From: Streptococcus sanguinis
GTDB lineage: Bacteria > Bacillota > Bacilli > Lactobacillales > Streptococcaceae
Length of the DNA: 64,000 nucleotides
NCBI RefSeq assembly: GCF_001078705.1
Contig: NZ_CDMW01000001.1
Span: 563,106-627,105 of the forward strand
Direction: 5' to 3'
The notes under the pieces are model-generated. The model did not search any database. It had not been told where the DNA came from and saw only the letters and a list, made by a program, of their open reading frames with translations. Shown here piece by piece: positions 1 to 64,000 of this stretch. How positions within the stretch are numbered: the first letter of the stretch is position 1; each line of letters opens with the position of its first letter. The position numbers and the translations under genes are program-made.

Positions 1-1
1 T

Positions 2-1810
2 CTGGCTGACCGAGCAACGGTGGCTAATATGGCACCGGAATATGGAGCTACCTGTGGTTATTTTCCGATAGATGAGGAAACGCTCAATTACATGCGTCTG
101 ACTAATCGATCAGAAGATCATATCGAGCTGACCCGTCTCTATGCTCAAAAAAATCACCTCTTCTATAATGAAAAGGTTGAGCCGAACTATACCAAGGTAG
201 TCGAAATTGATTTGTCCAGCATTGTGCCGAGCATCTCTGGACCCAAGCGACCTCAAGATTTGATTGAATTAACAGCTGCTAAAGAAGAATTTCAAGCTAG
301 TATAGTCAGGGAAGCGGGGGTCCGAGGCTTTGGGCTAGATGAGAGCGAGCTGGAAAAGTCAGCAGTGGTTCAGTTTTCTGATCATGAGGAGACGATTAAG
401 ACCGGTCATGTGGCTATCGCGGCCATTACTAGCTGTACCAATACATCTAATCCCTATGTCCTGATGGCGGCGGGGCTTTTGGCTAAGAAAGCAGTAGAAA
501 AAGGCTTACGGGTTTCAAAGACTGTCAAGACTTCTTTAGCACCCGGCAGCAAGGTGGTCACAGGCTATCTCAAGAAGAGTGGTCTTCAGTCCTATCTGGA
601 TCAGCTTGGTTTCAATCTTGTTGGCTATGGCTGCACTACTTGTATTGGAAATTCAGGCGATCTCCGACCGGAAGTGGCTCAGGCGATTACGGATACTGAC
701 TTGCTAGCTAGTGCTGTTCTTTCAGGAAATCGCAATTTTGAAGGGCGGATCAATCCACTGGTCAAGGCCAATTTCCTAGCTAGTCCGCCCTTGGTAGTTG
801 CCTATGCTCTGGCTGGAAATACCAATATTGATCTGACCTGCGAGCCACTAGGTTATGATCAAAAGGGGCAGCCAGTTTATTTGATGGATTTGATGCCGGA
901 GCACGACTTGGTTGCTGACTATGTTCAAAAATATGTGACGCGCCAGCTTTTTGAAAAAGAATATGCCCATGTGTTTGACGACAATGAAAAATGGAATCAG
1001 ATTCCGACAGCTTCTTCTCAAAATTATCAGTGGAACCAGGCTTCGACCTATATTCAAAATCCACCTTACTTTGATAGCTTAGCTGATGATTTAGCCATTC
1101 AGCCGCTGAAAAATCTCGCAGTGCTGGCAAAATTTGGGGATACGGTGACGACAGACCATATCTCCCCAGCAGGAAATATTGCCAGAAATAGCCCAGCAGC
1201 TTCCTATTTGATGGAGCATGGAGTGGATTACCAAGAGTTTAATTCATATGGCAGCCGTCGGGGCAATCATGAGGTCATGATGCGGGGGACTTTTGCCAAT
1301 ATTCGGATTAAAAATGAATTAGCAGATGGAAAGATTGGTGGTTACACAGATTATAAAGGAGAGCTACTATCCATTTATGAGGCGGCCATGCGTTACAAGG
1401 AAGAGCAAATTAACACCATTGTCCTAGCTGGTAAAGACTACGGTATGGGGTCCAGCCGTGATTGGGCAGCTAAGGGGGCTAATCTTTTGGGTGTCAAGGT
1501 GGTGCTGGCAGAGAGTTTTGAGCGTATCCACCGGTCAAATCTGGTCATGATGGGGATTCTTCCTCTGCAGTATCTAGAGGGTGAAAATGCGGCTAGTCTG
1601 GGCTTAACAGGTAAGGAGACTTTCGACATCAATCTGTCACAGAATCCGCAAGTTGGCCAGCTAGTTGATGTGGTAGCTCGGAAAGGTGCTGAAGAAATAG
1701 ATTTTCAAGCTCGGCTGCGTTTTGATGCAGAGGCGGATATCCGTTACTATGAAAATGGGGGGATTTTGCCCATGGTCGTTAGAAAGAAATTAGAGGAGGT
1801 GGGAGCATGA
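2..1810 (+). CDS. acnA: aconitate hydratase, 5'-truncated by window edge
   Basis: Aconitase A converts citrate to isocitrate in the oxidative branch that supplies 2-oxoglutarate for glutamate. The frame is open from base 2, so this is roughly the C-terminal two thirds of a protein usually near 890 residues. All three 4Fe-4S ligand cysteines are visible: one in SCTNTSNP (codon at 434) and two in [10 protein letters not shown] (codons at 632 and 641). The C-terminal swivel domain carries [11 protein letters not shown] and [13 protein letters not shown] with its substrate-binding arginine. The gene overlaps citZ by ATGA, so the three TCA genes form one operon. Nothing in the visible part looks broken. 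Confidence 0.96.
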
Positions 1811-2925
1811 GTCAGACGGACGGTTTGAAAGATACCATTGCCTGTGATACTCGGATTAGCCAGATTGTGGATGATTCTTTGTCTTATGCAGGCTACAATA
1901 TTTCTGAATTGGTAGAGCACCATGCAAGTTTTGAAGAGGTAATTTATCTGCTGTGGCATTTGCATTTGCCGACTCAGATTGAGCTCAAGCATTTTGAAGA
2001 AGACCTGCGAGCTAATTATGCCATTAGCGATGCGGTGGAGCAGTGCATCCTTATCCAGTCCCGCAAGCACCTTCATCCCATGAGTGTCTTGCGCTCAACG
2101 GTCAGTCTTCTAGGGGTTTATAATGTCCATGCTGAGGAAGCGTCTCTAGAAGCGACCTATGAGCAGAGCATCCAGCTTATGGCGAAGATGCCGACTATTA
2201 TTGCGGCTTTTGCCAGACTGAGGTCGGGTCAGACTCCGATAGAGCCACGGGAGGATTTGGGCTTTGCGGCCAATTTCCTCTATATGCTCAAAGGACAAGA
2301 GGCTAGTGAGCTTGAAGTCAAAGCCTTTAACTGTGCCTTGGTGCTCCATGCCGATCATGAACTCAATGCTTCAACCTTTGCGGCTCGTGTCTGCGCTTCA
2401 ACCTTGACCGATATTTATTCTTGCGTGACAGCAGCTGTTGGAGAGCTCAAGGGCTCCCTTCATGGTGGCGCTAATGAATGTGTCTTTGATATGCTGAAAG
2501 AGATTAGAGCAGAAGGAAATTGCCAGGCCTACCTAGACCGCAAGCTGGCCTCTCATGAGAAGATTATGGGCTTTGGTCATCGAGTTTACAAGACCCAGGA
2601 TCCACGTGAGAAGTACCTGCGTCAAATGGCTAAGGACTTGACACAGGGAACCAAGGAGGAGATCTGGTACCAGCTTTCAGAAGAAATTGAAGCCTATATG
2701 AAGCATACCAAGCACCTGATACCGAATGTCGATTTTTATTCGGCTACAGTTTACCATGTATTGGGCATTGACAGCAGTATCTACACCCTGATTTTTGCTA
2801 TGAGTCGGGTGGCTGGCTGGATTGCTCATATTCAGGAACAGCGCAAGAACAATAAGCTGATTCGACCACGTTCTAACTATATTGGTGCTCAAGGTTTGGA
2901 GTATCTTCCCATTGGAAGGAGATAA
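1807..2925 (+). CDS. citZ: citrate synthase
   Basis: Condenses oxaloacetate and acetyl-CoA to citrate. The 372-residue length is typical of the short Gram-positive type II-like citrate synthases. Family motifs are in order: [10 protein letters not shown] (about 181-190), GSLHGGANE (catalytic His about 219), [13 protein letters not shown] (about 255) and the aspartate in [12 protein letters not shown]. The start ATG overlaps the acnA stop (ATGA), with SD AGGAGGTGGG inside acnA, so translation is coupled. It is the middle gene of acnA-citZ-icd. The symbol citZ follows streptococcal usage; gltA is equivalent. Confidence 0.95.
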
Positions 2926-2926
2926 A

Positions 2927-4000
2927 ATGGCAGATAAGATTGTATTTGAGAAAGGGCGATTGCTGGTACCGGATGCTCCTATTATTCCTTACATCCAAGG
3001 TGATGGGATTGGGGTTGATATCTGGCGAAATACCCAGCTGGTCTTTGATAAGGCTGTAGAAAAGGCTTATGGTGGCCAGAGAAAGGTTGTTTGGAAGGAA
3101 GTTTTGGCTGGGAAAAAAGCGGCGGACCTGACGGGTAACTGGCTACCGGATGAAACACTGACAACGATTAAGAGTCATCTAGTGGCTATTAAGGGCCCCC
3201 TAGAAACCCCAGTCGGAGAAGGGATTCGTTCCTTGAATGTGGCTTTGAGACAGGAATTGGACCTTTACACTTGCCTGCGGCCGGTTCGTTATTTCAAGGG
3301 AGTTCCCAGTCCGCTCAAGCACCCAGAGAAGACTGATATCACGATTTTTAGGGAAAATACAGAGGACATCTATGCAGGGATTGAGTGGGAGAGTGGAACG
3401 GCTGAAGTCCAAAAAGTTATCGATTTCCTGCAGAAGAATATGCAGGTTGACAAGATTCGCTTTCCAGAAAGCTCTGCTATTGGGATCAAGCCTATCTCTA
3501 AGCAGGGCAGTGAGCGGCTGATACGGGCAGCCATTGACTACGCGTTAGCAAAAGGCCTGACGCGGGTAACACTGGTCCACAAGGGCAATATCCAGAAATT
3601 TACAGAGGGCGGCTTTCGGAAATGGGGCTATGAACTAGCTCAAAGAGAGTATGCGAACGAGCTTGCTGCTGGGAAATTAGTCATTCAGGACGTCATTGCG
3701 CCAGGAGCCAATATCAATTACGAGACTGGTCATGCTATTTTTGAAGCAACTCACGGGACGGCGCCAGATATAGCGGGTCAAAATAAGGCTAATCCTTGTT
3801 CTCTTCTCTTATCAGGAGCCATGCTCTTTGATTATATTGGTTGGCCGGAGGTCTCTCATCTCCTGACTAAGGCTATTGAGAAGGCTCTTTTTGAGCAAAA
3901 AGTGACAGGCGATTTTGCCAGTCAGCTGGAAGGAGTAGCAGCTTTGACCACTAGTCAATTTGCTGAGGAGTTGCTGGCTAATATAGAGAAGTGTCTATAA
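2927..4000 (+). CDS. icd: NADP-type isocitrate dehydrogenase with probable internal deletion
   Basis: Icd oxidatively decarboxylates isocitrate to 2-oxoglutarate. The ATG at 2927 is chosen because GGAAGGAG lies just upstream; an in-frame upstream start would sit inside citZ. The N-terminal half is normal ([11 protein letters not shown]; substrate-loop serine in SLNVALRQE near residue 102; [15 protein letters not shown]). The C-terminal part [12 protein letters not shown] is also present. However, the text runs VIQDVIA directly into PGANINYE at residues 258/259. In family members I recall, about 40 residues lie here and carry the Mg-binding aspartates (E. coli Asp283, Asp307, Asp311; motif NGDYISDA). 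The product is 357 residues, against about 393 usual in streptococci. The frame is kept, so it would be made but is probably inactive. Confidence 0.85.
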
Positions 4001-4004
4001 TGAA

Positions 4005-4057
4005 GAAAAAAGCGATGGAGAAGCTGTCTATCTAGGAAGCCTCTTCATCACTTTTTT
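4005..4057. terminator. bidirectional intrinsic terminator between icd and the convergent gene
   Basis: An A-rich arm followed by GCGATGGAG pairs with CTTCATCACTTTTTT, leaving T-runs on both strands. It overlaps the last codons of the minus-strand membrane protein and serves the convergent pair. Confidence 0.6.
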
Positions 4058-4430
4058 GTCTTTTTCGATATTCCAGTCCCCAGCCGATGATCCAGCAGAA
4101 GACGAGCAGGTAATTTTCAATCCAGCCCAGTAGATTGGCTTGATTCGCCTTTTCTAGATAGCCTAGCAGATGGTTGGTTCCAAAGCCCAGCCCACCTAGA
4201 ATCAGTGCTAGCAGGGTCATACGTAGATAAAACCAATCATACTTTATGTTGGCGGCAATGACTAAAGGCAGAATAGCCAGATTCCAGAAACCAATTTCCC
4301 GCTGCCAGTAGGGAGCTAGACCATAGATGGACTCATTGCCCAAGAGCTGGGGCTGGAAAATCTGGATTATAGCCGCGCCCAGCATAGCTAAGATCAGTAA
4401 AATGAAAGTCACTCGTAAAAATTTATTCAT
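4032..4430 (-). CDS. small four-helix membrane protein, function unknown
   Basis: A 132-residue protein with about four hydrophobic segments: residues 5-25, about 50-62, 70-90 and 100-118. Charged loops and a hydrophilic C-terminus (YRKRQKSDEEAS) complete it. The start is supported by AAAGGAGACAGGT directly before ATG. I recognise no family motif or catalytic residue. It is monocistronic, convergent with icd, and divergent from the helicase leader. The ordinary SD and amino-acid use make it a real gene, but its role cannot be read from context. Confidence 0.75.
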   Translation of the reverse strand: MNKFLRVTFILLILAMLGAAIIQIFQPQLLGNESIYGLAPYWQREIGFWNLAILPLVIAANIKYDWFYLRMTLLALILGGLGFGTNHLLGYLEKANQANLLGWIENYLLVFCWIIGWGLEYRKRQKSDEEAS

Positions 4431-4556
4431 ACCTGTCTCCTTTCTTCTTTGTAGATTATAATGCTTTTGAAAATGATTTTCAAGTTTTCATTTTTTACAA
4501 AAGAAATCTCTGATAAAATATTTTACAGCCAAGTCCTATCTTTTTAGGTGCTTTTG

Positions 4557-4565
4557 TGGTATACT
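4557..4565 (+). promoter_or_regulatory. extended -10 promoter of the DEAD-box helicase leader
   Basis: TGGTATACT is an extended -10 element (TGN plus TATACT). No good -35 lies 17 bases upstream, as is common for extended -10 promoters. It would start a transcript near 4572, with about 215 nt of leader before the helicase. Confidence 0.55.
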
Positions 4566-4599
4566 AGATTAGTTGCAGAAATACAGTTTTTCTATTCAG

Positions 4600-4630
4600 T
4601 GGGAACTAGCGACCGAGTCGGCGCTTTTTT
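4600..4630 (+). terminator. intrinsic terminator inside the helicase 5' leader (attenuator or small RNA end)
   Basis: GCG(A)CCG-AGT-CGGCGC forms a six-pair GC-rich hairpin with one bulged A, followed by six T. It lies about 55 nt after the predicted start and 160 nt before the helicase start codon. Transcripts should therefore end here unless readthrough occurs. Between 4631 and 4787 I see no convincing second promoter, only a further hairpin at 4749-4771 (AAGGTGG/CCGCCTT). Confidence 0.6.
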
Positions 4631-4787
4631 AGTGTCTGGACTTGAGAGACCATATTTATGAAGAGAAGAGCGAATACTCTCAGAAAATCGAGATTTAGCA
4701 AGAGAAAAGCACTTGGTATGTTTCGATAGTTGAGTATCAAAAGCCTTATAAGGTGGCTTCGCACCGCCTTTAGAAAGAAGAAGAACA

Positions 4788-6359
4788 TTGAAATTTAATG
4801 AATTACATTTATCTACTGAATTACTAGCAGAGATTGAAAAAGCTGGCTTTGTAGAAGCAAGCCCTATTCAAGAGCAGACGATTCCACTTGCTATGGCAGG
4901 TAAGGATGTCATTGGTCAGGCCCAGACTGGGACAGGAAAGACAGCAGCCTTTGGCTTCCCAACTTTGGAGAAGATTGATACAGATAATCCTGCTGTGCAG
5001 GCTTTGATTATCGCTCCAACCCGTGAATTGGCTGTGCAGAGTCAGGAAGAGCTTTTCCGTTTTGGCCGCAGCAAGGGTGTCAAGGTGCGTTCTGTCTACG
5101 GTGGCTCCAGCATCGAAAAGCAAATCAAGGCCCTCAAATCAGGTGCTCATATCGTCGTAGGCACACCTGGCCGTCTCTTGGACTTGATCAAACGCAAGGC
5201 GCTTAAGCTGAATCAGATTGAAACTTTGATTTTGGACGAAGCGGATGAAATGCTTAACATGGGCTTTTTGGAAGACATTGAGTCTATCATTTCACGTGTG
5301 CCAGAAGAACGTCAGACCTTGCTTTTTTCAGCGACCATGCCGGATGCCATCAAGCGTATCGGTGTCAAGTTTATGAAAGAGCCAGAGCATGTCAAGATTG
5401 CTGCTAAAGAGTTGACGACTGAGCTAGTAGACCAGTATTATATCCGTGTCAAAGAAAATGAAAAATTTGATACCATGACCCGCCTGATGGATGTGGAGCA
5501 GCCTGAGCTGTCAATCGTCTTTGGTCGGACCAAGCGCCGGGTGGATGAGCTGACTCGCGGTCTGAAAATCCGCGGTTTCCGAGCAGAGGGTATCCATGGT
5601 GATTTGGACCAAGGCAAGCGTCTTCGCGTTCTGCGCGACTTTAAAAACGGCAATCTGGATGTCTTGGTGGCGACAGATGTGGCAGCGCGTGGATTGGACA
5701 TTTCTGGTGTGACCCATGTCTACAACTACGACATTCCGCAGGATCCAGAAAGCTATGTTCACCGGATTGGTCGGACTGGTCGTGCTGGTAAGTCAGGTCA
5801 GTCTATCACTTTCGTAGCGCCAAATGAAATGGGCTATCTGCAGATTATCGAAAATCTGACCAAGAAGCGCATGAAAGGCCTTAAGCCTGCGACTGCAGAA
5901 GAAGCTTTCCAAGCTAAGAAAAAAGTTGCTCTTAAGAAGATTGAACGCGATTTTGCTGACGAAAGCATCCGTTCTAACTTTGAGAAATTTGGCAAGGATG
6001 CTCGCAAGCTGGCAGCGGAATTCAGCCCAGAAGAGCTGGCTATGTATATCCTCAGCTTGACGGTGCAGGATCCAGATGCCCTTCCTGAAGTAGAAATTGC
6101 CCGTGAAAAACCATTGCCATTTAAACCGTCTGGCGGTGGCTTTGGCGGAAAAGGCAAGGGCGGTCGTGGCGGAAATAATAACCGTCGCAGCAATGAAAAT
6201 CGCCGTGACCGAGGTGGCCGTCGCGATCAATTTAAGAAAGGTCGCAAAGACGAGCGTTTTGATAAAGATAATCGCTACCGCAAGGACCACAAGAAGCCAC
6301 GCAATACTTCTAGCGAAAAGAAAACTGGCTTTGTCATCCGTAACAAGGGTGATAAATAA
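4788..6359 (+). CDS. cshA: DEAD-box ATP-dependent RNA helicase, CshA-like
   Basis: Unwinds structured RNA in mRNA decay, ribosome assembly and cold adaptation. It has 523 residues. Motifs are in order: Q motif GFVEASPIQEQTIP (20-33), Walker A AQTGTGKT (45-52), PTRELAVQ, TPGRLLD, DEAD (150-153), SAT (about 181), ARGLDISGVTHVYNYD and HRIGRTGRAG (about 325). The tail from about residue 445 is basic and Gly/Arg/Asn-rich, typical of RNA-binding C-termini of CshA-class enzymes. The start is TTG at 4788: the protein aligns from MKFNELHLS, and AGAAAGAAGAAG upstream is only a weak SD. It sits behind a long leader with a terminator. Long antisense frames over the tail are compositional artefacts. Confidence 0.93.
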   Translation: MKFNELHLSTELLAEIEKAGFVEASPIQEQTIPLAMAGKDVIGQAQTGTGKTAAFGFPTLEKIDTDNPAVQALIIAPTRELAVQSQEELFRFGRSKGVKVRSVYGGSSIEKQIKALKSGAHIVVGTPGRLLDLIKRKALKLNQIETLILDEADEMLNMGFLEDIESIISRVPEERQTLLFSATMPDAIKRIGVKFMKEPEHVKIAAKELTTELVDQYYIRVKENEKFDTMTRLMDVEQPELSIVFGRTKRRVDELTRGLKIRGFRAEGIHGDLDQGKRLRVLRDFKNGNLDVLVATDVAARGLDISGVTHVYNYDIPQDPESYVHRIGRTGRAGKSGQSITFVAPNEMGYLQIIENLTKKRMKGLKPATAEEAFQAKKKVALKKIERDFADESIRSNFEKFGKDARKLAAEFSPEELAMYILSLTVQDPDALPEVEIAREKPLPFKPSGGGFGGKGKGGRGGNNNRRSNENRRDRGGRRDQFKKGRKDERFDKDNRYRKDHKKPRNTSSEKKTGFVIRNKGDK

Positions 6360-6367
6360 AAAGTTAG

Positions 6368-6404
6368 AACTCTGATATATCAAATATGTATCGGAGTTTT
6401 TTTC
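6368..6404 (+). terminator. terminator after cshA
   Basis: AACTCTGATA pairs with TATCGGAGTT (one G-T pair), followed by seven T. Confidence 0.8.
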
Positions 6405-6419
6405 TTTTGATGAGATATT

Positions 6420-6515
6420 AATGCTACTATACTCGATAACGCAATTGAGAAATATATCGTTACTGCTAACAGTAAGTTCGATAACTATTCTTTTTATACT
6501 TTCTATAGCTTGGAC
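6420..6515 (+). pseudogene. remnant of a DeoR/LacR-type regulator C-terminus
   Basis: No complete gene lies in 6360-6761. One frame of this stretch reads NATILDNAIEKYIV, then TANSKFDNYSFYTFYSLD. That aligns residue for residue with DAIILNNAISKYIV and ADNSKFDSYSFYSFYRLD in the intact DeoR-family regulator at 9336-10082. The similarity stops after about 32 codons and stop codons lie just upstream, so this is a decayed 3' fragment of a paralogous or ancestral regulator. The rest of the gap holds two terminators and the PTS promoter. Confidence 0.7.
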
Positions 6516-6544
6516 GGAATATTAAAGTATTTTATGATAAAAGG

Positions 6545-6568
6545 CGCCACAATCTTGTGGCGTTTTTG
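6545..6568 (+). terminator. intrinsic terminator after the regulator remnant
   Basis: CGCCACAA-TC-TTGTGGCG is a perfect eight-pair stem followed by TTTTT. It is well preserved although the gene before it is decayed. Confidence 0.8.
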
Positions 6569-6696
6569 TGAGAAATCTTATAAGCAAAAAGTACATAAAG
6601 TGTAATTTAGTTACTTGGTTATCAAATCAAACAAAATAGTACACGATTTATTAATTATTGTAAACAAACAATTTATAAAAAATATATAATAAGCTA

Positions 6697-6725
6697 TTGA
6701 CTATATTATATCATAATGATATAAT
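6697..6725 (+). promoter_or_regulatory. promoter of the galactitol-type PTS operon
   Basis: TTGACT and TATAAT are separated by 17 bases. Similar motifs flank it: GTAAACAAACAA at about 6660-6671 and TTACAAACAAAA at about 6730-6741. They resemble AT-rich DeoR/LacR operator half-sites; that regulatory reading is inference. Confidence 0.65.
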
Positions 6726-6761
6726 GAATTTACAAACAAAAAGAAACAAGGTGAGGTAATA

Positions 6762-7238
6762 ATGGAGCTTTCTCAATTGTTTGATAAAGAGTTAGTTTTT
6801 TGTCTAACTGCAAAAAGTCAAGAAGAGTTATTTTATCAGGTAGCTGACTTACTGGAAGAGAGAAAAATTGTCAAGCCTTCTTATAAAGAGGCTCTGATAA
6901 AAAGAGAGCAATCTTTTCCAACTGGATTGGATATGGAGTTTTTAGGCAAAGACTTGCCAAATGTAGCCATTCCCCATACAGACATTGAGCACAACTTAAC
7001 AGAGAATGTGGTTGTGGTTAAGTTGGAACAGCCTGTGACTTTCCACAATATGATTGCACCTGCACAGACAGTTTCAGTCTCTCTTTTATTCTTTATTATT
7101 AACCATTCTAGCTCAAGTCAAACTAACATTTTGGCGCAGCTTATGGACTTTTTTACAAGTGAAGGCAATTTGGCTGAGCTAGCTAAATGTAGCACTGAAG
7201 AAGAATTGTTTCACTATATTTCAACAGTCATCAAATAA
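6762..7238 (+). CDS. PTS IIA component, galactitol/fructose (type 2) family
   Basis: Cytoplasmic phosphocarrier that passes phosphate from HPr to IIB. It has 158 residues and a PTS_EIIA type-2 fold, with the phosphorylated histidine in NVAIPHTD (His72). It is the first gene of a IIA-IIB-IIC operon and starts after AAGGTGAGG. Spacing to IIB is about 20 nt. Galactitol-family systems occur with several pentitol or hexitol substrates. No dehydrogenase or kinase gene is next to it, so the substrate cannot be assigned. Confidence 0.88.
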   Translation: MELSQLFDKELVFCLTAKSQEELFYQVADLLEERKIVKPSYKEALIKREQSFPTGLDMEFLGKDLPNVAIPHTDIEHNLTENVVVVKLEQPVTFHNMIAPAQTVSVSLLFFIINHSSSSQTNILAQLMDFFTSEGNLAELAKCSTEEELFHYISTVIK

Positions 7239-7258
7239 ATTAAATGGAGGTTTTTACC

Positions 7259-7564
7259 ATGATTAAAATTTTAGCAGCCTGTGGAGCTGGTGTAAATTCC
7301 AGCCACCAAATCAAAAGTGCCCTTGAGGAAGAGTTGTCAAACCGCGGTTATGATGTTCATTGCGATGCAGTAATGGTCAAGGATGTCAATGAAGATTTAA
7401 TTCAAGGATACGACATCTTTACACCAATTGCAGCAACAGATTTGGGCTTCACGCCAGAAATTCCTGTTATTGAAGCAGGACCGATTCTCTTCCGTATCCC
7501 AGCTATGAGTGCTCCGGTGTATGACAACATTGAAGCAGCCATTAAAGAGCATGGTCTAAGTTAG
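7259..7564 (+). CDS. PTS IIB component, galactitol family
   Basis: A 101-residue phosphotransfer domain. The active-site cysteine is Cys8 in ILAACGAGVNSSH, the P-loop-like pattern of lactose/galactitol-type IIB proteins. The ATG at 7259 is preferred over an in-frame ATG 15 bases upstream because TGGAGG precedes it at the right distance. It lies between IIA and IIC in the same operon and should receive phosphate from IIA His72. Confidence 0.88.
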   Translation: MIKILAACGAGVNSSHQIKSALEEELSNRGYDVHCDAVMVKDVNEDLIQGYDIFTPIAATDLGFTPEIPVIEAGPILFRIPAMSAPVYDNIEAAIKEHGLS

Positions 7565-7595
7565 GTTATAAAAGGTTAAACCAGGAGGTTTTGTT

Positions 7596-9071
7596 ATGAA
7601 TGCTATTATTGATATAGCGAATAAGTTCTTTGATCCCATTATAAAAATGGGCGGCCCGATAGTCATGCTGATTATCTTGACTGTCTTGGCTCTGTTATTT
7701 GGTGTAAAATTTTCCAAAGCTTTGGAGGGTGGTATTAAGCTAGCCATCGCTTTGACGGGTATCGGGGCCATCATCGGTATGCTGAATGGAGCTTTCTCAG
7801 CTTCACTTGCAAAATTCGTTGAAAATACAGGCATTCAGCTTAACATCACAGATGTTGGCTGGGCTCCTTTAGCAACGATTACTTGGGGTTCTCCATGGAC
7901 CTTGTACTTCTTGCTTATCATGCTGATTGTCAATGTCGTTATGCTGGTTATGAAAAAGACCGATACACTGGATGTTGACATCTTTGATATTTGGCACTTG
8001 TCCATCACTGGACTACTAATTAAGTGGTATGCGGATAACAATCATGTGAGTCCAACTGTATCACTACTGATTGCGACTGCGGCAGTTGTCCTAGTCGGTG
8101 TTTTGAAAATCATCAACTCAGACTTGATGAAGCCAACATTTGATGATCTTTTGAATGCGCCAAGTTCATCTCCGATGACGTCTACTCACATGAACTATAT
8201 GATGAATCCTGTCATCATGGTTTTGGATAAGATTTTTGATAAATTTTTCCCTTGGTTAGATAAGTATGACTTTGATGCTGCGGCTCTGAATAAAAAGATC
8301 GGTTTCTGGGGCTCTAAGTTCTTTATCGGTTTCCTTCTCGGTGTGGTCATTGGTTTTATGGGAACTCCACACCCTGTAGCAGGTGCAGAAGATGCAAACA
8401 CTTGGCAATTAGTCATTAAAGGTTGGCTGACTCTAGGTTTGACTGCCGGTGTCTGCTTGGAATTGTTCTCATTGATTGGTTCATGGTTCATTGCAGCTGT
8501 AGAACCACTTTCACAAGGTATTACAAACGTTGCTACAAAACGTTTGCAAGGACGTAAATTCAATATCGGTTTGGACTGGCCTTTTATCGCTGGTCGTGCA
8601 GAAATCTGGGCTTGTGCAAACGTACTTGCACCAATTATGCTGATTGAAGCAGTTCTTCTTTCTAAATTAGGGAATGGTATCCTACCGCTGGCTGGGATCA
8701 TTGCAATGGGTGTAACTCCAGCGCTCTTGGTAGTTACACGTGGCAAACTTTTACGTATGATTGTGTTTGGAAGTCTTTTGCTTCCGCTCTTCCTGTTGTC
8801 AGGGACTCTGATTGCACCATTCGCAACAGAACTTGCTAAAGGTGTTGGTGCCTTCCCTGAAGGAGTCAGCAAATCGCAATTAATCACTCACTCTACGCTT
8901 GAAGGGCCGATTGAGAAGCTGCTAGGCTGGACTATCGGTAATACTACAACTGGTGATATCAAAGCAATCATCGGTGCAGTTATCTTCTTGGGAGCTTATG
9001 TAGGAATCTTTGCTTGGTATAGAAAACAAATGATCAAACGTAACGAAGCCTACGCTGCAAAGGAAAAATAA
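7596..9071 (+). CDS. PTS IIC membrane permease, galactitol (GatC) family
   Basis: The 491-residue integral membrane transporter of the system, with about 10-12 hydrophobic segments. It contains GatC-family signatures such as FMGTPHPVAGAED, a glycine-rich transmembrane start (MGGPIVMLIILTVLALLFG) and a conserved central WHLSITGLL. SD CAGGAGG precedes the ATG. It is the last gene of the PTS operon and is closed by a hairpin at 9127-9170. The adjacent DeoR-type regulator is the obvious candidate controller. Confidence 0.88.
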   Translation: MNAIIDIANKFFDPIIKMGGPIVMLIILTVLALLFGVKFSKALEGGIKLAIALTGIGAIIGMLNGAFSASLAKFVENTGIQLNITDVGWAPLATITWGSPWTLYFLLIMLIVNVVMLVMKKTDTLDVDIFDIWHLSITGLLIKWYADNNHVSPTVSLLIATAAVVLVGVLKIINSDLMKPTFDDLLNAPSSSPMTSTHMNYMMNPVIMVLDKIFDKFFPWLDKYDFDAAALNKKIGFWGSKFFIGFLLGVVIGFMGTPHPVAGAEDANTWQLVIKGWLTLGLTAGVCLELFSLIGSWFIAAVEPLSQGITNVATKRLQGRKFNIGLDWPFIAGRAEIWACANVLAPIMLIEAVLLSKLGNGILPLAGIIAMGVTPALLVVTRGKLLRMIVFGSLLLPLFLLSGTLIAPFATELAKGVGAFPEGVSKSQLITHSTLEGPIEKLLGWTIGNTTTGDIKAIIGAVIFLGAYVGIFAWYRKQMIKRNEAYAAKEK

Positions 9072-9126
9072 AAGCTTGTGGCTAGAATAAAATATAAAGT
9101 AAGCCATAAAAACAAATAGTCAAGCG

Positions 9127-9170
9127 AAGAAAACTAGGCTGATATAGATAAAGTCTAGTTTTCTTGTTGT
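9127..9170 (+). terminator. terminator after the PTS operon
   Basis: AAGAAAACTAG pairs perfectly with CTAGTTTTCTT across a 17-base loop. The following T content is modest, so it may be leaky. Confidence 0.6.
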
Positions 9171-9256
9171 AGAACAGATTAAATGGTACTAATTAACTAA
9201 TTTAAAGGTTTAAATTCAACATATCAGCTATTTAAAATAAAAAAATTCACAAATCT

Positions 9257-9285
9257 TTGTTTATATGCTGGAACTGTTGTATAAT
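9257..9285 (+). promoter_or_regulatory. promoter of the DeoR-family regulator
   Basis: TTGTTT and TATAAT are spaced by 17 bases. The AACAAA-type motif seen around the PTS promoter recurs here in inverse orientation (CTTTGTTTATA), which would fit autoregulation. That is inference. Confidence 0.6.
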
Positions 9286-9335
9286 AAGGTGAAGGTGAGT
9301 CTGTAAGAAATTCAGGAGCAAAAGGAGAATGTAAA

Positions 9336-10082
9336 ATGAAAGAAAGTAGACATAGAATCATTCTGCAAGAACTGGATCAAACAGGTGTGGTTGCTGTTAA
9401 AAACCTCAAAGAAATGCTGGGCGTCACGGATATGACCATCCGTCGGGATTTGATTGATTTGGAGAAGCAGGGCATGCTGACCCGTGTTCATGGCGGAGCC
9501 CATAAGAAGGTCAAAAATGCTCTCAACGAGATTTCCCACTCAGAAAAGCAAATGCTGAATGTTGAGGAGAAGAAGCAGATTGCCCGTAAATGTGCGGATT
9601 TGATTGCTGACGGGGATACGGTCTTTATTGGGTCAGGCACCACAACGGATTTTATCGGAGACTATTTGGATGGCAAGAATATCAGCATTGTCACTAATTC
9701 GCTGCCAATTTTTGAAAAGTTAAAAGAAAGAGCCAATTTAGATTTAATTCTGATTGGAGGCCGCTATCGGGCTAAGACGCAAACCTTTGTCGGTCAGTTT
9801 GCTAATAATCTTTTGAAAGAAATCAAGGTTTCTAAGGCCTTTATTGGGGCGAATGGCATTGACGGTCATAATGTTACCACCAGCAATGAAGAGGAAGGCA
9901 ACGGCGACGCGATTATCCTTAACAATGCCATCAGCAAATACATTGTAGCTGATAACAGCAAGTTTGACAGTTATTCTTTCTATTCTTTTTACCGGCTGGA
10001 CAACCTCAGTGCAGTTGTGACGGACGATAATATCGCTCCGAAAGTCAAGGAAAAATACAGCACCTATGTTGAAATTCTGTGA
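9336..10082 (+). CDS. DeoR/LacR-family transcriptional regulator
   Basis: 248 residues. The N-terminal winged helix (about 6-57) has DeoR signatures: VKNLKEMLGVTDMTIRRDL and TRVHGGA. The C-terminal sugar-phosphate-binding domain has IFIGSGTTT-like and IVTNSLPIF motifs, then GANGID. Such regulators usually repress a neighbouring sugar operon and are released by a phosphosugar. It lies directly downstream of the galactitol-type PTS, has its own promoter and terminator, and is the intact paralogue of the fragment at 6420-6515. Confidence 0.88.
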   Translation: MKESRHRIILQELDQTGVVAVKNLKEMLGVTDMTIRRDLIDLEKQGMLTRVHGGAHKKVKNALNEISHSEKQMLNVEEKKQIARKCADLIADGDTVFIGSGTTTDFIGDYLDGKNISIVTNSLPIFEKLKERANLDLILIGGRYRAKTQTFVGQFANNLLKEIKVSKAFIGANGIDGHNVTTSNEEEGNGDAIILNNAISKYIVADNSKFDSYSFYSFYRLDNLSAVVTDDNIAPKVKEKYSTYVEIL

Positions 10083-10128
10083 TATCTGACCGATGAGAAA
10101 AACTTGCTTCAAATAAATATTTTATAGA

Positions 10129-10175
10129 GGCTGTGACTGGGATGTTGTCTAGAAATGCTAGTCTCAGCTTTTTTA
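10129..10175 (+). terminator. terminator after the DeoR-family regulator
   Basis: GCTGTGACT pairs with AGTCTCAGC (one mismatch), followed by six T. Confidence 0.7.
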
Positions 10176-10205
10176 TATCTTGGTCGATTTTTGTAAACAA
10201 CAGTC

Positions 10206-10235
10206 TTGACTTTGCTGTGGAATTCCTTATATAAT
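10206..10235 (+). promoter_or_regulatory. promoter of the ICMT-like gene
   Basis: TTGACT and TATAAT are separated by 18 bases, about 30 bases before the start codon. Confidence 0.6.
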
Positions 10236-10265
10236 AAAATGTATTATTAAATTTTAGGAGGTCTT

Positions 10266-10799
10266 ATGACAATCATTATAGTGATTTTTGCGGCAGTGTC
10301 GCTTTTTCGTTTGGTGTTTTTGAGGAAATCCTCTCAAAATGAGCAAGATATTCTGGCTAAAGGTGGCATGGAGTATGGAGTGAAAAATTCAACTATCATG
10401 AAGTATCTGCACATGCTATTTTATGCAACCTGTCTGCTGGAGCTGCTGCTCAGAAAGCCGACTTTTGATTTATTGAGCTTGCTGGGAGCTGTTTTGCTAC
10501 TATTTTCTATGTTTATGCTCTACCTTGTTGCCAAGCTTTTGGGACCAGTTTGGACCATCAAGCTCATGCTGGTTAAGGATCATAAATTTGTTGACCACTG
10601 GCTCTTTCGCAATGTCAAACATCCTAATTATTTCCTGAATGTTGTTCCAGAATTGGTGGGTTTGGCCCTGCTCAGTCATGCTTACTTTTCTCTGTTCATC
10701 CTATTCCCGCTTTACTGTATCACACTCTATGTCCGTATCAAGGAAGAAGAGCAGTTACTCAAGGAAGTTATCATTCCAAATGGGATTGTTGGCGAATAA
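10266..10799 (+). CDS. isoprenylcysteine methyltransferase (ICMT)-like membrane protein
   Basis: 177 residues with about four to five transmembrane segments. The C-terminal half carries the ICMT/phospholipid-methyltransferase pattern: RNVKHPNYF, then VRIKEEEQLL, which forms the SAM-binding region in this superfamily. Bacteria lack prenylated CAAX proteins, so the substrate is unknown; a lipid or small hydrophobic molecule is possible. SD TAGGAGG and a clear promoter show it is transcribed alone. Confidence 0.7.
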   Translation: MTIIIVIFAAVSLFRLVFLRKSSQNEQDILAKGGMEYGVKNSTIMKYLHMLFYATCLLELLLRKPTFDLLSLLGAVLLLFSMFMLYLVAKLLGPVWTIKLMLVKDHKFVDHWLFRNVKHPNYFLNVVPELVGLALLSHAYFSLFILFPLYCITLYVRIKEEEQLLKEVIIPNGIVGE

Positions 10800-10825
10800 A
10801 GTTTATAAAATTCATATCGATTGCA

Positions 10826-10864
10826 AAAGAAAGTCTAGGATCTTTATGTCCTAGACTTTTCTTG
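10826..10864. terminator. bidirectional terminator
   Basis: AAGTCTAGGA pairs with TCCTAGACTT, flanked by A- and T-runs. It is shared by the ICMT-like gene and the convergent minus-strand gene, whose stop codon lies inside it. Confidence 0.75.
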
Positions 10865-11710
10865 CATGAATTTTCGTATTTCATCAGCCATTTGCTGGGG
10901 TTGGCTCGCTTCAAAAAGTAAACTATTTTCTTCAGGCTGGTGGGCAGTTTGGCTGAAAGCCAAAACTGGCTTACCCTTGCTGATAGCCCTTTGGACAATT
11001 TGGTCTACCTCTCCCCAGTGATTGATATCCAAGTAAATATCCGCCCTATCAAGCAAATCTTCTATAAAGTCATCCTGGTGAATATTGGTGTAGAGGTTGA
11101 TATTGGGATAGTCCTTAAAGCTGGCCAAGTAAGGAGAAATACTGGTCTTAGCAGCTATGTGAAATTCCAAGTCTGGCAGATTTTCTGCTAAATAGGCCAG
11201 CTGTTCCAAGGTATCAGAAGCTGTCAGAGTAAAGGCATGGAAATTGCCCTGTGGACGCTCCTTGATGATAAGCTCTTCCTTGCTCATAGCGATAGAGTTG
11301 CTGGGAATATCCTGGAAAATCAAGCTGTTGGCTCCAATGATGACATTATCACCAATGGTCACACCTTTGAGAATCACAGTATTGGCCCCAATCCAGCAGT
11401 TAGCTCCAATCTTGACTGGCGCAACACTATAATCAATCTTTTCAATATGGTAATTAGAATACTGATGATTATGGTCAAAAATGCGAACTCCATCGCCAAA
11501 CATGGTGTCTTTCCCGATTTCGATAGAGTGCTGACAGCGGACAGTGCAGTGATCGTTAAAGAAAACTCGGGTTCCTAGCTTGAGTTGTGCCCCGCTTGCT
11601 ACATAGAGACTGGTGAAAGATTGGAAGATGACATCTTGATCGATATCAAGCTGGCTGTCTGGGGACATTTCGATATGATGAAAGTCGCCTTTAAACTGGA
11701 TTTCAGGCAT
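10844..11710 (-). CDS. left-handed beta-helix acetyltransferase fused to a glycosyltransferase-like domain
   Basis: 288 residues from the ATG at 11710, chosen because AAAGGACTCAAC precedes it; longer in-frame starts lie inside the GIY-YIG gene. Residues about 10-150 form hexapeptide repeats ([29 protein letters not shown]) with FDHNHQY supplying the likely catalytic His, as in maltose/xenobiotic O-acetyltransferases. Residues about 160-288 resemble the C-terminal half of streptococcal surface-glycan glycosyltransferases ([26 protein letters not shown]). It is the last gene of a three-gene overlapping operon. It may modify a cell-surface sugar. Confidence 0.7.
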
Positions 11711-11966
11711 GTTGAGTCCTTTCTTTGATGTAAGCCAGTTTGGCTTGTCTAGTTTTCTTTTTAAAGAGTGCTTCAGCCGACATGGCAGCTGGTTTATTAG
11801 GGTGTTCTTCTTGGTAAAGTAAGGCGACAGGCAACCGAGCGCGGGTGTACTTGGCTCCTTTGCCAGCTTGATGCTTTTTAAGTCGGGCTTGAACATCTGT
11901 TGTGTAGCCGGTATAGAGGGAGCCGTCCCCGCATTCAAGTACATACATATAGGCTTTATTTTCCAT
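11703..11966 (-). CDS. GIY-YIG nuclease-family protein (UPF0213/YhbQ-like)
   Basis: 87 residues from the ATG at 11966, which lies inside the 3' end of the preceding methyltransferase gene. The GIY-YIG pattern appears as [18 protein letters not shown], followed by the conserved arginine and histidine (RLKKHQ) and [10 protein letters not shown]. Stand-alone members of this family are small DNA-binding nucleases of uncertain role. It overlaps both neighbours by about 8-11 bases, so the three genes are translationally coupled. Confidence 0.85.
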
Positions 11967-12702
11967 AGTAGATCTCGTGAATCTCTGGAGTGTAGGTGCC
12001 GTCCTGATTGTGAATAAAGAGAGGAGGCAGAATTTTGAGTCCGTCGCGCGAACCATCTTTAATCGCTTCGATAAGCAGCATATTGGCCTCTTTACCCAGC
12101 TTTGGATAGACAAACTGGATGCGCTTGGGAGCCAGGTTGTGGGCTTGCATGGTATCTAAAATATCCAAAAAGCGCTCTGGTCGATGAACCATGGCCAACC
12201 GACCATTGGATTTGAGGACTCGTTGGGCAATCTTGCAAATTTCTTCCAGATTGGTTGAGATTTCGTGGCGGGCTAAAAGGTAGTGCTGGCTTTCGTTTAG
12301 ATTGGATTGCTTATCAACCTTGAAATATGGAGGATTGCAGAGAATCATATCAACCTTGCTGCCAGTGATATAGCGTCCTAGGTTTTTCAGATCGTCCTGA
12401 ATAACCTGCATTTGCTGGGTTAAATCATTGAGCTCAATGGAGCGCTCGGCCATGTCAGCCAAACGTTCCTGGATCTCGACTGCTAGAATCTTGGCCTTGG
12501 TGCGAGTGCTGGCAAAAAGTCCAACAGCGCCATTTCCAGCACAGAGATCGACGATTAGACCCCGCTGGGGTAGCTTGGGAAAGCGGGAAAGCAGCACGCT
12601 GTCTACCGAATAGCTGAAGACCTCACTGTTTTGGATAATCTTGACATCCGTTGAAAAGAGCTGGTTGACTCGTTCTCCGTCTTTTAGTTTTGCTTCGTTC
12701 AT
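11956..12702 (-). CDS. tRNA1(Val) adenine-N6 methyltransferase-like protein (TrmN6/YfiC family)
   Basis: 248-residue SAM-dependent methyltransferase. Motif I is [13 protein letters not shown] (about 50-62). The N6-adenine catalytic motif is NPPYF (about 124). The N-terminal [13 protein letters not shown] is typical of the YfiC/TrmN6 group. It is first in the minus-strand operon with the GIY-YIG protein and the acetyltransferase fusion. The family acts on adenine 37 of tRNA1(Val) in E. coli; the streptococcal target is inferred. Confidence 0.85.
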
Positions 12703-12762
12703 AAGTCAATTATAGCATGATTTAGGAAGGATTCCAAAGGGATATGGGAAGTTTTTGCACAA

Positions 12763-12793
12763 TCAAAAAAACATGCGAGGGCTCTCGCATGTT
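12763..12793 (-). terminator. terminator of the P-type ATPase gene
   Basis: On the minus strand ACATGCGAG-AGCC-CTCGCATGT is followed by a run of T. Confidence 0.85.
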
Positions 12794-12831
12794 TCCATGA
12801 GCTTTAATGATAATTCTTTTTTAGCTAGCCC

Positions 12832-15171
12832 TTAATCAAATCTGTATTTCTGCTTGATGGTGCAGGCAACAAAGACAAGTCCGAAAACAACCATGAGAAT
12901 CAGATAGACTGGCAAAGTTGCGGCTGTCAGCGTTGCAATTTCCAAAAGGTGCTGCAGGACAAAGGCTGATAGATAAAAGCCAAAGACAGAAAAGATAATG
13001 AGCAGGCTGCGCCAGAGGTTGAGTGGCAGACAGGCCCTAATGACGGACAGGAAGCTGATGCTGCCTAGCAAGTAGTAGGTCAAGGTTGCCATTTCTATAT
13101 CGCTCCAGCCATGACTGCTGCCCCAGATGCGGACAAATAGCACGCTGAAGACAATCATGAGGGAGCTTGGCAGAGCCAGCTGCAGGGAGCGTTTGAGGAA
13201 GTGCTTTTCAACCGGCTTAATATTGCGCTCAAAGGTGAGGACAAAGGGTGGGAAACCTTCGACAAACTGGTCAATCAAGGTGATTTGAATCGGGATGAAT
13301 GGGAAAATCAAGAGGTATTCAGATTTTCCTAGCAGGATACTGGCGATACAGATGATAGCCAGGATGAAAGAATAGATGGTCTTGATAAAGAAAATCGGAG
13401 CAATCCGGCCGATATTGTTAACGACCCGGCGGCCTTCAAAAAGAATCTCAGGGACATCGTTAAAGTCGGAGTTAAGAAGGACCAAGTTGGCAATTTGCCG
13501 AGTTGCGGGGTCGCCCTCCGCCATGACGATGGAGCAGTCAGCTTCACGTAAGGCCAAGATATCATTAACCCCATCTCCGGTCATAGCTGTTGTCCGACCA
13601 GCGGCTTTAAGAGTCTGGATGAGCAGCTTCTTCTGATGAGGAGAAACACGGCCAAAGATGGCTGTTTCTTCTGCTTGCTCAACCAGATCTTGATCGTTGA
13701 TTTTAGAGCAGTCGATGTAGCTGTCGTAGTTGGCAAATCCAGCCTGGCTCGCGATATGGGAAACGGTCACAGGATTGTCACCAGAGATGATTTTCAGATC
13801 AACATCCTGAGAGCGCAGGTAGTCCAGTGTCTCGGCTGCTCCCTCCCGAATAGGGTCAGTGATTTCCAGAACAGCCAGAGCGGTCATATCTTCAGGCAGT
13901 TGGATACTGTGTTTGTCTAGCACTTGGTCGCTGTGAGCCAGTACCAAAACCCGCGATCCACGTTTTTGGGCCTCTCCAACAGCTGCAGGATTACTGTCCA
14001 GCAGCATTTCAGGCGCTCCTAGAAAGATAGTTCCGACACTGGATAAATGCATTGCGCCCCATTTTCGGTCACTAGAAAATGGGATGACATTGTCGCTAGT
14101 ATAGGTGTGCTCCAGGTGGCCGTATCCCTTGCGGATAGCCTGAGCTGTTGGGTTATTATCCTCGCTGGTTTGGATGTAGGCTGCTAAGATTTGACCGACT
14201 GTCTCATCAGAAAACTTATCTGACAGGCTATGCAAGGCTTCAACGGTCATCTTACCTTGGGTAATTGTACCGGTCTTGTCCAGGCAGAGAGTATCCACTC
14301 GAGCCAGAGTTTCAACTGAATACATTTCCTGAACAAGAACCTTGCGCATGCCTAGCTTGATGACAGCTGTCAGGAGTGACGTAACTGTCAGCAGGGCGAT
14401 TCCCTTAGGTAGCATACCCAAAAGAGCTGTCGAGCTGGTAATGACAGAGTTCTTGACAGGCAGTCCCTTTATCATCAGGGCTTCAAAGAAGAGAGCCAAT
14501 CCGAAAGGAATGATGATTTTTCCGGTAAAACGGGAAATTTTCGCAAGATTGTATAGAATGCGCGAGTTGATAGGCTTGAGTGTTTTAGCCTCAGTCATGA
14601 GCTTGTTGGCATAGTTATCTGCGCCGACATGGTGCACCTCAGCATAAATCTGCCCACTGGCCAGAAAGCTACCAGACAGCAGCTCGGCGCCTTCTTCCTT
14701 GAGAACCAAGTCACTTTCCCCTGTCAGCATGGCTTCATTGGCTTCGGCAACACCCTCTACCACACGGGCGTCACTGGGAATTTGCTCGCCGGCTGACAGC
14801 TTGATCAGATCGCCCAGTACAATTTCTTCTGGCTGAATCTTGACTTCCAGTCCGTCACGGATGACTGTGACCAGCTCTCGGCTGACAAGATTGAGCTTGT
14901 CAATCATGCGTTTGGCTCGCAGTTCCGTAATAATACCAGTGACAGCGTTAAAGCTGATAACAGCAAAGAAGACCAGATTGCTCCAGGCTTGGACAGAGAC
15001 CAAGGCTACAGCAATAACAAAGTTAAGGGCATTAAAAAGGGTGAAAACATTCCGCTTAACGATTTGCCAGTTACTAGTACTGGTGTCACTTGTAAAATCG
15101 TTGGTCAAGCCCTGCGAAATCTTTTCATCTACTTGGGTTTGGTTTAAACCGATTAATTCTTTCTTGTTCAT
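12832..15171 (-). CDS. cation-transporting P-type ATPase (CtpE-like)
   Basis: 779-residue ion pump. It shows the actuator loop MLTGESDLV, the phosphorylation motif LCLDKTGTIT (Asp298), the hinge MTGDGVNDILAL and about eight to ten transmembrane helices. The compact size and lack of metal-binding N-terminal domains place it near the CtpE-like group, often linked to calcium in other bacteria. The M4 motif reads MLPKGI, where many pumps have PEGL; this substitution bears on ion specificity. It is monocistronic and divergent from plsC. Confidence 0.85.
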   Translation of the reverse strand: MNKKELIGLNQTQVDEKISQGLTNDFTSDTSTSNWQIVKRNVFTLFNALNFVIAVALVSVQAWSNLVFFAVISFNAVTGIITELRAKRMIDKLNLVSRELVTVIRDGLEVKIQPEEIVLGDLIKLSAGEQIPSDARVVEGVAEANEAMLTGESDLVLKEEGAELLSGSFLASGQIYAEVHHVGADNYANKLMTEAKTLKPINSRILYNLAKISRFTGKIIIPFGLALFFEALMIKGLPVKNSVITSSTALLGMLPKGIALLTVTSLLTAVIKLGMRKVLVQEMYSVETLARVDTLCLDKTGTITQGKMTVEALHSLSDKFSDETVGQILAAYIQTSEDNNPTAQAIRKGYGHLEHTYTSDNVIPFSSDRKWGAMHLSSVGTIFLGAPEMLLDSNPAAVGEAQKRGSRVLVLAHSDQVLDKHSIQLPEDMTALAVLEITDPIREGAAETLDYLRSQDVDLKIISGDNPVTVSHIASQAGFANYDSYIDCSKINDQDLVEQAEETAIFGRVSPHQKKLLIQTLKAAGRTTAMTGDGVNDILALREADCSIVMAEGDPATRQIANLVLLNSDFNDVPEILFEGRRVVNNIGRIAPIFFIKTIYSFILAIICIASILLGKSEYLLIFPFIPIQITLIDQFVEGFPPFVLTFERNIKPVEKHFLKRSLQLALPSSLMIVFSVLFVRIWGSSHGWSDIEMATLTYYLLGSISFLSVIRACLPLNLWRSLLIIFSVFGFYLSAFVLQHLLEIATLTAATLPVYLILMVVFGLVFVACTIKQKYRFD

Positions 15172-15244
15172 GAGATTAATGATACCATTTTTTTGTGGAA
15201 ATGGCTATCAGAATCAGCTGTTACAGCCAAAGTTTGGAAAAATA

Positions 15245-15273
15245 TTGCAGACTATAAGGGTATAGGGTATAAT
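15245..15273 (+). promoter_or_regulatory. plsC promoter
   Basis: TTGCAG and TATAAT are spaced by 17 bases, about 55 bases before the start codon of the acyltransferase. Confidence 0.65.
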
Positions 15274-15328
15274 GGGAAAGGATGTAATAAATTTCAAGTA
15301 CAATCACAGTTTGAAATAAGGAGAGTTT

Positions 15329-16069
15329 ATGTTTTATACCTATTTGCGAGGTTTAGTGATTTTTATCCTGTGGACCTTGAACGGAAATGCGCATTATCAC
15401 AATAAAGAAAAGATTCCTTCAAAAGATGAAAATTATATCTTGGTGGCCCCTCACCGGACATGGTGGGATCCAGTTTACATGGCTTTTGCGACCAAGCCCA
15501 AGCAGTTCATTTTTATGGCCAAGAAACAGCTCTTTGAAAATCGCGTGTTCGGCTGGTGGATTCGCATGTGTGGTGCCTTTCCTATCGACCGGGAAAATCC
15601 TGGTCCGTCAGCTATCAAATATCCTGTCAATATGCTGAAAAAGAGCAATCGTTCCCTGATTATGTTCCCAAGCGGCAGTCGCCATTCTACGGATGTCAAG
15701 GGAGGAGTAGCAGTGATTGCTAAGATGGCTAAGGTCCGTATCATGCCAGTAGTCTATGCTGGTCCCATGAGCCTCAAAGGCTTGGCAGCTGGGGAGCGCG
15801 TGGATATGAATTTTGGTAATCCCATTGATATTTCAGACATTAAGAAGATGAATGATGAGGGAGTTGAGGAAGTGGCCCGCCGTGTTCATGCGGAATTTGA
15901 CCGTCTGGATGCTGAAGTAGCACCTTACCAGACACAAAAGAAAGGCAATATTTTCTTACGGATTTTACGTGCCTTTGTCTTTATTCCTGCTATTTTGATT
16001 GGAATTTTGACCATCATTTTCAGCTTTTTTGCTAGCTTTGTCTGGGATCCGGATAAGCACAGAAAATAA
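15329..16069 (+). CDS. plsC: 1-acyl-sn-glycerol-3-phosphate acyltransferase
   Basis: Makes phosphatidic acid from lysophosphatidic acid at the membrane. It has 246 residues. The catalytic HX4D motif is HRTWWD (42-47), the acceptor-binding block is FPSGSRHS (a variant of the usual FPEGTRS), and there is a C-terminal hydrophobic helix pair (about 212-235). SD AAGGAGAG precedes the ATG. It has its own promoter and terminator. Confidence 0.9.
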   Translation: MFYTYLRGLVIFILWTLNGNAHYHNKEKIPSKDENYILVAPHRTWWDPVYMAFATKPKQFIFMAKKQLFENRVFGWWIRMCGAFPIDRENPGPSAIKYPVNMLKKSNRSLIMFPSGSRHSTDVKGGVAVIAKMAKVRIMPVVYAGPMSLKGLAAGERVDMNFGNPIDISDIKKMNDEGVEEVARRVHAEFDRLDAEVAPYQTQKKGNIFLRILRAFVFIPAILIGILTIIFSFFASFVWDPDKHRK

Positions 16070-16075
16070 GATACT

Positions 16076-16116
16076 AATCAGCTTGCTGAGCAATCTTGCT
16101 TGGGAGCTGATTTTTG
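16076..16116 (+). terminator. terminator after plsC
   Basis: AATCAGCT pairs with AGCTGATT, with a secondary stem in the loop, followed by five T. Confidence 0.75.
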
Positions 16117-16162
16117 TATGTGAGTGAGTTATAATGTAGGTATGTTTTATAAGGAGGATACT

Positions 16163-16690
16163 ATGTCTCTTGCTTTTTTATCTTTTGTAACCTTATCGCT
16201 TTTCATGCTGCACGAGTTTGATGAGATTATCCTGGTTCGGCCTTGGATTTCTCAGAATCAAGACCATCAAGACTATCAAAAGGAGATGTTCATTGCCAGA
16301 AGAGGAAGTTATCTTTCTGCTGAAAGCATTGCTCTGATGATTGCGGAGGAATTTCTACTGGCTTTTATTCTCTTACTGCTTGCGATTCTATTTCGCATTC
16401 CCGAGCTAGCTTTGGCTATTGGCTTCTGTCATACTCTCCATCTGTTGGCCCATATCATGCAAGTATTTCGCTTTCGTCGCTGGGTACCGGGCGGCTTCAC
16501 AGCATTGACAACTTTTCCTATGTTCATCTTAGTCTTGGTCCTTTATCTGAGTCAGCATTCAGTTTCTTGGCCGCTGCTTCTGATTCTAAGCGCGCTTGTG
16601 ATGGCTTTTCTTTTGGCAAATCTGGCTTTTTTACATAGCAGAGCTCATAAGTTAGAAGCTTGGATATACAGGATAAGCAAAGCAAATTGA
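16163..16690 (+). CDS. HXXEE-domain membrane protein
   Basis: 175 residues from the ATG at 16163, chosen for AAGGAGG six bases upstream. Five hydrophobic segments are visible. The diagnostic residues are HEFDE near the N-terminus, the EE pair in MIAEEF, and GFCHTLHLLAHI with FRRWVPGGFTAL in the C-terminal half. The family is named for these conserved residues and its function is unknown. It lies between plsC and the competence genes as a single transcription unit. Confidence 0.75.
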   Translation: MSLAFLSFVTLSLFMLHEFDEIILVRPWISQNQDHQDYQKEMFIARRGSYLSAESIALMIAEEFLLAFILLLLAILFRIPELALAIGFCHTLHLLAHIMQVFRFRRWVPGGFTALTTFPMFILVLVLYLSQHSVSWPLLLILSALVMAFLLANLAFLHSRAHKLEAWIYRISKAN

Positions 16691-16764
16691 TTTTACAGCT
16701 CCTATTTTCATCAATGCCCCTTCTATCTATACGACTACTTGCAAAATAAAGATTTTAAAATATG

Positions 16765-16801
16765 ACAAGCTGAAAATATTCTCGGCTTGTTTTATTTTTT
16801 T
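16765..16801 (+). terminator. terminator before the comEA com-box
   Basis: ACAAGCTGAAAAT pairs with ATTCTCGGCTTGT (one mismatch, one G-T pair), then a T-rich run. It isolates comEA from upstream transcription; its T-rich tail abuts the com-box. Confidence 0.75.
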
Positions 16802-16809
16802 GAATGTTT

Positions 16810-16817
16810 TACGAATA
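16810..16817 (+). promoter_or_regulatory. com-box (sigma-X/ComX promoter) for comEA-comEC
   Basis: An exact TACGAATA, preceded by the T-rich tract usual for streptococcal late-competence promoters and 21 bases before the comEA start codon. It indicates ComX-dependent expression during competence. Confidence 0.88.
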
Positions 16818-16837
16818 AAAAGACAAAGGAGAAAAAT

Positions 16838-17518
16838 ATGCTTGAAGAAATCATTGAGAAGCTTAAAGAATACAAGCTCTTTGTTGGTCTGGCAGTAATT
16901 GGCGCTATGCTAGGTGGCTTTTTCCTTATCAAAGGAAATCACCAGCCGCAAAATCAGGTAGCAGCCTTGAGCCAAGAAATAATTTCCTCATCCAGCTCAG
17001 CTGATGAAGAGATCGAAAAGATTGCCTCTAAGGATAAGGCGGACGAAGAGGAGAGTGAGCAAGTCACTGTGGATATTAAAGGCGCAGTTAAGAATCCTGG
17101 TGTCTATGAGCTGAGAGCGGGAGCGAGAGTCCATGAAGCTATCCAAAAAGCTGGCGGATTGACAGCAGACGCCGAAGCTAAGTCAATCAATCAGGCGCAA
17201 AAATTAACGGATGAAGCAGTAGTCTATGTGGCAAAGATTGGTGAAGAAGGAGCCGATGTCACACAGGGGGGCCAGCATCAAGCAGGAGCTTCTGATTCTG
17301 CTGGTGCCAGTGCTGGAAAGTCGGACAAGCTCAATCTAAATACGGCGACAGAGGCTGAACTGCAGACTATTTCAGGCATCGGACAGAAGCGGGCTTCTGA
17401 CATCATCGCCTACCGCGAAAGCAGTGGCCGCTTTAAGTCAGTAGATGATCTGAAAAAGGTGTCAGGTATTGGAGATAAGACCTTAGAAAAGCTGAAAGAA
17501 TATGTCACAGTGGATTAA
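16838..17518 (+). CDS. comEA: competence protein ComEA, DNA receptor
   Basis: Membrane-anchored receptor that binds double-stranded DNA during transformation. It has 226 residues from the ATG at 16838 (SD AAAGGAG). There is one N-terminal transmembrane segment (about 15-36), an acidic linker, an SLBB domain (VTVDIKGAVKNPGVYEL to AVVYVAK, about 75-130) and two helix-hairpin-helix motifs in the last 65 residues (TISGIGQKRASDII, VSGIGDKTLEKL). It overlaps comEC by 17 bases and is driven by the com-box. Confidence 0.95.
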   Translation: MLEEIIEKLKEYKLFVGLAVIGAMLGGFFLIKGNHQPQNQVAALSQEIISSSSSADEEIEKIASKDKADEEESEQVTVDIKGAVKNPGVYELRAGARVHEAIQKAGGLTADAEAKSINQAQKLTDEAVVYVAKIGEEGADVTQGGQHQAGASDSAGASAGKSDKLNLNTATEAELQTISGIGQKRASDIIAYRESSGRFKSVDDLKKVSGIGDKTLEKLKEYVTVD

Positions 17519-19742
17519 AAAGCTACCTATCGCCCCAATCTATCTGGCTTTCATCCTTGTATGGGCCTATTTTGCAGTCTATTGTGGCAGTTCCTTGGCT
17601 TATTTTGGGTTGGGTGTCCTTCTACTTCGTCTCTTTTTCAGCTATCCTCTCAAGAAAAGTCTAGCTGCTTTGGCATTCCTGTCCCTTTTTGCCCTCTTTT
17701 TCTTGCTTCGTCGGGAAATAGCAGAGCAGGCCTTTAGGCAGGAACCTCCTTCAGCTAGCTCGGTTCAGGTCTTGCCGGATACGATCAAAGTCAATGGAGA
17801 TTCCCTATCCTTTCGAGGGCAAACGGACGGTCGGCTTTATCAAGTCTTCTACAAGATCAAATCAGCCAGTGAAAAGGAAGCTTTTCAGCAACTGACAGAT
17901 TTGGTCGTCCTTGATATTGAAGCAGAGTTTGAACAGGCCCAGCAGCAACGAAATTTTTCGGGCTTTAACTATCAGGCTTATTTAAAGAGTCAGGGGATTT
18001 ATCGTACCTTAAAAATCAATAAGATTCAGTCACTAAGACCAATTTCCAGCCTTAATCCACTCGATTGGCTGTCTGTCTTGCGCAGAAAAGCGCTGGTCTA
18101 TATTAGAAATAATTTTCCTAGTCCGATGAGCCATTACATGACTGGACTCTTATTTGGTGACTTGGATACGGAGTTTGCGGAAATGAGTGACCTCTATTCT
18201 AGCTTGGGTATCATCCATTTGTTTGCCTTGTCTGGTATGCAGGTAGGATTCTTTTTGGACGGTTTTCGCAAAATTCTTCTACGTTTGGGGATGAAGAGGG
18301 AGACAGTAAACGCCTTGCAGCTGCCTTTTTCATTTATCTATGCTGGACTGACGGGCTTTTCTGTTTCTGTCGTCAGAAGCTTAGTTCAGAAGTTGTTGGC
18401 CCAGCAAGGACTGACCAGATTAGATAATTTTGCTCTGACACTGATGCTTCTCTTTATCCTCATGCCCAATTTCCTTCTGACAGCAGGCGGTGTCTTGTCC
18501 TGTGCCTATGCCTTTTTGATTTCTATGATGGATTTTGAAAAGTTGCCACCGATTCGGAAACTTTTAGCGGAAAGTCTGACTATTTCATTGGGGATTTTGC
18601 CTATACTAATCTACTATTTTGCAGAATTTCAGCCTTGGTCCGTGCTTTTAACTTTTCTATTTTCACTACTCTTTGACCTGCTAATGCTGCCAGGGTTAAC
18701 CCTCATTTTTATTTTGTCACCACTTTTAAAAATCACTCAAGTCAATTTTTTCTTTGAATTGCTAGAAGATGTGATTCGTTGGGTAGCTGATTTTGCTCCG
18801 CGTCCTTTGATTTTTGGGAAGCCCAACCTCTGGCTACTTGTTGCCCTCCTTTTAGTTTTGGCTTTAATCTATGACTTTCGAAGAAAGAAAAGCTGGCTTT
18901 TGTCTTTTAGTTTCCTAGCTCTTCTCTTATTTTTCCTAACAAAGCATCCGCTGCAAAATGAGATTACAGTGGTGGATATTGGTCAAGGTGATAGCATTTT
19001 TCTCAGAGACTGGCAGGGCAGAACGATTTTGATTGATGTTGGAGGACGAGTCGAGATAGGAAAGAAGGAGGCTTGGCAGGAGCGACAGACTTCATCCAAT
19101 GCAGAAAAGACCTTGATTCCCTATCTCAAAAGTCGTGGAGTTGCTAGTCTGGATGTATTGGTCCTGACTCATACCGATACCGACCACATGGGTGATATGC
19201 TGGAGGTGGCTAAGCATTTTTCCATCAAGGAAATCTATGTTTCCAAAGGAAGTCTGACTCAGCCTGATTTTGTTCAAAAACTGGAGCAGATAGAAACTTC
19301 TGTCCATGCCGTAGAAGTGGGCGATGAGATTCCGGTATTTGACTCGGCTTTGCAGGTTCTCTATCCTAGTGGGACAGGCGACGGTGGAAATGATGATTCG
19401 ATTGTACTCTATGGGGAGTTCTTTCAGACAAAATTTTTGTTTACAGGTGATTTGGAAAGGCAAGGAGAAACTGAACTGCTGCAGCGATTTCCTCAGCTGA
19501 AAGCAGATGTCTTAAAAGCAGGGCATCATGGCTCCAAAGGCTCTTCCAGTCCAGAGTTTTTAGAGCAAATTCAGCCGAAACTAGCCTTGATATCAGCTGG
19601 CCAGAATAATCGTTATCGACATCCGCATCAGGAAACTTTGCAAAGATTTGAGAAGTTTAATACAGCCATCTATCGAACTGACCAGCAGGGGGCCATTCGG
19701 TTGACTGGTTGGAATTCTTGGAGGATTGAAACGGTTCGTTGA
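17502..19742 (+). CDS. comEC: competence channel protein ComEC
   Basis: Polytopic inner-membrane protein that passes single-stranded DNA into the cytoplasm. At 746 residues it has the full three-part plan: an N-terminal OB-like soluble region (about 90-190), a central competence domain with about ten membrane helices (LFGDLDTEF, LFALSGMQVGFFLDGFRK) and a C-terminal metallo-beta-lactamase-like domain (about 485-746). That last domain has DIGQGDSIFL, THTDTDHMGD and AGHHGSKGSSS. It starts within the end of comEA. Confidence 0.95.
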   Translation: MSQWIKKLPIAPIYLAFILVWAYFAVYCGSSLAYFGLGVLLLRLFFSYPLKKSLAALAFLSLFALFFLLRREIAEQAFRQEPPSASSVQVLPDTIKVNGDSLSFRGQTDGRLYQVFYKIKSASEKEAFQQLTDLVVLDIEAEFEQAQQQRNFSGFNYQAYLKSQGIYRTLKINKIQSLRPISSLNPLDWLSVLRRKALVYIRNNFPSPMSHYMTGLLFGDLDTEFAEMSDLYSSLGIIHLFALSGMQVGFFLDGFRKILLRLGMKRETVNALQLPFSFIYAGLTGFSVSVVRSLVQKLLAQQGLTRLDNFALTLMLLFILMPNFLLTAGGVLSCAYAFLISMMDFEKLPPIRKLLAESLTISLGILPILIYYFAEFQPWSVLLTFLFSLLFDLLMLPGLTLIFILSPLLKITQVNFFFELLEDVIRWVADFAPRPLIFGKPNLWLLVALLLVLALIYDFRRKKSWLLSFSFLALLLFFLTKHPLQNEITVVDIGQGDSIFLRDWQGRTILIDVGGRVEIGKKEAWQERQTSSNAEKTLIPYLKSRGVASLDVLVLTHTDTDHMGDMLEVAKHFSIKEIYVSKGSLTQPDFVQKLEQIETSVHAVEVGDEIPVFDSALQVLYPSGTGDGGNDDSIVLYGEFFQTKFLFTGDLERQGETELLQRFPQLKADVLKAGHHGSKGSSSPEFLEQIQPKLALISAGQNNRYRHPHQETLQRFEKFNTAIYRTDQQGAIRLTGWNSWRIETVR

Positions 19743-19872
19743 TGTCTGCGCTAAAGATACCAACTGATACTTTGTTCTCATGTCCATTTAGCTTTAGTCA
19801 GGAAGTCATATTGATTTATTTATGCATTTGTGATAAGATAATGGGTATAAAAAAATTATAGAGGAGAATTCT

Positions 19873-20916
19873 ATGTTTGCTGCATATAAAAAATTCTGGA
19901 CACGCTATGCCGATTTTTCAGGCCGTTCCAGTCGTTCAGACTACTGGTGGGTAGTATTGTGTCATGTTATTGTTACTGCACCGCTAGTTATCATTTTTTG
20001 GGTATCTGCTGTGGGAAGTATTCTTTCAGCAGCTCAAGATGCAAATTATGGATACGAGCCTGATCCATCGCCCTATCTAGCTGGAGCAGGATTTGGTGTT
20101 ATTTTCTTATTTATCGTGCTAATTTATGGACTGGCTGTCCTTGTGCCTAATTTGGCAATCACTGTTCGCCGTCTGCGAGATGCGGGCTATCATTGGGCTT
20201 TCCTATTTTTGGGTATTGGTCCGTCGATTGCCATGTTTATTCCAGTTCTAAATATCATTGCAGCTCTTGTATCTTTTCCATGTAGTGTTGCTTTGATTGT
20301 TTTGCTTTGCCAAGGTTCTAAGCCTGAGTTGGCTAACAATTCATACGGTCAGCAAAACTTCCAAGGTCAGCAGTTTGGTCAACAGTCTTACAATCAAGGC
20401 TTGAACTATGAAAAGCAACCACAACAAGGCAGTTTCCAAGGCCAACAGTTTGGCCAACAATCGCAGCAAGGTGGTTTCCAAGGCCAACAGTTTGGTCAAT
20501 CACAACAACCAGTTCAAAATCAACCATTTAGCCAACAACCGCAACAAGGTGGTTTCCAAGGTCAGCAATTTGGTCAACAGCCACAGCAACCTGTCCAAAA
20601 CCAACCATTTGGTCAACAACCGCAACAACCAGTTCAAAATCAACAGTTTGGCCAACAGCCGCAACAAGGTGGTTTCCAAGATCAGCAGTTTGGTCAACAG
20701 CCACAACAACCTGTTTCTGATCAAAGCCAGGCAGTGGAGCAAGCAGAACCAGTTCAAAATCCATTTACCGCTGAAACACCTGAGCAGTCAACACCTCAAG
20801 ATTTTGGAACTCAGGCACCTGTTGAGGATAATCCTTTTGTTTCACCAATTCAAGAGGAGCAACCTTCTACACCAGTTGAAAACAGTGTAGATGATGCAAC
20901 TGAAAACCAAGAATAA
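19873..20916 (+). CDS. DUF805 membrane protein with Gln-rich repetitive tail
   Basis: 347 residues. The N-terminal DUF805 domain (about 5-150) begins with FSGRSSRSDYWW, has RRLRDAGYHW and about four transmembrane helices. From about residue 160 the protein becomes a low-complexity Gln/Asn/Phe/Gly tail with repeated FQGQQFGQQ and PVQNQPFGQQ units. It ends in an acidic Pro/Glu-rich segment. The function of DUF805 is unknown. SD AGAGGAG precedes the ATG and a hairpin terminator follows, so it is monocistronic. Confidence 0.82.
   Translation: MFAAYKKFWTRYADFSGRSSRSDYWWVVLCHVIVTAPLVIIFWVSAVGSILSAAQDANYGYEPDPSPYLAGAGFGVIFLFIVLIYGLAVLVPNLAITVRRLRDAGYHWAFLFLGIGPSIAMFIPVLNIIAALVSFPCSVALIVLLCQGSKPELANNSYGQQNFQGQQFGQQSYNQGLNYEKQPQQGSFQGQQFGQQSQQGGFQGQQFGQSQQPVQNQPFSQQPQQGGFQGQQFGQQPQQPVQNQPFGQQPQQPVQNQQFGQQPQQGGFQDQQFGQQPQQPVSDQSQAVEQAEPVQNPFTAETPEQSTPQDFGTQAPVEDNPFVSPIQEEQPSTPVENSVDDATENQE
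20350..20720 (+). repeat. in-frame tandem repeats encoding a Gln-rich tail
   Basis: Degenerate repeats of about 30-60 bases encode variants of QQGGFQGQQFGQQ and QQPVQNQPFGQQ. At least eight QFGQ/PFGQ/PFSQ cores are visible. Copy-number variation among strains would be expected. Confidence 0.8.
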
Positions 20917-20922
20917 ATAAAG

Positions 20923-20951
20923 AAAGAGTTGGAATTTTTCCAGCTCTTTTT
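20923..20951 (+). terminator. terminator after the DUF805 gene
   Basis: AAAGAGTTGGAA pairs with TTCCAGCTCTTT, followed by T-run. Confidence 0.85.
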
Positions 20952-21161
20952 GCTATGTGGCTCGCAGAAAAGTTTTAACAGAACGAGGCATTGATTGCTT
21001 TTCATAACAAAGAAAAATGAAGTCACTAACAGTTTATATAGCGGATATACTCAAAAATTAGATTTTGTTTGCAAAGAAAATAACAGACTTTCCGACTCTT
21101 TTTTGTTACAATCAATACATGAAAAAAATTGACAAGAAATATAAAGCAGGGGAGACTTTCT

Positions 21162-22208
21162 GTGTTAGCTATTGAGGAAATAAAAAAAATCACGCCAAGC
21201 AATCTTCCTGCTTTGACCATTTTGACTGGGGATGATTTGGGGCAGTTTGAGTTGTTGAAGGAACAGTTTCTCCGCCAAATTCAGTTTCAACCGGGCGATT
21301 TGAACACTGCTATTTTCGATATGAAAGAAGTAAGCTATCAGGATGTGGAGTTGGACTTGGTCAGTCTGCCTTTTTTTGCGGATGAAAAAATCGTGATTTT
21401 GGACCATTTTGCTGATTTGACAACAGCCAAGAAGCGGTATCTGACTGATGAAGAACTCAAATCTTTTGAAAATTATCTGGAAAATCCAGCGCATACAACT
21501 CGTCTGGTTATCTTTGCAGAAGGCAAATTGGATAGCAAGCGCCGTCTGGTCAAACTGCTGAAACGGGACGGGAAAATTTTTGAGGCTGCAGAACTCAAGG
21601 AAGCAGATCTACGGGCATATTTCAGCAAGGAAGTGCAGGCAGAAGGCTTACAATTTGCTCCGACAGCTTTCGATCAGTTGCTGCTGAAATCAGGTTTTCA
21701 GTTCAGTGAAGTCAGTAAAAATTTAGCCTTTCTGAAAGGATATAAAGAGTCCGGTCAGATTGGTTTAGAGGACATTGCCGAGGCCATTCCCAAGACTCTT
21801 CAGGACAATATTTTTGACCTGACCCAGCTTATTTTGCAGCAGAAGATTGATGAGGCCAGAAGCTTGGTACGAGATTTGACTCTTCAAGGTGAGGATGAAA
21901 TCAAGCTTATTGCTATTATGCTGGGGCAGTTTCGTATCTTTACGCAGGTTAAGGTTTTAGCGGGAAATGGCAGAGCTGAGAGTCAGATTGTGTCTGATTT
22001 GTCCGATTATCTAGGCCGCAAGGTCAATCCTTATCAAGTCAAGTTTGCCTTAAAGGATGCTCGCTCACTGAGTTTAGCCTTTCTTAAAAAGACTATGGCC
22101 TGTTTGATTGAAACGGATTTTCAGATTAAGTCGGGGCTGTATGATAAAGATTACCTGTTTGATTTGGCTCTGCTCAAGATTGCGACAGGTGAGCTACAAG
22201 CAAAATAG
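21162..22208 (+). CDS. holA: DNA polymerase III subunit delta
   Basis: Clamp-loader wrench that opens the beta clamp. The start is set at GTG 21162 (reading MLAIEEIKK), with AGGGGAG eight bases upstream; a TTG 33 bases earlier lacks an SD. The 348-residue length fits the family. The delta N-terminal domain is visible (ILTGDDLGQFELLKEQF, SLPFFADEKIVIL). The C-terminal collar region includes YQVKFALKDARSLS and LFDLALLKIATG. Confidence 0.9.
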   Translation: MLAIEEIKKITPSNLPALTILTGDDLGQFELLKEQFLRQIQFQPGDLNTAIFDMKEVSYQDVELDLVSLPFFADEKIVILDHFADLTTAKKRYLTDEELKSFENYLENPAHTTRLVIFAEGKLDSKRRLVKLLKRDGKIFEAAELKEADLRAYFSKEVQAEGLQFAPTAFDQLLLKSGFQFSEVSKNLAFLKGYKESGQIGLEDIAEAIPKTLQDNIFDLTQLILQQKIDEARSLVRDLTLQGEDEIKLIAIMLGQFRIFTQVKVLAGNGRAESQIVSDLSDYLGRKVNPYQVKFALKDARSLSLAFLKKTMACLIETDFQIKSGLYDKDYLFDLALLKIATGELQAK

Positions 22209-22270
22209 TTGAAAAATTCTAATGATTGCGTTATCATTTTTATAATCATATAGAAAAAGAGGTCTATCAA

Positions 22271-22876
22271 ATGGCAATTATCTTACCTGATCTTCCTTAC
22301 GCTTACGATGCTTTGGAGCCCTACATCGATGAAGAAACAATGCACCTGCATCATGACAAGCACCACAATACCTATGTAACGAATGTTAATGCTGCGCTTG
22401 AAAAACATCCTGAAATCGGTGAAGACTTGGAAAAATTATTGGCTGATGTGGAGTCTATTCCAGCTGATATCCGCCAAGCAGTCATCAACAACGGTGGTGG
22501 TCATCTTAACCACGCTCTTTTCTGGGAATTGATGACACCAGCAGAAACATCACCATCTGCAGAGTTGGCAGCAGATATCGAAGCTACTTTTGGATCATTT
22601 GAAGACTTTAAAGCGGCTTTCACTGCAGCGGCTACAACTCGTTTTGGTTCTGGCTGGGCTTGGTTGGTTGTCAATAAAGAAGGCAAGTTGGAAGTGACCT
22701 CAACAGCAAATCAGGATACTCCTATTTCAGAAGGTAAAACTCCAATCTTGGGACTGGATGTTTGGGAACATGCTTACTATGTGAAATACCGCAATCTTCG
22801 TCCGAATTACATTCAAGCTTTCTTCTCAGTTATTAACTGGAAAAAGGTTGACCAACTTTACGCAGCTGCGAAATAA
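22271..22876 (+). CDS. sodA: superoxide dismutase (Mn-type)
   Basis: Dismutates superoxide. It has 201 residues from the ATG at 22271. Metal ligands are visible: His27 in MHLHHDKHH, the histidine in [11 protein letters not shown], and Asp and His in [11 protein letters not shown]. The context GSGWAWL and the Gly/Gln pattern fit Mn or cambialistic enzymes of streptococci. A hairpin terminator follows the stop codon. Confidence 0.95.
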
Positions 22877-22894
22877 ACAGGCAGTTTCAATATA

Positions 22895-22929
22895 TAAAAA
22901 GGTGAATCAATTAAAGATTTACCTTTTTT
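22895..22929 (+). terminator. terminator after sodA
   Basis: AAAAAGGTGAATC pairs with GATTTACCTTTTTT. Confidence 0.85.
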
Positions 22930-23011
22930 AATGCTTAAAATACCTTTTTTCTGGATTTGACTTGTTATTTTCCTCATAATTTTTTATAATACAAATGCTA
23001 GGAGAAATGTT

Positions 23012-24091
23012 TTGAGTAAAAAAATTGTAACGATTATCGTAGCTATCCTTTCTTGTCTTTGTCTGCTGGGTTTCATCTTTCTTTTTGTGACCGAACGAAA
23101 TAAGGCCATTGAAAAGAAAGCACAAGAGGCTGCCCAACTTGCAACGTCTGGCGAGCAAGAACAGGAAGAAGAGAAAGTCAAGACTAATTCCAAACCAGTT
23201 GAAGAAAAGCCGAAGCCTGTTGAGAAAAGTCCAGAGGAAAAGCAGAAGGTCATGGAGGCGGATGGGCCGACTATGGATGCCTTGGGGCTTCGATTTGACT
23301 ATGCAAATTTGGATTTGACTCAGGTCATCCAGGCTTATATGACCGAAATGGGAATTGAACCCTCCCAGGTCGCCTTTTCCTATAAGGATTTGACGACTGG
23401 TAAGACCTTTGCCATGAATGACACCCAGCCTATGACTGCGGGATCGACCTACAAGCTCCCTCTCAATATGCTGGTAGTAGATGAGGTTTCTGCCGGCAAA
23501 CTTTCTATGGACGAGCGGTTTGATATTACCAATACAAACTATGAATATAGGGGCGAGCATGATAACTATGTCGGTGCTTTCAACGGTGCTATGAGAATAT
23601 CAGACATGCAGGAATATTCCTTAGTTTATTCTGAAAATACGCCAGCCTACGCTTTAGCAGAGCGTCTAGGCGGAATGGAAAAGGCCTATGACATGTTTAG
23701 TCGCTACGGTCAGTCCAAAGGGGATATTAAGACGATCAGCCGGGAGAATAATAAGACCACAACGGACTACTATATTCAGGTCCTTGAGTATTTGTCTAAA
23801 AATCAGGAAAAGTACAAGGATATCCTTTATTATATAGGCGAATCCTTCCCAGGTGAATACTATAAGCGCTATCTGCGTGACATTACCATCTATCAAAAGC
23901 CTGGATATGTTCGTGAGGCGCTCAATGTGGATGCATTAGTCATGGAAGAGAAGCCTTATATTATAGCTCTCTATACGGCTTATCTGGGCGGCAGCACCGA
24001 AGCCAGTGATGAGATCAGTGGTGTCGGAATTGAACAAGTTGGTCAGTTATCCTACGTCATCAATGAATGGCATCGGGTTAATATGAACTAA
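23012..24091 (+). CDS. membrane-anchored serine hydrolase, class A beta-lactamase-like fold
   Basis: 359 residues starting at TTG 23012, supported by AGGAGA upstream and a 17-spaced promoter (TTGTTA/TATAAT). An N-terminal membrane helix (5-27) is followed by a Lys/Glu/Pro-rich linker (about 30-85) and an extracellular beta-lactamase2-like domain. The SxxK motif is STYK (Ser145, Lys148) and the second motif is YSEN, close to the usual SDN. A canonical KTG is not obvious. Homologous streptococcal proteins are wall-associated and often non-hydrolysing; the substrate is unknown. Confidence 0.75.
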   Translation: MSKKIVTIIVAILSCLCLLGFIFLFVTERNKAIEKKAQEAAQLATSGEQEQEEEKVKTNSKPVEEKPKPVEKSPEEKQKVMEADGPTMDALGLRFDYANLDLTQVIQAYMTEMGIEPSQVAFSYKDLTTGKTFAMNDTQPMTAGSTYKLPLNMLVVDEVSAGKLSMDERFDITNTNYEYRGEHDNYVGAFNGAMRISDMQEYSLVYSENTPAYALAERLGGMEKAYDMFSRYGQSKGDIKTISRENNKTTTDYYIQVLEYLSKNQEKYKDILYYIGESFPGEYYKRYLRDITIYQKPGYVREALNVDALVMEEKPYIIALYTAYLGGSTEASDEISGVGIEQVGQLSYVINEWHRVNMN

Positions 24092-24112
24092 TCTAATAGA
24101 AATCACAAATCA

Positions 24113-24147
24113 ATACGCTTTAGATGAAAATCTGGGCGTATTTTTGT
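24113..24147 (+). terminator. terminator after the serine hydrolase gene
   Basis: ATACGC-TTTAGAT pairs with ATCTGGGCGTAT (with internal mismatches) around GAAA, followed by T-run. Confidence 0.7.
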
Positions 24148-24206
24148 TGCAGTAGAGCTTGATGATTTTAAGATTGAAAGTTATTTAGAAAAAATTCGAA
24201 ATAGAT

Positions 24207-24235
24207 TTGACAGAAAGAAGGGAAAGGTGTATAAT
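24207..24235 (+). promoter_or_regulatory. strong promoter of the yhfC-sdpR-sdpI-like operon
   Basis: A consensus TTGACA and TATAAT separated by exactly 17 bases, about 40 bases before the first gene. A promoter this strong is expected to be repressed, and the operon encodes an ArsR-type repressor. Confidence 0.85.
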
Positions 24236-24275
24236 CTATTTAGAAAATAATCTAAACAGTTCAGGAGAAAAAACG

Positions 24276-25064
24276 ATGATTTCCATTCATATCTTGATTG
24301 CCATGCTGCTGATTTTAGGGGCAGTCCTTGTTCCTTTGGTTTATTTTAAAAAGACCAAGCACATTTCTCTGCTAGTTTTCCTTTTAGGGGGAGTCGGCTT
24401 TTATCTTTCTAGTCAGGTTCTGGAAAATATCTTGCACCGTATCGTCTTACAGCCTCAGGCTGATGGGACTATCGCTTTGCGGACGGAAAATCCTTGGCTA
24501 TATGTCCTTTATGGTATTGCTGCGGCAGCTATTTTTGAAGAAACAGCCCGCTGGGTCATCTTTTACTGGCTGCAGAAGAAGCGCCCACTGACCTTTAGGG
24601 ACGGTATGGCCTATGGCTTAGGGCATGGTGCTATTGAGGCTCTGTTTATTGGTATTGTCAGTCTCTTAAACCTTTGGGTTATAGCCCAAGTAGTGACTCA
24701 GGGAAATGTCCAGACGCTGGCTCAAATCCCCCAAGCAACGATTGATTATGTCCGTTCCATGAGCGCTGGCAGCATCTATCTTTTGGCTCTTGAGCGGATC
24801 TTGGCTATTCTTATCCAAATTCTGCTGACCTTCTGGGTTTGGAAGGCGGTTAAGGAGAAGGCGCCAGTGTATTTTTTAGCTGCGCTGGGACTTCACGCCC
24901 TGATTGACTTAGCGCCTGCTCTAGCTCAGGTAGGCGTTCTTCCGCCACTTGCAGTTGAAGCTCTGCTCTTGGTAGAAGTAGTGGCACTAGTCTTTCTGAC
25001 CAAGAAAATTTTGAAAGTTTACCTGAAAGAAAGGTTCAATCATGGGGATCAGTCAAACGCTTAA
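24276..25064 (+). CDS. YhfC-family putative intramembrane metalloprotease
   Basis: 262 residues with about seven membrane helices, from the ATG at 24276 (SD CAGGAGA). The family signature is clear: FEETARWVIFYWL with a glutamate pair, followed by YGLGHGAIEALFIG, and a distal GLHALIDLAPA. These Glu and His residues in membrane helices match the putative metal-site pattern of the YhfC group, distant relatives of CPBP/PrsW proteases. It overlaps the ArsR-like gene by 23 bases, so it is cotranslated with an SdpR/SdpI-like pair. Confidence 0.78.
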   Translation: MISIHILIAMLLILGAVLVPLVYFKKTKHISLLVFLLGGVGFYLSSQVLENILHRIVLQPQADGTIALRTENPWLYVLYGIAAAAIFEETARWVIFYWLQKKRPLTFRDGMAYGLGHGAIEALFIGIVSLLNLWVIAQVVTQGNVQTLAQIPQATIDYVRSMSAGSIYLLALERILAILIQILLTFWVWKAVKEKAPVYFLAALGLHALIDLAPALAQVGVLPPLAVEALLLVEVVALVFLTKKILKVYLKERFNHGDQSNA

Positions 25065-25323
25065 AGCTCTAGCTGACCCAGTTCGAAGGGGGATTCTGGA
25101 AATGCTCAAGCATGGTCCGAAGTCTGCAGGGGAAATTGCCCAAGCTTTTGAGCTGACGCCTGCGACGGTATCCTACCACCTCTCTCAGCTAAAGAAAGCC
25201 GGTCTGCTCATAGAAGAAAAGCAGAAGAACTTTATATATTACAGCTTAGATGTCACTGTTTTTGAAGAAATTCTTGTCTGGTTTCAATCTCTTGGAGGAG
25301 GAAACGAAAATGAAAAAAAATAG
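25042..25323 (+). CDS. ArsR-family repressor, SdpR-like
   Basis: 93-residue winged-helix protein. It opens ALADPVRRGILEML, and the recognition helix lies in LTPATVSYHLSQLKKAGL. No cysteine metal site is present, which fits the SdpR autorepressor subgroup rather than metal sensors. In Bacillus, SdpR represses the sdpRI operon and is titrated by membrane-bound SdpI. Here it sits between a YhfC protease gene and an SdpI-like gene with overlaps on both sides. Confidence 0.82.
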   Translation: MGISQTLKALADPVRRGILEMLKHGPKSAGEIAQAFELTPATVSYHLSQLKKAGLLIEEKQKNFIYYSLDVTVFEEILVWFQSLGGGNENEKK

Positions 25324-25807
25324 TTTTCAAGAATTAGGCTGGGCGCTTGGACTCATGCTCCTGCCAGTTTTATATGCCATCTGGGTCTATCAAAAATTAC
25401 CAGAAAACCTGGCTATTCACTTTGACTTATCTGGAAAAGGAAATGCTTTTTTACCTAAGTTTCTAATAGTATCTGCTTTTCCAATTGTCATGATGCTGCT
25501 AGAAGTTATGATCTATTGGACAACCATTGCCAAAGATATCTTGAATAGAACCTTTAAGCACCTTATTCGCTGGATATTTCCTTTTACCTTTGTTTCGCTG
25601 TATCTAGCTACCATTTATCGGGGCTTAAATGAGAGTTTTGATGTGCGTAAAATAGCAACTATGCTAGTTGCTTTGGTTTTCATCATTGTAGGCAATTACT
25701 TACCGAAAAAAATACAGGATGATAGAGAGCCTATGAATAGAAAGTGGGCACATCTTTTGGTTTTGCTAGGATTTCTTATTTTTATAATGGCTGTTTTCTG
25801 CCTGTAA
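25310..25807 (+). CDS. SdpI-family immunity-like membrane protein
   Basis: 165 residues from the ATG at 25310 (SD GGAGGAGG). The N-terminal DUF1648 part shows YQKLPENLAIHFDLSGKGNAF. The C-terminal SdpI part has LFIIVGNYLPK-like text followed by MNRKW, with about five membrane helices. In Bacillus, SdpI protects against the SdpC toxin and sequesters SdpR. No SdpABC toxin genes are visible in this window, so the ligand is unknown. Confidence 0.8.
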   Translation: MKKNSFQELGWALGLMLLPVLYAIWVYQKLPENLAIHFDLSGKGNAFLPKFLIVSAFPIVMMLLEVMIYWTTIAKDILNRTFKHLIRWIFPFTFVSLYLATIYRGLNESFDVRKIATMLVALVFIIVGNYLPKKIQDDREPMNRKWAHLLVLLGFLIFIMAVFCL

Positions 25808-25854
25808 GCGGATTTATGGTATAATGGTATCAAGTATCAAATCAAAGGACTATC

Positions 25855-26541
25855 ATGATTACCAAGGAGCATTATCAGTATATCCGGCAGCATCCTGCCT
25901 TTGTCAATCTGCCAGTGGAGCTTTTCGATAAATTGGCTGTAGAGATTCAGTATCGTAAGATTCCTAAAGGACAAATTATCTTTTTTGCGGGGGATCGTCG
26001 TGAGCGTCTTTTCCTCTTGTCTCAAGGCTATGTGCGGATTGAGCAGTATGATTCGACAGACACATTTTCTTATATGGATTATGTCAAGAAAAACAGTGTT
26101 TTCCCCTATGGAGGTATGTTTTTTGATGAGCGCTATCATTACACTGCCAGCGCTGTCACCAATGTTGAATATTTCTCTATTCCTATCGATTTGTTTGAAG
26201 AATATTCTAAGAAGAGTGTGGATCAACTGTTGTTCATTACCAAGCGCCTATCGCAAATCTTGGAATTTCAGGAATTGAGATTGCGCAATGTCGTAGCAGC
26301 TAGTGCAAGCGAGCGTGTTATCCAGTCTCTGTCGCTGCTCTGCATGGATTTGTGCAAGGAGGGGGATAGCCTGCCCTTTCCTATCAGTATGAAAGAGTTG
26401 GCAAAACTAGGAGCCACAACTCGGGAAACGGTCAATCAAGTTCTGAAAAAGCTCTTGGATGAAGGTCGGATTGAATACGAACATAAAAAATTAATCTTTA
26501 AGGATAAAGAATATTTTATGAAATACCTTGCTGGAAGCTAA
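25855..26541 (+). CDS. flp: Crp/Fnr-family regulator of the arginine deiminase operon
   Basis: 228 residues. The N-terminal cyclic-nucleotide-binding-like fold covers about 15-125, and the Crp-type HTH is at the C-terminus (MKELAKLGATTRETVNQVLKKL). There is no N-terminal Fnr cysteine cluster, so it does not look like a 4Fe-4S sensor. An extended -10 (TGGTATAAT at 25817-25825) drives it. Its place directly upstream of arcA matches the Flp/ArcR regulator known in S. gordonii, which activates the ADS under low oxygen. It is closed by a strong terminator. Confidence 0.88.
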   Translation: MITKEHYQYIRQHPAFVNLPVELFDKLAVEIQYRKIPKGQIIFFAGDRRERLFLLSQGYVRIEQYDSTDTFSYMDYVKKNSVFPYGGMFFDERYHYTASAVTNVEYFSIPIDLFEEYSKKSVDQLLFITKRLSQILEFQELRLRNVVAASASERVIQSLSLLCMDLCKEGDSLPFPISMKELAKLGATTRETVNQVLKKLLDEGRIEYEHKKLIFKDKEYFMKYLAGS

Positions 26542-26566
26542 TCGGTTCTGATTAGCTTCTTTTTTT
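26534..26566 (+). terminator. terminator after flp
   Basis: GAAGCTAATC-GGTTCT-GATTAGCTTC is a perfect ten-pair stem followed by seven T; it overlaps the last codons. Confidence 0.9.
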
Positions 26567-26664
26567 GGACAGATAAGTTCAAAATATTCTAATATTAACC
26601 ATTTACTGATTTTCTTTGAAAAAATAAATATTCGCAAAAGTAATATAATCCATAAAATACCCAA

Positions 26665-26678
26665 AGAAAACGCTTTAA
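26665..26678 (+). promoter_or_regulatory. upstream catabolite-responsive element (cre2) of arcA
   Basis: AGAAAACGCTTTAA matches the CcpA cre consensus TGWAARCGYTWNCA at 12 of 14 positions. It lies about 80 bases upstream of the promoter-overlapping cre. Published work on S. gordonii describes more than one cre at this promoter. Confidence 0.5.
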
Positions 26679-26746
26679 AAAAGAATATTATAAACATAGC
26701 TACGAAAAAAAGCAAAGGATTTGGCATTTATAATGTAAGCTTTTTC

Positions 26747-26775
26747 TTGAAAGCGGTAACATTAAATGCTAGAAT
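26747..26775 (+). promoter_or_regulatory. arcA promoter with overlapping cre site
   Basis: TTGAAA (-35) and TAGAAT (-10) are 17 bases apart. TGAAAGCGGTAACA at 26748-26761 fits the CcpA cre consensus and covers the -35, so CcpA binding should block transcription when glucose is plentiful. Confidence 0.82.
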
Positions 26776-26832
26776 AGTACATGTACACGGGCTTAGGAAA
26801 ACCTAAACCGCAAAGAAAAAGGAGGACAGTAG

Positions 26833-28062
26833 ATGTCTACACATCCAATTCATGTTTTCTCGGAAATTGGGAAACTGAAAAAAGTTATGTTGCACCGTCC
26901 TGGCAAGGAGTTAGAAAACTTGCAGCCGGACTATTTGGAACGTCTTCTCTTTGATGATATTCCTTTCTTGGAAGATGCACAAAAAGAACATGACAACTTT
27001 GCTCAAGCGCTTCGTAATGAAGGAGTTGAGGTTCTCTATCTTGAGCAGTTGGCTGCTGAGTCACTGACTTCTCCAGAAATTCGTGAGCAATTTATCGAAG
27101 AGTATCTGGAAGAAGCCAATATTCGCGGCCGTGAAACTAAGAAAGCTATTCGCGAACTGCTCCTTGGTATCAAAGACAACCAAGAGTTGGTTGAAAAAAC
27201 AATGGCAGGGGTTCAAAAAGTTGAATTGCCAGAAATTCCTGAAGAAGCAAAAGGCTTGACGGACTTGGTGGAATCTGATTATCCATTCGCTATTGATCCG
27301 ATGCCAAACCTTTACTTCACACGTGACCCATTTGCTACGATTGGTAATGCTGTATCGCTTAACCACATGTATGCAGATACTCGTAATCGTGAAACTCTCT
27401 ACGGTAAATACATCTTCAAACACCACCCAGTATATGGTGGAAAAGTGGATTTGGTATACAATCGTGAAGAAGATACACGTATCGAAGGTGGGGACGAGTT
27501 GGTTCTTTCAAAAGATGTGCTGGCAGTTGGTATTTCACAACGTACAGACGCAGCTTCTATCGAAAAACTCTTGGTCAATATCTTCAAGAAAAATGTTGGC
27601 TTCAAGAAAGTTTTGGCTTTTGAATTTGCCAACAACCGTAAGTTCATGCACTTAGACACTGTCTTCACTATGGTTGACTATGACAAGTTCACGATTCACC
27701 CAGAAATCGAAGGCGATCTTCGCGTTTACTCTGTAACTTATGTTGATGACAAACTTAAGATTGTTGAAGAAAAAGGTGATTTGGCAGAAATCTTGGCAGA
27801 AAACCTTGGTGTGGAAAAAGTTCACCTGATTCGCTGTGGCGGTGGCAATATCGTAGCTGCTGCGCGTGAGCAGTGGAATGACGGTTCTAACACCTTGACT
27901 ATCGCACCTGGTGTGGTAGTAGTGTATGATCGCAATACAGTTACTAACAAGATTTTGGAAGAATACGGCTTGCGTTTGATTAAGATCCGCGGAAGTGAAT
28001 TGGTTCGCGGTCGTGGTGGACCACGCTGTATGTCTATGCCATTTGAACGTGAAGAAATTTAG
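26833..28062 (+). CDS. arcA: arginine deiminase
   Basis: Hydrolyses arginine to citrulline and ammonia, the first ADS step and a major acid-stress defence. It has 409 residues, full length. Key features are [20 protein letters not shown], the catalytic histidine region [12 protein letters not shown], and the nucleophilic cysteine in [11 protein letters not shown] (about Cys399). SD GGAGGA precedes the ATG. It heads arcA-arcB-arcC-arcD-arcT and is controlled by the cre/Flp region upstream. Confidence 0.97.
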
Positions 28063-28112
28063 GAATCCAGTATTTTACTGATACTCAAAGAATAGAAAGA
28101 GGAAATAATAGA

Positions 28113-29129
28113 ATGACACATTCAGTATTCCAAGGACGTAGCTTCTTAGCAGAAAAAGACTTTAGCCGTGCTGAGTTAGAATACCTTATCGGTCTTTCAG
28201 CTCACTTGAAAGATTTGAAAAAACGCAATATTCAACACCACTATCTTGCTGGCAAGAATATCGCTCTCTTGTTTGAAAAAACATCTACTCGTACTCGTGC
28301 AGCTTTTACAACAGCGGCTATTGATTTGGGAGCACATCCAGAATACCTTGGTGCCAACGATATCCAGCTTGGCAAGAAAGAATCTACAGAAGATACTGCT
28401 AAAGTTTTGGGCCGTATGTTCGACGGGATTGAATTCCGCGGCTTCAGCCAACGCATGGTAGAAGAATTGGCAGAATTCTCAGGTGTTCCAGTCTGGAATG
28501 GTTTGACTGACGAATGGCACCCAACTCAAATGTTGGCTGACTACTTGACTGTTCAAGAAAACTTTGGCCGTCTGGAAGGCTTGACGCTGGTATACTGTGG
28601 TGATGGACGTAACAATGTTGCCAACAGCTTGCTGGTAACAGGAGCTATCCTTGGCGTCAACGTTCACATCTTCTCACCAAAAGAACTCTTCCCAGAAAAA
28701 GAAATCGTTGAATTGGCAGAAGGCTTTGCTAAAGAAAGTGGCGCTCGTGTGCTGATCACTGAAGATGCTGACGAAGCAGTTAAAGGAGCTGATGTTCTTT
28801 ACACAGACGTTTGGGTATCTATGGGTGAAGAAGACAAGTTTGCAGAACGCGTTGCCCTCCTCAAACCTTACCAAGTTAACATGGATTTGGTAAAGAAAGC
28901 TGATAATGAAAACTTGATTTTCTTGCACTGCTTACCTGCTTTCCACGATACAAATACTGTTTACGGTAAAGATGTCGCTGAAAAATTTGGCGTTGAAGAA
29001 ATGGAAGTAACTGACGAAGTATTCCGTAGCAAATACGCTCGTCATTTCGACCAAGCAGAAAACCGTATGCACACGATTAAAGCGGTTATGGCTGCAACTC
29101 TTGGAAATCTCTACATTCCAAAAGTATAA
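28113..29129 (+). CDS. arcB: ornithine carbamoyltransferase, catabolic
   Basis: Phosphorolyses citrulline to ornithine and carbamoyl phosphate. It has 338 residues. The carbamoyl-phosphate site is [11 protein letters not shown], the partner motif is [13 protein letters not shown], and the ornithine-binding cysteine lies in [10 protein letters not shown]. It sits 50 bases after arcA. The C-terminal region typical of catabolic OTCases is present. Confidence 0.97.
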
Positions 29130-29161
29130 TCTCATATAAGAAACCGTCTACCAACAGCTAT

Positions 29162-29200
29162 GAGGGCTGCGACTAATAGCTTTAGTCCGGCCCTCTTTTA
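29162..29200 (+). terminator. hairpin between arcB and arcC (processing site or partial terminator)
   Basis: GAGGGC-TGCGACTAA pairs with TTTAGTCCG-GCCCTC, then TTTTA. It is a stable stem with a short T-run inside the operon, suited to set a higher arcAB than arcCDT level. A cre-like match (TGGAAGCGCATTCT, 29257-29270) lies between it and arcC. Confidence 0.6.
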
Positions 29201-29295
29201 TATGATGAGAAATGCTCATTTTCTTATTGAAAATTAAAAAATCTACTAAAATAAATTGGAAGCGCATTCTTTTGAGCGCAATTAAGGAGAATTTA

Positions 29296-30243
29296 ATGGG
29301 AAATCGTAAAATCGTTGTAGCCTTGGGAGGAAATGCCATCCTTTCATCTGACCCATCTGCGAAAGCACAGCAGGAAGCCTTGGTGGAAACAGCTAAGCAC
29401 TTGGTGAAATTGATTAAAAACGGGGATGACCTTATCATTACCCATGGAAATGGTCCGCAAGTAGGGAACTTGCTGCTGCAACACTTGGCAGCTGACTCTG
29501 AAAAAAATCCTGCCTTCCCACTAGACTCTCTTGTGGCTATGACAGAAGGCAGCATTGGCTTTTGGCTGCAAAATGCTCTGCAAAACGCTCTCTTAGATGA
29601 AGGCATCGAAAAGAATGTCGCTTCTGTTGTGACGCAAGTAGTAGTTGATAAGAACGATCCAGCCTTTGTCAACCTCAGCAAGCCAATTGGTCCTTTCTAC
29701 TCAGAAGAAGAAGCAAAAGCAGAAGCTGAAAAGAGCGGAGCGACTTTCAAAGAGGATGCTGGCCGCGGTTGGCGTAAGGTTGTTGCTTCACCAAAACCAG
29801 TGGATATAAAGGAAATTGAAACAATCCGTACGCTTTTGAATCAAGGTCAAGTAGTGGTAGCTGCGGGCGGCGGCGGTATTCCTGTCGTCAAGGAAGAAAA
29901 TGGCCATCTTACAGGTGTTGAAGCCGTTATTGACAAGGACTTTGCTTCTCAGCGCTTGGCAGAGTTGGTTGATGCAGACCTCTTCATCGTCTTGACGGGT
30001 GTAGACTATGTCTTTGTTAACTACAACAAACCAGACCAATCAAAATTGGAGCATGTGAATGTTGCTCAGTTGGAAGAATACATCAAGCAAGAACAATTTG
30101 CACCAGGCAGCATGCTTCCAAAAGTAGAAGCAGCTATCGCTTTTGTCAATGGCCGTCCAGAAGGTAAAGCAGTAATCACATCTCTGGAAAATCTAGGCGC
30201 TCTGATTGAGTCTGAGAGCGGCACGATTATTGAAAAAGGCTAA
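29296..30243 (+). CDS. arcC: carbamate kinase
   Basis: Transfers phosphate from carbamoyl phosphate to ADP, the ATP-yielding step of the ADS. It has 315 residues from the ATG at 29296 (SD TTAAGGAG). Amino-acid-kinase motifs are [32 protein letters not shown], and the Asp/Lys pair in [13 protein letters not shown]. It follows arcB after a 166-base gap holding a hairpin and a cre-like site. Confidence 0.97.
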
Positions 30244-30367
30244 AAATAGAACTGATTGAAGGCTGATAGCAGATATCATTTCTTTGCTGGAAATCTTTTC
30301 TTGAAAATCATTTATAATTTTCAAAAACACTGGTTTTTTTGATGTTAATATGGTAAAATATAAACGA

Positions 30368-30381
30368 AGTAAGCGTTTTCT
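30368..30381 (+). promoter_or_regulatory. cre-like site before arcD
   Basis: AGTAAGCGTTTTCT agrees with the cre core (AANCGNTTNC) at 12 of 14 positions. No strong promoter is evident in the 202-base arcC-arcD gap, so it may act as a roadblock in readthrough. The gap also contains GGTTCGTAACC, a short hairpin. Confidence 0.4.
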
Positions 30382-30445
30382 TGTTTACTCATGCAGGGAA
30401 ATGCAGGTTCGTAACCTCGTAAAAAACGTTTAGGAGGAAAAACAA

Positions 30446-31957
30446 ATGAGTGAAAAAACAAAAAAAAGGTTTAAGATGCCATCATCTTATACCGTATTGT
30501 TGATAATCATTGCCATTATGGCAGTGCTGACTTGGATTATCCCAGCTGGGGCTTTTGTAAAAGGTGTTTATCAGCCTCAGCCCCAAAATCCACAAGGAAT
30601 TTGGGATGTCCTGATGGCGCCGATTCGAGCTATGCTGGGTACGCACCCAGAGGAAGGCTCCTTGATTAAGGAGACTAGTGCAGCGATTGATGTTGCCTTC
30701 TTCATCCTCATGGTCGGTGGTTTCCTTGGTGTTGTAAACGAAACTGGCGCTTTGGATGTGGGAATTGCCTCTATCGTTAAGAAGTACAAGGGTCGCGAAA
30801 AGATGTTGATTGTTGTCTTGATGCCTCTCTTTGCTCTTGGTGGTACTACCTATGGTATGGGTGAGGAAACCATGGCCTTCTATCCGCTTTTGGTGCCGGT
30901 GATGATGGCAGTTGGTTTTGACAGCCTTACTGGGGTGGCTATTATCCTGCTTGGTTCGCAAATCGGATGTTTGGCTTCTACGCTAAATCCATTTGCAACT
31001 GTTATCGCTTCAGAGGCTGCTGGTGTCGGAACTGGTGAAGGGATTGTCCTTCGTCTCATCTTCTTGGTTATTCTTACTGCTCTCAGCACTTGGTTTGTTT
31101 ACCGCTATGCAGATAAGATTCAAAAAGATCCGACCAAGTCATTGGTTTACAGCACTCGCGAAGAAGATTTGAAACACTTTAACGTTGAAACTTCTTCATC
31201 TGTTGAGTCAACTCTGAGCAAAAAACAAAGAACTGTCCTCGTTCTGTTCATTTTGACATTCGTTATTATGGTATTGAGTTTCATTCCTTGGACAGATCTC
31301 GGTATTACTATATTTAAGGACATCAATACTTGGCTGACTGGTCTTCCAGTTCTTGGTAAGATTGTTGGTTCATCTACTTCTGCACTGGGTACTTGGTACT
31401 TCCCAGAAGGAGCTATGCTCTTTGCCTTCATGGGAATCTTGATTGGTGTTGTGTACGGTCTCAAGGAAGACAAAATTATCTCTGCCTTTATGAACGGTGC
31501 AGCTGATCTGCTTAGCGTAGCCCTAATCGTAGCAATCGCCCGTGGTATCCAAGTTATCATGAATGACGGTATGATTACAGACACTATCCTCAATTGGGGT
31601 AAACAAGGACTCAGCGGTCTATCATCACAAGTATTTATCGTCTTGACTTACATTTTCTACCTGCCAATGTCCTTCCTTATCCCATCATCATCTGGTCTAG
31701 CCAGTGCAACTATGGGAATCATGGCTCCAATGGGAGAATTTGTCAATGTCAAAGCTAGCTTGATTATCACAGCTTATCAGTCTGCTTCAGGTGTGCTGAA
31801 CCTGGTTGCACCAACTTCTGGTATCGTTATGGGAGCCTTGGCACTCGGACGTATCAATATCGGAACTTGGTGGAAATTTATCGGCAAGCTGATTGTAGCG
31901 ATTATTGCTATCAGTATTGGTCTTTTACTCCTAGGAACTTTCTTACCGTTCCTATAA
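30446..31957 (+). CDS. arcD: arginine-ornithine antiporter family permease (ArcD, YfcC-type)
   Basis: 503-residue membrane protein with about 12 helices. It belongs to the YfcC/DcuC-like superfamily used as arginine-ornithine exchanger in streptococcal ADS loci, distinct from the Pseudomonas APC-type ArcD. Visible motifs are LTWIIPAGAF, GGTTYGMGEETMAFYPLL and FLIPSSSGLASATMGIMAP. SD TAGGAGG precedes the ATG. Its operon position supports arginine uptake coupled to ornithine export. Confidence 0.88.
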   Translation: MSEKTKKRFKMPSSYTVLLIIIAIMAVLTWIIPAGAFVKGVYQPQPQNPQGIWDVLMAPIRAMLGTHPEEGSLIKETSAAIDVAFFILMVGGFLGVVNETGALDVGIASIVKKYKGREKMLIVVLMPLFALGGTTYGMGEETMAFYPLLVPVMMAVGFDSLTGVAIILLGSQIGCLASTLNPFATVIASEAAGVGTGEGIVLRLIFLVILTALSTWFVYRYADKIQKDPTKSLVYSTREEDLKHFNVETSSSVESTLSKKQRTVLVLFILTFVIMVLSFIPWTDLGITIFKDINTWLTGLPVLGKIVGSSTSALGTWYFPEGAMLFAFMGILIGVVYGLKEDKIISAFMNGAADLLSVALIVAIARGIQVIMNDGMITDTILNWGKQGLSGLSSQVFIVLTYIFYLPMSFLIPSSSGLASATMGIMAPMGEFVNVKASLIITAYQSASGVLNLVAPTSGIVMGALALGRINIGTWWKFIGKLIVAIIAISIGLLLLGTFLPFL

Positions 31958-31978
31958 GCTAGAAGCTGAGGTGATTCC

Positions 31979-33316
31979 ATGAAAAAATTTATAACGGAAG
32001 AGATTAAAGAAGATTTTCTTGAATCTTTGAAAACAATCGTTTCCTATCCTTCAGTCCTCAATGAAGGCCAAAATGGAACACCTTTTGGACAAGCTATCCA
32101 AGATGTCCTAGAAAAAACTTTAGAAATCTGTCGAGGGCTAGGTTTTACAACATACCTCGACCCTAAAGGTTATTACGGATATGCAGAAATCGGTCATGGA
32201 GCTCAGCTCCTGGCCGTTCTCTGTCATTTGGATGTTGTTCCATCAGGTGATGAGTCGGACTGGCAGACACCTCCCTTTGAAGCCACTGTCAAGGATGGCT
32301 GGATTTTCGGTCGAGGGGTTCAGGACGACAAGGGACCTTCCATGGCCGCTCTTTATGCGGTAAAAGCATTGCTGGATAGCGGAGTAGAATTTAAAAAGCG
32401 GGTTCGCTTTATCTTTGGTACAGACGAGGAGACGCTTTGGCGCTGCATGGCTAGGTATAATCAGCTTGAAGAGCAGGCTGCACTTGGATTTGCACCAGAT
32501 TCTTCCTTCCCCTTGACCTATGCTGAGAAGGGGCTTCTGCAGCTCAAGCTGGAAGGGCCGGGCTCTGATAGTTTAGAGCTTGAAGCTGGTCAGGCTTTCA
32601 ATGTCGTCCCTGCCAAGGCTTCCTATTCGGGCAGCTTACTGGAGTCAGTTGTTGCAGGCTTGGAAGATTTAGGCTATGAATATGAGCGAACGGCAGAAGA
32701 AGTAACAGTTATCGGCTTGCCCAAGCATGCCAAGGATGCCGCCCAAGGAATCAATGCCATTATTCGCCTAGCCAAGGTCTTGCAGCCCTTGGATTCGCAT
32801 CCGGCTCTTGCATTTCTGGCTCAGGAAGTCGGTGAAGATGCGACAGGCAGCCATCTCTTTGGGCCTGTGTCTGATGAACCGACGGGCTTTCTTTCCTTTA
32901 ATGTTGCCGGTCTGACTTTAACCTCTGACCGCTCTGAGATTCGGATTGACATGCGGATTCCGGTCTTGGCAGACAAGGACAAGCTAGTTGAAAAGCTGGC
33001 AAAGATTGCCAGTCAATACGAGCTGACCTATCAGGAGTTTGACTACTTGGCTCCGCTCTACGTACCTTTGGACAGTGAGTTGGTCAGCACCCTGATGGAA
33101 ATTTATCAGGAGAAAACAGGAGACGACAGTCCAGCTATGTCTTCTGGCGGAGCGACCTTTGCTCGTACTATGCCTAACTGTGTTGCCTTCGGCGCTCTCT
33201 TTCCGGGAGCTGACCAGACAGAGCATCAGGTCAATGAACGATTGCGCTTAGATGATCTATATCGGGCCATGGATATTTATGCGGAAGCTATTTATCGTCT
33301 AGCTACAACACCTTAA
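31979..33316 (+). CDS. arcT: M20-family dipeptidase ArcT
   Basis: 445-residue zinc peptidase of the PepV/Xaa-His dipeptidase type. Metal-binding and catalytic motifs are LCHLDVVP, FGRGVQDDKGPS and FGTDEET. It is the fifth ADS gene, 21 bases after arcD. In S. gordonii the gene at this place is named arcT and is thought to release arginine from peptides. It has no membrane segment and is cytoplasmic. Confidence 0.9.
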   Translation: MKKFITEEIKEDFLESLKTIVSYPSVLNEGQNGTPFGQAIQDVLEKTLEICRGLGFTTYLDPKGYYGYAEIGHGAQLLAVLCHLDVVPSGDESDWQTPPFEATVKDGWIFGRGVQDDKGPSMAALYAVKALLDSGVEFKKRVRFIFGTDEETLWRCMARYNQLEEQAALGFAPDSSFPLTYAEKGLLQLKLEGPGSDSLELEAGQAFNVVPAKASYSGSLLESVVAGLEDLGYEYERTAEEVTVIGLPKHAKDAAQGINAIIRLAKVLQPLDSHPALAFLAQEVGEDATGSHLFGPVSDEPTGFLSFNVAGLTLTSDRSEIRIDMRIPVLADKDKLVEKLAKIASQYELTYQEFDYLAPLYVPLDSELVSTLMEIYQEKTGDDSPAMSSGGATFARTMPNCVAFGALFPGADQTEHQVNERLRLDDLYRAMDIYAEAIYRLATTP

Positions 33317-33417
33317 ATGCTGACTTTTTGAAACTATCTTCGGTAATGCGTTGCTCTAGTCAATTCTGGCTTTCCGATTTGCTGATGATTTTCATTGAGG
33401 CAAAAAATTGTTAATAG

Positions 33418-33450
33418 AAAAAGCTGAGACAAAATTGCCTCAGCTTTTAT
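33418..33450. terminator. bidirectional terminator between arcT and argR
   Basis: AAAAGCTGAG pairs with CTCAGCTTTT; T-runs exist on both strands, serving the convergent arc and argR operons. Confidence 0.85.
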
Positions 33451-33917
33451 TTACTAAAGAAGAATGGTGGGGTGAATTCTTTGAGCTTCTCAAAGCAGTC
33501 AAGAGCCCCTTGATCATCCTCGCAGATAATCAGACAGACATCATCACCACAGACAGTAGCTACAATCTGTGGTAGCTCTAGAGCGTCTAAGATTGCACCG
33601 AAAGACTGGGCCAGACCAGGCAGGGTTTTCATGACGACTTGATTTTTAACTGGCCGCAGCATGACCAAAGCATCCTCCATGTAGAAGCGGAGGCGTTTTT
33701 CCCAACGGGATGGTGCGATGCTGTTGATGATATAGTAGGAAGTATCGTTCTCACTGACCTTGACCAGATTGAGTGCTTTCATATCTCGTGAAAGAGTGGA
33801 CTGGGTTACAATGACGCCGTTTGCTTCCAAATGCTCCTGGAGTTCTTGCTGGGTATGGATTTTTTTCTCCATGATTAAGGAGCGGATGAGACGGTGTCTG
33901 CTTTCAATTTTATTCAT
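33447..33917 (-). CDS. argR: ArgR/AhrC-family arginine repressor (ArcR/ArgR)
   Basis: 156 residues. The N-terminal winged helix has [13 protein letters not shown] and [15 protein letters not shown]. The C-terminal arginine-binding and oligomerisation domain has [18 protein letters not shown], where GDD is the arginine-contacting motif. It lies at the end of the ADS locus in the opposite orientation, after queA. In S. gordonii the ArgR-type protein here (ArcR) activates the ADS genes with arginine. It may also act at the argCJBD promoter in this window. Confidence 0.88.
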
Positions 33918-33933
33918 AAATTTTCACCTATAG

Positions 33934-34962
33934 TTATTTGATAAACATAGCATCACCAAAGCTGAAGAAGCGATAGCGCTCAGTAATGGCATGCTCATAA
34001 GCTTGGAGGGTTAAGGAGCGTCCAGCAAAGGCTGAAACTAACATGACAAGAGTTGACTTGGGCAGGTGGAAGTTGGTTGAAAAAGCATCAACTACTTTCC
34101 AATCGTATCCCGGCTTGATAAAAATATTGGTCCAGCCAGAGTCAGCCTGAATCTGCCCCTGGAATTTACTACCAATTGTCTCCAAGGTGCGGATAGATGT
34201 AGTGCCGACTGCAATGACACGACCGCCATTAGCCTTGACCTGACGGAGTGTCTGGGCAGCTTCCTCGGACAGACTGTAAAACTCGGAGTGCATCTCGTGA
34301 TCATCTAAGCTGTCCACAGAAACCGGTCGGAAAGTTCCCAGTCCGACATGAAGGGTCAGATAGACCAGCTTGACTCCCTTGGCTGCAATCTGCTCCAGCA
34401 ACTCTTCTGTGAAATGAAGTCCAGCAGTTGGCGCAGCAGCAGAGCCGTTTTCTTTGGCGTAAACAGTCTGGTAGCGTTCACGGTCTTCCAGCTTTTCGTG
34501 GATATAAGGAGGCAGGGGCATTTCTCCCAGACTCTCCAAGACTTCTAGAAAAATTCCTTGGTAGTCGAAGCGTACGATGCGCCCCCCGTGCTCCAGCTCT
34601 TCTACGACAGTTGCAGTTAAGCGTCCATCGCCAAAGGAAATCTGAGCACCTACTCTGAGACGCTTGGCTGGCTTGGCTAGCACTTCCCAGTCATCTCCCT
34701 GAGTATTTTTAAGTAGCAGCAGCTCGACATGGCCGCCTGTCTCAGGTTTGATACCATAAAGGCGGGCAGGCAGGACACGAGTATTATTCATAACTAAGGC
34801 ATCGCCGGGCTGGAGCTGATCAATAATCTGGTCAAAGTGCTGGTCTGAGAAGGCTCCCGTTTCTTTATCAACCACTAGCAAGCGGGAAGCATCCCTTTTC
34901 TCTAAAGGCGTCTGAGCAATCAGCTCTTCGGGCAAGTCAAAATCAAAATCAGCGGTATTCAT
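33934..34962 (-). CDS. queA: S-adenosylmethionine:tRNA ribosyltransferase-isomerase
   Basis: Makes epoxyqueuosine on tRNA from the SAM ribosyl moiety. It has 342 residues, full length. Signatures include [45 protein letters not shown] and LVSAFAG. SD AAGGAGAT precedes the ATG. It is the middle gene of a minus-strand operon (small membrane protein-queA-argR) with 9- and 16-base spacings. Confidence 0.97.
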
Positions 34963-34971
34963 CGTATCTCC

Positions 34972-35151
34972 TTATATTGTTTTCATCAGCCAGAGTAAGT
35001 AGGCGGCTAGTAGGAAGGGACTGGCTGTAAGTAAGCCTCCTAAAATCAAACTTACAATCTGCCAGCCTGGTTGTTTTTTCATGAGGAAACTCAGGCTGCA
35101 GAGCAAGACTCCGACTAAAAATAAAATCAATAAAACAATCAGTAAAAACAT
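34972..35151 (-). CDS. 59-residue membrane protein, possibly leaderless
   Basis: Two hydrophobic helices (about 2-21 and 31-53) flank the basic turn MKKQPGW. The ATG at 35151 has no SD, but TATAAT lies six bases upstream, so transcription would start at or next to the ATG, as in a leaderless mRNA. A longer in-frame start at 35193 would lie upstream of that TATAAT and also lacks an SD. It precedes queA by 9 bases. No family is recognised. Confidence 0.6.
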
Positions 35152-35227
35152 GGTTCTATTATAACACGATTTGTAGCAAAAGGAAGCGAGCATGACTTAA
35201 AAATCTCTTCAATTTACCGACTTTTTC

Positions 35228-35256
35228 TTGACAAAAATTGGTCTATACCATATAAT
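35228..35256 (+). promoter_or_regulatory. nagB promoter with NagR-like (dre) operator in the spacer
   Basis: Consensus TTGACA and TATAAT are 17 bases apart. The spacer contains TTGGTCTATACCA (35238-35250), a palindrome of the TGGT-N4-ACCA type. It resembles the GntR-family NagR/DasR-like dre sites found at nag promoters in Firmicutes. Binding would block polymerase until glucosamine-6-phosphate or a related ligand is present. Confidence 0.65.
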
Positions 35257-35286
35257 AGAATTAAGAAAAGATGTGGAGGTATAAAA

Positions 35287-35994
35287 ATGAAAATTATTCA
35301 AGTGGAAAACCAAGTAGAAGGTGGCAAAGCGGCTCTTGAACTGCTCAAGGAAAAGATAGCTCAAGGAGCAAAAACTTTGGGGTTGGCTACAGGCAGCAGC
35401 CCAGAAGAATTTTACAAGCAGATTGTTGAGAGCGACCTTGATTTTTCAGAGATGATCAGTGTCAATCTGGATGAATATGTCGGTTTGCAGGAGGACGATC
35501 CTCAATCTTATCGCTATTTCATGAACCAGCACCTCTTTAATCAAAAGCCTTTTAAAGCAAGCTTCCTGCCTAATGGCGCAGCGAAAGATTTAGAAGCAGA
35601 AGTGGCGCGGTACAATCAGCTTCTCGCAGAGCATCCTGCTGATTTGCAGATTTTGGGAATCGGTACGAATGGTCATATCGGCTTTAATGAGCCGGGAACC
35701 AGTTTCGACAGTCAGACTCATTTAGTAGATCTGACACCGTCCACCATTCAGTCCAATGCTCGATTCTTCGACAAGATGGAAGATGTTCCGACTCAGGCTA
35801 TTTCCATGGGGATTGGCAATATCCTTGATGCCAAGTCCATCATCCTCTTTGCTTACGGTTCAGCTAAGGCCAAGGCTATAGCAGGGACTGTTGAGGGTGA
35901 AGTGACAGAGGAGCTGCCAGGCAGTGCTCTCCAGAAGCATCCGGATGTTGTAATTATCGCTGATAAGGAAGCTCTTAGCTTGTTAAATCACTAA
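35287..35994 (+). CDS. nagB: glucosamine-6-phosphate deaminase
   Basis: Converts glucosamine-6-phosphate to fructose-6-phosphate and ammonia. It has 235 residues, typical of the short Gram-positive NagB. Motifs are [20 protein letters not shown] (catalytic Asp) and [14 protein letters not shown] (catalytic His). SD GTGGAGG precedes the ATG. It is monocistronic under the dre-containing promoter. Confidence 0.95.
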
Positions 35995-36048
35995 GATTTT
36001 GATGTTGTTGCTATAAAACTAGCTTTGCCAGATAAAAGTCTCTTAATT

Positions 36049-36076
36049 TCCTATCTATTTTTTAGGTAGGATTTTT
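36049..36076 (+). terminator. terminator after nagB
   Basis: TCCTATCT pairs with AGGTAGGA (one G-T pair), followed by TTTTT. Confidence 0.7.
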
Positions 36077-36144
36077 AGATTTATGGTTGACTTTGCGTAA
36101 AATATGATATACTAGATAGGTATAATTGTTCTTTGGAGGATCCT

Positions 36145-37500
36145 GTGAAGAAAAAGCTTTTGTTATTGGGAATTGCGTTCCTGACCTCGTTAGCACCACT
36201 AGCTGCTAGGGCTGATGAATTGGTGGATATGGCTAAAAAGATGTATCCGCACGATAATGTTCAGGCGATTAATCGTCCCAAGTCTTCTCTCGTTATTGAC
36301 GGCAGTACAGGTGATGTTGTCTGGGAGGATAATGTCGATGAGGTGCGTGATCCCGCTAGTATGAGTAAGCTCATGACGCTTTACTTGGTCTTTGAAGCGA
36401 TTAAGGAAGGAAAAATCAGCGAAAAGACGGTCATTACAGCTACACCTCAGGATCAAGCTACTGCTAATATTTATGAAATTTCTAATAATAAAATTGTCGC
36501 TGGTGTGGACTATACCGTATCTGAGCTGATTACCATGACAATCGTGCCTTCATCCAATGCGACAACCGTTATGCTGGCCAATTATTTATCGGACAATGAT
36601 CCAGATGCTTTCTTGGATCGGATGAATGCCAAGGCTCAAGAACTGGGCATGACCAATACCAAGTGGTTCAATGCCAGCGGTGCAGCGGCGGTTTCTTTTA
36701 AGGGCTATTATAACCCTCAAAACTACGATAATTATGCCAGCAATCAAACAACAGCCCGTGATTTGGCGATTCTGGCCTATAACTTTGTCAACCACCATCC
36801 TGAGATTCTAAACTATACTAATAAAGCCAAGGTTACGGTTAAAGCCGGAACTCCTTACGAGGAAACCTTTGAAACCTATAATTACTCCCTGCCGGGTGCT
36901 AAATACGCACTCAAGGGCGTAGATGGCATGAAGACAGGCTCTAGTCCTAACGGTGCTTTCAACTATATCGCGACCATTAAGCGTGGAGATCAGCGCATGA
37001 TTGCTGTGATTATGGGAGTCGGTGACTGGTCTGACCAAGACGGTGAGTATTACCGCCATCCTTTTGGTAATGCTTTGATTGAGAAGGCTTATGCAGACTA
37101 TGAGTACAAAAAACTCTTATCCAAGGGTGAGCAGGAGATTGATGGACAGAAATATAAGCTGCCTGAGGATTTCTACGCTACTGTTAAAAAGGGAACCGAG
37201 CCTAAAGTCAAGGTTGAAAACAATGTTCTCAAGGCTGAAAATGGCTTGAAGACCTTGTCTAGCAAGATCTCTGATGAAATGAAAGTCGAGAAAGTTGAGA
37301 ATCCAGTTGCTCAGGCTATTGAAAATGTGACTGGCAGCAAGTCGGAAAGCAAGCCTTGGTATGGTGTGTTCTTCAGTGATAAGATGTTGATTATGCTGCC
37401 TGTTGGCATCCTGCTAATCATTCTGTACTTTGAATACCGAAGTCGCCAAAAACGCAAGGCTGCAAAGCAGGAACGTCGTAGAAATACAGATATTGAATAA
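36145..37500 (+). CDS. D-alanyl-D-alanine carboxypeptidase, low-molecular-weight PBP
   Basis: Trims the terminal D-Ala of peptidoglycan stem peptides. It has 451 residues from GTG 36145, chosen because GGAGG lies seven bases before it. A signal peptide (LLGIAFLTSLAPLAARADE) is followed by the transpeptidase-like domain with SMSK (Ser72), SSN (136-138) and KTG (263-265). It continues into the PBP5-like domain and a C-terminal membrane anchor (about 415-437) with a basic tail. Streptococcal DacA/PBP3 proteins share this layout. Confidence 0.9.
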   Translation: MKKKLLLLGIAFLTSLAPLAARADELVDMAKKMYPHDNVQAINRPKSSLVIDGSTGDVVWEDNVDEVRDPASMSKLMTLYLVFEAIKEGKISEKTVITATPQDQATANIYEISNNKIVAGVDYTVSELITMTIVPSSNATTVMLANYLSDNDPDAFLDRMNAKAQELGMTNTKWFNASGAAAVSFKGYYNPQNYDNYASNQTTARDLAILAYNFVNHHPEILNYTNKAKVTVKAGTPYEETFETYNYSLPGAKYALKGVDGMKTGSSPNGAFNYIATIKRGDQRMIAVIMGVGDWSDQDGEYYRHPFGNALIEKAYADYEYKKLLSKGEQEIDGQKYKLPEDFYATVKKGTEPKVKVENNVLKAENGLKTLSSKISDEMKVEKVENPVAQAIENVTGSKSESKPWYGVFFSDKMLIMLPVGILLIILYFEYRSRQKRKAAKQERRRNTDIE

Positions 37501-37545
37501 AGGGAATGTCCTCTGTCACATACGAACGGAATGACTTTCCAAGCT

Positions 37546-37575
37546 AAAACTCAGTTCTTTTGCTGAGTTTTCTTT
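37546..37575 (+). terminator. terminator after the carboxypeptidase gene
   Basis: AAAACTCAG pairs with CTGAGTTTT, followed by T-rich sequence. Confidence 0.85.
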
Positions 37576-37594
37576 CTGTTTTAAGGAGATTTTC

Positions 37595-38764
37595 ATGCGA
37601 AAAAAGTTTCACAACAGCTATCTAGCTCATTTTTTACTCTTTAATTTTTTCTTCTTAGCCTACTCTCTTTTTTCGACCCTGATATCAGTCTATATGCAGG
37701 ATTTAGGCTATTCAAATGCCCAAGTATCGATGGTAGTGTCAGCTTCCTTCTTTGCCTCCATGTTGGCTCAGCCAATCTTTGGAGTTCTCAGCGACGCTTT
37801 GGGAATTAAAAAGATCTTCCTTTTTAGCTTTCTAGTTATGATGGTTGGGGCTGTATTTTTCATGAAAGCGACTCAGCTTTGGCAGTTACTGGTCTGGTAT
37901 AGCCTAGTTCTCATGTTGGTTAACGGGGTCAATCCAGTCATGGATGTTCTTGCGGCCCAAAGTCCTTATACTTATGGCAAGATTCGGATTTGGGGAACCA
38001 TTGGCTATGCCTTAGGCTCTCAGCTAGCAGGACTAATCTATCAAAGAGTCGCACCACAGGCTATTTTCCCAGTCTTTATTGGCATGATGCTTATCAGCAG
38101 CATTGGACTTTTGGGAATCCAGCCTAAGCACGACCGAGCAGCCCTAGATAAAAAAGACATTCACAAGCAGACAGGTCTGGGGAAACTCTTGACCAACAAA
38201 ACCTATCTCTTTTACCTGCTTTTGGTCGCCCTTTACTCTGGAGTGGGGAATACTGGTCATACCTATATCCCTGCCATGCTACAGCACAGTGGCTTAGAGG
38301 TAGATAGGGCTTCGACTGTTGTTGCCCTATCAGTTCTGGTTGAAGCGCCTTTTATCTTTTATTCCTATCTTTTTATGGACAAGATTTCGATGAAGAAGCT
38401 TCTTTATATCTGTTTGGGAATCATCTTTCTCCAGTACAGCGTCTATGCTTTAGACCTAGATTTGATTTCGAAAATCGGGATGACTCTCCTTTCCAAGCAC
38501 GTGACCGGCATGGTTTTGATTATGGTGACCTTGAAAATCGTAGCCAGTCTGGTTGATGAAAAATACCTGGTTACAGCCATTGCTCTGGTCCAGACGGCCC
38601 GCAGTCTAGGAACCATTCTCATTCAAAATCTGGCCGGTCACTTTCTGGACAGTTGGGGTTACGAAGGAATGAACCTCTTTCTAGCAGCTGTCATCTGCCT
38701 AGTCTGCCTGCTGAGTCTCTTTCTAAAATTGCCAGAACGAAAAGGAAATCAATTATTTGGATAA
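37595..38764 (+). CDS. MFS permease
   Basis: 389 residues with 12 predicted helices. The MFS motif-A loop appears as FGVLSDALGIKKI between helices 2 and 3. The text YGKIRIWGTIGYALGSQLAG is typical of the LacY/nucleoside-proton symporter-like MFS subgroup. The substrate is unknown. SD TAAGGAG precedes the ATG. It lies between two terminators and carries no linked metabolic gene. Confidence 0.85.
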   Translation: MRKKFHNSYLAHFLLFNFFFLAYSLFSTLISVYMQDLGYSNAQVSMVVSASFFASMLAQPIFGVLSDALGIKKIFLFSFLVMMVGAVFFMKATQLWQLLVWYSLVLMLVNGVNPVMDVLAAQSPYTYGKIRIWGTIGYALGSQLAGLIYQRVAPQAIFPVFIGMMLISSIGLLGIQPKHDRAALDKKDIHKQTGLGKLLTNKTYLFYLLLVALYSGVGNTGHTYIPAMLQHSGLEVDRASTVVALSVLVEAPFIFYSYLFMDKISMKKLLYICLGIIFLQYSVYALDLDLISKIGMTLLSKHVTGMVLIMVTLKIVASLVDEKYLVTAIALVQTARSLGTILIQNLAGHFLDSWGYEGMNLFLAAVICLVCLLSLFLKLPERKGNQLFG

Positions 38765-38765
38765 T

Positions 38766-38806
38766 AAAAAACGAGTCGGAGAGATGTTCTCTTGACTCGT
38801 TTTTTG
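38766..38806 (+). terminator. terminator after the MFS gene
   Basis: AAAAACGAGTC pairs with GACTCGTTTTT, followed by T. Confidence 0.85.
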
Positions 38807-38833
38807 ATGGTGTAGATACTTTCTCTTTTCTTT

Positions 38834-38841
38834 TGCGAATA
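38834..38841 (+). promoter_or_regulatory. com-box (sigma-X promoter) of coiA
   Basis: TGCGAATA, a known variant of the TACGAATA com-box, lies behind a T/C-rich tract and 40 bases before the coiA start codon. It implies late-competence expression. Confidence 0.8.
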
Positions 38842-38880
38842 TTTTAGTAAATGAGAGAATTTTTTAGAGGGGGCTGGGAT

Positions 38881-39840
38881 ATGTTTGTGGCGCGAAATCA
38901 TAAGGGACTTTTGTGTAATGCTCTGGAGGAGAAGATTGAGAAGGGGGCTGATTTCGTCTGTCCCGCTTGTTCAGGGGCAGTCCGTTTTAAAAAAGGGAAG
39001 GTTATGCAGCCGCATTTTGCGCATATTTCGCTAGAAGAGTGTCGTTTTTATAGGGAAAATGAGAGTGTCGAGCACCTGAACCTGAAGGCGGAGCTTTTTC
39101 GCTGGGCTGTCCAGAAAGAAGAAGTTGAGGTGGAAGCTTTTTTGCCTGCACTGCAGCAGATTGCTGATTTGCTGGTTGATAAAAAACTGGCGCTTGAAGT
39201 CCAGTGCAGTCCTCTAAGTATAGAACGGCTGCAGGAACGGACGCTTTCTTACCCCCAGCATGGCTATCAGGTTCTCTGGCTTTGGGGGCGAAAACTTTGG
39301 CTCAAGGATTCCTTAACCCGCCTGCAGAAGGATTTTCTCTATTTTAGTAAAAATATGGGCTTTCATCTTTGGGAGCTGGATCAAGAAAAGCAAGTTCTGC
39401 GTCTTAAATACCTGATTCACGAAGATCTGCATGGAAAAGTCCAGCACAAGACCAAGAACTTTCCCTTTGGTAACGGCCGGCTTTTAGATATTTTGCGTTT
39501 GCCCTTTCAAAAGCAGGAGATGAACAGCTTTCTGGCCCAGCAAGATCCGCACATCTGCAGCTATATCCGCCGTCAGCTTTATTACCAGCAGCCTAGATGG
39601 ATGAGGCTGCAGGCCCAGCTCTATCAGGCTGGAGATAATCTCTTGACTAAGACTGCAGAGGATTTCTATCCACAGGTTCGGCCGATACAGGCTGCCTTCT
39701 TCTGTCAGATAACTAGTGACCTGACTGGCTATTACCAGCAGTTTGAGACCTATTATGCCAATCTCCAGCAAAAAAATCTGCAAATTGTTTATTCACCGGC
39801 TTTTTATGAGATGATAAGAGAAAATGCTAAGTATCGTTAG
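38881..39840 (+). CDS. coiA: competence protein CoiA
   Basis: Late-competence protein needed for recombination of incoming DNA. It has 319 residues from the ATG at 38881 (SD GAGGGGG); an ATG ten codons earlier lacks an SD. The N-terminal zinc-ribbon-like part has DFVCPACSGAVRFKKG and MQPHFAH. The central nuclease-like part has NLKAELFRWA and LALEVQCSPLS, which resembles a restriction-endonuclease-fold core. In S. pneumoniae coiA is followed by pepF; here about 3.9 kb of lipoprotein genes intervenes. Confidence 0.9.
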   Translation: MFVARNHKGLLCNALEEKIEKGADFVCPACSGAVRFKKGKVMQPHFAHISLEECRFYRENESVEHLNLKAELFRWAVQKEEVEVEAFLPALQQIADLLVDKKLALEVQCSPLSIERLQERTLSYPQHGYQVLWLWGRKLWLKDSLTRLQKDFLYFSKNMGFHLWELDQEKQVLRLKYLIHEDLHGKVQHKTKNFPFGNGRLLDILRLPFQKQEMNSFLAQQDPHICSYIRRQLYYQQPRWMRLQAQLYQAGDNLLTKTAEDFYPQVRPIQAAFFCQITSDLTGYYQQFETYYANLQQKNLQIVYSPAFYEMIRENAKYR

Positions 39841-40000
39841 TTTCTCATTGATGAAGCCATAAACTTTTAGCTATCCTTTCAGTTTTAGAATATTTTAGAA
39901 TCCTGTATAATATAATAAAGTAATAAGTTAGACAGTTAAAAATTCTAAATCGTGCTAATCCAGTAGGCTTTAGCAAAGATGAGAAGCGAAAGGAGCCACC

Positions 40001-40408
40001 ATGAAGAAAATTTTTGTCATCTTTCTGGCTATCATCACGCTAAGTTCAGCCATGTTTCTAGGAGGTTGTGGTATGTTAAACAGTCGGTCGGAAAAAGAAG
40101 AAATGCTTCAAATTGCAGAAAGTAAAAAGATGAAGAGTGTTATTGAGGAAGGGCTGAAAAAGATTGACCCTCAAGCATTAACACCTGAAGGGAAAATTAA
40201 AAGTTATGAAATTAATAAAAAGTCACTAACTCAGAACCCAATGGGAGGATTAATGTTTGATCTAATCATTAATGGTGACGAAGAAGTAACACTAGGATAT
40301 GTCATTACAGAGGACGAAAATGGGAAATTTCACAGAGATGGGACTGTGTGGTCACCGAAGCTTACAGAACTAATGGATGAAGAAAATGTAAATGGCAATG
40401 AAGAATAA
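40001..40408 (+). CDS. small lipoprotein, DUF1310-like, copy A of a tandem family
   Basis: 135 residues. A type II signal peptide ends in LGGC (Cys23), so it is a membrane-anchored lipoprotein exposed outside the cell. The mature part holds the family pattern: RSEKEEML, AESKKMK, LTPEGKIKSYEI and NPMGGL. I associate it with streptococcal DUF1310, moderately sure. SD GAAAGGAG. Its C-terminal NVNGNEE is identical to the end of the decayed partner ORF at 41711-41821, so this copy seems to have acquired a partner-derived tail by deletion. Function unknown. Confidence 0.8.
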   Translation: MKKIFVIFLAIITLSSAMFLGGCGMLNSRSEKEEMLQIAESKKMKSVIEEGLKKIDPQALTPEGKIKSYEINKKSLTQNPMGGLMFDLIINGDEEVTLGYVITEDENGKFHRDGTVWSPKLTELMDEENVNGNEE

Positions 40409-40420
40409 GGTTTTTCTAGA

Positions 40421-40560
40421 TAACTTCCTAACAATGATTGCGCTATTATGTTCTTTGGAAAAATAGTATAATAATTAATATAAAAAATTAATCTAAATTC
40501 GCCTTCTCGTTTTTGTTAAGGCATCGGTTTTATCAAAGATGAGAAGCGAAAGGAGTCATT
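40421..40560 (+). repeat. leader repeat before copy B (near-identical to 43091-43230)
   Basis: These 140 bases match the leader of copy F with only two differences by eye. It includes a TATAAT-like -10 (TAGTATAATAA), then CTTCTCGT (40503-40510), which can pair with ATGAGAAG (40539-40546) directly before the SD GAAAGGAG. Equivalent, diverged leaders precede the other copies. Confidence 0.75.
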
Positions 40561-40953
40561 ATGAAGAAAATTTTTGTCATTTTTCTGAGTATCATCACGG
40601 TCAGTTCAGGCATTATTTTAGGAGGCTGCAGTATGCCAAGAAGTCGGTCGGAAAAAGAAGAAATGATCCAGATTGCGGAAAGTACAAAAATGAAGAAGGC
40701 GATTGAGAAAGAGTTGAGAGAACTGGATCCTAAAGCTCTGACAGCAGAAGGAAAGATTAAAACGTATAAAATTGAAAAGAATAAATTAGATTTCAATCCG
40801 ATGGGAGGATTAGACATCTATTTAATAATTAATGATAATAATAAGTTTGAATTAGACATGACTTTTCAAGAAAATTCAACTACTGGCGAATACGAGACGG
40901 GTGGTTATGGCATGTCTCCGGAATTTAACGAGCTAATTAGAGGAGAAAAGTAA
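40561..40953 (+). CDS. small lipoprotein, DUF1310-like, copy B
   Basis: 130 residues, lipobox LGGC (Cys23). The mature domain has RSEKEEMIQIAE, LTAEGKIKTYKI and NPMGGLDIYLIIN, ending in a copy-specific C-terminus (GYGMSPEFNELIRGEK). The signal peptide is nearly constant across copies while the last 50 residues vary. SD GAAAGGAG. A decayed second ORF follows immediately in the +1 frame. Confidence 0.8.
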   Translation: MKKIFVIFLSIITVSSGIILGGCSMPRSRSEKEEMIQIAESTKMKKAIEKELRELDPKALTAEGKIKTYKIEKNKLDFNPMGGLDIYLIINDNNKFELDMTFQENSTTGEYETGGYGMSPEFNELIRGEK

Positions 40954-40954
40954 T

Positions 40955-41171
40955 ACGCCTGATTATAAAAACCCTGTTGATGTTAGAGAATATGAAGATA
41001 AACAACTTGTTGGAACTTATTTATATGAGTATAGGAGTATGCATGTTGTAAAGAATATGATGTAAAAGGGAGGATTATTTAGGCACCGTCTCCCAAATTT
41101 ATAAAAATATCAAGCGTGATGGAGAACGAGTTTTTGTCTTTACAACTCTTTATCCGTACTGGAGTACTTGA
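40955..41171 (+). pseudogene. decayed partner ORF after copy B
   Basis: A first segment (40955-41065) reads VDVREYEDKQLVGTYLYEY, then RSMHVV, and stops. A second (41082-41171), in another frame, reads GTVSQIYKNIKRDGERVFVF and ends YPYWST. Similar words (EYRSLKV, FEFDGNMHI, YIGTISQIY) recur after copies C and E, so one small gene family has been eroded three times. No membrane signal is present. I do not recognise the family. The remaining gap to copy C holds only the leader. Confidence 0.6.
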
Positions 41172-41275
41172 GACTTCTAAAAAATAGTATAACAATGATA
41201 AGATAAAACATTAATCCAAATCCATTTTCATTAGGACATCAGTTTGAGCAAAGGTAACAAACTAAAGGAGTCATC

Positions 41276-41653
41276 ATGAAGAAATATTTTGTCATCTTTC
41301 TGACTATCATCACGATTAGTTCAGCTATGCTTCTAGGAAGCTGCAGCATTCTAAACAGTCGGTCAGAGAAAGAAGAAATGATTCAGATTGCGGAGAGTAA
41401 AAAGATGAAGAGAGCCTTGGAAAATTTTCTTAAGGAATTGGAACCCAAAGCTTTGACACCAGAAGGAAAGATTCAATCCTATGAAATTCAAAAGGATAAG
41501 TTAGATTATAATCCCATGGGTGGACTAGATGTTTATATGATTATTAATGGGGAAGAAAAACTATATATAAATATGACTGTTCAGGAAGAAGAAGCAGGTA
41601 ATTATGAAGTAGTCAGTTATGGCGTTTCCCAAGAATTAAGTCTGTTAATTTGA
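41276..41653 (+). CDS. small lipoprotein, DUF1310-like, copy C
   Basis: 125 residues, lipobox LGSC (Cys23). The conserved core is RSEKEEMIQIAE, LTPEGKIQSYEI and NPMGGLDVYMIIN, ending SQELSLLI without the short charged tail of other copies. SD AAAGGAG. Its leader is the most diverged of the set and does not retain the hairpin arms clearly. Confidence 0.8.
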   Translation: MKKYFVIFLTIITISSAMLLGSCSILNSRSEKEEMIQIAESKKMKRALENFLKELEPKALTPEGKIQSYEIQKDKLDYNPMGGLDVYMIINGEEKLYINMTVQEEEAGNYEVVSYGVSQELSLLI

Positions 41654-41710
41654 GAATAATATGGCTAATAATAAAAACAACACAGATTAACAAATATAGA
41701 GGCAGCTCTG

Positions 41711-41821
41711 GTGGAATATAGATCTTTGAAAGTGGGAGAAAACAACTCAATTAAAGGTGAAAATGGTTATATCGGCACTATCTCTAAACTTTACGACAAT
41801 GTAAATGGCAATGAAGAATAA
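41711..41821 (+). pseudogene. decayed partner ORF after copy C
   Basis: Reads VEYRSLKVGENNSIKGENG, then YIGTISKLYDNVNGNEE and stop. It is the 3' part of the partner family seen after copies B and E. The final NVNGNEE and the 40 or so bases after it match the end of copy A and its downstream sequence, which dates a recombination between units. No SD or start is convincing. Confidence 0.55.
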
Positions 41822-41973
41822 GGTTTTTCTAGATAACTTCCTAACAATGATTGTGCTATCATGTTCTTTTGAAAAATAGTACAATAATTAATATAAGACG
41901 TTAATCTAAAATCGGTTTCTCATTTTCGTTAAGGTACCAGCTTTAGCAAAGATGAGAAACGAAAGGAGTTATC

Positions 41974-42359
41974 ATGAAGAAAATTTTTGTCATCTTTCTG
42001 ACTATCATTACGCTTAGTTCGGCGATACTTTTAGGAGGATGCAGTATGTTAAACAGTCGTTCAGAACAAGAAGAAATGCTTAAGATTGCGGAGAGTCAGA
42101 AATCTAAAAAGTTAATGGAGGAAATGTTAAGGAAGAAAGATCCTGAAGCATTGACAGAAAATGGGACAATAAAAAAATATACAATAAATGAAAAAATCTT
42201 AAATATAATCCTATGGGTGGCTTAATAGTTGAGCTTATAATAAACGATGACCCGGAATTAACAATTACCACAACATTGATGGGAGACTCTGATGGGAAGT
42301 TAGAACATACAGGGTACGTAATTTCTGGTGAGCTTGCAAAGAAGTTGAGGGGAGAATAA
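41974..42359 (+). pseudogene. small lipoprotein, DUF1310-like, copy D, frameshifted
   Basis: The start, lipobox LGGC and first 75 codons are intact. Then AAATATAATCC stands where intact copies have AATTATAATCC. One missing T moves the frame, giving an early stop at 42225 (ending LNIILWVA). The other frame continues NPMGGLIVELII, DPELTI and GYVISGELAKKLRGE to 42359, almost identical to copy F. The leader keeps the strongest hairpin of the set (GTTTCTCAT 41915-41923 with ATGAGAAAC 41952-41960), so loss is recent. Confidence 0.85.
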
Positions 42360-42512
42360 GACTTTTTCTGCATAACTTCCTAGCAATGATTGCGCTTTTG
42401 CACCCTTAAAAAATAGTATAAAAATGATAAGATAAAACGTTAATCTAAATCCAGTTTCCCATTTTTGTTAAGGCATCTGCTTTAGCAAAGATGAGAAACG
42501 AAAGGAGCTATC

Positions 42513-42899
42513 ATGAAGAAAATTTTTGTCATCTTTCTGACTATCATTACGCTCAGCTCGGCTATGCTTTTAGGAGGATGCAGTATGTTAAACAGTCGTT
42601 CAGAACAAGAAGAAATGCTTCAGATTGCGGAGAGTAAAAAGATGAAGGAGGCGATTGAGAAAGAGTTGAGAGAACTGGATCCCAAAGCTCTAACAGTAGA
42701 AGGGAAGATTAAATCTTATGAAATTCAAAAGGATAAGTTGGAGTATAATCCTATGGGAGGCATGTTGGTTTATGTGGTTCTCAATAATGACCATGAGTTA
42801 AATATGAGTATGACGGTATTAGAAGAAAAGACGGGTGAATATAGAATAGCGAGTTATTTTGCATCTGATGAACTTGACAAACTTGTTGGAGGTGTATAA
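42513..42899 (+). CDS. small lipoprotein, DUF1310-like, copy E
   Basis: 128 residues, lipobox LGGC (Cys23). The core is RSEQEEMLQIAE, ELDPKALTVEGKIKSYEI and NPMGGMLVYVVLN. The C-terminus FASDELDKLVGGV is specific to this copy. SD GAAAGGAG. The stop codon TAA is followed directly by ATG of the decayed partner ORF, which suggests the two were once translationally coupled. Confidence 0.8.
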   Translation: MKKIFVIFLTIITLSSAMLLGGCSMLNSRSEQEEMLQIAESKKMKEAIEKELRELDPKALTVEGKIKSYEIQKDKLEYNPMGGMLVYVVLNNDHELNMSMTVLEEKTGEYRIASYFASDELDKLVGGV

Positions 42900-43070
42900 A
42901 TGAATGGCTACTTAGTTCCTATTGATGGTGCGGGATATAAGGATCGACAGGATGTTGATATTTCATTGTTTGAATTTGATGGAAACATGCATATTGGAGG
43001 GCTGGAATAGTTGAAGATGTTGCTTACATCGGTACTATCTCCCAAATTTACGAAACGTACGCGTCAATGA
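42900..43070 (+). pseudogene. decayed partner ORF after copy E (best preserved N-terminus)
   Basis: Starts with ATG touching the copy E stop and reads MNGYLVPIDGAGYKDRQDVD, then ISLFEFDGNMHIGG before a stop at 43010. A one-base shift restores GIVEDVAYIGTISQIYET. Joined with the fragment after copy B, the ancestral product would be about 80-90 residues, without signal peptide. No family recognised. Confidence 0.6.
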
Positions 43071-43090
43071 AGAATAATGTTTTTCCTTCA

Positions 43091-43230
43091 TAACTTCCTA
43101 ACAATGATTGCGCTATTATGTTCTTTGGAAAAATAGTATAATAATTAATATAAAAAATTAATCTAAATTCGCCTTCTCGTTTTTGTTAAGGCATCGGTTT
43201 TATCAAAAATGAGAAGCGAAAGGAGCCATT
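43091..43230 (+). repeat. leader repeat before copy F (near-identical to 40421-40560)
   Basis: Same 140-base leader as before copy B with two substitutions: G to A in ATCAAAAATGAG, and T to C near the start codon. The pairing CTTCTCGT/ATGAGAAG before the SD is retained. Confidence 0.75.
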
Positions 43231-43617
43231 ATGAAGAAAATTTTTGTAATTTTTCTGAGTATCATCACAATTAGTTCGGCTATATTTTTAGGAGGTTGTG
43301 GTATTTTAAACAGTCGGTCAGAAAGAGAAGAAATGATTCAGATTGCGGAGGGGAAGAAAGCGCAGAGAGCAATAGAAGAATTACTAAGACAGGAAGATTC
43401 TAAAGCATTGACAGAGGAGGGGATTATAAAAGAATATTCAATTAATGAAGATGAATTAGACTATAATCCAATGGGGGGGTTAATCGTTGAACTTATAATC
43501 AATGGTGATCCAGAATTAACTATTAAAACAACATTGATGGAAGAATCTGAAGAGAAATTAGAACACACAGGTTATGTAATCTCTGGTGAACTCGCAAAGA
43601 AATTGAGGGGAGAATGA
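43231..43617 (+). CDS. small lipoprotein, DUF1310-like, copy F
   Basis: 128 residues, lipobox LGGC (Cys23). The core is RSEREEMIQIAE, LTEEGIIKEYSI and NPMGGLIVELIIN, ending GYVISGELAKKLRGE as in copy D. SD GAAAGGAG. It is the last member before a terminator hairpin and pepF. After its stop a 15-codon ATG frame (43621-43668) might be a further partner remnant, but evidence is thin. Confidence 0.8.
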   Translation: MKKIFVIFLSIITISSAIFLGGCGILNSRSEREEMIQIAEGKKAQRAIEELLRQEDSKALTEEGIIKEYSINEDELDYNPMGGLIVELIINGDPELTIKTTLMEESEEKLEHTGYVISGELAKKLRGE

Positions 43618-43649
43618 CATATGATAAGTCATTTAGTGATAGGAAAAAA

Positions 43650-43709
43650 TGAACTCTTTGGAATCTAGTTTTTGTTTGGTCAGGAATTAGGTTCAAAGAG
43701 TTTTTTTAT
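43650..43709 (+). terminator. terminator after the lipoprotein array
   Basis: AACTCTTTG pairs with CAAAGAGTT across a 33-base loop, followed by seven T. Confidence 0.65.
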
Positions 43710-43808
43710 AAACTAAGTCAGTCTGCATAGCTACTAAGAGATTTTGGTACTTGAGTTTTATAAAAAGTGGAATTTTGTGATAGAATAGGGGAGTCGGAGG
43801 ATTTTTTT

Positions 43809-45611
43809 ATGGCAAAACAAAGAAATGAAATTGAAGAAAAATATACTTGGGATTTGAGTACTATTTTCCCAACAGATGAAGCCTTTGAAGCAGAGTTGGC
43901 GCAGGTTTCAGAAGAAGTGAAGGAAGCAGCTAGTCTGGCTGGACATTTGCTGGATTCAGCGGACAGTCTCTTAACAACGACTGAAGTGCAGCTAGACTTG
44001 ATGCGCCGTATTGAAAAGCTTTATTCTTACGCTCACATGAAGAATGACCAGGATACACGTGTGGCTAAGTACCAAGAGTATCAGGCTAAAGGCATGACTC
44101 TTTACAGCGATTTTGGTCAAAGCTTTGCCTTCTATGAGCCCGAATTTATGGCGATTACAGAAGAGCAGTACCAAGCTTTCTTGGCTGAGCAGCCAGCCCT
44201 GCAGCTGTATCAGCATTATTTTGACAAGCTTTTGAAAAAGAAAGCCCACATCCTGACACAGCGTGAAGAGGAGCTATTGGCTGGTGCTGGTGAAATTTTT
44301 GGTGCAGCAGGAGAAACCTTTGCTATCTTGGATAATGCGGATATTGTCTTTCCGATGGTGCATGACGAAGATGGAAATGAAATTCAGCTCAGCCACGGCA
44401 ACTATATCACCTTGGTCGAGTCTAAGAATCGAGAGGTCCGTAAGGAAGCTTATGAGGCTCTCTACAGCGTCTACGAGCAGTACCAGCATACCTATGCTAA
44501 GACTCTGCAGACCAATGTCAAGGTTCACAACTACAATGCGAAAGTCCGCAAGTTTTCATCTGCCCGTGAAGCGTCTTTGTCAGCGGACTTTATTCCAGAA
44601 AGTGTCTATGACAGCTTAGTTTCAGCTGTCAATAAGCATTTGCCTCTTTTGCAGCGTTATATCGCTTTGCGAGCGAAGATTTTAGGCATTTCTGATTTGA
44701 AGATGTATGATATGTACACACCTTTGTCAGAGACAGATTACAAGTTCACTTATGAGGAAGCCTTGGCTAAGTCTGAGGAAGTTCTGGCTATTCTGGGTGA
44801 GGATTATTTGAGCCGAGTCAAGACAGCCTTTTCAGAGCGCTGGATTGATGTTCATGAAAATCAAGGCAAGCGCTCAGGGGCATACTCAGGCGGGTCTTAT
44901 GATACCAATGCCTTTATGTTGCTCAACTGGCAGGACACGCTGGACAATCTCTTTACCTTGGTGCACGAGACGGGTCACAGTATGCACTCCAGCTATACAC
45001 GTGAGACCCAGCCTTATGTTTATGGAGATTACTCTATCTTCCTAGCTGAGATTGCTTCGACGACCAATGAAAATATCCTGACCGAGAAGCTCTTGGAAGA
45101 AGTAGAAGATGATGCTACTCGCTTTGCTATCCTCAATCACTTCTTGGATGGATTTAGAGGTACAGTCTTCCGTCAAACCCAGTTTGCTGAGTTTGAGCAT
45201 GCTATCCACAAGGCTGACCAAGAAGGTCAAGTTTTGACCAGCGAGTTTCTCAATGAACTCTACGCTGATTTGAACGAGAAATACTATGGTCTGAAGAAAG
45301 AAGATAATCCACAGATTCAGTACGAGTGGGCTCGGATTCCGCATTTCTACTATGATTACTATGTTTTCCAATATTCAACAGGATTTTCAGCGGCTTCTGC
45401 CTTGGCTGAAAAGATTGTCCATGGTAGTCAGGAAGACAAGGACAAGTATCTGGACTATCTCAAAGCTGGGAACTCTGACTATCCACTCAATGTCATCAAA
45501 AAAGCAGGTGTGGATATGGAAAAAGAAGACTACCTAAACGCTGCTTTTGCTGTCTTTGAGCGTCGCTTGGACGAATTCGAAGCCTTGGTCAAGAAGTTGG
45601 GACTGGCATAA
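43809..45611 (+). CDS. pepF: oligoendopeptidase F
   Basis: Cytoplasmic M3-family zinc peptidase that cleaves oligopeptides. It has 600 residues from the ATG at 43809 (SD CGGAGG). The zinc motif is HETGH (386-390) in [11 protein letters not shown], with the third ligand Glu downstream in the EIAST region. The N-terminal [17 protein letters not shown] is typical. It is followed one base later by an O-methyltransferase gene, as in other streptococci. Confidence 0.95.
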
Positions 45612-45612
45612 A

Positions 45613-46296
45613 ATGGTTGAGACTTATAATCAAAACTCTAATCCCAATATGCGTCGGCCAGTGGTCAAAGAAGAAATTGTAGACTTTATGAGACAGAGAC
45701 TCCAGCCGGTCACTGGTGGACTAAAGGAGTTGGAGGATTTTGCCAAAGCTGAAAATATACCTGTGATTCCCCATGAGACAGTGGCTTACTTCCGCTTGCT
45801 ACTCGAAAGCCTGCAGCCAGAGAAGATTTTAGAAATCGGGACGGCTATTGGTTTTTCGGCCCTTTTGATGGCGGAGCATGCTCCTCAAGCTCAGATTACA
45901 ACTATTGACCGCAATCCAGAGATGATTGAGCTGGCCAAGGCTAATTTTGCTAAATATGACAGCCGTCAGCAAATCACGCTGCTAGAAGGTGACGCAATGG
46001 ATCTGCTTGAGACACTGGAGGATTCTTACGACCTTGTCTTTATGGACTCTGCCAAGTCCAAGTATGTGGTCTTTCTGCCCCAAGTCCTCAAGCGCCTCAA
46101 TCCTGGTGGTCTGGTCCTCATTGATGATGTCTTTCAAGGAGGAGATGTTGCCAAGCCTTTTGAAGAAATTAAGCGTGGTCAACGGGCTATTTACCGAGGA
46201 CTGCACAGTCTTTTTGACGCAACTTTGGACAGTCTAGATTTAACTGCGAGTTTGCTTCCCTTAGGAGATGGTCTGCTTATGATTAGAAAAAATTGA
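45613..46296 (+). CDS. class I SAM-dependent O-methyltransferase
   Basis: 227 residues from the ATG at 45613, one base after the pepF stop; translation is probably coupled because only a weak GGGA lies before it. The catechol-O-methyltransferase-like pattern is clear: SAM motif ILEIGTAIGFSALLMA, TIDRNPEMIELA, the metal-binding DLVFMDSAKSKY, and VLIDDVFQGG. The small-molecule substrate is unknown. It is conserved between pepF and prsA in streptococci. Confidence 0.85.
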   Translation: MVETYNQNSNPNMRRPVVKEEIVDFMRQRLQPVTGGLKELEDFAKAENIPVIPHETVAYFRLLLESLQPEKILEIGTAIGFSALLMAEHAPQAQITTIDRNPEMIELAKANFAKYDSRQQITLLEGDAMDLLETLEDSYDLVFMDSAKSKYVVFLPQVLKRLNPGGLVLIDDVFQGGDVAKPFEEIKRGQRAIYRGLHSLFDATLDSLDLTASLLPLGDGLLMIRKN

Positions 46297-46409
46297 TATC
46301 TCTGATTTTTTCCTAATTTCCAAAAATTTTTAGTAAAATTTAAGATATCAATTCAAATTTGTGCTACAATAGAAAACGTGAACTTTTAAGAATAAGGAGT
46401 CAATATAAA

Positions 46410-47417
46410 ATGAAGAAAAAAATATTTGCAGGAGCTGTGACACTCTTGTCAGTCGCTGTATTGGCAGCATGTTCTAACTCAGAAGGCAAGGACATCGTGA
46501 CCATGAAAGGAAACACGATTACTGTCAATGAATTCTACGATCAAGTGAAAAACAATGGTGCTGCTCAGCAGGTCTTGCTGCAGATGGCTATCAAAGACAT
46601 CTTTGAAGAAAAATACGGCAAAGACGTCAAAGACAAGGATGTTAAGGATGCTTTCGAAAAGTCTAAAACGGCTTACGGTACAGCTTTTGCTCAAGTCTTG
46701 GCCCAAAACGGATTGACCGAAGATGCCTACAAGGAGCAAATCCGCACCAATATGCTGGTAGAGCATGCCGTTAAGAAGGCTGCTGAAAAAGAGCTGACTG
46801 ACGAAAACTACAAGGCTGCCTTTGAAAACTACACGCCAGAAGTAACGGCTCAAATCATCAAGGTTGACAGCGAAGACAAAGGTAAGGAAGTTCTCGAAAA
46901 AGCTAAAGCAGAAGGAGCAGACTTCAGTCAAATCGCTAAGGAAAACTCTACCGATGCTGCCACCAAGGAAAAAGGCGGAGAAATCAAGTTTGACTCTGGC
47001 TCTACTGATGTTCCAGATGCTGTCAAAAAAGCTGCTTTTGCTTTGGAAGAAAATGGCGTTTCAGACCTTGTGACAGTGCCAGATTCACAGTACTCAGCAA
47101 GCTACTATATTGTTAAGCTGGTCAAGAAGTCAGAGAAATCTTCTAACTGGAAAGACTACAAAGACAAGCTGAAAAAGATTATCATTGCGCAAAAAGAAAA
47201 AGATACTAGCTTCATCCAAAGCGTTGTGGCAAAAGAGCTGAAAGATGCTAACATCAAGGTTAAGGACAGTGCTTTCCAATCTATCTTTGCTCAATATATC
47301 GAAACGACAGGTTCTTCAACTTCTTCATCAAGTGCTGCCAGCAGCTCAAAGACATCCGAGTCTAGCTCAGCAGCTGAAAGCAGTTCAGAAGAAGCTTCTT
47401 CATCAGCCGCAGAATAA
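46410..47417 (+). CDS. prsA: foldase lipoprotein PrsA (parvulin-type PPIase)
   Basis: Extracellular membrane-anchored chaperone that helps exported proteins fold. It has 335 residues from the ATG at 46410 (SD AAGGAG). The lipobox is LAAC (about Cys22). A helical N-terminal domain is followed by a parvulin domain (about 143-240; TAQIIKVDSEDKGKEVL, FSQIAKENSTD, GGEIKF), a C-terminal helical part and a Ser-rich tail of about 45 residues. It is the last gene before the T-box promoter. Confidence 0.93.
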   Translation: MKKKIFAGAVTLLSVAVLAACSNSEGKDIVTMKGNTITVNEFYDQVKNNGAAQQVLLQMAIKDIFEEKYGKDVKDKDVKDAFEKSKTAYGTAFAQVLAQNGLTEDAYKEQIRTNMLVEHAVKKAAEKELTDENYKAAFENYTPEVTAQIIKVDSEDKGKEVLEKAKAEGADFSQIAKENSTDAATKEKGGEIKFDSGSTDVPDAVKKAAFALEENGVSDLVTVPDSQYSASYYIVKLVKKSEKSSNWKDYKDKLKKIIIAQKEKDTSFIQSVVAKELKDANIKVKDSAFQSIFAQYIETTGSSTSSSSAASSSKTSESSSAAESSSEEASSSAAE

Positions 47418-47419
47418 GG

Positions 47420-47448
47420 TTGACGAAAAGACAATAAGCAAGTATAAT
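47420..47448 (+). promoter_or_regulatory. promoter of the T-box/LOR-alaS operon
   Basis: TTGACG and TATAAT are separated by 17 bases directly after the prsA stop codon. Confidence 0.75.
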
Positions 47449-47454
47449 AAGACT

Positions 47455-47632
47455 GGTGAGAATTGATTTTTCAAGTTCTTAGTTCAGAGAATTGGCGGTG
47501 CTGCGAGCCATCTGAGACGGGGAATCATGCTACTCATCTAGCAAAATAGAATACGAAATGAGAATGACAAGTTCATTGAATGAAGGTGGTACCGCGGTTT
47601 TTCGCCCTTCGGACAAGGAACTTGTCTTTTAT
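47455..47632 (+). ncRNA. T-box riboswitch, probably alanine-specific
   Basis: The T-box sequence AAGGTGGTACCGCG (47583-47596) is exact. The terminator arms are GACAAGTTC (47566-47574) and GAACTTGTC (47618-47626), followed by TTTT. The T-box overlaps the region between the arms, so the antiterminator and terminator exclude each other. A stem I region with GCT at 47529-47531 is a plausible alanine specifier, consistent with alaS downstream. Uncharged tRNA(Ala) should allow readthrough into the LOR gene and alaS. Confidence 0.88.
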
Positions 47633-47653
47633 GTTGACTCTGGAGGTAACATA

Positions 47654-48139
47654 ATGAAAACCTATCTTGTCAAACAGAAATTTCGCTTAGGCGGCGAACG
47701 CTTTGATATCAAGGACGATCGAGGGAATGTGGATTACCAAGTGGAAGGTTCTTTCTTCCAGATTCCTAAGACCTTTACTATCTATGATAGTCAGGGGCAA
47801 ATCGTCAGTCAGATTACCAAGACCTTTCTAACTTTCCTGCCCCAGTTTGAAATCAAACTCAGCAGCGGGCATAGCTTTTATATCCGTAAGAAAATCTCTT
47901 TTTTACGTGATAAATATAGATTTGATAATTTGGGTCTTCGAGTTGAAGGGAACATCTGGGATTTAAACTTTCGTCTGCTGGATGACAGCAATCAAGTCGT
48001 TGCAGAGATTACCAAGGAGCTTTTCCATCTAACCTCTACTTATCAGGTGAGTGTCTATGATGAGGCTTATTCAGATTTGGTGATTTCACTCTGTGTCGCT
48101 ATTGATTATGTCGAAATGCTGGAAAGTTCGTCATCATAA
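47654..48139 (+). CDS. LURP-one-related (LOR/DUF567) protein
   Basis: 161 residues from the ATG at 47654 (SD CTGGAGG). The tubby-like beta-rich LOR fold is suggested by MKTYLVKQKFRLGGERFDI, VEGSFFQIPKTFTIYD, and the repeated hydrophobic strands ending in ITKTF and ITKELF. It has no signal or membrane segment. Proteins of this family (YxjI) have no settled function; membrane or lipid binding has been proposed for the fold. It is the first gene after the T-box and 39 bases before alaS, so it shares amino-acid-responsive control. Confidence 0.8.
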   Translation: MKTYLVKQKFRLGGERFDIKDDRGNVDYQVEGSFFQIPKTFTIYDSQGQIVSQITKTFLTFLPQFEIKLSSGHSFYIRKKISFLRDKYRFDNLGLRVEGNIWDLNFRLLDDSNQVVAEITKELFHLTSTYQVSVYDEAYSDLVISLCVAIDYVEMLESSSS

Positions 48140-48178
48140 TGCAATTATTTTTAGAAAAAATTTAAGGAGAAAAAATAA

Positions 48179-50797
48179 ATGAAACAAATGTCAAGTGCTC
48201 AGGTTCGTCAAATGTGGCTGGATTTTTGGGCAACTAAAGGTCATGCAGTAGAACCATCTGTCAGCTTGGTGCCAGTCAATGATCCAACCTTGCTCTGGAT
48301 TAACTCTGGTGTAGCGACCCTCAAGAAATACTTCGATGGAACCATCATTCCAGAAAATCCTCGAATTACCAATGCTCAAAAAGCCATTCGGACCAATGAT
48401 ATTGAAAATGTTGGAAAAACTGCCCGCCACCATACCATGTTTGAGATGCTGGGTAACTTCTCTATCGGCGATTATTTCCGTGATGAAGCGATTGAGTGGG
48501 CTTACGAGCTTTTGACTAGCCCTGAGTGGTTTGATTTTCCCAAAGACAAGCTCTACATGACCTACTATCCAGACGACAAGGACTCTTACAACCGCTGGAT
48601 TGCTATGGGCGTTGAGCCTAGTCATTTGATTCCGATTGAGGACAACTTCTGGGAAATCGGTGCGGGACCTTCTGGACCAGATACAGAGATTTTCTTTGAC
48701 CGGGGTGAGGCTTTTGATCCAGAAAATATTGGAGTGCGCCTCTTAGAAGAAGATATTGAAAACGACCGTTATATCGAAATCTGGAATATCGTCTTGTCAC
48801 AATTCAACGCTAACCCTGCTGTACCGCGTAGCGAGTACAAGGAATTGCCGCATAAGAACATTGATACGGGCGCAGGTTTGGAGCGATTGGTGGCTGTTAT
48901 CCAAGGGGCTAAGACCAACTTTGAGACTGACCTCTTCATGCCAATCATTCGTGAAGTAGAGAAGCTGTCCGGCAAGGCCTATGACCAAGATGGCGACAAT
49001 ATGAGTTTCAAGGTGATTGCAGACCATATCCGCTCGCTCTCCTTTGCCATTGGTGATGGGGCTCTTCCTGGAAATGAAGGCCGTGGCTATGTTCTTCGCC
49101 GTCTTCTCCGCCGTGCTTCAATGCATGGTCAAAAGCTGGGCATCGAAGGGACTTTCCTTTACAAGCTGGTACCAACTGTGGGCAAGATTATGGAAAGCTA
49201 CTATCCAGAAGTCCTTGAAAAGAAGGACTTTATCGAAAAGATTATCAAGAGTGAGGAAGAATCTTTTGCCCGCACCCTACACTCTGGTCAACACTTTGCC
49301 CAAGGCATCGTAGCGGACCTGAAAGAAAAAGGTCAGACAATCATCTCTGGTCAAGATGCCTTCAAACTCTACGATACTTACGGCTTCCCGCTGGAGTTGA
49401 CTGAGGAAATCGCTGAAGAAGCAGGTATGACTGTAGACCGTGCTGGCTTTGAAGCGGCTATGAAAGAGCAGCAGGATCGGGCGCGTGCTTCTGTCGTCAA
49501 GGGCGGATCAATGGGCATGCAAAATGAAACCCTGCAGGCTATCACTGTAGAGAGTGTCTTTAACTACGAAAAAGAAGAGCTGACAGCTGAACTCCTTGCT
49601 ATCGTGGCGGATGATGCAGCAGTGGAGTCTGTTGAGACAGGTACAGCTGCCCTCATCTTTGCAGAAACACCATTCTACGCTGAAATGGGTGGTCAGGTAG
49701 CCGACCACGGCCAAATCTTTGATGCGGCTGGTAATCTGGTAGCGCAAGTAAGGGACGTGCAAAAAGCACCAAATGGACAGCCATTGCATACTGTAGAAGT
49801 CTTGGCTCCTCTGGCTCTTGGTCAAAACTATAAACTGGAAATCGACCACAGCCGTCGCCACCGTGTGATGAAAAACCACACGGCGACTCACCTCTTGCAT
49901 GCAGCCCTGCATAATGTTCTTGGTAACCATGCAACACAGGCTGGCTCTCTGAACGAAGTAGAATTCCTGCGCTTTGACTTTACGCATTTCCAAGCAGTGA
50001 CAGCAGAAGAACTGCGCGCTATTGAGCAAGAAGTCAATGAGAAAATCTGGGAAGCTCTTGCTATCGAGACAGTAGAGACAGATATTGACACGGCTAAGGA
50101 AATGGGTGCCATGGCGCTCTTTGGCGAAAAGTATGGTAAAGAAGTTCGCGTCGTAACCATCGGCGACTACTCTGTCGAGCTTTGCGGAGGAACCCACGTA
50201 GGCAACACTTCTGAAATCGGTATTTTCAAGATTGTCAAAGAAGAGGGTATCGGATCTGGAACTCGCCGTATCTTGGCAGTCACCAGCAAGGAAGCTTTTG
50301 AAGCCTACCGTGAGGAAGAAGAGGCGCTTAAGGCTATTGCAGCAACCCTCAAGGCACCGCAAATCAAGGAAGTGCCTCACAAGGTAGAAGCGCTGCAAGA
50401 GCAGCTGCGTCAACTCCAAAAAGAGAATGCAGAGCTCAAGGAAAAGGCAGCAGCAGCGGCCTCTGGTGAAGTCTTCAAGAATGTTCAAGAGGCAAATGGA
50501 CATAGCTTTATCGCTAGTCAGGTCTCTGTTTCTGATGCAGGTGCTTTGCGTACCTTTGCGGACACTTGGAAGCAGAAGGACTATTCAGATGTTCTTGTAC
50601 TGGTCGCAGCAATTGGAGACAAGGTCAATGTCCTTGCAGCCAGCAAGACCAAGGACGTACATGCTGGTAATCTGATTAAGGAATTGGCGCCGATTGTGGA
50701 TGGTCGAGGCGGTGGTAAGCCAGACATGGCTATGGCCGGCGGCAGCAAGCAATCAGCTATTCAAGACCTGCTAGCAGCAGTTGCTGAGAAGTTGTAA
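48179..50797 (+). CDS. alaS: alanyl-tRNA synthetase
   Basis: 872 residues, full length. The N-terminal class II catalytic core has [14 protein letters not shown] and [14 protein letters not shown]. The central editing domain has the zinc-type motifs [13 protein letters not shown] and [15 protein letters not shown]. The C-Ala domain ends with [24 protein letters not shown] precedes the ATG. It is controlled by the upstream T-box through the LOR gene. Confidence 0.97.
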
Positions 50798-50816
50798 TAT
50801 GAGATAACAGATAGAT

Positions 50817-50848
50817 GAAAAGGTCTGCTCTTTGGGCAGATCTTTTTC
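50817..50848 (+). terminator. terminator after alaS
   Basis: AAAAGGTCTGC pairs with GCAGATCTTTTT. Confidence 0.8.
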
Positions 50849-50954
50849 TGTGCTCTTAGATTTCTTACTTCTCTATATGATAAGCAAATAAGTCGCTTTT
50901 CGGCAAGAAATCATGAATGTTCTTTCACATAATTAATGATATTTCCAAAAATAT

Positions 50955-50968
50955 TGCATAAAAATACA
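50955..50968 (+). promoter_or_regulatory. ARG-box-like ArgR site upstream of argC
   Basis: TGCATAAAAATACA agrees with the arginine-repressor half-site layout (TGAAT-WWWW-ATTCA) at 12 of 14 positions and lies just upstream of the argC -35. A second, weaker match (CGCATATTTATACG, 51010-51023) lies after the -10. The argR gene at 33447-33917 is a candidate regulator. Confidence 0.55.
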
Positions 50969-50976
50969 GAAAATGC

Positions 50977-51044
50977 TTGACAAAGGGAAAATATGCGAGT
51001 AAAATAAAACGCATATTTATACGGAGGTGTTTTAAAAATATGCG
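50977..51044 (+). promoter_or_regulatory. argC promoter with palindrome around -10 and start-codon hairpin
   Basis: TTGACA (50977-50982) and TAAAAT (51000-51005) are 17 bases apart. AAATATGCG (50989-50997) and CGCATATTT (51010-51018) form a perfect nine-base palindrome centred on the -10. A third copy, AAATATGCG (51036-51044), contains the argC ATG and can pair with 51010-51018 in the mRNA. That leaves the SD GGAGGT in the loop and the start codon in the stem. Confidence 0.7.
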
Positions 51045-52062
51045 TATTTCGATTGTGGGAATTACTGGTTACTCAGGTATGGAACTCCTCCGTATTTTAC
51101 TGCAGCATCCGCAGGCGGAAGTCGTTTCCCTTCATGCCAGCCAAGATATGAACTCTCCTGTGTCGGAGTTATATGCTCATTTGAAGGGGATTTGCGACCT
51201 GAAAATAGAAGGTTTCGACAGTCAGGAAATTATGCGACGAGCAGATCTTGTTTTCTTTGCAACATCAAGCGGAGTGGCTAAAGATTTGTCAAAAGACTTT
51301 GTGGAAGCGGGATTTCCAGTTATTGACCTATCTGGTGATCATCGCTTGCCAGGGAATATTTATAAAAAATGGTATCAGAAAGAGGCAGCTGAAGACCATG
51401 TTCAAAAAGAGTTTATTTATGGGCTGTCTGAGTTTACAGATGTCAGAGGTAAGAAATTTATTGCCAATCCTGGCTGTTATGCGACGGCTACAGAGTTGGC
51501 CTTGATTCCCTTGCTACAGGCTCAGGCTATTGAGCTGGACTCCATTATTGTCGATGCCAAAAGTGGCTTAACAGGGGCGGGGAAAAATCCAGCTGCATCC
51601 AGCCATTTTGTCTATGTGCACGATAACTATGTGACTTACAAGTTAAATCAGCATCAGCATATTCCTGAGATTGTGCAACAGTTGCAGCGTTTTGATGAGA
51701 GATTGCAGCAGATTCAGTTTTCAACTTCCCTCATTCCCGTCAATCGTGGCATCGTAGCAACGGTTTACAGCAAGTTAAAAGAACCTTTGACTCGGGAAGA
51801 ACTGACTTCTATTTACCAAGAATGCTATCAGGACAAGCCTTTTGTCCGTATCCAAGCAACTCTGCCGAATCTGCACCAGGTTGTTGGTACTAATTATACA
51901 GATATTGGTTTTGACTATAATCCTGTGACAAATATTTTAACTGTCATGGCTGTGCTGGATAACTTGATTAAAGGGGCTGCTGGTCAGGCAGTTCAAAATA
52001 TGAATCTGATGCTGGGCTTTCCTGAAACAGATGGTCTGTTCAGTCAACCGTCCTATGTCTAG
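51040..52062 (+). CDS. argC: N-acetyl-gamma-glutamyl-phosphate reductase
   Basis: Third enzyme of arginine biosynthesis by the acetylated route. It has 340 residues from the ATG at 51040 (SD CGGAGGT). The NADP-binding N-terminus is [18 protein letters not shown], the catalytic cysteine is in [15 protein letters not shown], and the substrate region is [12 protein letters not shown]. It heads argC-argJ-argB-argD; the start codon lies in a potential hairpin. Confidence 0.95.
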
Positions 52063-52079
52063 ATGAGAAAGGGTTAAAT

Positions 52080-53273
52080 ATGAAGATTATTGATGGAACG
52101 ATTGCCAGTCCGCTAGGCTTTTCGGCTGATGGTTTACACGCTGGCTTTAAGAAAAAGAAGTTAGATTTTGGCTGGATTGTATCAGAAGTGCCGGCCAGTG
52201 TGGCAGGAGTCTATACGACCAATAAGGTCATTGCTGCTCCGCTTCTAGTGACCAAAGCATCAATCCAAAAGAGCCAGAAATTGCAGGCAATAGTTGTAAA
52301 TTCTGGTGTTGCTAATTCTTGTACAGGTCAGCAGGGACTGGCCGCTGCCTATGAGATGCAGCGATTGACTGCCCAAAAGCTGGAGGTTGAGCCCGACTTG
52401 GTAGGTCTGGCTTCTACAGGAGTCATCGGCGAGCAGCTTCCAATGGATGCTCTGAAAAATGGCCTGTCACAGATTCTGGTGAGTGGGAAGGCAGATGATT
52501 TTGCTGAGGCTATCTTAACGACGGATACTTGTACCAAGACCTGTGTAGTCACAGAAGAGTTTGGCACAGACCTGGTGACGATGGCAGGGGTGGCTAAGGG
52601 ATCGGGCATGATTCATCCGAATATGGCGACTATGCTGGCCTTTATCACTTGTGATGCCAATATTTCCAGTGCTACCCTGCAAGCGGCTCTCAGTCAGCAT
52701 GTGGAGACGACTTTCAACCAAATCACGGTGGATGGAGATACATCGACCAATGACATGGTGCTAGTCATGGCTAACGGCTGCCGACAAAATGAAGAAATTC
52801 TGCCAGATACAGAAGAATTTGAAAAGTTTTCCAAGATGCTCCGCTATCTTATGGCTGACTTGGCTAAGAAAATTGCCAAGGATGGCGAGGGAGCGACCAA
52901 GCTGATTGAGGTCAATGTTCGGCATGCTAAGGATGAACAGAGCGGGCGTATGATTGCTAAGAGTGTCGTTGGCTCTAGCTTGGTCAAAACAGCTATTTTT
53001 GGTCAAGATCCCAATTGGGGACGAATCTTAGCAGCTATCGGCTATGCGGGAGCAGATGTCTCAGTAGACAATATTGATATTTGGATTGAGGGGATTCCAG
53101 TCATGCAGGCCTCTAGCCCTGTGGCTTTTGACCCCGAGGAGACGAGTGATGCCATGGCTGGGGAGCTGCTGACCTTGACCATTAACCTACACGATGGGGA
53201 CGCTGAAGCTCAGGCCTGGGGCTGCGATCTATCCTATGATTATGTGAAAATCAATGCCCTCTATAGAACCTAA
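52080..53273 (+). CDS. argJ: bifunctional ornithine acetyltransferase / N-acetylglutamate synthase
   Basis: Recycles the acetyl group from N-acetylornithine to glutamate and may start the cycle with acetyl-CoA. It has 397 residues. The autoproteolytic nucleophile is Thr184 in MATMLAF, preceded by GVAKGSGMIHPN. Also visible are GVYTTNKVIAAP and VDGDTSTNDMV. It lies 17 bases after argC. No separate argA is seen. Confidence 0.95.
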   Translation: MKIIDGTIASPLGFSADGLHAGFKKKKLDFGWIVSEVPASVAGVYTTNKVIAAPLLVTKASIQKSQKLQAIVVNSGVANSCTGQQGLAAAYEMQRLTAQKLEVEPDLVGLASTGVIGEQLPMDALKNGLSQILVSGKADDFAEAILTTDTCTKTCVVTEEFGTDLVTMAGVAKGSGMIHPNMATMLAFITCDANISSATLQAALSQHVETTFNQITVDGDTSTNDMVLVMANGCRQNEEILPDTEEFEKFSKMLRYLMADLAKKIAKDGEGATKLIEVNVRHAKDEQSGRMIAKSVVGSSLVKTAIFGQDPNWGRILAAIGYAGADVSVDNIDIWIEGIPVMQASSPVAFDPEETSDAMAGELLTLTINLHDGDAEAQAWGCDLSYDYVKINALYRT

Positions 53274-53284
53274 GGAGAAATGCG

Positions 53285-54022
53285 ATGAAAGATGTGATTG
53301 TTATAAAAATTGGCGGTGTTGCTGCGCAAAAGCTGTCTACTAAGTTTATCAAGCAAATGCAAGCGTGGATAGCAGCTGGTAAGAAAATCGTGGTCGTTCA
53401 CGGGGGCGGTCTGGTCATTAACCAACTCATGAAAGAGCGTCAGCTGCCTACTCGCAAGGTTAAGGGGTTGCGGGTAACAGCTAAGTCTGACTTACCCATT
53501 ATTGAGCAGGCCTTGCTAGGTCAAGTCGGCCGGACGCTGACTCAAGAACTGAACGATTCAGATATTGAAAGCCTTCAGCTGGTTTCACATTTGGGAAAGA
53601 CAGTTTCGGCGGATTATATCGACAAAGACCTCTATGGCTATGTCGGTCAGGTGAAGGCGATTCAAACTGCTTATCTAGAGCAGCTGCTGGCTGCGGACAT
53701 CGTCCCAGTGCTGGCTTCGCTAGGGGAAAATGCAGCTGGCGAGCTCTTAAATATCAATGCAGACTATCTAGCTGCGGCAGTTGCCAGTAGCTTGCAGGCA
53801 GAGAAGCTGATCCTGATGACAGATATAGAAGGAGTTTTAGAGGATAAAAAAGTCCTGTCCCAGCTTCTGACCAGTCAGGTGTCCAAGAAGATTCAGACAG
53901 GTGTCATCAAGGGCGGCATGATTCCTAAGATCGAGAGTGCTGTTCAGACTGTGCTTTCCGGTGTCGGGCAGGTTCTGATTGGTGACAATCTTTTGACGGG
54001 CACCTTGATAGCAGAGGGATAA
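53285..54022 (+). CDS. argB: acetylglutamate kinase
   Basis: Phosphorylates N-acetylglutamate. At 245 residues it is of the short type without the N-terminal helix that arginine-inhibited hexameric enzymes use, so strong feedback inhibition is less expected. Motifs are VIKIGGVAAQK, VVVHGGGLVINQ, LNINADYLAAAVA and KGGMIPKIESA. SD AAGGAGAA; 11 bases after argJ. Confidence 0.94.
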   Translation: MKDVIVIKIGGVAAQKLSTKFIKQMQAWIAAGKKIVVVHGGGLVINQLMKERQLPTRKVKGLRVTAKSDLPIIEQALLGQVGRTLTQELNDSDIESLQLVSHLGKTVSADYIDKDLYGYVGQVKAIQTAYLEQLLAADIVPVLASLGENAAGELLNINADYLAAAVASSLQAEKLILMTDIEGVLEDKKVLSQLLTSQVSKKIQTGVIKGGMIPKIESAVQTVLSGVGQVLIGDNLLTGTLIAEG

Positions 54023-54024
54023 CG

Positions 54025-55167
54025 ATGACTTATCTATTTGAAAACTACAAGAGGGCACTTATTGAGTTTGTTAAAGCAGAGGGCTCCTATCTGATTGACA
54101 GTGAGGGAAAGGCTTATTTGGACTTTTCGTCGGGGATTGGCGTAACCAATCTTGGCTTTCACCCGCAGGTCCAGCAGGCTTTGATCCAGCAAGCAGGGCG
54201 CATCTGGCACAGTCCCAATCTCTATCTTAGCTCTCTGCAAGAGCAGGTAGCTCAGGAACTGGCAGGTTCTTATGATTATTTGGCTTTTTTCTGCAATAGC
54301 GGAGCAGAAGCTAATGAAGCAGCTATTAAGCTAGCCCGCAAAGCTACTGGTAAGCAAGGCATTATTACTTTTCAGCAATCCTTTCATGGTCGGACCTTTG
54401 GCGCTATGGCCGCAACAGGACAGGATAAGATTAAGGAAGGATTTGGTGATGGGGTGCCCCATTTTAGCTATGCGATTTACAATGATCTGGCCAGCGTAGA
54501 AGACTTGGTCAATCAGGATACGGCAGCTGTCATGCTGGAATTGGTCCAAGGAGAATCAGGAGTTCGTCCAGCAGAAGCAAGCTTTGTCAAAAACTTGGCT
54601 GATTTTTGCCAACAAAAGGGGGTTTTGCTGATTGTTGATGAGGTACAGACAGGTATGGGGCGCACTGGTCAGCTTTATTCCTTTGAGCACTATGGGATTA
54701 TACCGGATATTGTGACTCTGGCTAAGGGTCTGGCCAATGGCCTGCCCGCAGGAGCTCTATTAGGAAAATCCAGCTTGGCTCCGGCTTTTGGACCTGGCAG
54801 TCACGGTTCTACTTTTGGTGGCAATAAATTAGCCATGGCAGCTGCCTTGGAGACCTTGCATATCATGAAAGAGGCGGGCTTTCTAGAAGAAGTCAGGTCT
54901 AAGAGTGACATCTTATTGGAGCAACTGCAGCTTGCTTTTCAGAACCATCCAAAGATTTCTGCTGTTCGCGGTCTGGGCATGATGATTGGGATTGAAACAA
55001 GCGCCAGTCTGTCAAGGATTGTTGCAGCTGCTCGCCAGAAGAGCTTGATTATCCTGACGGCCGGAGAGAATGTCATCCGTCTCCTGCCGCCTTTGACTAT
55101 CAGCAGGGAGGAAATCCAGCAGGGGATTGCTGTTTTAAAAGAAGTATTTTCTCAAGTAGATGAATAA
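54025..55167 (+). CDS. argD: acetylornithine aminotransferase
   Basis: PLP enzyme producing N-acetylornithine. It has 380 residues. The motifs are NSGAEANEAAIKLAR, FHGRTFGAMAATGQ, DEVQTGMGRTG and the Schiff-base lysine in LAKGLANGLPAG (Lys234). It starts 2 bases after the argB stop and is followed by a terminator, closing the operon. The later genes to arginine (argF, argG, argH) are not in the window; arcB is of the catabolic type. Confidence 0.95.
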   Translation: MTYLFENYKRALIEFVKAEGSYLIDSEGKAYLDFSSGIGVTNLGFHPQVQQALIQQAGRIWHSPNLYLSSLQEQVAQELAGSYDYLAFFCNSGAEANEAAIKLARKATGKQGIITFQQSFHGRTFGAMAATGQDKIKEGFGDGVPHFSYAIYNDLASVEDLVNQDTAAVMLELVQGESGVRPAEASFVKNLADFCQQKGVLLIVDEVQTGMGRTGQLYSFEHYGIIPDIVTLAKGLANGLPAGALLGKSSLAPAFGPGSHGSTFGGNKLAMAAALETLHIMKEAGFLEEVRSKSDILLEQLQLAFQNHPKISAVRGLGMMIGIETSASLSRIVAAARQKSLIILTAGENVIRLLPPLTISREEIQQGIAVLKEVFSQVDE

Positions 55168-55172
55168 AGGAA

Positions 55173-55204
55173 AAGGATTCAGTTTGAGCTGGATTCTTTT
55201 TTAT
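55173..55204 (+). terminator. terminator after argD
   Basis: AAGGATTCAG pairs with CTGGATTCTT with two G-T pairs, followed by T-run. Confidence 0.8.
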
Positions 55205-55242
55205 CTATTATAATGGTGTTCTTGACAATGATTATTATTTTT

Positions 55243-55284
55243 TTGACAAATATACTTGTCAAAAAGAAAAGAATCTGTTACAAT
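55243..55284 (+). promoter_or_regulatory. promoter and palindromic operator of the XRE-protease cluster
   Basis: TTGACAA-N6-TTGTCAA (55243-55262) is a perfect seven-base inverted repeat. Its right half is the -35 (TTGTCA), 17 bases from TACAAT (55279-55284). Another TTGACAA stands at 55222-55228. The layout fits repression by the small XRE protein encoded two genes later. Confidence 0.7.
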
Positions 55285-55313
55285 ACTTTTGAACAGGAAA
55301 TGGAGGGACGCTT

Positions 55314-55646
55314 ATGAATGCATTCTTATGGTTCTTGCTTCCGATGATTTTTATGGTTTTTATCTTTGGGATTGATTCTTCCAATAAGTTAAAACGGATG
55401 CAGGGGCGGATAAAGTCTTTAGAAAGAAAAAGAAAGGGGAACAAAACAATGTCACAATTTTTAAAAGAAATGATTGGAAAGAAGCCGACAATTATGAGCG
55501 AGTCAATTGGAACCAATAACTGGCTGGTAAACTGGCTGGTAGTGGATGTGGATGAAGAATGGGTCAAGCTGAGCATGACAGATAAAAAAGGTCAGACCAA
55601 GACCAAGCTGATTTGTATTGAATACATTCGGTCTATCGAGCTTTAG
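55314..55646 (+). CDS. small membrane-anchored protein, unknown
   Basis: 110 residues: one N-terminal membrane helix (about 3-20), a short basic coiled stretch (KRMQGRIKSLERKRKG), and a compact C-terminal domain. The C-terminal NWLVVDVDEEWVKLS and IEYIRSIEL strands resemble a small beta-barrel but give no sure family. SD GGAGGGA. It is the first gene after the palindromic operator, 18 bases before the XRE gene. Confidence 0.7.
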   Translation: MNAFLWFLLPMIFMVFIFGIDSSNKLKRMQGRIKSLERKRKGNKTMSQFLKEMIGKKPTIMSESIGTNNWLVNWLVVDVDEEWVKLSMTDKKGQTKTKLICIEYIRSIEL

Positions 55647-55664
55647 GAGAAGTGGGGGATTTTA

Positions 55665-55874
55665 ATGAAATTAAGAAATCGACTCAAGGAGTTGAGGGCG
55701 CGTGACGGTCTCAACCAGACAGAACTGGCTAAGCTGGCCGGTGTTTCCAGGCAGACAATCAGCCTTATAGAGAGAGGCGAATATACCCCGTCGATTGTGA
55801 TTGCCCTTAAGATTGCCCATATTTTCAATGAAAACGTTGAGAATGTCTTTCGGCTGGTGGAGGAAGCAGAATGA
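55665..55874 (+). CDS. XRE/Cro-CI-type small repressor
   Basis: 69 residues, nearly all one HTH domain (RLKELRARDGLNQTELAKLA, GVSRQTISLIERGEYTPS). Such minimal repressors often autoregulate and pair with a membrane protein. The candidate operator is the inverted repeat at 55243-55262. Its TGA stop overlaps the ATG of the next small ORF. Confidence 0.88.
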   Translation: MKLRNRLKELRARDGLNQTELAKLAGVSRQTISLIERGEYTPSIVIALKIAHIFNENVENVFRLVEEAE

Positions 55875-55975
55875 AGAAGCAATTAGAATTCATTTCAACA
55901 GGAGCTAAAACAGTCCATCAGTCTCAGCATTCTTGTATCATCTATTGTAAAAAAATAAAGGAGAAGAAGTCGTGA
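55871..55975 (+). CDS. 34-residue coupled small ORF
   Basis: ATGA overlap with the XRE stop at its start and GTGA overlap with the DUF3169 start at its end. It reads MKKQLEFISTGAKTVHQSQ, then HSCIIYCKKIKEKKS. It is not clearly hydrophobic. It could be a real small protein, a translational-coupling device, or a remnant of a truncated gene. The exact double overlap is the main support. Confidence 0.4.
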   Translation: MKKQLEFISTGAKTVHQSQHSCIIYCKKIKEKKS

Positions 55976-56736
55976 AAGAGCAAAAACGTATATCTACACA
56001 GAAAAGAGTTTTATATAATGTCCTTATATTTCTAGCTGGAGCTTTAATAGGTGGTCTGTCTATTTTGTTTTCGGAAACTGGTCTGCTAAAAAGCATCAAT
56101 TGGTCGACTATTTTTACTGTTCAACTGCTGCGTCAGTTAGGTAGGGCCAGTCTTATCATCCTCTATCCATTGGTTTTTTTCTTGATTTATCGGACTCGTA
56201 AATACAATGAAGCCTATGAAAAAGAAGCAGATGAGGATAAGAATTATGAATGGTACCGGCTAACCTTTAAAAATCTGGAATATGCGACTATAGTCTTTAA
56301 TATCAGCAGTGCTATCGTTCTTTTTACGATTTTAGTTGGAGTTGTTTTTATTGGAAATATCACTAATCATAAGAGCCCTCTTCAGTGGAGTCTTATAGAT
56401 TATGCGATTGCCTTTCTTTATATTATTTTGCAAGTTGTCTTTTTAAAGACAGTTCAGAAGGTGCGGCACTATAAGCTATCAGCCTTTCCGACTACTGAGG
56501 AAATAAAAGAATTTGCCCTCTCTTATGATGAATCAGAGCTGCAAGCCAATTATGAACAGTGCTATCTTATTCTCTTTAATGTAAATCAGAGACTTCTGCC
56601 AGCCCTCTATGTCATTTTAGGGATACTGGGAGCCTTCACACCTCTCAATGTTGTTTCTGGCTTTGTCGTCATCGTGGTAATCCATATCTATATCAATCTT
56701 ATGTATTATCCAATGGTAAGAAAATATTTCAAATAA
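55972..56736 (+). CDS. DUF3169-type multi-pass membrane protein
   Basis: 254 residues from GTG 55972 (SD AAAGGAGAAG). About six membrane helices are visible: 14-33, 45-65, 103-125, 140-158, 203-222 and 225-245. A charged loop has EADEDKNYEWYRLTFKNLEYA. DUF3169 proteins occur in Firmicutes beside XRE regulators; their function is unknown, with peptide immunity or transport proposed only by context. Confidence 0.65.
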   Translation: MKEQKRISTQKRVLYNVLIFLAGALIGGLSILFSETGLLKSINWSTIFTVQLLRQLGRASLIILYPLVFFLIYRTRKYNEAYEKEADEDKNYEWYRLTFKNLEYATIVFNISSAIVLFTILVGVVFIGNITNHKSPLQWSLIDYAIAFLYIILQVVFLKTVQKVRHYKLSAFPTTEEIKEFALSYDESELQANYEQCYLILFNVNQRLLPALYVILGILGAFTPLNVVSGFVVIVVIHIYINLMYYPMVRKYFK

Positions 56737-56764
56737 ACTTATGTCCCGATGAAAGGCGGAAATT

Positions 56765-57307
56765 ATGAAACTACTGAAAGAACTTGATTTTATCCATAAT
56801 AAAAAGGTCAATCTGGCTCTGAATATAATGGCTGTATTGCTAATCTTCCCTTTTCTAGCCCTCTTTACCTGGATTGCTATTCTAATGTATGGCAAGGGCA
56901 GCGAAGTTTTTCATTTCTTTGACTTATTCTACCTCCTTGTTCTAATGATCATCCATGAGCTGATCCACGGCTTTTTCTTTAAGGTCTTGGGGGATGAAAA
57001 TACCAAGGTCAAGTTTGGTTTTAAGAGTGGCATGGCCTATGCGACCAGCCCAGGCAGTCGTTACAGTCGGGCAAGGATGCTCGTCATTATCCTGGCCCCT
57101 TTCTTTCTGATTAGCCTAGCCCTGACCTTGATCTATGGCTTGCATATTCTGACTGCGACTTCTTATATCGTCCTTGCTAGCTTCCATGCAGCCGGCTGTG
57201 CAGGAGATTTTTTCCTCGCTGTCGCTATTCTCCGGCAGAAGGGGGATATCTCTGTTGAGGATACGGAAGTCGGTATTAATATTTATCAAAAGGAGAAAAC
57301 AAAATGA
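56765..57307 (+). CDS. DUF3267-type putative membrane zinc metalloprotease
   Basis: 180 residues with about four helices. The HExxH motif HELIHG (His64, Glu65, His68) lies at the end of a membrane helix, as in site-2-protease-like families. A GSRYSRARM loop and a distal AAGCAGDFFLA complete the DUF3267 look. Its stop overlaps the next gene (ATGA). Substrate unknown. Confidence 0.75.
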   Translation: MKLLKELDFIHNKKVNLALNIMAVLLIFPFLALFTWIAILMYGKGSEVFHFFDLFYLLVLMIIHELIHGFFFKVLGDENTKVKFGFKSGMAYATSPGSRYSRARMLVIILAPFFLISLALTLIYGLHILTATSYIVLASFHAAGCAGDFFLAVAILRQKGDISVEDTEVGINIYQKEKTK

Positions 57308-58005
57308 ACAACTTCAAATCAATTGCTTTAGGACTTGTAAAATGGATAGGCTTAATTGCTCTTAGCCTCCTAATAAATGCTGCTCCGATGCTATTCTTGA
57401 GGCACGGGAAGAATTTACCCATTTATGCAGAAATCTTATTGGTAGCCTTGTATCTGATTTTAGTTTTCTTGATTTTTCGTAGCTTATGGCGGCGATATCA
57501 GAAGCGTGTGCCTGAAGAAAAGAAAAAATTCAAACTGTCTGGCAAGGATATCGGTTTTGCTTTTCTATTCTTTTTCCTTGCCAGAGTGGCCGCTATTGTT
57601 GGTGTTTATCTCAATCTCATCCTGAGCGGCAATTCCCAGACCAGTAATGACAGCGCCATACAAGGGCTAGGGGGAATGATGTCTTCGCAGCATATCTTCT
57701 TTGCCTTGCTCTTTGTTGCAACGATTGCTTTTATCGCCCCTATCATGGAAGAACTAATTTTCCGCGGTTTTGGTACTGCCTTCTTTTTCAAAAATAATCA
57801 AAAGGTTTTGGCTGCTATTGTGACTTCTGTGGTCTTCACTCTGCCTCATATCACCCAATTGACAGAGTTCCCAATTTATTTTGCAATTGGACTGGTTTTT
57901 TATTTATCCTATGCTCGTCGGGGGAATATAAAAGATTCCATGTTGGTTCATATCCTGAACAATCTCCCCATGGCTGTAATTCTGCTGCTAGCTATGTTTC
58001 AGTAA
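57304..58005 (+). CDS. CPBP-family intramembrane glutamic protease (first of two)
   Basis: 233 residues, about seven to eight helices. The three CPBP motifs are EELIFRGFG (Glu149-Glu150, Arg154), the FTLPHIT histidine motif, and HILNNLP. Such CAAX/Abi proteases are often linked to bacteriocin immunity or peptide maturation in streptococci. Start overlaps the DUF3267 stop. Confidence 0.88.
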   Translation: MNNFKSIALGLVKWIGLIALSLLINAAPMLFLRHGKNLPIYAEILLVALYLILVFLIFRSLWRRYQKRVPEEKKKFKLSGKDIGFAFLFFFLARVAAIVGVYLNLILSGNSQTSNDSAIQGLGGMMSSQHIFFALLFVATIAFIAPIMEELIFRGFGTAFFFKNNQKVLAAIVTSVVFTLPHITQLTEFPIYFAIGLVFYLSYARRGNIKDSMLVHILNNLPMAVILLLAMFQ

Positions 58006-58026
58006 AGCAAACTATAAGGAGTCACT

Positions 58027-58680
58027 ATGAAATTAAAAACTTTTCTTACTAATTTTGGATTATATTTACTAGCTTTTTTGTCTTATCTCTTTATCTTTTT
58101 TACTATAGTTGCCTATACTGTTCATTATCTGGCAGGAGGATTTTCTCAACTATTGATTTTGCCAATCTTTGTCATACTTGCTAGTCTCTATTCTTTTGCC
58201 ATGTGGAAATGGTACCAGAAAGATTTGGAACTGGAGATCAAAAATACCAAGCTGACCAGCTCTATCTGGCTTCCCAGCGTCCTCTTGCTTGCTTTTATTA
58301 TCTTCCAGCAGCTTGTTCCTATTGAATCTTCTGCCAATCAGAATACTGCCGTACAATTGATCCAGCAGCAACCGGGCTTTGCCTTTTTCTACATTGTAAT
58401 CTTCGCTCCTATTCTTGAGGAGTTACTGGTGCGAGGATTTTTGGCTAAGTTTCTCTTTCCTGACCAAAAAAGCTTGGTGAAAATCCTGATCTATTTAACG
58501 CTATCTTCCAGCCTTTTCTCTCTCTTGCACATGCCGGGCAACCTAGTCCAGTTTCTGATTTACTTTATCTTGGGAGCTATCTTTGGCCTAGGCTATCTAG
58601 CCAAGAAGGACCTGCGCTACTCAATGGGTCTACATCTGGTCAATAACCTAATTGCCTTTGTTCTCATTGTCTTCTTTTAA
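58027..58680 (+). CDS. CPBP-family intramembrane glutamic protease (second of two)
   Basis: 217 residues with about seven helices. CPBP motifs are EELLVRGFLA (about 131-140), FSLLHMPG and HLVNNLIAF, so the catalytic set is complete. It lies 21 bases after the first CPBP gene (SD AAGGAG), is only distantly similar to it, and closes the cluster before a strong terminator. Confidence 0.87.
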   Translation: MKLKTFLTNFGLYLLAFLSYLFIFFTIVAYTVHYLAGGFSQLLILPIFVILASLYSFAMWKWYQKDLELEIKNTKLTSSIWLPSVLLLAFIIFQQLVPIESSANQNTAVQLIQQQPGFAFFYIVIFAPILEELLVRGFLAKFLFPDQKSLVKILIYLTLSSSLFSLLHMPGNLVQFLIYFILGAIFGLGYLAKKDLRYSMGLHLVNNLIAFVLIVFF

Positions 58681-58701
58681 TAGAAAAACTAAATATAAGA
58701 C

Positions 58702-58749
58702 AACACTTCTAAAGTTAGACAGAAAAATCTAACAGCAGAAGTGTTTTTC
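58702..58749 (+). terminator. terminator after the protease cluster
   Basis: AACACTTCT pairs with AGAAGTGTT, with an inner GTTAGA/TCTAAC stem, followed by T-run. Confidence 0.9.
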
Positions 58750-58871
58750 TGTGGAATAGAGTTTAAATACCAAACTGCTTTTCTGATCTTTCGAAAGCCA
58801 GCAGTTTCAAATTCTTGTGAAAGTGTTTTCCAGATGGTATAATGAGCTATCAAATGAAAAGAGGTTTCCTT

Positions 58872-59759
58872 ATGTCTAAAGTCCTATTAATTGTCAACCC
58901 TAGCTCGGGAGGAGAAAAAGCCAAGTCCTATGAAGACTTGGCGAGGGAAAAGCTGGCAGAATGTTTCGATGAGGTAGTGGTCAAGCATACTGAAAAAGGC
59001 GGAGACGCAGCAGCTTTTGCTAAGCAAGCGGCAGAAGACCATTATGATAGCGTCTTTGTCATGGGTGGCGATGGAACGGTTAATGAAGGAATCAGCGGCC
59101 TGGCTGAACTAGACTATCGTCCGACCTTTGGTTTCTTTCCACTTGGTACAGTCAATGACTTGGCGCGGGCTCTCGGCATTCCTCTAGATGCTGAAGAAGC
59201 CATCCAGAATCTGGATATCAACAAAGTCAAGCCACTTGATATCGGCAAGATTAATGACCAGTACTTTATGAATGTGGTTGCCATTGGAACTATTCCAGAG
59301 TCGATTAACAACGTAGATTCAGAAGACAAGACCAAGTGGGGTAAGTTTGCCTACTTTATCTCAGGATTCAAGCAGTTGATGGATACTAGTTTTTACGAAT
59401 TTCACTTGAAGATTGATGGAGAAGAGCGTACGATAAAGAGCAGCACACTCTTGATTGGCTCTACCAACTCAATCGGAGGTTTCGAGAGCATTCTCCCTGA
59501 AGCCACTGTCAATGACGGCTTGCTCCATCTTTTGTACCTTAAGGATAAAAATCTCTTGGATACCTTGGTTTCTGTGCCGGATTTGATTTCGGGCAATGGA
59601 GAAGAAAGTGATAATATCGAGTATCTGACCTTTAAGGAAATCACAGTTGAGTTGGCTGATGACAAGGCAGAGCTCAGCGTCAATGTTGACGGAGATGAGG
59701 GAGACCAATTGCCAGTAACGATTCGTGTCTTGCCATCTCATCTGAATGTGTATTACTAG
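58872..59759 (+). CDS. diacylglycerol kinase-family lipid kinase
   Basis: 295 residues from the ATG at 58872 (SD AGAGGT). The DAGK catalytic motif is MGGDGTVNEGISGL, preceded by LIVNPSSGGEKA and followed by FPLGTVNDLARALG. This is the DgkB/YegS-type fold, which recycles diacylglycerol in Gram-positive bacteria. It is monocistronic with its own terminator. Confidence 0.88.
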   Translation: MSKVLLIVNPSSGGEKAKSYEDLAREKLAECFDEVVVKHTEKGGDAAAFAKQAAEDHYDSVFVMGGDGTVNEGISGLAELDYRPTFGFFPLGTVNDLARALGIPLDAEEAIQNLDINKVKPLDIGKINDQYFMNVVAIGTIPESINNVDSEDKTKWGKFAYFISGFKQLMDTSFYEFHLKIDGEERTIKSSTLLIGSTNSIGGFESILPEATVNDGLLHLLYLKDKNLLDTLVSVPDLISGNGEESDNIEYLTFKEITVELADDKAELSVNVDGDEGDQLPVTIRVLPSHLNVYY

Positions 59760-59794
59760 TTTTTTGTGTTTAGACTCAAAAAAGAATACGGTAG

Positions 59795-59829
59795 AAGGAC
59801 TCTAAACTTTTAAGTTTGGGGTCCTTTAG
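59795..59829 (+). terminator. terminator after the lipid kinase gene
   Basis: AAGGACTCTAAACTT pairs with AAGTTTGGGGTCCTT. Confidence 0.8.
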
Positions 59830-59877
59830 TACTTGTAATATGCTAATTTTTAGATTTACATACTTTTCTCAAGTAAT

Positions 59878-59978
59878 GGCGGACGTCAGCGATCTCCTGC
59901 AGAGTTCCATGACTAGCTATTGAGCCTAAGGTCTCAATAGCTCCGCTCTACCTAACTGTTGCAACAGTTAGGTAGATT
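59878..59978. repeat. BOX-like intergenic palindromic element
   Basis: The 350-base gap contains an element starting GGCGGACGTCAGCG. It has a ten-base inverted repeat AGCTATTGAG/CTCAATAGCT (59915-59924, 59933-59942) and a perfect 28-base palindrome centred at 59961 (arms CTACCTAACTGTTG, 59948-59961, and its complement). The layout, a CGTCAGCG-containing head followed by strong hairpins, recalls streptococcal BOX elements, but only one copy is in the window. Confidence 0.5.
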
Positions 59979-60006
59979 TCATCACCGAGAAAAGGAAGTA
60001 ATCTTT

Positions 60007-60047
60007 TTAGAATTTTATTAGTAAAATCTTTCTAATTATGCTATAAT
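60007..60047 (+). promoter_or_regulatory. promoter region of the XRE-TPR regulator with inverted repeat
   Basis: TTAGAA...TTCTAA arms with inner TTTTA/TAAAA (60007-60035) lie directly upstream of TATAAT (60042-60047). The -35 is weak. The repeat is a candidate operator for autoregulation. Confidence 0.5.
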
Positions 60048-60111
60048 AAATCTAGAATAACATGATAACATAAGCAAAAGTTTCCTGATTTATTTGGGAG
60101 GGGAATTGACG

Positions 60112-61047
60112 ATGCAAGGAAAAGAATTTGGACAGCATTTGAAACAGCTTCGATTAAATAGGGGCTGGACAAAGGAACAGCTATGTGGTGATGAGTCAAA
60201 GCTTTCTATACGGCAGTTAACGCGTTTGGAGTCCGGCATTTCCCAGCCGACTCTCTCTACTTTAGAATATCTTGCTTCCTGTCTAGAGGTTGATTTGGCA
60301 ACCTTGACAGGAAGTAAAAAAGAAGATGCCGCTCTACCTGCTGATTACGAGCGCTTGAAGTATAAGCTGATTCGGACGACCACTTATGGCAATACCAAAG
60401 TCTTGTCCGAATTGGAGCATATCATAGATGAGATTTTTGAAGTTTATTATGATGATTTGCCAGAAGCTGAGCAGAATGTAATGGATATCTTGCAATCAAA
60501 GATTTATACCTATACTTCTGAGAATTTCCATAAGTATGGAATGACTCTCTTTGCCCAGCATTTGGATGATTTACAGAGTAAAAAGCATTATGACGTGAAT
60601 GATTTACTCTACATCCAGCTCTATCAGATCTATGTGGGAGATGAAGAGGAGATTCGGTCATCTAAGTTTGATAAGGAATTATATACAAGAATCGCTCGGC
60701 GATTACTGCAGTCGGTTGACTATATTCCGAATGAATATCTCTTTCTCATGCGAGATGCTCTACTGACAATCCCAGGTATTGAGTGCGAGCGAAAAGAGTT
60801 CATTTATACAAAAGATACACTCAACAAACTTAATATAATCATGGAATTGACAGAGGATTATCAAAAGAAACCGCTGATAAGAATGTTAGAGGGAGAATAT
60901 GAGCTTTTTGTACACAAGGACGAGAAAAAGGCTCAACAATACTACGAAGAGGGACTGACGCTGGCGAAATTGTTAGGTCATACTTTTCTATCTAAAAAAA
61001 TGTCTGAGGAGTGGAATAAAGAACTTCAAATCTATCATCAAGGCTAA
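60112..61047 (+). CDS. XRE-TPR transcriptional regulator, RRNPP-type (TprA/PlcR-like)
   Basis: 311 residues from the ATG at 60112 (SD GGGAGGGG). Residues about 6-62 form an XRE helix-turn-helix (LKQLRLNRGWTKEQLCG, LSIRQLTRLESG). The remaining 240 residues are helical with TPR-like pairs, as in PlcR, PrgX, TprA and Rgg proteins that bind imported peptides. It is followed by its own terminator, then a 15-codon hydrophobic ORF and a secreted wall hydrolase. By analogy, these are likely ligand precursor and target; this is inference. Confidence 0.8.
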   Translation: MQGKEFGQHLKQLRLNRGWTKEQLCGDESKLSIRQLTRLESGISQPTLSTLEYLASCLEVDLATLTGSKKEDAALPADYERLKYKLIRTTTYGNTKVLSELEHIIDEIFEVYYDDLPEAEQNVMDILQSKIYTYTSENFHKYGMTLFAQHLDDLQSKKHYDVNDLLYIQLYQIYVGDEEEIRSSKFDKELYTRIARRLLQSVDYIPNEYLFLMRDALLTIPGIECERKEFIYTKDTLNKLNIIMELTEDYQKKPLIRMLEGEYELFVHKDEKKAQQYYEEGLTLAKLLGHTFLSKKMSEEWNKELQIYHQG

Positions 61048-61048
61048 T

Positions 61049-61074
61049 AGGACATCTATGTCCTGTTTTTTATT
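61049..61074 (+). terminator. terminator after the XRE-TPR regulator
   Basis: AGGACAT-CT-ATGTCCT followed by T-rich sequence. It separates the regulator from the peptide ORF, which has its own TATAAT at 61087-61092. Confidence 0.7.
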
Positions 61075-61132
61075 TGTAATTGAGTCTATAATTGAAACAT
61101 GGAAAAAGTTAAATAGGAAAGGAGAGAATCAC

Positions 61133-61180
61133 ATGTTTAGGATTTCTTATTATCTCGCCATGATTTGGTTTTGGCTTTAG
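61133..61180 (+). CDS. 15-residue hydrophobic peptide, candidate signalling peptide
   Basis: Reads MFRISYYLAMIWFWL. The SD GGAGAG seven bases upstream is good and a TATAAT lies 40 bases before it. The peptide has one basic residue at position 3, then an aromatic hydrophobic stretch with a Trp-Phe-Trp end, similar in style to short hydrophobic or WW-type streptococcal pheromone precursors. It lies between the RRNPP-type regulator and the CHAP hydrolase. It could instead be a translated leader of the hydrolase mRNA, or chance. Confidence 0.5.
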   Translation: MFRISYYLAMIWFWL

Positions 61181-61228
61181 GAAATTAAATGTTGTCATGC
61201 ACAAAGATTAATAAAGGGAGCAAATAAA

Positions 61229-63640
61229 ATGAAAAATCAATTTTTTAACAAGCAGGTTCAACGCTTTTCTATTCGTAAATATTCTCTAGGAGCAGTTTCA
61301 GTGCTTCTAGGAACATTATTATTTGCAGGGACTCAAACAGTTGCTGCTGATCAAGTAATTTCGCCAACTGGTACTGATTCAGTAGTTTCTACAGCACCTT
61401 CTGACATAGCAGTGGATACAAATCAGAGTGTTTCAGAAAAGTCAGATGCAACAGTAAGTTCTGATATTGAATCGGAAACAAAAAATGCTGTAAATAACAA
61501 TTTAGTTAGTATTGAAAATGGAGTAACTTCTAAAGTTCCTGAACCACTAGAAACTGAAAATAAAGCGACAAATGCAAATGATATTCCAATCAGCACTGAG
61601 CCTGTTTCTGATCAAACGTCAACAGTTAATGAAAAACAGAAAACTGTAGAAGTAAATCCAGTTATAGATGATCCTACTAATCCTAAACATTTAGTAACAC
61701 GTGGCTATGCCGCTTCGAATCTAGATAAGCCAGCAACCTCAATTGTTAATGATGTCAGCCGTCGCCGTGCGACTAAAGAAGAAAAAACAACTCTCAAAAC
61801 AACTGTTGGTAAAGTTGCAAACGGGACTGGACATACGACTTTACTAGCTACAGGGAATGGATCAATCGCTCGGGGCGATGACTATCCGGCTAGATTTAAA
61901 AACGGAAGCATTGATGACTGGAGGTTTTATGTAAATGAATGTACTTCATTTGTGGCATATCGCTTAAGCTCTGTAAATCATTATGAAATTGCACCTGCTT
62001 ATGGTAATGGAGGAGAGTGGGGTTATCACGCACGGCGGGATGGAATCAGAGTTGATAACAAACCAGCTCTCGGCTCAGTTGCATGGTATGATAATCAATA
62101 TAAGCATGTTGCCTGGGTTTCAAATGTATTGGGAGATAATGTAGAAATTGAAGAATATAATTGGTTCGGAGATCATCGATATCATCGACAAATTGTACAT
62201 AAAAGTACAATTACCGGTTTCATTCATTTCAAAGATATTGCTGGAGGTTCTTCTAATCCAACTCCCCAACCTTCAGATAACCGAGGAATCCCTGCCAGTG
62301 GAGTATATCACTTCACTCAAAGAGCCTCCATTAAAGCTGAACCTAAGATGTCTAGTCCTGAATTAGCTTATTATGATGCAGGACAAACTGTTACATATGA
62401 TCGCAAATTGGAAGCAGATGGCCATCAATGGATTAGCTATCTCTCCTTTGCTGGAAATCGTAGATATATTGCCATTGGAGTAACAAAGCCAAAGGCTCCT
62501 TTAAAGGGAACCTTGACTATCCAAAACAATAATGCTCAGACAGGGACTTTTGATGTCATTGTATCTGATGTCTCTAGCCCGTATGGTGTGAAAGAAGTGA
62601 AATTACCAACTTGGTCAAGTGAAAATGGACAAGATGATATTGTTTGGTACACTGCTGCTAAACAGCCTAATGGAACATATAAAATAACTGTCAATGCAAA
62701 TAAACATAAAGGTTCTACAGGAGAGTATAATATCCATCTATATTATGTTCAAAATAATGGAGAAATGGTTGGAGCTGGGGGAACGAAGACTACCGTTTCT
62801 ATTAAGAAGCCTGAAGGGAAAATTACTATTCAAAATAATAATCCAAAAACAGGAACCTTTGATGTAGTTATATCTAACATTTCCAATCTTGGTGGTGTAA
62901 AAGAAGTAAAAGTACCTATATGGTCTAGTGCGAATGATCAAGATGATATTATTTGGTATACTCCTAAAAGACAATCGGATGGCACTTACAAATTGACAAT
63001 AAAGGCTAGCGATCATAAATATTCCACTGGAAAATATAATGTGCATTTATACTATGTTCAAAATAATGGCCAAATGATTTGTGTAACAGGAACGACGACA
63101 GAAGTCTCCTTGGATAAGGAATTAATCCGGCCGACAGGAACTATTACTATTCGGAATAATACTTCAAAGACAGGTACCTTTGATATTATTGTGTCTAATG
63201 TTTCTAATCCTGGTGGTGTAAAAGAAGTAAAGGTACCTACATGGTCTGCTGCCAATGACCAAGATGACGTGGTTTGGTACACTGCTAGCAAGCAACCAGA
63301 TGGGACTTACAAACAGACTGTTAAAGTAAGTGATCATAAAAATTCCACAGGGAAATACAACGTCCACCTGTACTACGTTCAGGATGACGGAAAACTTGTA
63401 GGTGCCGGCTCAGCTACTACGGAAGTCTCATTACCAGCTATATCTATTCCATCAAAAGGGAATTACGTTTTTCAAGGCTATGCTTCTATTCGGTCTGAAG
63501 CTAAAATATCAAGTCCAGAACTAGCAAACTTTGACAAAGGGAGCACAGTCTTTTATGATCAAACTTTTATTGCAGATGGCCATCAGTGGATTAGCTATGT
63601 TGGGTATAGTGGTAGTCGTCGTTATGTGGCAATAAATTAA
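61229..63640 (+). CDS. secreted CHAP-domain cell-wall hydrolase with GBS Bsp-like repeats
   Basis: 803 residues. A YSIRK-type signal peptide (FSIRKYSLGAVSVLLG, 13-28) is cleaved near AADQ (40-41). A low-complexity Ser/Thr/Glu region spans about 42-190. The CHAP domain (about 215-336) has catalytic Cys238 (NECTSFVAYRL) and His293 (KHVAWVSN). An SH3-like domain (353-417), three Bsp-like repeats (about 426-526, 529-628, 636-735) and a second SH3-like domain (744-803) follow. No LPXTG is present, so wall binding is non-covalent. It resembles streptococcal murein hydrolases and fratricins. Confidence 0.88.
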   Translation: MKNQFFNKQVQRFSIRKYSLGAVSVLLGTLLFAGTQTVAADQVISPTGTDSVVSTAPSDIAVDTNQSVSEKSDATVSSDIESETKNAVNNNLVSIENGVTSKVPEPLETENKATNANDIPISTEPVSDQTSTVNEKQKTVEVNPVIDDPTNPKHLVTRGYAASNLDKPATSIVNDVSRRRATKEEKTTLKTTVGKVANGTGHTTLLATGNGSIARGDDYPARFKNGSIDDWRFYVNECTSFVAYRLSSVNHYEIAPAYGNGGEWGYHARRDGIRVDNKPALGSVAWYDNQYKHVAWVSNVLGDNVEIEEYNWFGDHRYHRQIVHKSTITGFIHFKDIAGGSSNPTPQPSDNRGIPASGVYHFTQRASIKAEPKMSSPELAYYDAGQTVTYDRKLEADGHQWISYLSFAGNRRYIAIGVTKPKAPLKGTLTIQNNNAQTGTFDVIVSDVSSPYGVKEVKLPTWSSENGQDDIVWYTAAKQPNGTYKITVNANKHKGSTGEYNIHLYYVQNNGEMVGAGGTKTTVSIKKPEGKITIQNNNPKTGTFDVVISNISNLGGVKEVKVPIWSSANDQDDIIWYTPKRQSDGTYKLTIKASDHKYSTGKYNVHLYYVQNNGQMICVTGTTTEVSLDKELIRPTGTITIRNNTSKTGTFDIIVSNVSNPGGVKEVKVPTWSAANDQDDVVWYTASKQPDGTYKQTVKVSDHKNSTGKYNVHLYYVQDDGKLVGAGSATTEVSLPAISIPSKGNYVFQGYASIRSEAKISSPELANFDKGSTVFYDQTFIADGHQWISYVGYSGSRRYVAIN

Positions 63641-63664
63641 TTTTATAATATTTCAACATGATTA

Positions 63665-63693
63665 TTGATTTTATTGATTTAAAATGTTACAAT
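63665..63693 (+). promoter_or_regulatory. promoter of the terminal lipoprotein gene
   Basis: TTGATT and TACAAT are separated by 17 bases, about 40 bases before the start codon. Confidence 0.55.
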
Positions 63694-63734
63694 AAGATTA
63701 CAAAAAGGTATTAATTCACGAGGAGGCCTCTTTT

Positions 63735-64000
63735 ATGAAAATGCAAAAATTACTGCTTACTAGTACAACGCTTGTTGCGTCCGTTTTCTTACTTATTTCT
63801 TGTGGCAAACAGCAGGAGAAGCAGCTACCTCAAAGTAGTAGCTCTAGTCAAACAGTTCAAACTTCTAAATCAGATGACAAATCTGAAGCGAAAGTTGTTC
63901 AATCAGCTAGCCAAGATGAAACTGATGTGGCATCGGCATCTTCTGAAGCTCAGCCTAAAAATGAAACAAAGTCTGACACGAAAGACCCAGCCACTCCAGC
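63735..64000 (+). CDS. Ser-rich lipoprotein, 3'-truncated by window edge
   Basis: Starts after AGGAGG and reads MKMQKLLLTSTTLVASVFLL, with lipobox LISC, so the mature protein is a membrane lipoprotein. The visible 60 residues after it are a Ser/Gln/Lys/Glu-rich linker with no domain yet. The frame is open to the last base. A globular domain presumably lies beyond the window, so function cannot be given. Confidence 0.8.
   Translation, partial: MKMQKLLLTSTTLVASVFLLISCGKQQEKQLPQSSSSSQTVQTSKSDDKSEAKVVQSASQDETDVASASSEAQPKNETKSDTKDPATP

Follow-up and report, generated by a model that had tools for sequence, protein, structure and literature searches.

In Streptococcus sanguinis, a ComR-family regulator, a ComR-box, a ComS-like peptide and a secreted wall hydrolase as output may together form a local switch of the ComRS type, a reading to which we assign a probability of about 0.68. 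The DNA itself shows to which family the regulator belongs, the operator, a fixed promoter geometry whose exact form occurs once in the genome, and the order of the genes; the regulator appears to turn on the secreted hydrolase, and the putative switch is probably a cell-density signal and possibly a strain-against-strain weapon. The analysis covered a stretch of 64,000 nucleotides, here called the window, for which a sequence-only reading had proposed a regulator, a 15-codon ORF and a YSIRK-CHAP hydrolase in succession on the forward strand. This order is borne out, and the features are as follows (G numbers denote genomes of relatives, which were sampled at one genome per GTDB species).

58842–59759, forward: YegS/DAGK-type lipid kinase (Pfam DAGK_cat, 1e-34), left border of the accessory islet and outside the system
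60112–61047, forward: ComR-family regulator, HTH plus ComR_TPR, 311 aa (Pfam, match to 5fd4, tree)
61050–61063, no strand assigned: ComR-box GGACATCTATGTCC, putative operator (exact pattern; same element behind the comR genes of relatives)
61064–61086, forward: T-rich spacer of 23 nt from ComR-box to −10 (spacing survey)
61087–61092, forward: −10 element TATAAT (genome pattern search)
61120–61126, forward: Shine–Dalgarno AGGAGAG of the peptide ORF (read in the sequence)
61133–61180, stop included, forward: ComS-like 15-codon ORF MFRISYYLAMIWFWL (ORF list; same DNA in L003 of G145 and L004 of G063)
61229–63640, forward: secreted YSIRK-CHAP-SH3_5-3xGBS_Bsp-SH3_5 wall hydrolase, 803 aa (Pfam)
61826–62308, forward: variable CHAP segment, aa ~200–360, a diverged allele relative to G145 and G063
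63735–64000, forward: start of a DUF6287 lipoprotein gene, 205 aa, extending beyond the window (ORF; DUF6287, 4.6e-13)

A ComR paralogue with an altered pocket

The RRNPP-type regulator of the earlier reading can be narrowed to the ComR branch of that superfamily and is, judged by its sequence, a ComR paralogue: it matches Pfam ComR_TPR at 4.1e-59 and 200.4 bits (cut-off 26.5) and the S. suis ComR structure 5fd4 at 1.3e-53, and in a tree it falls in a clade among ComR-family rows with support of 99/98. No Rgg family is found among its Pfam and NCBIfam matches, and membership of the Rgg/SHP systems was rejected, the TPR family being ComR_TPR. For this gene the mechanical ORF list has a longer version that starts with a TTG at 60094.

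The equivalents of R35 and R39, the arginines with which ComR touches the GACA of ComR-boxes (PMC5131891), are kept in all 40 aligned rows. At the residues that ComR needs for its response to XIP (K100/R103 and K260; PMC5131902), the K100/R103 position is L or M in 12 of 12 clade rows versus K or R in 25 of the 28 other ComR-family rows, while at the K260 position the five S. sanguinis rows all have E and the 28 others all have K; mapped through alignments, the window regulator presents L101 and E262 at these sites. Since the XIP-binding residues are lost in the clade, its predicted ligand recognition must differ from that of true ComRs. At the D147 position, which serves to sequester the HTH, S. 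sanguinis has Q; as the E146A/D147A change raised the pheromone-free activity of S. thermophilus ComR about 70-fold (PMC5131891), peptide gating of the regulator may be weak or absent, though the E117 partner is retained.

The ComR-box promoter

The stem-loop AATAGGACATCTATGTCCTGTT with its T run, previously taken for the regulator's own terminator, is a ComR-box, which replaces the terminator reading of 61046–61067. A terminator scan returned 3 such sites against 2.9 expected and so by itself adds nothing to the older reading; termination may still be a second role of the element, given that a possible stem-loop in comR-boxes has been pointed out (PMC4072589). A reading of the leader RNA as an attenuator was also rejected, the leader folding worse than the shuffle mean (z +1.43) and showing no special structure.

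The exact pattern GGACATNNATGTCC occurs once in the 2.31-Mb genome, at this box, and since the pattern search alone gave no second exact box, no link to comX was found. Extended by N23 and TATAAT, the box occurs at one site with no mismatches, that behind the regulator, and at three sites with three mismatches, the reversed pattern giving none and one respectively. Each of the five S. sanguinis-like genomes whose regulator is full-length has one exact box promoter, always behind the regulator. Of 32 rows examined, 26 yielded both box and −10, and 21 of these have 23 nt between the two. Box and spacing resemble the comR–comS loci of relatives and follow the published plan of a dyad, a T-rich spacer, equal in length in all promoters but one, and a −10 (PMC6703854). 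The published pattern GACA N4 TGTCCTG N20 TA (PMC4072589) fits the window in its core, with 21 rather than 20 bases from TGTCCTG to TATAAT, as in most loci measured.

The TATAAT and the good Shine–Dalgarno noted earlier are both present, the latter ending 6 nt ahead of the peptide ATG. A promoter scan lists no site between the peptide ORF and the hydrolase; the scan also omits the TATAAT at 61087, because it has no −35 match, and ComR-type promoters usually have none (PMC4072589).

The peptide ORF

As the stem-loop is a ComR-box placed 23 nt before TATAAT, as in comR–comS loci, the MFRISYYLAMIWFWL ORF occupies the place of comS. The short peptide gene proposed beside the regulator is thus found behind the operator of the regulator's own family, and it is apparently read with the hydrolase, which starts 48 nt after the peptide stop; a shared transcript, as had been suggested, is consistent with the sequence. 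Position, start spacing and Trp-rich end match the comS genes of relatives.

The ORF is more than chance. Among the 42 Shine–Dalgarno-led ATG ORFs of 10–25 aa in the 64 kb (24 on the forward strand, 18 on the reverse) it alone has at least two Trp in the last six residues, and 20,000 dinucleotide shuffles of 61093–61228 produced an ORF of this kind in 14 cases, one with at least one Trp there in 308 and any such short ORF in 2,427. The earlier statement that the peptide resembles no XIP holds in that WFWL lacks the adjacent WW pair found in type II XIPs and that the XIP-contacting residues are replaced in the regulator clade; it fails in that position, promoter and Trp-rich end are ComS-like.

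The ORF had been expected to persist in close relatives that keep regulator and hydrolase, and the outcome is mixed. Of the four other relatives found with both at the locus, G145 and G063 carry DNA identical to that of the window, so that the ORF is invariant in the three genomes having it. Among distant relatives, G090 has a clear but different Trp-bearing ORF with a ribosome site; the expectation falters in G180, where there is just a weak GTG-started eight-codon candidate, MHYFLWGF, at almost the same spacing behind the box and without a ribosome site by script test. Two other near relatives lack both peptide ORF and hydrolase. Overall, a Trp-ended ORF lies 63–69 nt behind the box in half of the 12 clade rows (the window, G145, G063 and G090, with weaker cases in G180 and G040), and the remaining six have neither such an ORF there nor a hydrolase at the locus.

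The hydrolase and the accessory islet

The hydrolase carries its CHAP domain at residues 230–311 with Bsp repeats behind it (Pfam); no LPXTG was seen at its end. Its gene, one of five CHAP genes in the genome, is strain-variable. Although the CHAP and SH3 core is related to ScrM, the score of 318.1 bits against the ScrM equivalog NF052572 is below the cut-off of 400, and membership was rejected. The SigX com-box TACGAATA is absent from the 320 nt upstream, for which reason SigX control was rejected; a TACGAATA at 61270 lies within the gene on the opposite strand. LytF fratricins carry a SigX box. In LytF, Bsp repeats are N-terminal and CHAP C-terminal (PMC13192262), and assignment to this group was rejected on the reverse domain order and the missing com-box.

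The cassette is an accessory islet. Its site is empty in 6 of 12 S. sanguinis-like genomes, where the DAGK-type kinase is followed by an opposite-strand gene that in the other genomes lies beyond the islet. In the within-species contrast of the window with G145, CHAP residues 195–345 show a dS of 1.31 and 73% amino acid identity, against a dS of 0.05–0.07 for the rest of the hydrolase, whose linker, SH3 domains and repeats are 95–99% identical. The C-terminal domain of the lipoprotein (aa 115–189) is 36% identical with a dS of 2.03, and at 48% identity the first 33 residues of the lipoprotein have diverged as well. An apparent fall in identity beyond 64612 was discarded as an alignment artefact, blastn aligning that stretch at 95%. 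Orphan lipoproteins with both kinds of end stand in tandem in stretches that lack the hydrolase. The divergence of the CHAP and lipoprotein C-terminal domains, together with these lipoprotein alleles lacking a hydrolase, suggests that the two proteins are a candidate hydrolase/immunity pair.

Across species, distances of CHAP and lipoprotein in nine pairs, hand-picked and with one of several lipoproteins chosen in G090 and G171, were not significantly correlated (r 0.26, p 0.09) and fell below the SH3 control (r 0.57), so that this comparison gives matched pairs no support. For the lipoprotein and the 101-aa protein, searches did not point to a useful function: PDB gave best E values of 0.08 and 0.015, and PADLOC had no match for either; Pfam returned for the 101-aa protein one of nine members at E 0.006, again of no useful function, and PHROGs returned for the lipoprotein two weak families of unknown function.

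Comparison with known systems

With the ComRS systems of mutans, bovis, pyogenic, suis and salivarius streptococci the cassette shares the regulator family, the DNA-reading arginines, the ComR-box, the T-rich spacer, the distance to the −10 and a short hydrophobic peptide gene directly behind the box. Unlike them it has a wall hydrolase gene behind the peptide and a regulator without the XIP-binding residues (K100/R103, K260), and unlike type II systems its peptide has WFW in place of adjacent WW. ScuR and SarF of S. salivarius are likewise described as ComR paralogues that bypass comX, ScuR driving an antagonism output, but they target ABC transporter genes and, in the case of ScuR, those for bacteriocins too, the PsptA box lies one nt nearer the −10, and no local short ORF was seen (PMC6703854).

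ScrM/ScrI of S. dysgalactiae, LytF and CbpD offer a parallel as secreted streptococcal wall hydrolases tied to signalling, ScrM with an immunity partner; these enzymes are described as expressed in competence (PMC13192262), whereas the window hydrolase has a ComR-box promoter, a YSIRK signal, a central CHAP, Bsp repeats and a second SH3. In the RopB/LCP (SIP)-SpeB system of S. pyogenes a regulator, a tiny peptide gene and a secreted enzyme also adjoin, but the regulator is of the Rgg branch and the leaderless peptide of 8–10 aa is generally encoded divergently from it (PMC13361665); membership was rejected, the window peptide having 15 codons on the regulator's strand.

Alternative explanations

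The ComR paralogue could activate the operon without the MFRISYYLAMIWFWL peptide, either constitutively or through another peptide or ligand as with ScuR and SarF, the 15-codon ORF being no more than a translated leader on the hydrolase mRNA. The altered pocket and sequestration residues favour this, as do G182 and G257, which keep regulator and box and have no peptide ORF, along with G083, G113 (regulator broken) and both G053 copies, where regulator and box likewise stand without a Trp-ended ORF; nor is a short coding sequence described beside ScuR or SarF (PMC6703854). We nevertheless consider it unlikely, given the comS-like position, start spacing and Trp-rich end, the rarity of such ORFs in the shuffles and a leader devoid of structure. 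Far less probable still is a housekeeping or competence-linked hydrolase of LytF/ScrM type, its neighbours being a regulator of no relation to it and a short ORF that arose by chance: the ScrM-like core and the use of LytF in competence by S. sanguinis (PMC13192262) would fit, but the enzyme is strain-variable, belongs to a set of five, has no upstream TACGAATA and stands behind a ComR-box promoter unique to its operon.

The output admits a rival that comes close to an even prospect, namely that the CHAP and lipoprotein variation reflects ordinary recombination or antigenic variation and that the lipoprotein assists wall enzymes rather than conferring immunity; such a rival bears on the output alone and is compatible with the ComRS-like switch. 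It would accommodate the non-significant correlation over the nine pairs, the diverged lipoprotein N-terminus, the occurrence of DUF6287 genes beside other wall enzymes too (PMC12282319) and the 7 of 16 sampled CHAP loci without an anchored neighbour. It fits less well with the one within-species contrast, where divergence peaks in the catalytic domain and the lipoprotein C-terminal domain, and with the tandem orphan lipoproteins. More tentative, and in our view less likely than not, is a pheromone-gated, strain-variable lysin/immunity cassette. In it the ComR paralogue with its changed pocket would sense its own ComS-like peptide and release the hydrolase, and oral streptococci would swap the CHAP domain and the C-terminal domain of a DUF6287 immunity lipoprotein as matched partners, non-producers keeping orphan immunity genes.

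Proposed mechanism and significance

In the ComRS-like switch that we favour, the ComR paralogue would bind the ComR-box that directly follows its gene, and its most likely activator would be the mature C-terminal portion of MFRISYYLAMIWFWL. Transcription would then start from the −10 located 23 nt beyond the box, giving an mRNA that encodes the peptide together with the secreted CHAP wall hydrolase and perhaps also the lipoprotein, with peptide production providing positive feedback. Export of the peptide, re-import through Opp/Ami, ligand binding and activation are proposed by analogy with ComRS biology; six Opp-type binding proteins score over the cut-off in the genome. With less support, the output might be lysis of neighbours, the producer being protected by the downstream lipoprotein.

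ComRS is regarded as the competence switch of streptococci without ComCDE. The cassette is a putative ComRS-like arrangement in a ComCDE-type species, S. sanguinis and the mitis group having been placed with ComCDE (PMC13192262; PMC5131902, respectively). A search covering part of the open-licence PMC literature brought up no account of hydrolase control by a ComR-type regulator in sanguinis-group streptococci. If the ComR paralogue has its own peptide and operator, the same receptor design would have been re-used for a wall lysis output, and additional peptide codes may exist in mixed plaque communities. With its changed pocket, the regulator is a natural test case for the evolution of ComR specificity. 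If the lysin/immunity cassette were true, it would represent quorum-controlled kin discrimination apart from competence, and, should the lipoprotein act as an immunity protein, the islet would serve as a defined and removable model for antagonism between strains under quorum control.

Locus and regulator family

The genome, a single Streptococcus contig of 2.31 Mb of which the window covers bases 563106–627105, is taken as S. sanguinis sensu lato, since its closest named relatives at the locus are S. sanguinis BCC04, BCC31 and SK1 = NCTC 7863. Reading of the ORFs located the regulator, short ORF and hydrolase just where the sequence-only reading had put them:

60112–61047, + strand: regulator
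61133–61180, + strand: short ORF encoding MFRISYYLAMIWFWL
61229–63640, + strand: hydrolase

The regulator matches Pfam ComR_TPR (E 4.1e-59), has S. suis ComR as its best relative of solved structure (1.3e-53) and gives a single match at E <= 1e-10 within its own genome; by homology it is classed as a ComR paralogue, within the ComR branch of the RRNPP regulators. Matches at E <= 1e-64 occur in 12 of the 284 Streptococcus genomes searched. Full-length S. sanguinis-like regulators number five, from the window genome (G000) and from G145, G063, G257 and G182 (94–96% identity), those of G040, G180, G090, G083, G053 (two copies) and G113 show 45–51% identity, and G035 carries a truncated S. sanguinis-like form. 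These regulators form a single clade, with support of 99/98, in a ComR-family tree of 41 rows (2 short and 13 duplicate rows left out; midpoint root, for drawing only) for which the program flagged long branches that come together at locus L009 and the L008 group. G035 is S. sanguinis SK1 = NCTC 7863, where the regulator frame is shortened to 159 aa (L049, reverse complement 3016–3495) and an unrelated 433-aa ORF replaces the remaining cassette. At the G053 locus (L054) the ComR paralogue, ComR-box and lipoprotein are duplicated in tandem, with no peptide or hydrolase.

Residues were compared across 40 aligned ComR-family rows, 12 from the clade and 28 from outside it, published positions being mapped through alignments of the solved ComRs. 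Equivalents of R35 and R39, described for S. thermophilus ComR as reading GACA (PMC5131891), are conserved in all 40 rows, and E117, the partner of R39, in the five S. sanguinis rows. Clamping of the pheromone C-terminus falls to K100 in S. thermophilus and to R103 in S. suis; this position is Lys or Arg in 25 of 28 other rows and Leu or Met in 12 of 12 clade rows. K260, described as required for XIP binding in S. suis ComR (PMC5131902), is Lys in all 28 other rows and Glu in all five S. sanguinis rows, the remaining clade rows presenting Lys (three), Gln (three) or a sequence cut short (one). The HTH-sequestering D147 position is acidic in 28/28 other rows versus 2/12 clade rows; E146A/D147A S. 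thermophilus ComR is described as about 70-fold more active without pheromone (PMC5131891). Because of these aligned residues, the clade regulators are predicted to retain DNA recognition, must on this alignment recognize a ligand differently from XIP-type ComRs, and may be more weakly autoinhibited.

Promoter and short ORF

An exact GGACATNNATGTCC occurs just once in the genome, as GGACATCTATGTCC at 61050–61063, and is followed after a 23-nt gap by TATAAT; what the sequence-only reading had taken for a terminator behind the regulator is reinterpreted as this operator, a ComR-box. A script detected box and −10 behind ComR-family genes in 26 of 32 rows, spaced by 23 nt in 21, 22 in two, 20 in two and 21 in one, while the six others comprise four first members of tandem regulator pairs, a truncated regulator and a broken one that has its box further on. 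The box-N23-TATAAT pattern has one perfect match and three with 3 mismatches in the window genome, against none and one for the reversed-pattern control; G145, G063, G182 and G257 each have one perfect match, immediately behind the regulator. This agrees with the ComR-type plan of a dyad, a T-rich spacer of near-constant length and a −10 lacking a −35, as outlined in PMC6703854 and PMC4072589, so that the peptide ORF occupies the comS position, which in fetched comR-type loci encodes, for example, MFSILTSILMGLDWWGL or MFRFLTGLSWWGL.

The short ORF is unusual: it alone has at least two Trp in its last six residues among 42 Shine-Dalgarno-led ATG ORFs of 10–25 aa in the window (24 +, 18 −), and when the surrounding sequence was shuffled 20,000 times, a Trp-rich-ended ORF of this kind arose in 14 cases. 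A search of the 12 box-bearing clade rows for ORFs of 7–45 aa with Trp in the last six residues, within 230 nt behind the box, found one in six, starting 63–69 nt past the box. The sequence-only reading expected the 15-codon ORF to persist where regulator and hydrolase are kept; it is identical in G000, G145 and G063, but G090 has a different ORF, MNFWCLLSAWFKF, with a ribosome site, and G180 only a GTG-started candidate, MHYFLWGF. This candidate and that of G040, MHALIEWVNMIN, also GTG-started and with an earlier ATG possible, have no ribosome site by the script's test. Such an ORF is absent from the searched span in G182, G257, G083, G113 and both G053 copies, and these six rows likewise lack a CHAP hydrolase at the locus, which follows in G000, G145, G063, G180 and G090; none was seen in G040, whose locus includes a masked stretch. 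In G182 and G257 the ComR-box lies immediately upstream of the lipoprotein gene. By this distribution, the peptide appears to go more closely with the hydrolase than with the regulator.

Hydrolase, lipoprotein and islet

The hydrolase, one of five above-cut-off CHAP proteins in the genome, comprises a YSIRK signal, CHAP, SH3_5, three GBS_Bsp-like repeats and a second SH3_5 (Pfam); judged by eye, its CHAP domain retains the Cys, His and acidic/Asn stretches typical of the fold. No TACGAATA (SigX motif) was found in the 320 nt upstream. Among 30 fetched hydrolase relatives, a ComR-box lies within that distance only in the window, G145, G063 and G180 copies; a second G090 copy, outside the 30, also has one upstream. 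In G171 (L189 273–3401, L147 810–4395) a YSIRK-CHAP hydrolase of 63% identity, with two lipoproteins after it, lies downstream of a LytTR response regulator plus a GHKL-domain kinase (an integrase-core gene between them), as if the same module had been joined to a different sensing system. In G058 (L190 1753–3793, −) a two-component system whose response regulator is of the Trans_reg_C type precedes a similar hydrolase and its membrane-anchored neighbour.

The islet is bordered on one side by a lipid kinase gene and on the other by an opposite-strand gene that we take, by eye, to resemble NrdF. Six of the 12 genomes with this kinase at >=95% DNA identity carry the islet (one degraded), and in the other six its neighbours are directly adjacent without remnant. 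A perfect 30-bp palindrome (59947–59976; two 15-nt arms, no loop) between kinase gene and regulator may serve as terminator for the kinase or represent a small mobile repeat.

Downstream of the hydrolase come a DUF6287 lipoprotein, whose gene crosses the window end, and beyond it a 101-aa protein without known family; the latter (L045 937–1242) has a conserved EHL[ED]EY end in nine aligned clade loci. The lipoprotein may also be expressed on its own, because a promoter-like site (63665–63693, 9/12) precedes its gene. Codon-by-codon comparison of window and G145 gave dS of 0.069, 1.31 and 0.051 for hydrolase residues 1–190, 195–345 (CHAP) and 346–803, the 1.3 kb past the CHAP segment being near-identical; of 0.58 (48% aa identity), 0.22 and 2.03 (36%) for lipoprotein residues 1–33, 34–114 and 115–189; and of 0.15–0.18 for regulator, kinase and 101-aa gene. 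Since dS peaks there and is low elsewhere in the hydrolase, the CHAP domain and the C-terminal domain of the lipoprotein, and less so the latter's signal region, belong to diverged alleles. G063 shares both G145 alleles, and the G145-type lipoprotein end also occurs in G182 and G257, whose loci lack the hydrolase.

The closest outside matches to the window-type end (60%) are in G166, G183 and G027 (L183, L184, L185), on the first of two lipoproteins in tandem that resemble each other in their N-terminal halves and carry alternative C-terminal domains, the second having a G145-like end; the first copy is broken in G027, and G146 and G008 have the second type only. None of these five genomes has regulator, hydrolase or ComR-box in the fetched stretches (7 kb for G166, G183 and G027), or appears among the CHAP matches listed at E <= 1e-45 or 1e-40. 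At 16 other CHAP loci, hand-picked from the match list and mostly long ORFs, nine have next on the same strand a small protein with lipobox or hydrophobic N-terminus (four by eye) and seven do not. Two points speak against an immunity pairing: CHAP and lipoprotein distances over nine pairs show no significant correlation (r 0.26, p 0.09; SH3 control 0.57), and the within-species contrast is a single one. An immunity role for the lipoprotein as partner of the hydrolase is a plausible possibility.

Discussion

The cassette is a real, well-formed ComRS-like unit in a strain-variable islet. The changed pocket weighs most heavily against a plain XIP-like mechanism and is why we do not class the cassette as ComRS proper, from which it differs in lacking XIP-binding residues. 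No link to comX was found, though comX itself was not located. Membership of Rgg/SHP, LCP, LytF or the ScrM equivalog was considered and rejected.

There is a real chance that the regulator acts without this peptide, as the D147 position is changed in most clade rows and autoinhibition is possibly weaker. The tie between peptide and hydrolase fits a pheromone for hydrolase release but also a leader ORF of the hydrolase transcript, although the leader RNA folds in no unusual way (z +1.43). We put the probability of a ComRS-like switch as a whole, with the peptide as ligand the most likely reading, at about 0.68. Such a unit would resemble ComRS in its switch, ScuR/SarF in bypassing competence and ScrM-ScrI in its possible output.
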